A DNA stretch of 25,586 bases from Nitrospirota bacterium (lineage in GTDB: Bacteria > Nitrospirota > Nitrospiria > Nitrospirales > UBA8639), in NCBI GenBank assembly GCA_029879555.1, contig JAOUQB010000001.1, positions 1-25,586 on the forward strand, in the 5' to 3' direction. The position numbers and the translations under genes are program-made. Position 1 is the first letter of the stretch. Every line of letters starts with the position of its first letter. Positions 1-25,586 of the stretch are shown here, in pieces. The notes under the pieces are model-generated. The model had not been told where the DNA came from and did no database searches. It was given only the letters and a program-made list of their open reading frames with translations.

Positions 1-656
1 GCCGAGACCATGTGGGCCATGTCAGTTGGGGCTATATTGGCGGTGACCGTAATGACGCCTTTCCCACCAAGGGCCATCATGGGAAGTGTCAATGGATCAT
101 CACCGGATAGGATCAGAAAGTCTTGTTTGGAATGATGAATAATGTCTGAAACTTGTTGAAGTGATCCACTGCCTTCTTTAATGCCAATAATGTTGGGAAC
201 CTTCGATAGTCGGGCAGTGGTGGCTGGCAGCATATTCACGCTGGTGCGTCCGGGAATGTTGTAGAGAATTTGTGGCAGATCGACGGCTTTTGCTACGGCT
301 TCGAAATGCCGGAAGAGCCCTTCTTGTGTGGGCTTATTGTAATACGGGGTAATCAGAAGAGCGCCATCTGCTCCTACCGATTTAGCATGCTTGGTAAACA
401 GGATGGCTTCATCGGTGGAGTTAGACCCTGTGCCAGCAATAACCGGTATCCGTTTATTCACGACTTCGACGGTAACGGCGACGACGCGTTCATGCTCTTC
501 TGATGTCAGTGTGGCGGACTCACCAGTCGTTCCACAAGGCACAATGCCGTGAGTTCCGTGAGCAATTTGAAATTCAATGAGGTCAGCCATGGCCTTTTCA
601 TCGAACTTCCCCTTGGTAAATGGCGTGACGATAGCGACTAATGATCCAGAAAACAT
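1..656 (-). CDS. dapA: 4-hydroxy-tetrahydrodipicolinate synthase, C-terminus cut by window edge
   Basis: Condenses pyruvate with aspartate semialdehyde in the cytosol, the first committed step of the diaminopimelate/lysine pathway. I read about 218 codons from the ATG at 656-654; the remaining C-terminal part lies beyond base 1. Visible family landmarks are the GTTGE loop (residues 42-46), YYNKPTQ (105-111), the catalytic Tyr in YNIPGRT (Tyr132) and the Schiff-base Lys160 in GIKEGSG. An AAGGA ribosome site lies about 13 bases upstream and overlaps the stop codon of lysA, which ends 15 bases before this start. The two genes are therefore almost certainly co-transcribed. The start MFSGSLVAIVTPF matches the usual N-terminus of the family. 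dapB would be expected next, outside the window. Confidence 0.95.
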   Translation of the reverse strand, partial: MFSGSLVAIVTPFTKGKFDEKAMADLIEFQIAHGTHGIVPCGTTGESATLTSEEHERVVAVTVEVVNKRIPVIAGTGSNSTDEAILFTKHAKSVGADGALLITPYYNKPTQEGLFRHFEAVAKAVDLPQILYNIPGRTSVNMLPATTARLSKVPNIIGIKEGSGSLQQVSDIIHHSKQDFLILSGDDPLTLPMMALGGKGVITVTANIAPTDMAHMVS

Positions 657-671
657 GATTTCAGAAAATCC

Positions 672-1931
672 TTAGGAAAATATGTTGGGAATTGATTCTC
701 CACGAATCAAATCTTCGTAGGTTTCTCGTTCTCGAATCACCATCATCTTGTCGTCTTTGATGAGCACTTCTGGTGTTTTAGGTCTGGAGTTGTAATTGGA
801 GGCCATCGTAAATCCATAGGCTCCAGCACTCATGACTGCCAATAAGTCTCCTGATTGCGGCTGTGGCATTTTTCGGTCTTTGGCTAAGAAATCACCTGAT
901 TCACAAATGGGCCCCACGACGTCCACGGTATTGACAGGAGCTGATTCATTTTTGAGGACGGGCTGAATGTCATGATGTGCATCATACAAGCTCGGGCGAA
1001 GTAGATCATTCATCGCTGCGTCGACGATTACAAAATGCTTATTCGCGCCCTCTTTATTGTAGAGCACTTTCGTGACCAAGATTCCGGCATTGCCGACAAT
1101 CGATCGCCCTGGCTCCATGATAATGTGACACGAGGTAGTTTGGAGTAATGGAGAAATGGCTGCAGCCAGATCCGCAGGGTGTGGCGGGGTTTCGTCCGAA
1201 TAGGTGATTCCGAGACCTCCACCAATATTCATATAGCGAATATCGATTCCTTGAGCTTTCAATGACTGGATGAGATGTAAGACTTTTTTAATGGCGTCGA
1301 CAAATGGCGCCACTTGGGTGAGTTGTGAGCCGATATGGCAGTGCACCCCGACGACCTCAATGTGGGAAAGTTGGCTGGCAAGTGCAAACTCATTCAGGGC
1401 CTGATCCGCGGCAATACCAAATTTGCTTTTTTTCAATCCCGTGGAAATGTAGGGATGGGTTTGCGGGTCGATATCTGGATTGATGCGCAGCGCCACACGT
1501 GCCCGCAGTCCAATACTTTTGGCGACCTCATTGATTTGTTGGAGCTCACCAGCAGATTCGACATTGAACATGAGAATGTCAGACTCCAAGGCATAACGGA
1601 TTTCTTCAGGAGATTTTCCTACCCCGGCAAAGACCATCTTGTTCGAGGGCACTTCGGCCTTTAGCGCCCGAAACAATTCTCCGCCAGACACGATATCCAC
1701 TCCACTGCCTTCTTTGGCCAAGAGCTTCAAGATGGCAATGTTGGAGTTGGCCTTCATGGCATAGGCGATGATATGGGGAATGTCCTGAAAGGCGCCATCG
1801 AAGGCATGGAAATGACGGTGGATCGTGCGATGGCTATAGATATAGCACGGTGTGCCTACTTGCTCGACAATGTGTTGAATGGAGACTTCTTCACAAAAAA
1901 GTTCTCCTCCTTTGTAGTGGAAGTCATGCAT
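672..1931 (-). CDS. lysA: Diaminopimelate decarboxylase
   Basis: PLP enzyme that decarboxylates meso-diaminopimelate to L-lysine, the last step of lysine synthesis. The product is 419 residues from the ATG at 1931-1929, the usual family length. Seen in the sequence: PLP-binding Lys60 in YAMKAN, the HIGSQ motif, the GGGLGI phosphate-binding loop, EPGRSIVG, and the catalytic Cys in CESGDFL. The frame stays open a further 16 codons upstream, but the residues from MHDFHYKGGEL onward match the family start. This ATG overlaps the end of the upstream radical SAM gene by 8 bases (ATGCATGA), which suggests translational coupling. dapA follows 15 bases downstream. Confidence 0.96.
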   Translation of the reverse strand: MHDFHYKGGELFCEEVSIQHIVEQVGTPCYIYSHRTIHRHFHAFDGAFQDIPHIIAYAMKANSNIAILKLLAKEGSGVDIVSGGELFRALKAEVPSNKMVFAGVGKSPEEIRYALESDILMFNVESAGELQQINEVAKSIGLRARVALRINPDIDPQTHPYISTGLKKSKFGIAADQALNEFALASQLSHIEVVGVHCHIGSQLTQVAPFVDAIKKVLHLIQSLKAQGIDIRYMNIGGGLGITYSDETPPHPADLAAAISPLLQTTSCHIIMEPGRSIVGNAGILVTKVLYNKEGANKHFVIVDAAMNDLLRPSLYDAHHDIQPVLKNESAPVNTVDVVGPICESGDFLAKDRKMPQPQSGDLLAVMSAGAYGFTMASNYNSRPKTPEVLIKDDKMMVIRERETYEDLIRGESIPNIFS

Positions 1932-3801
1932 GGCTCGGGCTCTCTTCAAAGATGTCCCAATCAACAAGGGCCATTTCATTTATGGTTGTTTGGAACGCTT
2001 CTTTTAATTTTCGATAGCGTAAATTGGCATGAGGAGTAATAGCTTTCAGGATTTCCCCATCTAACAACGTTTGAATCGCTTTAGGCGTGGCATGCTTGAG
2101 ATGTTCAAAGTTGACGACGATGTCCATTTTGGCATCCTGGGCAGCTTGTTTAATACGCGTCAAGAGTTCTCGGGCGTTCAGATGGTCTAACGTTCCTTCC
2201 AACTCAATGAACAAGGCCGCAAAGGCATCGTGCCGACGGGCTTTGACATTTAAACACAGGTCCTGCTTTTTTGCCGGTTGGGATGCCTGTGGGAACAGGG
2301 CATTTGGAATCAATTGCTGGGTTTCAAATGTGGGAAGTCTCGCCTCGAGATTTTTGAGGACGCTCGCGATGGGCGATAATCGACCTTGTGGCGTTGATCT
2401 CCGAATGAGTTTCCGAAATTCCCAATTCATTTCGAGTCGAGGAATAAGCCGTTGGCTGGTATGGGCCACCCGTTTCCAGATACAAGGCCAGGAATAAAAT
2501 TCATGGTTGGCCCAAAAAAATCCTTCCTGTAGTTGTTCCGGTGTCATGCGTTTGGGTGTGTAGACCACATGCTTGCCGTCATACTTTGACCAATCTCGAT
2601 CAAAGATCCGTCCTTCCCGTTCATACCGTTCAAATAGGGCGGTACCTGGAAGCGGGGTCAGCACATTGAAATAGGCCAGTTCCAATTTATTGCGTGTGAG
2701 AAAATTAATGGCCGTCTCAAATACCGATTCGTCATCGTTGTCAAAGCCAAACACGATACCTGGGTTCACCATGATGCCATGATCGTGAAACATTTTAATT
2801 TGATCTTCAAATTTGCGTACTTGATTAAACCCTTTGTTTGTTTCGCCTAAGGAATCTACTGAGAGCGACTCGAGCCCCACAAAGACTGAGACGCATCCGC
2901 TGTCGGCGGCCAATTTCACCATGTCAGGATCGTCTCCCAGGAACATCGTGGATTGGCAGCCCCATTTAATGTTGAGAGATTTCAAGGCTTCCCACAGTTC
3001 GCGGCAATAGGCACGGTGGCTATTATGTAAATCATCGACAAAAGCGACAATAGACCCTTCTTCCAACCCGACCCAAATTTTCAACGACGTTGAAATCGCA
3101 TTTAAGAGAGAGCCCTGTGTCATGCGTTCAACGATATCTGAACGAAGCCATTCTTTGGCATGTTTCAATTCTGCGATCACCTCTGGAACCGGACGGCGGC
3201 GTGTCGTTTTCCCATTAAACGGCGATACGCTGCAGAACTCGCAATCAAAATGACACCCCCGAGTCGTAAAGCTGCATAATCTTGTCATGTACGAATCGGG
3301 GCTGAGTAATTCGATCCGTGGGGGTTTATAGTCACTCAAGTCTGGGAATTGATCCATACGATAGATACGCTTCAAGGCCCCTGCTTCGACATCTGCAACC
3401 ACTTGTGGCCAGAGGTCTTCAGCTTCTCCACAGACAATCGCATCGCAATGTTGCAGGGCTTCATCGGGACAATAGGTGGGGTGGACGCCTCCGAGCACCA
3501 CTTTTTTCCCACGGGCGCGAAATTCATCCGCAATTTCGTAGGCGCGTGGGGCGTAGCAGGTCATCACGGATAAGCCGACTAAGTCACAGGGCGTCTCAAA
3601 ATTAATGTCGGCGGTTGCTTCGTCCACCAGTTCGATATCCCATGTTGATGGAGTGTAGGCGGCAATGACTGGCAACGAGAGCTTGGGAAACCAAATAGAT
3701 CGGCGTTCACTCGCCGTCATATGGTACGGATTATTGCGTGGGTAAGGATCTAATAAGAGGAGCTTGGGGCGTGTCACATTGGGGGATTCTGTTATAGGCA
3801 T
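1924..3801 (-). CDS. B12-binding-domain radical SAM protein with a STAS-like C-terminal domain
   Basis: Product of 625 residues. Residues about 12-145 form a cobalamin-binding-like Rossmann domain without the DxHxxG motif. The radical SAM cluster motif CxxxCxxC is Cys183, Cys187, Cys190, followed by the TIM-barrel core (VFVGLES, NPGIVFGFD) and a tail with MTPEQLQEGFFWA as in DUF4070-type members. Two things are odd. A stretch of about 30 residues (roughly 217-248) interrupts the usual run between the helix after the cluster and the FVDD strand. Residues about 518-605 also look like a STAS domain (ELEGTLDHLNA, then DIVVNFEHLKH). The substrate is unknown; relatives include methyltransferases acting on hopanoids, lipids and tetrapyrroles. 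I chose the ATG at 3801 because TTGGAG sits about 11 bases upstream and the B12 domain begins soon after. The gene lies between the lipoprotein gene (99-base gap) and lysA (8-base overlap), so it is probably expressed with them. Confidence 0.85.
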   Translation of the reverse strand: MPITESPNVTRPKLLLLDPYPRNNPYHMTASERRSIWFPKLSLPVIAAYTPSTWDIELVDEATADINFETPCDLVGLSVMTCYAPRAYEIADEFRARGKKVVLGGVHPTYCPDEALQHCDAIVCGEAEDLWPQVVADVEAGALKRIYRMDQFPDLSDYKPPRIELLSPDSYMTRLCSFTTRGCHFDCEFCSVSPFNGKTTRRRPVPEVIAELKHAKEWLRSDIVERMTQGSLLNAISTSLKIWVGLEEGSIVAFVDDLHNSHRAYCRELWEALKSLNIKWGCQSTMFLGDDPDMVKLAADSGCVSVFVGLESLSVDSLGETNKGFNQVRKFEDQIKMFHDHGIMVNPGIVFGFDNDDESVFETAINFLTRNKLELAYFNVLTPLPGTALFERYEREGRIFDRDWSKYDGKHVVYTPKRMTPEQLQEGFFWANHEFYSWPCIWKRVAHTSQRLIPRLEMNWEFRKLIRRSTPQGRLSPIASVLKNLEARLPTFETQQLIPNALFPQASQPAKKQDLCLNVKARRHDAFAALFIELEGTLDHLNARELLTRIKQAAQDAKMDIVVNFEHLKHATPKAIQTLLDGEILKAITPHANLRYRKLKEAFQTTINEMALVDWDIFEESPSHA

Positions 3802-3900
3802 GAATTTAATTCTCCAAAACGAAGTGGTATCAAATAAAAAGAAGGTAATTCTAACGTGAATGCTGCCCCGTGAACAAACATTTGTCACCCGTTTGGGGTC

Positions 3901-4152
3901 TCATCGCGTTCCAATCGGATAGAAAGTCGGCAGTTCTACCCTTTCTTGCTCAACCGGAGTGGTTTCATCTTCGGTGAGGGTGGCTTCAGATTGAGCATTC
4001 TCTTGCTGCTGCTTTCTCACTTTGGCTTCGATCCCCACATCTTCTGGTGGAATAGGCGATCCGACGGCTCCACAGCCCATCATACAGGTGAATACGACCA
4101 TGACGCCCGACGAACCCATGAAGTTGGCAAACTTCGGAGACAAGGAACTCAT
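3901..4152 (-). CDS. Small lipoprotein, LptM (YifL)-like
   Basis: Predicted 83-residue lipoprotein. A short N-terminus is followed by a hydrophobic stretch (VMVVFT) and a lipobox-like CMMGC, so Cys would be lipidated. It is followed by GAVGSPIPPE, which resembles the CGxxGPxxxP signature of LptM/YifL lipoproteins. The remainder is acidic and low-complexity and ends LPTFYPIGTR. LptM helps mature the LptD outer-membrane LPS translocon in proteobacteria; that role here is an inference from the motif and from the known habit of such genes sitting next to lysA. The ATG at 4152-4150 overlaps the argH stop as ATGA, which decides the start. A frame open further upstream overlaps argH and is unlikely to be used. 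Confidence 0.7.
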   Translation of the reverse strand: MSSLSPKFANFMGSSGVMVVFTCMMGCGAVGSPIPPEDVGIEAKVRKQQQENAQSEATLTEDETTPVEQERVELPTFYPIGTR

Positions 4153-5636
4153 GTGGCACGCTTTTTCTTGCTGGATGTTCGAGAGTTGCCCTGCAACGCC
4201 GTCTTCCAATACTTGAGTTGTGAAGCCACTTGATCCGACGCTGTTCCTCCTACCACATTTTTCTGGTTAATGGCCGCGCTTGGGCTTAAGACGTCAACAG
4301 CGTTTTTGTCAAATGAAGGAGACGCCTTGAATAAGTCTTGAGGGGTGAGATCAAGGAGGTCTTTGCCCTTGGCTAAGCATTCCCCAACCAAATTCCCAAC
4401 AATATGATGCGATTCGCGAAAAGGCACACCTCGTTTGACGAGGTAGTCAGCTAGTTCGGTCGCGAGAAGAAACCCTTCAGAGACGGCCCTGTTCATGGGT
4501 TCCGGTCTAACGGTTAGTTGAGACAAAAGTTCTGCGTAGATTTTGACTGATGTGGTGACGGTATCAATGGTGTCAAATAAGGGTTCTTTGTCTTCTTGGA
4601 GATCACGATTATAGCTGAGGGGCAAGCCTTTGACCGTTGTCAGGAGACTAAATAAATGTCCGTATACTCTGCCAGTTTTTCCTCGAATAAGCTCAGGGAT
4701 ATCCGGGTTTTTTTTCTGAGGCATCATACTGCTGCCTGTGCAAAACCCATCGGGAAGATCGACGAATTGAAATTCTTGAGAAGACCACAAGATCAGTTCT
4801 TCGCTTAGACGGGAAAGATGCATCATGAGAATGGCGCATCCGCTTTGGACTTCGATCACAAAATCCCGGTCGGAGACAGCATCTAAGCTATTTTGGGTAA
4901 TGGCGGGAAACTTCAATAGGGCGGCTGTATAGTGGCGATCAATGGGGTAATTGGTTCCTGCGGGGGCTCCGGACCCCAAAGGCATCACATTGATTCGGAC
5001 CAAGGCATCATGCAGTCGGCCTTTGTCTCGTTCCACCATTTCCACATAGGCGAGCGCGTGATGGGCAAATAAGACTGGTTGGGCTCGTTGCAAATGGGTG
5101 TAGCCCGGCATCATGACCCCTTTATATCGTTCGGCCAAAGTCACAAGCGATCGTTGCAGTCGACAGAGGTCTTGTTGCAAATGCTGAAGGACGTCACGAA
5201 GATAGAGTCGAAGATCCAGAGTTATTTGATCATTACGACTGCGCCCGGTATGCAGCTTTCCCCCAAGGGGGCCAATAAGCTGGGTGAGCCTTCTTTCGAT
5301 GCTCATGTGCACATCTTCGTCTTTCACCTTCCATGGATGTCGTCCGGCACGGATGTCTTCTCGAATGCCATGCAGGCCTTTGATGATCGTCTGGCTTTCG
5401 CGAGAAGATAAGACCTTGGCTCGTTGCAAAGTCTTGCAATGGGCGACACTGCCTTCGATATCGTATTCGTAGAGGCGGCAATCAAATCCAATGGACGCTG
5501 TGAACGATTCCACCAATGCGTCGGTCTGTCCTTGGAAACGCCCTCCCCAGAGCTTTGACGGATCTGACTTTTTCGGGGACGTGCCTCGGGATTTCGATTG
5601 AGTGGGGCTTGGTGATTTTGATCGAGAAGTCTTCAT
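4149..5636 (-). CDS. argH: Argininosuccinate lyase
   Basis: Splits argininosuccinate into arginine and fumarate, the last step of arginine synthesis (cytosolic tetramer). The product is 495 residues from the ATG at 5636. Landmarks: core start LWGGRF (29-34), GRSRNDQ (131-137), GYTHLQRAQP (178-187) and the fumarase/lyase signature GSSMMPQKKNP (301-311) with the catalytic Ser. Residues 1-28 are a Ser/Lys/Pro-rich extension not found in typical ArgH of about 460 residues. An in-frame TTG at 5684 would lengthen it further, and I see no good ribosome site for either start. It lies 169 bases downstream of argF, where argG might have been expected, and overlaps the lipoprotein gene by 4 bases. Confidence 0.95.
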   Translation of the reverse strand: MKTSRSKSPSPTQSKSRGTSPKKSDPSKLWGGRFQGQTDALVESFTASIGFDCRLYEYDIEGSVAHCKTLQRAKVLSSRESQTIIKGLHGIREDIRAGRHPWKVKDEDVHMSIERRLTQLIGPLGGKLHTGRSRNDQITLDLRLYLRDVLQHLQQDLCRLQRSLVTLAERYKGVMMPGYTHLQRAQPVLFAHHALAYVEMVERDKGRLHDALVRINVMPLGSGAPAGTNYPIDRHYTAALLKFPAITQNSLDAVSDRDFVIEVQSGCAILMMHLSRLSEELILWSSQEFQFVDLPDGFCTGSSMMPQKKNPDIPELIRGKTGRVYGHLFSLLTTVKGLPLSYNRDLQEDKEPLFDTIDTVTTSVKIYAELLSQLTVRPEPMNRAVSEGFLLATELADYLVKRGVPFRESHHIVGNLVGECLAKGKDLLDLTPQDLFKASPSFDKNAVDVLSPSAAINQKNVVGGTASDQVASQLKYWKTALQGNSRTSSKKKRAT

Positions 5637-5805
5637 CAGAATGAGCGTGTGCGAGTTATTGGGAATGTTCTTGTTGGGGATCAATATTCATCGATGGTTT
5701 ATCTCCGACGAAAGAAGGAAACATGGTTTGACACAGATTCATTTTTTACCTATGCCCATGATTAACCTTTCCAAGTCTTTGGATTGGGTCAAGGAGTCAT
5801 GCGGT
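5637..5805. other. argF-argH spacer, no gene
   Basis: No open frame here resembles argG or any other protein. I see no convincing promoter or terminator. The spacer is longer than the other junctions in this run (3 bases or overlaps), so an independent signal or a lost gene is possible. Confidence 0.5.
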
Positions 5806-6798
5806 CTACTTTCCTAGCCATTCCAGCAAAATGGCTTTTTGTACGTGGAGGCGATTCTCCGCCTGGTCTAAGACGACAGATTGGGGTCCATCTAACACCT
5901 CAGCGGTAATTTCTTCACCTCGGTGTGCCGGTAAACAATGAAGAACTACCGCATTGGGCTTGGCCTGTTTCAGTAACTGACTATTCACTTGATAGGGGGC
6001 AAATGCGGCCATGCGTGCTTGAGATTCCTCTTCTTGCCCCATACTGATCCACACATCGGTGTATATCGCATCAGCTTGCCTGGCGGCGATCATTGGATCA
6101 TGGGTGATTTCAATTCTGGCCCCAGTCTGAGCGCCATCGGCTCTAGCCTGTTTCACAATGGTGCTATCCGGTTCGTATCCTGGGGGACATCCCACAGAGA
6201 CATGCATTCCTACTTTGGCTCCAATTTCCAGAAGCGAATGCGTAATATTGTTCCCATCGCCAATGTAGGCTAACTTTAATCCTTTTGCGCGTCCTTTTTT
6301 TTCCACTATGGTGAGAAGGTCAGCGAGGGCCTGGCAAGGATGGCAATGATCAGTCAACCCATTAATCACCGGGATGGACGTATATCGGGCCCATTCTTCC
6401 AAAGCTGATTGGTCGAAGGTTCTCACGACTAACCCATCGACGTAACGAGAGAGGACTTTGGCTGTGTCCGCTAAACTTTCCCCTCGGCTGAGCTGTATTT
6501 TTTCTGAGGCCAAGAAGAGAGCTTGGCCACCGAGTTGGTTCATGCCAGCTTCAAAGGAGACCCGGGTGCGAGTTGAGGGTTTTTCAAATATGAGTCCTAG
6601 CGTTTTCCCCTTGAGAGGGAAAGTCGGTCGGGTTTTGCCGTGAGCCGCTTTCAATTTTTTAGCCAGTTTGATCAGGTCGCCAATTTTATTCCTGGGAATG
6701 TCAGCTACCGTCAAGAGGTCTTTGGGAAGTGGTGACGCCTTGCTTCGGGAGGCAGAACTGGAGCGAGGACTCTGGGTAGAAGGACGAACTGAAGTCAT
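5806..6798 (-). CDS. argF: Ornithine carbamoyltransferase
   Basis: Transfers the carbamoyl group of carbamoyl phosphate to ornithine, giving citrulline. The product is 330 residues. The carbamoyl phosphate site STRTR is at 75-79, HPCQ at 153-156, the SMG loop of ornithine binding in DVWISMG, and the catalytic HCLPAHRG follows near residue 288. These indicate true OTCase rather than acetyl- or succinyl-ornithine transcarbamylase. The first 25 residues form a Ser/Arg-rich low-complexity extension not needed for the fold, much as in ArgH. The ATG lies 3 bases after the argD stop codon, so the two are read as one operon. Confidence 0.96.
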   Translation of the reverse strand: MTSVRPSTQSPRSSSASRSKASPLPKDLLTVADIPRNKIGDLIKLAKKLKAAHGKTRPTFPLKGKTLGLIFEKPSTRTRVSFEAGMNQLGGQALFLASEKIQLSRGESLADTAKVLSRYVDGLVVRTFDQSALEEWARYTSIPVINGLTDHCHPCQALADLLTIVEKKGRAKGLKLAYIGDGNNITHSLLEIGAKVGMHVSVGCPPGYEPDSTIVKQARADGAQTGARIEITHDPMIAARQADAIYTDVWISMGQEEESQARMAAFAPYQVNSQLLKQAKPNAVVLHCLPAHRGEEITAEVLDGPQSVVLDQAENRLHVQKAILLEWLGK

Positions 6799-6801
6799 TC
6801 G

Positions 6802-7995
6802 TTATTTTCGTCTGGAAAGGACGTCAGAAAGGACAGTCAGCAAACGATCAATTTGCTGGTGGCTTATGATGAAGGGAGGCACGAACCGGAGCACATGGCC
6901 CATTGTGCAATTAATAAGCACGCGACGTTCCAGGCATTCCATGACCAGTGGTTTTCCGTCAATGGATAATTCTAGCCCTCGCAACAGACCCATGCCTCGG
7001 GTTTCCCTAATACAAGAAAACTTTTCGGCAAGCGTGGCTAACCCTTTTGCTAAGTACTCACCAGCTAGACGACCTTGTTCCAGTTTGCGCCCATCCAAAA
7101 GCAAGTCTAATACTTTTAGGGCTGCGGCACAGGCCAATGGATTCCCGCCAAACGTGGATGCGTGTGTACCGGGTTGAAAAGCAGCAGCCACAGTGTCTAT
7201 GGCGAGACAAGCCCCAATCGGGACTCCTCCGCCTAGACCTTTGGCCAACGTCATAATATCCGGTTGAATGCCGAATTGTTCATAGGCGAATAAGGTTCCT
7301 GTCCGTCCCATCCCTGTCTGAACTTCATCAAAAATCAGAAGAATTTGTCGTTCGTCACAAAGCTTCCGAACCTTTCTCATGTAATCGGCGTCAGGAACAA
7401 TCACGCCTCCTTCAGCTTGTATGGGTTCGAGCATGATCGCTGCAGTTTGTGGTGTCAGGGTGGCTTCTAATGCGTCGAAATCCTTAAAAGGAGCGTACCG
7501 GAATCCTGGTACCATGGGGCCAAATCCTTCTTGTAAGGCTGGTTGGCCTGTGGCCGTGAGGCTAGCCAACGTCCGTCCATGAAAGGATTGCTGCATGGTC
7601 AAAATTTCAAAGCGGTTAGGGCCGAAAGTTGTCGTAGCATAACGCCTGGCTAACTTTATTGCGGCTTCATTGGCTTCCGCCCCGCTGTTACAAAAAAATA
7701 CCTTATCGGCAAAGGAATGCTCGACGAGCCGTTGAGCCAATTGCGTTTGTGGTTCGGTATAAAACAAATTGGAGGTATGGATCAGTTGTCGGGCTTGTCG
7801 AGTAATGGCTTCAACAATGTCCGGATGAGCATGGCCCAGAATATTCACGGCAATGCCGGCCACACAATCAAGATATTCCCGGCCTTCGGCGTCGTAGACT
7901 AGGCACCCTTGGCCACGTTCAATAGTTAACGGGAGCCGGGTATAGGTATTCATCAAATACCGCGCTGCGTTTTCTTGTATTTGAGTCGCCATCAT
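6802..7995 (-). CDS. argD: Acetylornithine/succinyldiaminopimelate aminotransferase family
   Basis: PLP-dependent class III aminotransferase, 397 residues. It converts N-acetylornithine to N-acetylglutamate semialdehyde and back, and may also serve the succinyl-DAP step, which would fit its sharing a run with lysA and dapA. Visible: SGAEANE (104-110) for phosphate binding, DEVQTGMGRTG (223-233) and the PLP Lys252 in LAKGLGGG. Two adjacent ATG codons (7995 and 7992) are possible starts, with no strong ribosome site for either. It is the first gene of the minus-strand run that continues through argF and argH. The nearest upstream gene on this strand is the desaturase, 170 bases away. Confidence 0.95.
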   Translation of the reverse strand: MMATQIQENAARYLMNTYTRLPLTIERGQGCLVYDAEGREYLDCVAGIAVNILGHAHPDIVEAITRQARQLIHTSNLFYTEPQTQLAQRLVEHSFADKVFFCNSGAEANEAAIKLARRYATTTFGPNRFEILTMQQSFHGRTLASLTATGQPALQEGFGPMVPGFRYAPFKDFDALEATLTPQTAAIMLEPIQAEGGVIVPDADYMRKVRKLCDERQILLIFDEVQTGMGRTGTLFAYEQFGIQPDIMTLAKGLGGGVPIGACLAIDTVAAAFQPGTHASTFGGNPLACAAALKVLDLLLDGRKLEQGRLAGEYLAKGLATLAEKFSCIRETRGMGLLRGLELSIDGKPLVMECLERRVLINCTMGHVLRFVPPFIISHQQIDRLLTVLSDVLSRRK

Positions 7996-8165
7996 GTATC
8001 AAAAACCCGCGTGAATACAGGCGAATTTATCATAGGACTTCTTCTTTCCGCAATTATTCTTGGCAAGAAGGCCTACATGTCCTAGCTTAGCGAAAAGAAC
8101 CTCAAGAGGAAAACGACTTTGGAGAGTACCTGAACGAGGGCTTTAGAGAGGATGGGGTTAAGCCG

Positions 8166-9026
8166 TTAGTTAGGGCTGGCTTGTTGCCGACGAAGATCGT
8201 AAGCCAGCCCGATTTTGCTCAATGTCCAGATTAACCATTTTGAGGGATCGAAATCGTACCAACGAATGCCATTGCGGTAATCGCTTTGATACATGTGGTG
8301 GTAATTGTGGTAGCCCTCACCAAACGTCAGTAGGGAAATCCACCAACTGTCGCGGCTGGAATTAGAGGTACCGTGAGGCTGATCACCCCAAATGTGGCAG
8401 ATGGAATTAATGAAAAATGTGGAGTTTAAGACAAAAAAAGTGCGTGCTAAGCCAGCTAAAAGAAAACAACCAATGCCGCCGATCCAGCCGTTGTACAAAA
8501 GGCCGACGAAGAACGGGAGGAACAACCCAGTCAACACAATCGGAAGGTAATATTTGTTTTGCCAAACAACCAACGGATCTTGTAAGAGGCGTGTCTGGTA
8601 TTTAGGGTCTCGGTTGGGGTCTTTCCAAAAAATCCATCCACAATGGCTATGCCAAAATCCTAGTGTGGCGTTATAGGGATCTTCGTCCTTATCGCAGCGT
8701 GAATGATGCCGAAGGTGATCTCCGCACCAGCGTAACGCGGAATTTTCTAAAGCCATTCCGCCGGCAATTAAAAAAGCCATCTTTACCCAATCCGGGCATT
8801 TAAAGCTTCTATGCGTCAGTAAGCGATGATATCCAACCGTAATGCCAAGTCCAGTAATCATGTACAAGGAAACAAACATTGTCCAGTCCACCCAGGTGAA
8901 GTCATAGAAATAGGCATACACCGGAAGGCCAACAATGGTAGCGGCTATGATCAAACCAAAAAGGAACATGGTGGGGTAATCTCGTTGAGGGGTTCCGGCT
9001 TTTGACGGGTCTAGTGTTCTTGACAT
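8166..9026 (-). CDS. Membrane fatty acid (acyl-CoA/acyl-lipid) desaturase
   Basis: A 286-residue delta-9-type desaturase that puts a cis double bond in a saturated acyl chain using a di-iron centre. All three His boxes are present: HRLLTH (67-72), HLRHH (104-108) and HNYHH (240-244). Hydrophobic pairs at about 20-65 and 160-205 fit four membrane helices. No cytochrome b5 domain is fused, so electrons must come from a separate carrier. The ATG has AAGGA 10 bases upstream. The gene appears to be a single unit. An inverted repeat and a dyad lie in its upstream region (see 9050-9113). Confidence 0.93.
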   Translation of the reverse strand: MSRTLDPSKAGTPQRDYPTMFLFGLIIAATIVGLPVYAYFYDFTWVDWTMFVSLYMITGLGITVGYHRLLTHRSFKCPDWVKMAFLIAGGMALENSALRWCGDHLRHHSRCDKDEDPYNATLGFWHSHCGWIFWKDPNRDPKYQTRLLQDPLVVWQNKYYLPIVLTGLFLPFFVGLLYNGWIGGIGCFLLAGLARTFFVLNSTFFINSICHIWGDQPHGTSNSSRDSWWISLLTFGEGYHNYHHMYQSDYRNGIRWYDFDPSKWLIWTLSKIGLAYDLRRQQASPN

Positions 9027-9049
9027 GGCGGCAATGTCCTTATGTATCT

Positions 9050-9113
9050 CTCACCGGTATGTTTATGAATTGAAGGGTGCCCTGCAAAGGAATGATCCAC
9101 CGGTGAGGGATCA
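9050..9113. promoter_or_regulatory. Inverted repeat and dyad upstream of the desaturase
   Basis: CTCACCGGT at 9050-9058 and its exact reverse complement ACCGGTGAG at 9099-9107 are separated by 40 bases. The second arm sits inside a dyad whose outer arms TGATCC (9093-9098) and GGATCA (9108-9113) are also perfect complements. The site lies 24-87 bases upstream of the desaturase start. It could be an operator for a regulator of membrane fluidity or a leader hairpin. The function is inferred from position only. Confidence 0.4.
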
Positions 9114-9346
9114 GTTAATCAAAAAAACATTGAAATTGGTAACTCTGATACAGGAAAGTGGTTTGCTCTTTTCAGAATTTACAGGATGAGACCTGCCCAT
9201 GTATAAGAGCTAGTTGAGAATACTATGACCACAGGTTCCTTGTAAAGAGGAAGCCACAAAACTCCACCTTTCCTGTCACTATTAGCTTAGCAGACTTCTT
9301 TGAAAAATCCAGTCATTCAGTGGAGAAGGCGGGGAGGGAGGTGGCT

Positions 9347-9377
9347 GTGATCGCTTTCCTTTTGGGAAAGCGATCAC
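9347..9377 (-). terminator. Hairpin directly after ahcY
   Basis: A perfect 13-base-pair stem (arms GTGATCGCTTTCC and GGAAAGCGATCAC) with a 5-base loop, starting 13 bases past the ahcY stop. No T-run follows on the minus strand, so it may act as a 3' end-stabilising hairpin or a non-canonical terminator. Confidence 0.55.
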
Positions 9378-9389
9378 AAAAGCAGCCCA

Positions 9390-10775
9390 TTAGTACTTAT
9401 AGGTATCTTCTTTAAATGGGCCTTCAACTGGAACATGAATGTACTGAGCTTGGGTTTTTGTCAGTTTGGTTAAGACCCCGCCAAATCCACGGACCATATG
9501 GGCAGCCACTTCTTCGTCTAAAATTTTGGGAAGTACTTGGACGGTCGGAGTTTCGCGTTCCACATGGTCGGCATACTTTCGCTCATAGAGGAAAATTTGA
9601 GCCAAGACTTGATTGGAAAATGAGCCATCCATAATTCGAGAAGGGTGCCCAGTGGCATTACCAAGATTAACCAGCCGCCCCTCAGATAATAAGATTAAAT
9701 GGTCCTTAACTGCTTTGTTCCGGTAGATTTTGTGAACTTGTGGCTTCACTTCCTCCCACTCCCAGTTTTTCCGCATATACTGCGTGTCAATTTCGTTGTC
9801 AAAATGTCCAATGTTGCACACTACAGCGCCGCATTTTAGGGCTTGTAACATGGCAGAATCACACACATTCAGATTGCCGGTTGTCGTAACGACCAAATCG
9901 GTTTGGCTCAACAGTAATTGGTTCGTGTCCTCAAGTTTGCCGGTATTAATCCCGTCTTTGTAGGGCGAAACGACTTCAAATCCATCCATGCAGGCCTGCA
10001 TAGCGCAAATTGGGTCAATTTCAGAAATTTTGACAATCATGCCTTCTTGGCGAAGGGATTGGGCTGATCCTTTCCCCACATCACCGTAGCCGATGACGAG
10101 TGCTTTTTTCCCAGCCATCAAATGATCTGTTCCTCGCTTGATGGCGTCATTTAGGCTGTGGCGGCATCCATATTTATTGTCATTTTTTGACTTGGTGACA
10201 GAGTCGTTTACGTTGATGGCTGGAACTTTTAACGTGCCATTTTTCATCATTTCTTGTAACCGATGCACGCCAGTGGTTGTTTCTTCCGTGATCCCGTGAA
10301 TGTGATCCAGCATGGCTGGATATTTCCCATGGAGCATCATGGTTAAATCGCCGCCATCATCTAATACCATGTTAGCATCCCAGGGTTTCCCATCTTTTAA
10401 AATCGTCTGCTCAAGACACCAATCGTATTCTTCTGCCGTCTCTCCCTTCCATGCAAATACGGGAATCCCTTTGGCGGCAATGGCAGCCGCAGCGTGATCC
10501 TGCGTTGAAAAGATATTGCAAGACGACCAGCGCACTTCCGCACCTAGTTCAATCAGGGTCTCAATTAACACACCTGTTTGGATGGTCATGTGAATACATC
10601 CCAAAATTTTGGCGCCTCTAAGAGGCTGCGAGCTACGGAATTTATCTCGGAGGGCCATCAAGGCTGGCATTTCCGTTTCAGCAATTTGCAGTTCTTTCCG
10701 GCCCCAGGCTGAAAGGTTAATGTCCGCAACTTTATAATCTTGTGTGGTAGCTTCTAATGTACTGGCAGTACTCAT
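9390..10775 (-). CDS. ahcY: Adenosylhomocysteinase
   Basis: Splits S-adenosylhomocysteine into adenosine and homocysteine, relieving product inhibition of methyltransferases. The product is 461 residues from the ATG at 10775, which has a GGGGGGAG ribosome site about 9 bases upstream; the frame stays open 27 more codons but those residues are not family-like. Landmarks: EETTTGV (164-170), SKNDNKYG (196-203), the NAD-binding GYGDVGKG (229-236), and the C-terminal PFKEDTYKY ending in the conserved Lys-Tyr. It follows metK by 130 bases on the same strand, so the two steps that make SAM and remove SAH are probably co-expressed. A strong hairpin lies just after the stop. Confidence 0.97.
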
Positions 10776-10905
10776 AATGATCACTCCCCCCTCGTTTGTC
10801 TGTGTGGGTAACCTAATTAGCAAATTATGGAATGCAAAAGCATAGATTGAGGGCAAGAAGTCTGACTTCCTCTCTCAGATCTGGCCGGAACCATTGTTTA
10901 TTAAA

Positions 10906-12057
10906 TTATAACCCAGCTTCCCTTCGTAGCAAGGCAGCTTTGTCAGTCTTTTCCCAAGTAAACCCTGGTTCATTTCGGCCAAAATGTCCATAGGCTGCTG
11001 TTTGCTTATAGATGGGGCGGCGCAATTTGAGGTGTTCGATAATACCCTTTGGTGTTAAGGAAAAATGCTTGCGCACTAATTTTTCAATGCGTTCCACGTT
11101 AGTTTTTTCTGTTCCTTTAGTATCCACTAAAACTGAGACGGGTTCAGCGACCCCAATGGCATAGGCTAATTGCACTTCGCATTTTTCAGCCAATTGGGCG
11201 GCAATAATATTTTTGGCAATGTAACGAGCCATGTAAGAGGCCGACCGATCGACTTTGCTCGGATCTTTTCCAGAAAAAGCGCCTCCGCCGTGGCTGCCAA
11301 CTCCCCCATAGGTATCGACAATAATTTTACGGCCTGTGAGTCCTGCGTCGCCCATGGGTCCTCCCACGACAAATCGTCCTGTTGGATTAATGTGAAATTT
11401 GATGTTTTTAGGGTTAAACAATTTCTTGGGCATGACGGGAATAATCACTTTTTCCATAATATCTTTTTCAATCTTCTTTGATGTCACCGCCTCGCTGTGT
11501 TGCGTCGAAACCACGATGGTATCAATTCTGACGGGCTTGCCATTTTTGTATTCAATGGTAACCTGGGCCTTTCCATCCGGTCGAACCCAAGGCAAAATAT
11601 TCTTTTTGCGAACTTCAGCTAATCGTCGAGTCAGTCGGTGGGCGAGGACAATCGTCATCGGCATGAGCTCAGCGGTTTCATTAGAGGCATAGCCAAACAT
11701 GAGGCCTTGATCCCCGGCACCTCCGGTATCCACGCCCATCGCGATATCGCCAGACTGGTTATCAATTGAAGTCAAGACGGAGCAAGTGCGATGATCAAAT
11801 CCCCAGGTCGCATCTGAATACCCAACGCCTTTAATAGTTTCCCGAATAATCTCAGGAATTTCCACGTAGGCTTTAGTGGAAATTTCTCCAGCCACAAAGG
11901 CAATGCCGGTGGTAATCAACGTTTCACAGGCTACTCGGCAGTTCCTATCTTTTGCCATAATCGCATCCAAGATGCTATCTGAAATTTGGTCAGCAATTTT
12001 ATCAGGATGCCCTTCTGTGACTGATTCAGACGTAAACAGATAACTGGATTGTCTCAT
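10906..12057 (-). CDS. metK: S-adenosylmethionine synthetase
   Basis: Makes S-adenosylmethionine from methionine and ATP. The 383-residue length is normal. Seen: GHPDKIAD near residue 16, [12 protein letters not shown] (the ATP-binding signature) near 112, and the glycine-rich [16 protein letters not shown] loop near 258. A run of five G (AGGGGGAA) lies upstream of the ATG as a ribosome site. The leader just upstream contains short, mutually exclusive hairpins (see 12079-12106) but no SAM riboswitch consensus that I recognise. ahcY follows. SAM made here would also supply the two radical SAM enzymes in the window, although that is general rather than specific. Confidence 0.97.
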
Positions 12058-12078
12058 TGATTCCCCCTAATTAAATAG

Positions 12079-12106
12079 GCCGAGCTTCATGCTCAACCCT
12101 CGGGCA
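12079..12106 (-). promoter_or_regulatory. Possible structured metK leader
   Basis: Read on the minus strand, two competing stems share bases: GAGC/GCTC (12082-12094, 5-base loop) and CCGAG/CTCGG (12080-12103). They lie about 25-45 bases before the metK start and near its GGGGG ribosome site. This could be a small regulatory leader, but the stems are short and chance is a real alternative. Confidence 0.25.
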
Positions 12107-12667
12107 TAGACCCTAAGTGAATAATGCAAAAACCAAAACCCTTACTATACATCAAGGAAAACTTTTGCACAATTTTCAAATCGAAAATGATTTGAGGAAT
12201 GGATACCCAGACTTTCAAAAAATACGTTATGTCTCTCCGAGAAAATATGGAAAGGCTTGAAGGGGGCGTAGGGGAAGTCGACTGAATCCGCTAAAGGTCC
12301 ATCGCAAAGGATTTTCGAAGATATCAGATTTGCCGTCGTTCTTTCTGATTCGCCAGCAATCATTTGATCCCTCTGATCCGCCCGTTATATAAAATAAAAT
12401 ACTTAGATGAATGGTAAGTTTTTTTACTTAGGTAGCAATGCTATATGCGTATCATGGTTTTAGAAAGTTCTCAGCCAAAAACGGTTGAAAATTATATGAT
12501 TTTTTCCATCGACTTCGGAGAGCTTGGCTGGCTACTTTGGCTTGCATAACCGAATTTCAGGGTGGTAAGATCCGGTGTTATTTTACGGATAAATATTAGG
12601 TATATCTGCGAATTTCCTATCGATTAAAGCGAGCGGGGTGGTCTGGCTTTTTTCATGGCAATTCCAG

Positions 12668-12675
12668 TAAGGAGG
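12668..12675 (+). promoter_or_regulatory. Strong ribosome binding site for the Usp-PCP_red gene
   Basis: TAAGGAGG ends 7 bases before the ATG at 12683. It is the best Shine-Dalgarno match in the window and fixes that start codon. Confidence 0.85.
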
Positions 12676-12682
12676 CTTGTGA

Positions 12683-14773
12683 ATGTACAAAACGATATAT
12701 GTCCCAGTCGATAATTCAGACCATTCCAATATGGCTGTCGAGTTGGGCGTCCAATTCGCGAAGGTATTTGGGTCGAAAATGGTTGGGAGCCATGTCTATG
12801 CCGCAAAAATGCATGATAAGCGGTTTAAGCAAATGGAAGCTGGGCTCCCCGAAGAATATCATGACGAGAAAGAATTGGATCGACAACGGCAAATCCATGA
12901 TTCCTTGATAACGCGTGGTCTCCAAATCATTACTGATTCGTATTTAGATTACGTTGGTGAAAAGTGTGACGAAGCCAATATTCCTCTGGAGCGACGTTCC
13001 TTGGAAGGACGCAATTGGAAGGCGATTGCGGAAGACATTACTAAAAATGGCTACGACCTCACCATTATGGGTGCGTTAGGCGTGGGGGCTGTCAAAGATT
13101 CCATTATCGGGAGCAACACAGAACGAGTTATTCGACGGGTGCGCAATTCGGATATGTTCATCGTCAAAGATACCAAGCCAATGAATGGCGGAAAAATCGT
13201 GGTAGCCGTGGATGGCAGTCATTACTCTTTTGGTGGCCTAAAGACCGCGTTGGCTCTTGGGAAGGCCCTGAATAAACCGGTTGAGGCAATTTCCGCATTT
13301 GACCCGTATTTCCACTATGCGGCTTTCCACAGTATTTCAGGGGTTCTGAATGAGGAAGCAGGAAAAGTCTTCAGATTTAAAGAACAAGAAAAACTGCATG
13401 AAGAAGTTATTGATAGTGGGTTGGCAAAAATTTACCAATCGCATTTAGATGTTTCGCGTGATGTGGCCCAGGACGAGGGAGCTGACATTAAGACCACCCT
13501 ATTGGATGGCAAGGCTTTTGAGAAGGTCATCCAGTATGTTCGGAAAGAACAGCCATGGCTTCTTATCGTGGGGCGCATTGGTGTTCATAGTGACGAAGAT
13601 ATGGATATCGGCAGCAATGCCGAGAATCTTTTACGATCCGCACCTTGTAATGTCTTGATTTCCAATAGAAAGTTTGTGCCGCCTATTGATACCCAGGCGG
13701 AGTACACGATTGCCTGGACGGAAGAGGCGCTACGGCGCATGGAGAAAATCCCAGTATTTGCCCGAGGTGTCGCAAAGACGGCTATCCATCGCTATGCCAT
13801 CGAAAAAGGACATACGATTATCAGTAATTCGGTGATTGATGATGCCGTGGGCGATATTCTTCCGGCTGGAGCCATGGATGCGATGAAAACTCTTGGTGGA
13901 ACCCTGGATGCTGCCGGTGTTGATCGGAATGCCATGCAGGCTGACAATCAGGTGGCACAAGACTTAATGGGATCGACGATGAGTGGCATGATGGCTCAGG
14001 TTGTAGAAGAAAAACCGGTTGCTGCGAATCCATTGAGTGCTGGGAATCAAAATTATTTGGATCGGATGTCACGAGATTATTATGTGTGTGGTGGATGTGG
14101 GTATATTGGAAAAGGGGCCCATCCGGTTTTATGTCCTGTTTGTGGCCTGGATGGGGCACAATTTAAACAAGTGGATAAATCCATTTTTGATGCGGCAGCC
14201 AAGGCGGAAGGTGGTCTGGAAACGGAAGTCGCGTACGATGATATCCCCATGCAATGGACCAAAGATTCCCGAGAAGCTATTCGTTCCGTTCCTGCTGGAT
14301 TTCAGCGTCGGCGTGCGAAAGCCAAAATTGAAAAGACTGCCAGAAAGTTAGGAATGACGACCATCACATTGGAGTATGCAGGGCCGATGATTCAAGAGGC
14401 GGCGGCAGAAGACTATACTCCAATCTTTGCCAATAAAACGGCTGGGGAGGCTTCAATTATGGGTTCTGATTCCAAGAATGACCAAGCTCCTGAGTCCAAT
14501 GGGTCTGATCCCTATACGTGGGAACCCGATGCCCTTCAACGATTGGAACGGGCTCCGGCAGGTTTTATGCGGGATTGCACCAAGGCGTTAATTATTAAGC
14601 ATGCGGAAAAAGTTGGTACCACAACTATTACCCTTGATGTGGCTAACCAGGGTATTGAGCAAGCGAAGGAAACCATGGAAGAAGCGATGAAATCGGGGAA
14701 TGTCAAGGACATTGTTGCCAAGCTGACCGGGACAGGGGCGACTTCTGAAGCCCAACCAGGAGCCGGTCACTAA
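12683..14773 (+). CDS. Tandem universal stress protein fused to three PCP_red domains and a rubredoxin-like ribbon
   Basis: Product of 696 residues with an unusual architecture. Usp domain 1 (2-163) and Usp domain 2 (170-327) each keep the nucleotide-binding G-x2-G-x9-G-S motif (Gly130/133/143 and Gly297/300/310). Residues 341-393 match PCP_red, the C-terminal domain of BchB/ChlB, in the pattern Trp, Ala, IPxF, R, YA..G and T/I. A Ala/Gly/Met-rich linker leads to a rubredoxin-like knuckle with Cys469, Cys472, Cys484 and Cys487. Two further PCP_red copies follow at 521-573 and 609-661, each with W, APAGF or VPAGF, and TxTITL. There is no signal peptide, so it is cytosolic. The stop overlaps the next ATG by one base. 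I infer ATP binding and possible tetrapyrrole or redox sensing; the true role is unknown. No chlorophyll genes are present, so chlorophyll synthesis is unlikely. Confidence 0.88.
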   Translation: MYKTIYVPVDNSDHSNMAVELGVQFAKVFGSKMVGSHVYAAKMHDKRFKQMEAGLPEEYHDEKELDRQRQIHDSLITRGLQIITDSYLDYVGEKCDEANIPLERRSLEGRNWKAIAEDITKNGYDLTIMGALGVGAVKDSIIGSNTERVIRRVRNSDMFIVKDTKPMNGGKIVVAVDGSHYSFGGLKTALALGKALNKPVEAISAFDPYFHYAAFHSISGVLNEEAGKVFRFKEQEKLHEEVIDSGLAKIYQSHLDVSRDVAQDEGADIKTTLLDGKAFEKVIQYVRKEQPWLLIVGRIGVHSDEDMDIGSNAENLLRSAPCNVLISNRKFVPPIDTQAEYTIAWTEEALRRMEKIPVFARGVAKTAIHRYAIEKGHTIISNSVIDDAVGDILPAGAMDAMKTLGGTLDAAGVDRNAMQADNQVAQDLMGSTMSGMMAQVVEEKPVAANPLSAGNQNYLDRMSRDYYVCGGCGYIGKGAHPVLCPVCGLDGAQFKQVDKSIFDAAAKAEGGLETEVAYDDIPMQWTKDSREAIRSVPAGFQRRRAKAKIEKTARKLGMTTITLEYAGPMIQEAAAEDYTPIFANKTAGEASIMGSDSKNDQAPESNGSDPYTWEPDALQRLERAPAGFMRDCTKALIIKHAEKVGTTTITLDVANQGIEQAKETMEEAMKSGNVKDIVAKLTGTGATSEAQPGAGH

Positions 14774-16161
14774 TGGGTAAATCCCTTCCGGTTCTTAACT
14801 CATTATTCAATAGTCTGTCGTCGTTAGGTTCGAATGCCGTCTCGCGGTTCGAATCCCTTCGTCCAGGTCCAGGGATTGATGCCCCAGGCGATGGCCGGAC
14901 GGTTGATGATTTTAAGCCGTACTTGGTCGCTCTGAATCTCACCAGTCGCTGTAATCTCAAATGTGAACACTGTTATTTGGACGCGACGACAAAGATGAGT
15001 GGTGGGCACGATGAACTTTCCACCGAGGAATGCTTCCGACTCATCGATCAAATTGCTGAGGTCAATCGGGGAAGTCTCTTGGTGATTACAGGCGGTGAAC
15101 CGTTAGTGCGACCAGATATCTTAGACATCGCTCGACATGCTGTGAAACACCAATTTATGGTGGTTTTCGGGACCAATGGCATGTTGATTGACGATGCCAT
15201 GGCGAAACAGATGGTGGAAATTGGGGTCATGGGAGTTGGAATCAGCATTGATTCACTTGATGCCGCCACCCACAATGCGTTTCGTGGAATGCCGAATGCC
15301 TGGGAAGGTGCCTTAGCCGGCATCGAAGCTTGTAAGCGTAACGGGCTACAGTTCCAAGTTCATTTCAGCGCGCAACCCATGAACTATAAAGAATTACCGG
15401 CTGTCATTGATTGGGCACATGATCTTGGAGCCAAAGTGCTCAATGTCTTTTTCATGGTTTGCACGGGACGTGGTGAGGAATTGACCGATATTACGCCCAC
15501 CCAATACGAGGAAGTCTTAGTCCATTTGATCGAAAGCCAAGATAAATACCAAGATATGTTGGTTCGGGCCCGATGTGCCCCACATTTTAAACGTCTAGCT
15601 TACGAAAAAGACCCGAATTCACCGATCACGAAGGCTCAGGGTTATATGGGCGGCGGTTGCCTTGCGGGGACCAACTATGCGCGAGTGACGCCAAACGGCG
15701 ATCTGACGCCCTGTCCTTACATGCCTTTATCTGCAGGAAATATTCGGGACAATAGCTTTGTTGATTTGTGGGAGAAGTCGGAGGTGTTTGATTCCTTTCG
15801 CTACCCGCATCTCAAAGGCAAGTGTGGCGATTGCGAGTACAGTGAAATTTGCGGTGGTTGTCGTGCGCGACCCTATGTGGACCATGGAGATTGGATGGAT
15901 GAAGATGAATGGTGTCTCTATACCCCGAAAGGTGGGGAAAAGATTCAGGTGGCCTTCAATGTGCCAGAGGCCTCATCCGTCATTTGGGACCAAGCTTCGG
16001 AAGAACGGCTCAGTCGTATCCCCTATTTCTTGCGGGCCATGGTAAAAAAAGGTGTAGAGCGCCATGCCGTGGAAGAAGGGATATCCGTCGTCACCATCGA
16101 ATTAATGGAAGAACTTCGCAAACGCCGGTTTGGCAACGAAAAACCAGTCTTTAAGTTCTAA
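14773..16161 (+). CDS. Radical SAM/SPASM protein (NirJ/AhbC/AhbD-like) with C-terminal PCP_red domain
   Basis: Product of 462 residues. The radical SAM cluster motif is Cys60, Cys64, Cys67 (RCNLKCEHCYLD), with GGEP at 107-110 and GISIDS at 156-161. Further Cys at 268, 296, 314, 351, 354, 360, 363 and 381 fit the auxiliary Fe-S SPASM region (CPYMP, CGDC, CGGCRARPY). This resembles the heme-pathway enzymes NirJ (heme d1), AhbC and AhbD, and less closely peptide-modifying SPASM proteins. After the SPASM part, residues 404-449 form a PCP_red domain (W, RIPYFLR, ERHAVEEG, VVTI) like those in the gene just upstream. Its ATG shares one base with the upstream TAA, and its own TAA shares one base with the next ATG, so all three products are probably made together. 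The substrate is unknown; a tetrapyrrole is my best guess. The N-terminal 45 residues are not recognisable. Confidence 0.88.
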   Translation: MGKSLPVLNSLFNSLSSLGSNAVSRFESLRPGPGIDAPGDGRTVDDFKPYLVALNLTSRCNLKCEHCYLDATTKMSGGHDELSTEECFRLIDQIAEVNRGSLLVITGGEPLVRPDILDIARHAVKHQFMVVFGTNGMLIDDAMAKQMVEIGVMGVGISIDSLDAATHNAFRGMPNAWEGALAGIEACKRNGLQFQVHFSAQPMNYKELPAVIDWAHDLGAKVLNVFFMVCTGRGEELTDITPTQYEEVLVHLIESQDKYQDMLVRARCAPHFKRLAYEKDPNSPITKAQGYMGGGCLAGTNYARVTPNGDLTPCPYMPLSAGNIRDNSFVDLWEKSEVFDSFRYPHLKGKCGDCEYSEICGGCRARPYVDHGDWMDEDEWCLYTPKGGEKIQVAFNVPEASSVIWDQASEERLSRIPYFLRAMVKKGVERHAVEEGISVVTIELMEELRKRRFGNEKPVFKF

Positions 16162-16688
16162 TGGAATCCCTTCTTGGGGTCCTCACCGATCTCAACCAAC
16201 TCATTCCGATTGTTGTGCATTGGCTACATTTGCTTTCCGCAGTCGTGTGGATCGGAGGCCTGGCCTTTCTGGTCATGGCTGTAACACCCTGCTTGAAAAC
16301 GACGGTCCCAAAAGAATTCATTAAGCCCATTTCCGAATCATTTTATAAGCAATATAAGCGAATCGTTGGCCTTCTGTTGGTGGTTATTCTGTTTACTGGC
16401 GGGGTCAACCTGCATTATGTGAGTCAAGGAATGATCATGGCGACGGGAGAGGGTGTGGGCCACCATGCCAAATATCTCATGGTCTTTTTTATTAAACTGT
16501 TCTTGGTGCTTGGAGTTTTAACCATTTTCCTCTACACAACTCTCTTTAAAAATGACCCGACTGGCCATGAAGACCAAGAAGAACTAGAAGAAATGGCTGT
16601 CGAGCCCGTCCCCTTCCAGCGAGTGGCCCTATGGATGGGCGTGTTTATTATTCTTTGCGCGTCAGCCATGAAACATCTTCATACCTGA
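16161..16688 (+). CDS. Four-helix membrane protein, CopD/HemJ-like
   Basis: A 175-residue integral membrane protein with helices at about 16-43, 66-88, 104-129 and 153-171. The first helix carries VVHWLHLLSAVVWIGGL (His20, His23), typical of the CopD and HemJ families, in which His residues bind heme or metal. His102-Ala-Lys104 before helix three resembles the HAK motif of HemJ (protoporphyrinogen oxidase) more than classic CopD. An acidic loop (135-146) separates helices three and four. The ATG overlaps the radical SAM stop by one base. With a heme-type radical SAM enzyme next to it, a role in tetrapyrrole chemistry or heme-linked electron transfer is plausible. Copper uptake is the alternative, but no CopC or copper chaperone lies nearby. 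Confidence 0.8.
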   Translation: MESLLGVLTDLNQLIPIVVHWLHLLSAVVWIGGLAFLVMAVTPCLKTTVPKEFIKPISESFYKQYKRIVGLLLVVILFTGGVNLHYVSQGMIMATGEGVGHHAKYLMVFFIKLFLVLGVLTIFLYTTLFKNDPTGHEDQEELEEMAVEPVPFQRVALWMGVFIILCASAMKHLHT

Positions 16689-16801
16689 AGAGCTTATTCG
16701 GTCAGCACCAGCCAAGAGAAGTATCATCTCTCTTTCTCTTCTCCATACAGAGGTAAATTAATCTCATTATCAAAAGATGAGTCAACCAGAAAGGACGAGG
16801 C

Positions 16802-17722
16802 ATGTTGTCCAGAACCGCGAATGTCGACACCGTGTGGATTAAGAAAATAAGAAGTAAAGGTTCGCACCGGTCAGGATTGGTAATTGGTCTGGTGAGTATG
16901 ATTGTGGTCCTGGGTGGCAGTTGGAGCGCATGGGCCAAATCCTCTGGAAATCTGGATGATCCAGAAACCGTCATTCGAATGATCGTTAAAGCCAATGCCC
17001 AAATGGATATGAAGACCCTTGAAGTACATATGGCGGCGGATGAGGACACTGTGGGTTATACCATAGGTGGGCGCAAATACATCGGATGGAAAAACGTGAA
17101 GCAAGCGTTTGAAGAAGAGTTTTCAATGCTGAGTGGATTAACCATTGATATTCTGAATCTCAAGGTCTGGCAAAAGGGAGAGGTCGCCTGGTTTGCGATG
17201 GAAATCGATTACAATCGTGAAGTGCAAACGGCGGATGGCCCAAAAAAGAAAACCTGGCCGTTGCGCGATACCGGAGTTCTCAGTCGTCGAGAAGGAAAAT
17301 GGATGCTTGTCAATTGGCATGAGTCCATGCGTGAACCCATCAAGCCATTGGCTGTAGAGCGGGAAGTTCAGCCATCCAAGACAGAAGAGAATCCAATAAA
17401 GGTCAATCTCACTGGTCAATGGGAAATTCAAGAAGAAGACAAAGCTTATCAAGTAACGTTAGATGGGACGGGCAATGGACCGTACACCTGGCAGGAAGGC
17501 CGGCTTCAAACTGAGAAAGTTGTGGACCGTCTCTGGTCTGGTACCTGGCATCAAAAGGGGAATGATCGGGAAGGTGGGTTCGAAGTGCTCTTATCAGAAG
17601 ACGGAAAGACCGCTGACGGAGTCTGGTGGTATTCGCGAGTCGGCACACAAAAAAATATTCCTCCACGTGAGTGGGGCGGTACCTACAAAATTAAGCGCTT
17701 GTCTCCCCTTCCTTCCCCTTAA
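16802..17722 (+). CDS. Exported SnoaL/NTF2-like protein with C-terminal beta-rich domain
   Basis: A 306-residue protein with a positively charged N-terminus, a hydrophobic stretch (25-40) and a likely signal-peptidase site after Ala45 (AWA-K), so it is probably periplasmic. Residues about 52-172 have the SnoaL/NTF2-like pattern (helices, then VGYTIGGRKYIGWKNVKQAF and a sheet ending in GKWMLVNWHES), a fold used for ligand binding or as a non-catalytic domain. Residues about 200-303 are beta-rich with repeated W and G (GQWEIQ, GTWHQKG, WWYSRVG), suggesting a small barrel. AAAGGA lies 6 bases before the ATG. No partner or substrate is evident. It starts 113 bases after the CopD/HemJ-like gene and may or may not belong to that operon. 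Confidence 0.8.
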   Translation: MLSRTANVDTVWIKKIRSKGSHRSGLVIGLVSMIVVLGGSWSAWAKSSGNLDDPETVIRMIVKANAQMDMKTLEVHMAADEDTVGYTIGGRKYIGWKNVKQAFEEEFSMLSGLTIDILNLKVWQKGEVAWFAMEIDYNREVQTADGPKKKTWPLRDTGVLSRREGKWMLVNWHESMREPIKPLAVEREVQPSKTEENPIKVNLTGQWEIQEEDKAYQVTLDGTGNGPYTWQEGRLQTEKVVDRLWSGTWHQKGNDREGGFEVLLSEDGKTADGVWWYSRVGTQKNIPPREWGGTYKIKRLSPLPSP

Positions 17723-18036
17723 TCATGTGGAACACCAATATTTCCTGGATGATTAAAGAAACACACCATTCGAGCCTGAAAAATTTTCTCTTGAGAAAAC
17801 GTTCCCGCCTTATTCGTCCAACCTGCAGACATTACTAGTCTTTACAAAAATTCAAAAAACAACCATCAACCTACCTCAATCGGTCCAAGCGCTTTCCAAT
17901 ATTGCTCATTCGATTGGGGAATCGATTGGGCGGAATCCCCTTAGTATGGTGTGCGACACCATGGGTTCGAGCCTTACATCAATCTTAAGGTTCCAAGTAG
18001 TTTTCAAAGAGCCTTATCAACAGGAGGAGATTATTT
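17723..18036. other. Gene-free stretch with short repeats and hairpins
   Basis: No coding frame. A weak dyad (TAATCAT at 17720-17726 and ATGATTA at 17749-17755) overlaps the previous stop codon. Two copies of CGATTGGG occur 12 bases apart (17911-17918, 17923-17930), and a compact hairpin with ATGGTGT/ACACCAT arms and a GCG loop lies at 17946-17962. AGGAGGA at 18022-18028 is the ribosome site of the following gene. The repeats could be a regulator site, but this is not shown. Confidence 0.5.
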
Positions 18037-18369
18037 ATGAAAGAATCAAGCTGTTCCCCAATTATGGCCTTCTTTTTACCCCGGATTAAAGCTGTGGCTT
18101 TCCTCAGTTGTGCATTGTTCATAGGCACTCAACCCGTCTGGGCGGAATCATTGAGTGATACCTCGCAAGGCGAGGTTCAAGTTGTGGCCAAAAAACGAGT
18201 GGAAAAAAATATCCCAGGTACCTATCACTATGAATCACAATATAAAATGACTAAAGATGAAAAAGGAAATTATCACTCCACCTATGAAAGTCAGAAAAAC
18301 GAATGGTTTTGCTGTCTAGATTGGTTCTCATCAGAAGATGAACCATCGACAAAAGCAAGTAAATCGTAA
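18037..18369 (+). CDS. Small exported protein of unknown function
   Basis: A 110-residue protein. Residues 1-36 look like a signal peptide: Lys/Arg-containing start, hydrophobic stretch AVAFLSCALFIG, and a VWA-ES cleavage site. The mature part is about 74 residues, charged and rich in Lys, Glu, Ser and Tyr, with a vicinal Cys pair in WFCCLDWF near the end. I do not recognise a family. AGGAGGA sits 8 bases before the ATG, so translation is likely to be good. It is followed by a palindromic hairpin and appears to be a single-gene unit. Confidence 0.7.
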   Translation: MKESSCSPIMAFFLPRIKAVAFLSCALFIGTQPVWAESLSDTSQGEVQVVAKKRVEKNIPGTYHYESQYKMTKDEKGNYHSTYESQKNEWFCCLDWFSSEDEPSTKASKS

Positions 18370-18441
18370 TTTTTTAGATATTCTTCTCAATTCATTACTT
18401 TTCTCAAAAGACACTTTTCTTTCCGAGTATTTGGGAAAAAT

Positions 18442-18467
18442 GGCAGCTGGTCACGTGACCAGCTGCC
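18442..18467. terminator. Perfect 26-base palindrome, probable hairpin terminator
   Basis: Arms GGCAGCTGGTCAC and GTGACCAGCTGCC are exact complements, giving an 11-pair stem with an ACGT loop. It sits 73 bases after the small exported protein. A run of five A precedes it, so the U-run falls on the minus-strand transcript; on the plus strand only TTCCCTT follows. Read-through insulation before der is the likely job. A protein-binding dyad is the alternative. Confidence 0.6.
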
Positions 18468-18588
18468 TTCCCTTGGCCTCTCTCCCTTGACTAGGCAGAT
18501 ATTTTTGGGATTTGCTACAGTGGTGAGATGGTAGATCAGTGGAACTAACATCTGGCATTCATCCATCAACAGAAGGATAGTGGTATTT

Positions 18589-20028
18589 ATGGTTCGAGTG
18601 TCAAAAACCCGGTCACGTCCGAAAATGGCTCGTCGAGGACCATCGACGAAAAATGAGGAGTTACCCTTGGGTCTTCCTACAGTGGCGGGCGATGAAAACC
18701 TGTTGCCTCATAGACCAGTTGTGGTCATCGTGGGCCGACCCAATGTGGGCAAATCCACCCTGTTCAACCGAATTGTCGGCCACCGAACAGCAATCGTGGA
18801 TGATGTCTCCGGGGTGACACGAGACCGCAATACGGCGGAATGCGAATATCAAAATCGCATGTTTACCTTGGTGGATACTGGGGGCTTAGACCTCAATGCT
18901 GAAGATGTGATTGTGTCGCAGATTAAAGAGCAAACGAAAACTGCTATGGCCGAAGCTGACTTGGTGATCGCGGTCATGGATGGGCGTGTGGGGTTATCGC
19001 CCTTGGACTCAGAGTTGGCCGTCTTGCTCCGTCCTCTTACCAAGCCGGTGTTTTTGGCTATCAATAAGATTGATACCCCAAAATCGGAACCGCTTCTCGC
19101 AGATTTTTACCAATTGGGCATGAAAGACATCTATCCTATTTCTGCGGAAGGTGGGATGGGCGTTGATGAATTACTGGAAGCGCTCATGCCCTATCTGCCT
19201 CAAGCCCCTGATGAATCGGCTCAATTAGAGATTCCCCGTATTGCGGTGGTGGGTCGGCCGAATGTTGGCAAGTCAACTTTGGTAAATGCCATTTTGGGGG
19301 AAAAACGACTTATTGTGAGCGATATTCCCGGTACGACACGAGATCCCATTGATTCACTGCTTACTCGTGAAGGCCGCCGTTATGTCTTTACTGATACGGC
19401 GGGGATTCGCAGGCGAGGACGCATTGATCGTGGGATTGAAGGCTATAGCGTCGTGCGAGCGATGCGAGCCCTAGGTCGATCTGATGTGGCCGTCTTGGTG
19501 TTGGATGGCATAGAAGGCGTCACGGAACAGGACACAAAAATTGCCGGGTTGATCAGTAAACAAGGGCGTGGATGTGTCATTTTGGTGAATAAATGGGATG
19601 TACGTGAACATGATCCTGACGCGTATCCTACCTATAATTTGGAGCTGTCCAGGCGATTTCCGTTTTTTGCTCATGTTCCGGTGCTATTTGGAGCAGCGGT
19701 GCAAATCGAAACTCTTCCACGCCTATTCGCCAAAATTGATCAGGTGGTGGCGTTATTTGCTACACGAATTCAGACGCGGACGCTCAACCTTTTTCTTCAA
19801 CAACTCCTCGAAAAAAATCCTATCTCTTTACATCGCGGAAATCCCAAAAAATCGATGTTCATTACACAAGTCGCCACCAAGCCTCCCACATTTGCCTTAT
19901 TTGTCAAAGGCGCCGAAAAAATTCCTCCAGCCTATGTTCGGTACCTTGAAAATTCCATCCGAGCGGAATATGGGTTTCAGGGAATACCAATCACCATATT
20001 GCTGCGGGGAAAAGGAAAAAATACATAG
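18589..20028 (+). CDS. der: Ribosome-assembly GTPase Der (EngA)
   Basis: A GTPase with two tandem G domains that acts in assembly of the 50S subunit; the product is 479 residues. Each G domain shows GRPNVGKST, a switch Thr (GVTRD; GTTRD), DTGG or DTAG, and NKID or NKWD. A KH-like domain follows (from about residue 385). Compared with typical Der, which begins a few residues before GRPNVGKS, this one has about 40 extra N-terminal residues, basic at first (VSKTRSRPKMARR). I chose the ATG at 18589 because AAGGA lies 11 bases upstream; the in-frame GTG at 18580 is too close to that site. The cytochrome c gene starts 8 bases after the stop. Confidence 0.96.
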   Translation: MVRVSKTRSRPKMARRGPSTKNEELPLGLPTVAGDENLLPHRPVVVIVGRPNVGKSTLFNRIVGHRTAIVDDVSGVTRDRNTAECEYQNRMFTLVDTGGLDLNAEDVIVSQIKEQTKTAMAEADLVIAVMDGRVGLSPLDSELAVLLRPLTKPVFLAINKIDTPKSEPLLADFYQLGMKDIYPISAEGGMGVDELLEALMPYLPQAPDESAQLEIPRIAVVGRPNVGKSTLVNAILGEKRLIVSDIPGTTRDPIDSLLTREGRRYVFTDTAGIRRRGRIDRGIEGYSVVRAMRALGRSDVAVLVLDGIEGVTEQDTKIAGLISKQGRGCVILVNKWDVREHDPDAYPTYNLELSRRFPFFAHVPVLFGAAVQIETLPRLFAKIDQVVALFATRIQTRTLNLFLQQLLEKNPISLHRGNPKKSMFITQVATKPPTFALFVKGAEKIPPAYVRYLENSIRAEYGFQGIPITILLRGKGKNT

Positions 20029-20036
20029 AGGAAAAA

Positions 20037-20429
20037 ATGAGGCGCTACCGTGTTCTGAATCAGTATCGATGGATTCTATGGATAGGCCTGAGCAGTGTGT
20101 TATATGGATCTTTTGTCGGAGCGGAAGGTCTTGTTGAGGTTTCTTCTCAGCCTGATATCGACCAAGGGCAAAATATCTACCAAATGCATTGCCTAGAATG
20201 TCATGGAGTCAAGGGACATGGGGATGGCCCCCGAGCCACGACTTTAGCCCCACGACCTGGCAATCTCATCTCTGCCGCGACGTCCAGTAAGACGGATGAG
20301 GAACTGTTAGCCATCATCACCGATGGGGTTCCACGAACCAGCATGGATGGATGGGAAGAGCGCCTTACTCTTGATGATCGCCGTAACGTCCTTGCCTATG
20401 TCCGTTCCCTCGTTCACTTTGACTCGTGA
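20037..20429 (+). CDS. Mono-heme cytochrome c, exported
   Basis: A 130-residue class I cytochrome c. A signal-type segment (11-29, ending GAE) directs export, where heme is attached at CLECH (Cys52, Cys55, His56). Met103 in TSMDGW is the likely sixth ligand. HGDGP after the heme site and TDGVP before the Met are common in small periplasmic cytochromes that serve oxidases or alcohol/sulfite-type dehydrogenases. AGAGGA precedes the ATG by 4 bases. It lies 8 bases after der, so it is probably co-transcribed with it, although no functional link is obvious. It converges with the M20 peptidase gene 20 bases away. Confidence 0.92.
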   Translation: MRRYRVLNQYRWILWIGLSSVLYGSFVGAEGLVEVSSQPDIDQGQNIYQMHCLECHGVKGHGDGPRATTLAPRPGNLISAATSSKTDEELLAIITDGVPRTSMDGWEERLTLDDRRNVLAYVRSLVHFDS

Positions 20430-20449
20430 GCCGACGCTAGATACGGGAT

Positions 20450-21811
20450 TTACATTCGACTTAAGGCCCGGAAATATTCCACGAAGGCGTGCATGCCACC
20501 TGAGGCTTGGCCCCAATCAAAGTATTCATTGGGAGCATGGTAGCCATGTTCCGGCAGGCTCAATCCCATGAATAAAATCGGGACTTTCCAGGCTCGTTGA
20601 AGCGTGGCCACCGCTCCAATGGACCCCCCTTCTCTCACGAACACCGGGCGGCGTCCAAAACCTTCTTCAACGGCATCTTGGAGGGCGGTGGCATAGGGCC
20701 CTTCGGAGATCCCACGAAAGGGTTCCAGGGCCTCATCGTTCACCACCTCAATATCTGGGTGTCGTTCTCGAAGATGCTTTTTCAAGAGACGGAAAATCTT
20801 TTGAGGATGTTGGTTCGGGACCAAACGCATACTGATTTTGAGTTCCCCCCAAGCCGGAACAATGGTCTTCATGCCAGGTCCGGTATGTCCACCAGTAAGA
20901 CCATGAATTTCAAAGGTCGGCGAAGCCCAAATGCGTTTGAGTAAATCTTTAGGGTCGGAAGTTCGCAATGAGCGCAATTGATAGGCCTCTTTAAACTTCC
21001 GGACTTGAAAGCCTGAGGCGACGAAATCCTTCAATTCAGCGCGAGTGGGGGGTACGACATCATCGTAAAACCCAGGAATTTTGACTCGTCCGGTTTTGGC
21101 ATCGACACAGGAGTAGGCGGCATCACATAATTCGGCGAGGGGGTTGCGTGCTCCACCTCCGACAAGTCCTGAATGGACATCGGTCTCTCCCGTACGAAGA
21201 AGAAGGTGTGCGCCTAATAGGCCACGCAACCCACAGGACAAAGCCGGCCGATCTTTGGCGACCCAAATTGTATCGGAGACCAAAACGGAGTCGGAGGGTG
21301 GAACGAGCTTTCGATACTGCAAGACCTCCGCAAAATGAGGGCTGCCAATTTCTTCTTCTAATTCCCACAGCACCCGAATATTCAGAGGAATCCCGGCTTC
21401 CCTCGCGAAGCGTGCCGCAAACAGGGCGGTGAGGGCGGGACCTTTATCGTCAGTTGCCCCGCGCCCGCAATAACGATCGCCGTCTTTGTGAAAAGTAAAG
21501 GGTGATTGTCGCCATTCCGGTTCCTGAGCGGGTTGAACATCCAAGTGATTGTAAATGGTCACAGACGGGTATTGTCGGCCCGCCCACCATTCTCCCACCA
21601 CACAGGGATAGCCTTTGGTTTTGACGATGGCGGCACGAGCACCGAATTGTTCCAGATAATTCACCGCCAGTTCGGCCATCTGCTGCATGTCTCCGGCATG
21701 GGTAGGATCGGAGCTGACGGATGGAGTTTCCACCATCTGCGCTAACATCTGCTCAAAATGAGGCCGCTGTTCTTGAATGTAGGTGTGTATCGAGGAATCT
21801 TGAGGCGCCAT
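20450..21811 (-). CDS. M20-family metallopeptidase (dipeptidase/deacylase)
   Basis: A 453-residue cytosolic di-zinc hydrolase of the M20/ArgE/DapE/CNDP group. Metal and catalytic residues are in place: NHLDVQP (His89, Asp91), GRGATDDKGP (Asp121-Asp122), ELEEEIGS with the Glu pair (152-154), VSDT (Asp180), and a C-terminal His in LPEHGYHAPNE. A dimerisation/lid domain lies at about residues 195-330. The overall pattern is closest to carnosinase-like dipeptidases, which cut dipeptides. DapE or ArgE function cannot be excluded from sequence alone, but the gene is far from the arg/lys run. AAGGA lies upstream of the ATG. No leader peptide is visible. Confidence 0.92.
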   Translation of the reverse strand: MAPQDSSIHTYIQEQRPHFEQMLAQMVETPSVSSDPTHAGDMQQMAELAVNYLEQFGARAAIVKTKGYPCVVGEWWAGRQYPSVTIYNHLDVQPAQEPEWRQSPFTFHKDGDRYCGRGATDDKGPALTALFAARFAREAGIPLNIRVLWELEEEIGSPHFAEVLQYRKLVPPSDSVLVSDTIWVAKDRPALSCGLRGLLGAHLLLRTGETDVHSGLVGGGARNPLAELCDAAYSCVDAKTGRVKIPGFYDDVVPPTRAELKDFVASGFQVRKFKEAYQLRSLRTSDPKDLLKRIWASPTFEIHGLTGGHTGPGMKTIVPAWGELKISMRLVPNQHPQKIFRLLKKHLRERHPDIEVVNDEALEPFRGISEGPYATALQDAVEEGFGRRPVFVREGGSIGAVATLQRAWKVPILFMGLSLPEHGYHAPNEYFDWGQASGGMHAFVEYFRALSRM

Positions 21812-21917
21812 GGAGACGGAGTCCTTTTTAGAAAAATGAGGTGAACATGTCGGTTAAATAGGCCTAAATCAGGTATCAATCATGATCAAAAAAACCTTGA
21901 ACAAGCCCCTCTCCTTC

Positions 21918-23066
21918 TCACCCTACGGAAAAGGGAACGGGCGCAAAGGTGATAATAAAAATGACGAGGGCTCCCCAGGCCACCCATCGTCGACCCTTGC
22001 CCAGCCCAATTTCCGGGTCGGTAACGGGAGGGTGGGCGAGTCCGACAAAACTGGCCATCCCTACCCACACAATCCATCCAGGCCAACCCGTGAAGCCAAG
22101 ATAGAGAAGAACGGGCACAGTGACATAGGCTAACTGCCGTTGTTGTCGTCCAAAAACGGCGAATGCCACATGCCCTCCATCTAATTGCCCCAACGGTAAC
22201 AAATTGATGGCAGTGACAAAAAATCCAAACCAGGCGGCAAAGGCAATCGGATGAAGAACCAAGTCATGGGTGGTGGGAATGGGGCCAAACATCAGCCAGG
22301 CAATTCCTTGTAAAAGGAGGGGTTCTCCTAGTTGGAGCCCGAAGGCATGCTCTTTTGGAACAACATAGGAATAAGAGAGTCCAATGATAACGGCAATGAC
22401 CGCCGCAAGAAATCCTGCGATAGGTCCGGCCACGCCAATGTCGAATAAGGCCTGCCGTTTCATAATTGGAGACCGCATGCGAATGACAGCCCCAAACGTT
22501 CCAATGAATTGTGGCGGTCCCGGGATGAAGAGGGGAAAGGACGCGGGCACACGATGGATGCGTGCCAGCACGTAATGTCCTAGCTCATGTATGACCAAAA
22601 TGCCGAGGAGGGTGGCAGCAAAAGGCAATCCATTGAATAATGAATCAGGATATTTTTTGAGAAAATCCCAGGCGCCCGTCACGGGTTTCGTATTGACTTG
22701 GAAGGCTCCAGCCCACAGGGTCGTAAACATGGTCAGGCCAAAAAGGAGGATAGGTAAGCCCCAAGCGGAAAAAGTACTGGGTGGTGGGGGTGGTTCGAAA
22801 TAAAACGACTGACGAGGAATGTCCATTTCTTCTTGTACAGGTTTAGTGGTCCACGTAATACGATGCGGGTTACGAAGCATCCGATTTCGGATGGCGTCGT
22901 CTTTAGAAATTGGAGCGATGAGGGATCCGGAAGGGATGGAAGGCGGAGAAGCGTGAGATGCAGACTCTTGAGGGGCTCGAAATGATGAGGAGTCAGTCTT
23001 TGGTGTTACAGATTGGGGCGACGAGTCCTGAGGTGGCTGATTATCCATGTCCGAAGAAGGTGTCAT
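21918..23066 (-). CDS. Site-2 protease family (M50) membrane metallopeptidase
   Basis: A 382-residue intramembrane zinc protease. HELGH (160-164) and NLLPLGQLDGGH with Asp296 give the metal site, and about six hydrophobic segments run from residue 103 to the end. A soluble N-terminus of about 95 residues, Pro/Ser/Gln-rich and ending in EPPPPPS, precedes the membrane part. No PDZ domain is visible, unlike RseP. It resembles the plant and cyanobacterial EGY-type and related bacterial proteases, which cleave unknown substrates. Either ATG (23066 or 23048) could start it, with no clear ribosome site for either. It is 35 bases downstream of the HTH-metallo-beta-lactamase gene and is probably in the same operon. 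Confidence 0.9.
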   Translation of the reverse strand: MTPSSDMDNQPPQDSSPQSVTPKTDSSSFRAPQESASHASPPSIPSGSLIAPISKDDAIRNRMLRNPHRITWTTKPVQEEMDIPRQSFYFEPPPPPSTFSAWGLPILLFGLTMFTTLWAGAFQVNTKPVTGAWDFLKKYPDSLFNGLPFAATLLGILVIHELGHYVLARIHRVPASFPLFIPGPPQFIGTFGAVIRMRSPIMKRQALFDIGVAGPIAGFLAAVIAVIIGLSYSYVVPKEHAFGLQLGEPLLLQGIAWLMFGPIPTTHDLVLHPIAFAAWFGFFVTAINLLPLGQLDGGHVAFAVFGRQQRQLAYVTVPVLLYLGFTGWPGWIVWVGMASFVGLAHPPVTDPEIGLGKGRRWVAWGALVIFIITFAPVPFSVG

Positions 23067-23101
23067 GGGGCTATAGTAATAACCGTGCTATCCGTTCGAG
23101 T

Positions 23102-23953
23102 TTATCCGAATGGGTTGTGTGTTTGCTCTTCGGCCACGGTGGTTGATGGACCATGACCGGGAAATAAGACGGTCTCTTTGGAGAGGTGTAATAGGGTTTG
23201 GCGGACGGAATGTAAATGTTGCGGATAGAGAGAAAACGGATTGGATCGGCCGACCGATCCCGCAAAGAGCGTGTCACCTACGAAACAAAGACTGTGCCCC
23301 TTGCGGCTGGTGAGATAGCAAAACCCCCCTGGGGTGTGGCCGGGAGTCGCCAGGCATTCTACGGTCAGTTCTCCAAGGGCAATCATCTGATGATTAGCGG
23401 GAATTTTTAATGAAGCGAGATCGGGTTTCCAAGGGAGCAAGTCGAAGTCGCCATTTCCCAGATAGACGGGCACTGGCCATTCCGCCAAGATTTGGTCTAA
23501 CCCGCCAGCATGGTCGGCATGCCCGTGGGTGAGGGCCACACCGATGAGTGTTAACTCTCGTGCTTTAATTGTGGCCAGCATCTGTTGAGCATTATATCCG
23601 GTATCAATCATTAACGTGTGTTTCGTGTCAGGATCGGTGAAAAGATAGCCTTTGACCTCATACCCCCCAATGCTGCCTCTGATGGTTTCCACGAACTCGC
23701 CGTCAGTGGTCCAGTCCGGTTGAGGTTGTGGCATCCACCCATCCAGTGTCAGGGCTACCAAGGAATGAAGCCGTAAATGTAAAGCCTGACAAATGTGGTG
23801 AATTTCGGCCTTGGTGGGGAGACGTTGCCCTTTCTCCAGGCTTTCCAAGTCAGAGGGGGCGATGTGGGTCAATTCCGCTAAGGCCGTCAGACTCTGCTCT
23901 TGTCCAAACCGAGCCTTCTTGAGAATATCGCAAAAATCATCTTCTAAACTCAT
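23102..23953 (-). CDS. XRE-type HTH fused to a metallo-beta-lactamase-fold hydrolase
   Basis: A 283-residue protein. Residues about 6-66 form a Cro/C1-type helix-turn-helix (SLTALAELTHIAPSDLESLEKG). Residues about 85-275 form a metallo-beta-lactamase domain with every metal ligand: THGHADH (His143, His145, Asp147, His148), His206 in PGHTPGG, Asp227 in GDTLF and His267 in PGHGP. The lactamase part is closest to glyoxalase II-like thioester hydrolases. The DNA-binding part could make it a metabolite-sensing regulator or just a fold adaptor. The ATG at 23953 lacks a clear ribosome site. It precedes the M50 protease gene by 35 bases. Confidence 0.9.
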   Translation of the reverse strand: MSLEDDFCDILKKARFGQEQSLTALAELTHIAPSDLESLEKGQRLPTKAEIHHICQALHLRLHSLVALTLDGWMPQPQPDWTTDGEFVETIRGSIGGYEVKGYLFTDPDTKHTLMIDTGYNAQQMLATIKARELTLIGVALTHGHADHAGGLDQILAEWPVPVYLGNGDFDLLPWKPDLASLKIPANHQMIALGELTVECLATPGHTPGGFCYLTSRKGHSLCFVGDTLFAGSVGRSNPFSLYPQHLHSVRQTLLHLSKETVLFPGHGPSTTVAEEQTHNPFG

Positions 23954-24250
23954 GGGGCCCTCATGGATTCTTTAAGGACAGTCGAACACCTTATGTGGTT
24001 GGTGTATGGACAGCAATTTAGTCGAGACATGCCATCTAACCAAAAAATGGGGGTCTGGGGAAAGGGGGCGGGTATGTGACTTGGAAATATGACCAGGTCT
24101 CCTTCTGGAGACAGGTTCTAAAGATTTTGTACAATGGGCCATGTTTTTATCGATAGGCGCTCGACCAACCTGGCAGTGATGGAGGCTAGGGGGTGTTGGG
24201 TGATGTCCCCTGCTTTTCATTGCTGTTCGCTCTAAAAGGGTGTGAGTCAC
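23954..24250. other. Divergent gene-free stretch (HTH-MBL / FAD enzyme)
   Basis: About 300 bases without a credible gene. It should contain divergent promoters. A small perfect stem (GTCTCC/GGAGAC, TTCT loop) lies at 24097-24112, without a T-run. AAAAGGG at 24234-24240 is the probable ribosome site of the plus-strand gene and favours the ATG at 24251 over an in-frame GTG at 24242. Confidence 0.5.
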
Positions 24251-25555
24251 ATGACAATTTCGGCTGAGGGGTGTGATGTCTTGGTATTGGGTGGTGGCCC
24301 TGCAGGCTCTTCTCTTGCCGCAGTCCTTGCTGAAAATGGTTGGCATGTGGAGGTGTGGGAAAAAGATCCACATCCTCGGTTTCATATTGGGGAGTCGTTG
24401 CTTCCCCTGACGCTGCCGTATTTGCAGCAGCTTGGGGTGTTGGAGGAGGTGGAACGGATCGGCCTACAGAAATTCGGGGCGGAATTGGTATCGCCTGTTC
24501 ATGATGAGCCCATCACCCTGTACTTCTCTGGTGCCATGGATAAAACGCATCCCTATGCGTTTCAAGTGCGACGATCCGAATTTGACAACATTCTCCTTCA
24601 AAACTGTCAAAGAAAGGGCGCTCAGATTCATGAAGGGTTTGAGGCCAAAACGGTGGATTTCTCTGATCCACGATTGGCCATTGTCTATGGGAAGAATGCC
24701 CAGGGAATATCCATTAGCCGACAGGCTCGGTTTGTGGTGGATGCGACAGGGAGACAGGCCTTTCTTGCCAATCAATTTCAGGCTAAACAGCGCAACCGGC
24801 ACCACAATAGCGCCTCCGTCTTCGGTCACTTCGAAGGAGTGGTTCGACATGCAGACAAGGACGAAGGCAATCTCACGATTTGCTGGTTTGATCACGGCTG
24901 GTTTTGGATTATTCCCTTGCCCGACGGTCCTACGAGCGTGGGAATGGTGTGTTGGCCGCCGTATCTGAAATCCCGAACAAACACCTTAGAGGATTTTTTT
25001 TGGCAGACGGTCCAGAGTTCGCCCCACATGGCTCATCGTATGAAACAGGCCAAGGCGGTCATGCCCATTGTGGCGACGGGGAATTATTCCTACCAATCGA
25101 CGATCATGACAGGCCAGAACTTTATTTTGGTTGGGGATGCGTTTGCTTTTGTTGATCCGATCCTATCCAGTGGGGTCCATTTGGCGTTACATAGCGGCAT
25201 TCGTGGCGCTGACGTCGTGGAGGCATTTTTACAGGGACATCCGGAAGCCGAACAGAAGGCCAGGGACTTTGAAGCGGCCGTTAAACATGGTCTTAAAATG
25301 TATTCCTGGTTTATTTTTCGAATTACCCAGCCGGCTTTTCGGAATTTGGCCATGGCGCCCAAAAATTATTTCCGGATGCATGAGGCCATCTCCTCGGTGT
25401 TGTCTGGAGATATATTTGGCTCGACACCCGTCAAATTTCCCCTCATCATTTTCAAAGGCGTCTATTATCTCACGGCCCTGCTTGACCTTAAAGCCAATCT
25501 CGGCCAATATCGAAGAAGAAAACATGCGGTAGAAGGGGAGCCTTTGTCGTCATGA
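24251..25555 (+). CDS. FAD-dependent oxidoreductase, probable flavin-dependent halogenase family
   Basis: A 434-residue flavoprotein. GGGPAGSS (14-21) is the dinucleotide-binding site, and GESLLP (47-52), VDATG (163-167) and GDAFAFVDPILSSGVH (295-310) follow the pattern of phenol/pyrrole halogenases such as the CmlS/PltA type. The halogenase-marking WxWxIP motif is present as WFWIIP (217-222), and Lys74 in QKFGA stands near where halogenases place their active-site Lys. Geranylgeranyl reductases and monooxygenases share the FAD fold but usually lack WxWxIP. I therefore favour a halogenase or a non-halogenating relative, with the substrate unknown. No NRPS or PKS gene is visible in the window. 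The stop codon overlaps the start of the next gene as ATGA, so it belongs to an operon that continues to the right. Confidence 0.8.
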   Translation: MTISAEGCDVLVLGGGPAGSSLAAVLAENGWHVEVWEKDPHPRFHIGESLLPLTLPYLQQLGVLEEVERIGLQKFGAELVSPVHDEPITLYFSGAMDKTHPYAFQVRRSEFDNILLQNCQRKGAQIHEGFEAKTVDFSDPRLAIVYGKNAQGISISRQARFVVDATGRQAFLANQFQAKQRNRHHNSASVFGHFEGVVRHADKDEGNLTICWFDHGWFWIIPLPDGPTSVGMVCWPPYLKSRTNTLEDFFWQTVQSSPHMAHRMKQAKAVMPIVATGNYSYQSTIMTGQNFILVGDAFAFVDPILSSGVHLALHSGIRGADVVEAFLQGHPEAEQKARDFEAAVKHGLKMYSWFIFRITQPAFRNLAMAPKNYFRMHEAISSVLSGDIFGSTPVKFPLIIFKGVYYLTALLDLKANLGQYRRRKHAVEGEPLSS

Positions 25556-25586
25556 CGACCACGGCAAAGAAGAATTCTCATTCGAC
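25552..25586 (+). CDS. Start of a further gene, cut by window edge
   Basis: ATG at 25552 overlaps the TGA of the FAD enzyme (ATGA) and opens a frame that runs off the end after 11 full codons (MTTTAKKNSHS). No product can be named. The overlap itself supports a translated, coupled gene. Confidence 0.55.
   Translation, partial: MTTTAKKNSHS

Follow-up and report, generated by a model that had tools for sequence, protein, structure and literature searches.

A Usp, radical SAM–PCP_red and CopD-like gene trio conserved across Nitrospirales: possible core of a tetrapyrrole-tailoring module

Introduction

What task is served by three tightly joined genes of a Nitrospirota bacterium, a relative of nitrite oxidisers, that together carry four copies of PCP_red, a domain of the dark protochlorophyllide reductase subunit BchB, and do these genes belong together beyond a single contig? 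The locus lies on contig C524 of a Nitrospirota metagenome-assembled genome (605 contigs, 91.8% complete), and the whole stretch of DNA analysed, 25,586 nucleotides, is referred to here as the window. An earlier note, made from the sequence alone, had named the products a Usp–PCP_red–rubredoxin protein, a radical SAM–PCP_red protein (hereafter rSAM-PCP) and a CopD/HemJ-like membrane protein, and had proposed a conserved pathway for sensing, modifying or delivering a tetrapyrrole or electrons at the membrane under stress.

Results

Organization of the three-gene locus

The trio consists of three consecutive ORFs on the plus strand (Table 1), tied together, as the earlier note had read them, by two TAATG junctions in which the start ATG shares one base with the preceding stop. 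Its count of four PCP_red domains in two adjacent genes is reproduced by Pfam, with three in gene 1 and one in gene 2, and its remark that BchL and BchN are missing holds for the 20 window ORFs under the Pfam scan, further overlapping ORFs lying outside that scan. Upstream of the trio, on the opposite strand, lie ahcY and metK (9390–12057, −), each found again as a flank in 18 loci, window included. Their membership in the module was rejected because Nitrospira has other genes at their place. Elsewhere in the window, a gene (1924–3888, −) for a B12-binding radical SAM protein that matches DUF4070 adjoins one for a pyridoxal-dependent decarboxylase.

Table 1. Features of the three-gene locus (window coordinates).
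Feature	Position	Strand	Basis
Shine-Dalgarno-like AGGAGG ahead of gene 1 (putative function)	12670..12675	+	Sequence reading
Gene 1, Usp-Usp-PCP_red-rubredoxin-PCP_red-PCP_red protein, 696 aa	12683..14773	+	ORF, Pfam
Second Usp domain, residues 171–326, best Pfam stretch	13193..13660	+	Pfam
PCP_red 1 of gene 1	13715..13846	+	Pfam
Rubredoxin-like zinc ribbon, residues 467–495	14081..14167	+	Below Pfam cut-off; CX2C pairs
PCP_red 2 of gene 1	14255..14389	+	PCP_red matches
PCP_red 3 of gene 1	14519..14650	+	PCP_red matches
TAATG junction, stop of gene 1 / start of gene 2	14771..14775	+	Sequence reading
Gene 2, radical SAM / SPASM / PCP_red protein, 462 aa	14773..16161	+	ORF, Pfam, NCBIfam
Radical SAM domain, residues 55–193	14935..15351	+	Pfam; CX3CX2C
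SPASM domain, residues 296–355	15658..15837	+	Pfam; CX2CX5CX20-21C
PCP_red of gene 2, three helices in model	15985..16119	+	Pfam, predicted structure
TAATG junction, stop of gene 2 / start of gene 3	16159..16163	+	Sequence reading
Gene 3, CopD/DUF4149-like membrane protein, 175 aa	16161..16688	+	ORF, sub-cut-off Pfam

In gene 1, two Usp (PF00582) and three PCP_red (PF08369) domains exceed their gathering scores (112.8 versus 24 bits over two stretches, and 105.3 versus 32.5 bits), and the rubredoxin-like domain, at 20.8 bits against a Pfam cut-off of 26.5, displays the CX2C...CX2C pattern. The predicted structure is of low confidence (pLDDT 65.9, pTM 0.51), with Usp folds and helical PCP_red segments visible. 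Gene 3 falls below the gathering scores of both DUF4149 (PF13664; 17.3 versus 24.6 bits) and CopD (PF05425; 15.5 versus 32.1 bits), a relative in locus L121 scoring 25.6 and 23.5 bits for CopD and DUF4149, respectively. No match to HemJ (PF03653) was obtained at E 0.1, and a HemJ identity is not supported. The names proposed for the first two products are thus retained, the CopD-like name applies at sub-cut-off level, and the HemJ-like label is dropped.

The radical SAM enzyme forms its own clade

The PCP_red domain of gene 2 exceeds its gathering score (50.4 versus 32.5 bits), and the nearest NCBIfam families of the protein are NirJ2 (TIGR04055, 327 bits) and AhbD (TIGR04545, 316 bits). Gene 2 stays under every NCBIfam cut-off, including the equivalog cut-offs of these two families (500 bits each) and that of NirJ (TIGR04051; 174 versus 515.45 bits). 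The cysteine motifs CX3CX2C and CX2CX5CX20-21C are present in 39/39 PCP-type sequences and likewise in 35/35 comparison sequences; the same pattern is given for NirJ in passages of PMC10548856. These AhbD-type motifs, being common to NirJ and NirJ2, are not specific to AhbD. In a tree of 74 sequences, with the long branch to two NirJ sequences as the root, the PCP type forms a single clade beside NirJ2 and AhbD with a moderate ultrafast bootstrap of 89, lying outside the NirJ2 branch, and the NirJ2/AhbD node itself reaches only 38.

Comparison with these families places the enzyme close to, but apart from, each of them. With AhbD and NirJ2 it shares the radical SAM and SPASM domains, both cysteine motifs, CxPH/Q and CGGCR-type motifs and about 38–49% identity, whereas its C-terminal PCP_red domain, sub-cut-off scores, own clade, Usp partner and coexistence with other heme routes set it apart. 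With NirJ of heme d1 synthesis it shares both cysteine motifs and, in two loci (L138, L142), a neighbourhood of NirS/NirJ-like genes, but it lies farther off in the tree and far below the NirJ cut-off. The predicted structure of gene 2 (pLDDT 81) resolves the PCP_red domain as three helices. In family f18 (L125, L128, L130), the radical SAM protein bears extra PCP_red repeats and measures 706–730 aa.

PCP_red recurs in clustered genes

PCP_red is rare elsewhere: it was found in one of 14 control genomes (Synechococcus), versus 12 matches in five ORFs of the window's genome. Across 310 unique domains, mostly from Nitrospirota, no column exceeds 43% Cys/His, and PCP_red itself is therefore unlikely to bind metal. 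The 45-residue domain is shared with BchB (2xdq, 2kru, 8vqi and others), but gene 2 lacks the BchB body, and none of the genome's five PCP_red ORFs is a BchB with its catalytic body. The match of gene 2 to the BchB model (58.9 bits) spans just the last 53 positions, confined to the C-terminal PCP_red part. A chlorophyll-enzyme remnant was rejected.

Three further PCP_red loci occur in the window's genome. In L118, a Mrp-like ATPase gene, so labelled by similarity to a PF10609 protein of L099, is followed by a two-PCP_red gene; in L119, a HU-like gene (named by eye) precedes a four-PCP_red gene; and in L120, a DUF420 gene is followed by a two-PCP_red gene, which stands two genes ahead of a cytochrome bd-like gene (PF01654, 64.2 versus 26.2 bits). 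Only a few bases separate the HU-like and four-PCP_red genes (L119:482–1765), and L196 likewise has a HU-like gene surrounded by PCP_red genes. Elsewhere, PCP_red genes are clustered in one locus each in L122, L098, L099, L194 and L195. Specifically, L122 combines the trio with a four-PCP_red gene, a Haem_oxygenas_2 gene, a two-PCP_red gene, Mrp, DUF420 and a cytochrome c-EB_dh gene; L098 and L099 contain Usp-PCP, Mrp, PCP_red, CopD and rSAM-PCP; and L194 and L195 carry Usp-PCP, rSAM-PCP, four-PCP_red and CopD genes in a row.

The trio is conserved in Nitrospirales and its core reaches further

A contig scan with six short gene 2 peptides, queries that bias it toward close relatives, returned 171 relatives, of which the best 80 were retained, representing 79 loci. 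Among these, 61 are Nitrospirales-type, and wherever the distance is measurable, the others being cut by contig ends, rSAM-PCP adjoins the Usp gene (54/54) and the CopD gene (58/58). The adjacency seen in the window therefore holds outside the window's genome, and the possibility that the three genes are not neighbours elsewhere is refuted. The rSAM–CopD spacing is exactly −1 in 31 of 58 loci and within 100 bases in 53, with a largest gap of 199; the Usp and rSAM genes overlap in 15 of 54 loci, with a spacing of exactly −1 in none, within 100 bases in 52 and 135 at most (in L049, part of gene 1 reads N). The exact TAATG is thus conserved only partly. The trio is kept together across Nitrospirales while its flanks vary: metK/ahcY lies upstream in the window's clade. 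Many Nitrospira (L062:3053–5627 and similar) carry a UbiE-like methyltransferase gene (named by eye) and a B12-binding radical SAM gene just upstream on the same strand, the latter nearest to the slr0320 family yet below its cut-off (447 versus 775 bits).

The idea of a conserved gene set extends, for the Usp and rSAM-PCP pair, far beyond Nitrospirales. The wider set comprises 32 loci outside the Nitrospirales-type set, 27 from Nitrospirota and five from other phyla, and a tandem Usp protein stands directly beside the radical SAM gene in 23 of them. In L098, L099 and L124, Usp lies within the locus without adjoining rSAM, and no Usp is seen in the loci L103, L104, L123, L132 and L147. L135 retains a cut C-terminal part of gene 1, and the radical SAM gene of L100 ends at the contig edge ahead of any PCP_red and groups with the PCP clade in the tree. 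The Usp proteins of L137–L146 are without PCP_red and rubredoxin, and CopD is absent outside the Nitrospira class and Poribacteria. The older core is the tandem Usp protein with the radical SAM–PCP_red enzyme, found across Nitrospirota and in a few loci of other phyla.

Carrier genomes have other heme routes

Heme routes were surveyed in 62 chosen genomes, 41 of them rSAM-PCP carriers. In 40/41 carriers the heme decarboxylation step is covered by a different enzyme, through four routes in all, 14 of these 40 being assigned on sub-cut-off AhbD-like matches; G012 is the sole carrier in which none was found. PF06778 (HemQ-family) matches occur in 21/41 carriers, HemF matches with flagged stops in G119 and G131, HemN in G008, G049 and G131, and AhbD over cut-off in G002. 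AhbD-like matches below cut-off (424–449 versus 500 bits) are present in 12/41 carriers (f26–f37 and G203), and split ones in G006 and G016. G139 and G159, which carry a variant of rSAM-PCP (L194, L195), have a PF06778 match as well. PF06778 covers chlorite dismutase too, and the group scoring roughly 193–207 bits probably represents HemQ. The window's own genome has a lone PF06778 match of 93.7 bits, and HemY, HemH, HemN and HemF are all without a match over cut-off there. The presence of another decarboxylation enzyme rules out rSAM-PCP as simply the missing housekeeping heme synthase and speaks for a separate task.

Ferrochelatase (PF00762) gave no match in 7/7 window-family genomes (G000, G191, G081, G137, G179, G125, G133), nor in G189, and HemY is over cut-off in six of these seven, G000 being without it. 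In L191 and L192, hemY comes immediately after hemE (named by eye); the sister family's L193 has hemH between the two (hemE-hemH-hemY).

The survey bears directly on a somewhat unlikely alternative, in which rSAM-PCP would be a backup heme b synthase, an oxygen-independent coproheme decarboxylase for low-oxygen conditions that works alongside HemQ as HemN does alongside HemF. AhbD is among its two nearest families, and all 18 Nitrospirales genomes examined have a HemQ-family protein and no AhbD besides rSAM-PCP. A precedent exists in Haloferax volcanii, which according to PMC5746218 uses the ChdC-type PitA for aerobic and AhbD for anaerobic growth. However, in the carriers with a separate AhbD, AhbD-like protein or HemN, a second oxygen-independent decarboxylase would be redundant, and the rSAM-PCP clade lies apart from AhbD. 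The low-oxygen backup idea would remain for HemQ-type organisms, with the Haloferax precedent.

Tetrapyrrole and respiratory neighbours

Protoporphyrinogen oxidase adjoins rSAM-PCP in L103 (302 bits) and L125 (291 bits; cut-off 97.85), and similarity identifies it as a neighbour in L128 and L130. In f18, the genomes G008 and G049 carry a second copy elsewhere, next to HemN. Protoporphyrinogen oxidase also occurs in 4/13 AhbD control loci, indicating a neighbour typical of the wider enzyme group. In L138 and L142, rSAM-PCP adjoins NirS (Pfam) and NirJ-like proteins (below cut-off) in a NirS/NirN/NirJ-like cluster. L137 contains subunits of a type II DMSO reductase, all below curated cut-offs and taken by us to be NXR-like, together with a bd-like gene whose product exceeds the gathering score of cytochrome bd subunit I (PF01654, 50.8 versus 26.2 bits); L131, L144 and L146 are similar.

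Respiratory markers, picked after the loci were inspected, lie near rSAM-PCP in 13/32 loci versus 1/13 AhbD control loci (p 0.038), and in matched genomes in 7/11 versus 1/12 (p 0.009). With the loci that served as probe sources (L128, L137, L138) removed, the values become 10/29 versus 1/13 (p 0.13) and, in matched genomes, 5/9 versus 1/12 (p 0.046).

A broader association emerges from 245 Nitrospirota genomes, 135 with PCP_red and 110 with the bd-like protein (called at E 1e-30): PCP_red is present in 110/110 genomes with the bd-like protein versus 25/135 without it, the p-values of this co-occurrence ignoring shared ancestry and thus being inflated. Outside the window's class the figures are 22/22 versus 25/135, and 23 of the 25 PCP_red genomes without the bd-like protein have one domain only; in families f11 and f19, several genomes, G001 and G010 among them, lack the bd-like protein and match PCP_red once. 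Among the 62 chosen genomes, the bd-like protein occurs in 38/41 rSAM-PCP carriers and 0/14 clear non-carriers. G002, G008 and G228 have rSAM-PCP without a bd-like match, and G183, G232, G240, G187 and G018 show the reverse. The type II DMSO reductase alpha subunit, matched in 32/62 genomes with none over cut-off, tracks less cleanly.

The OR-N type of the co-occurring bd-like protein is a label adopted from papers. Passages of PMC6606698 and PMC3578206 describe bd-like oxidase clusters of Nitrospira, Nitrospina and anammox bacteria with an alternative NxrC and cytochromes c, and similar gene types occur in L100, L128 and L135. In contrast to our loci, these passages are silent on radical SAM, Usp and PCP_red proteins, and the one "putative zinc finger" protein they mention could be a PCP_red protein or something else. 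Collectively, the proposed link to tetrapyrroles draws support from the enzyme's family, its cysteine motifs and its neighbours, and the link to the membrane and electrons from neighbours and the co-occurrence with the bd-like oxidase protein.

Alternative roles of the trio

Most SPASM enzymes with solved structures modify a protein or peptide, and rSAM-PCP might likewise act on a partner protein, for instance a respiratory subunit or one of the PCP_red proteins. In line with this, a fold search with the gene 2 model yields generic radical SAM/SPASM relatives, for the most part peptide maturases of the SPASM type, and the enzyme's invariant partner is a protein without known role. These fold matches cannot decide the enzyme type, because solved AhbD and NirJ structures are absent from the results, and tetrapyrrole families outscore peptide maturases by more than 150 bits in NCBIfam, leaving this reading rather improbable.

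It is more doubtful still that the Usp–PCP_red–rubredoxin protein acts as a stress sensor of redox or energy state that controls respiration, with the radical SAM protein in a regulatory role. Both Usp domains of the gene 1 product carry a glycine motif, presumably ATP-type (residues 130–144 and 297–311), as do both domains in 10/15 relatives and one domain in the other five. The trio, however, contains no DNA-binding or kinase domain in Pfam, and the retention of both Fe-S motifs in all 39 radical SAM partners speaks for catalysis. Several Usp proteins of N. marina are up at low oxygen in a passage of PMC8115632.

A module for heme breakdown or repair with a heme-oxygenase-like iron enzyme as partner is highly improbable: a Haem_oxygenas_2 protein stands among the PCP_red genes of L122 and a similar gene in L196, but the family is broad and these are the only such cases among the loci examined.

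Discussion

Taken with the observed domain make-up, conservation, clade, neighbours and co-occurrence, the trio is best, if tentatively, read as the core of a larger, multi-gene PCP_red module. This module would tailor a tetrapyrrole, with a coproheme-type iron porphyrin as the likeliest candidate, and either the product or the electrons set free would pass to the membrane, for use by an NXR-like and cytochrome bd-like electron chain. In this scheme, rSAM-PCP would first perform oxidative side-chain chemistry of the AhbD/NirJ type, as its family and cysteine motifs suggest. PCP_red, small, helical and without a conserved metal ligand, may then serve as a common docking module for the Usp protein, the radical SAM enzyme and a Mrp-type Fe-S carrier partner, a role suggested by its repeated use in clustered genes. 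In the third and weakest step, the rubredoxin-like domain would take electrons from the oxidative reaction, and the CopD-like protein would hand them to the quinone pool or receive the product. Finally, the product may serve bd-like and NXR-linked cytochromes, as co-occurrence and neighbours suggest. The second and third steps would not be universal, because the Usp proteins of L137–L146 lack PCP_red and rubredoxin, and CopD is confined to the Nitrospira class and Poribacteria.

A literature search that left aside preprints and most subscription journals found no description of the module, which is likewise not named in passages of PMC7242693, PMC6606698, PMC3578206, PMC8115632, PMC12342949, PMC10839748 and PMC10548856; a passage of PMC10839748 still calls the bd-like oxidase family, used by Nitrospira-type bacteria in nitrite oxidation, uncharacterised in 2024. 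A bolder version of the tailoring reading, unlikely as it stands, is that the cytochrome bd-like oxidase or NXR chain of Nitrospira-type nitrite oxidisers needs a modified heme not recognised so far, which the module would make and deliver; PCP_red would then be a domain dedicated to docking during assembly. A cofactor module accompanying the bd-like protein throughout the Nitrospirota genomes that have it would give a genetic handle on the assembly of this respiratory chain, and perhaps a new heme. Such a module would also take PCP_red beyond chlorophyll synthesis and bring the AhbD/NirJ2 group of radical SAM enzymes to three clades.
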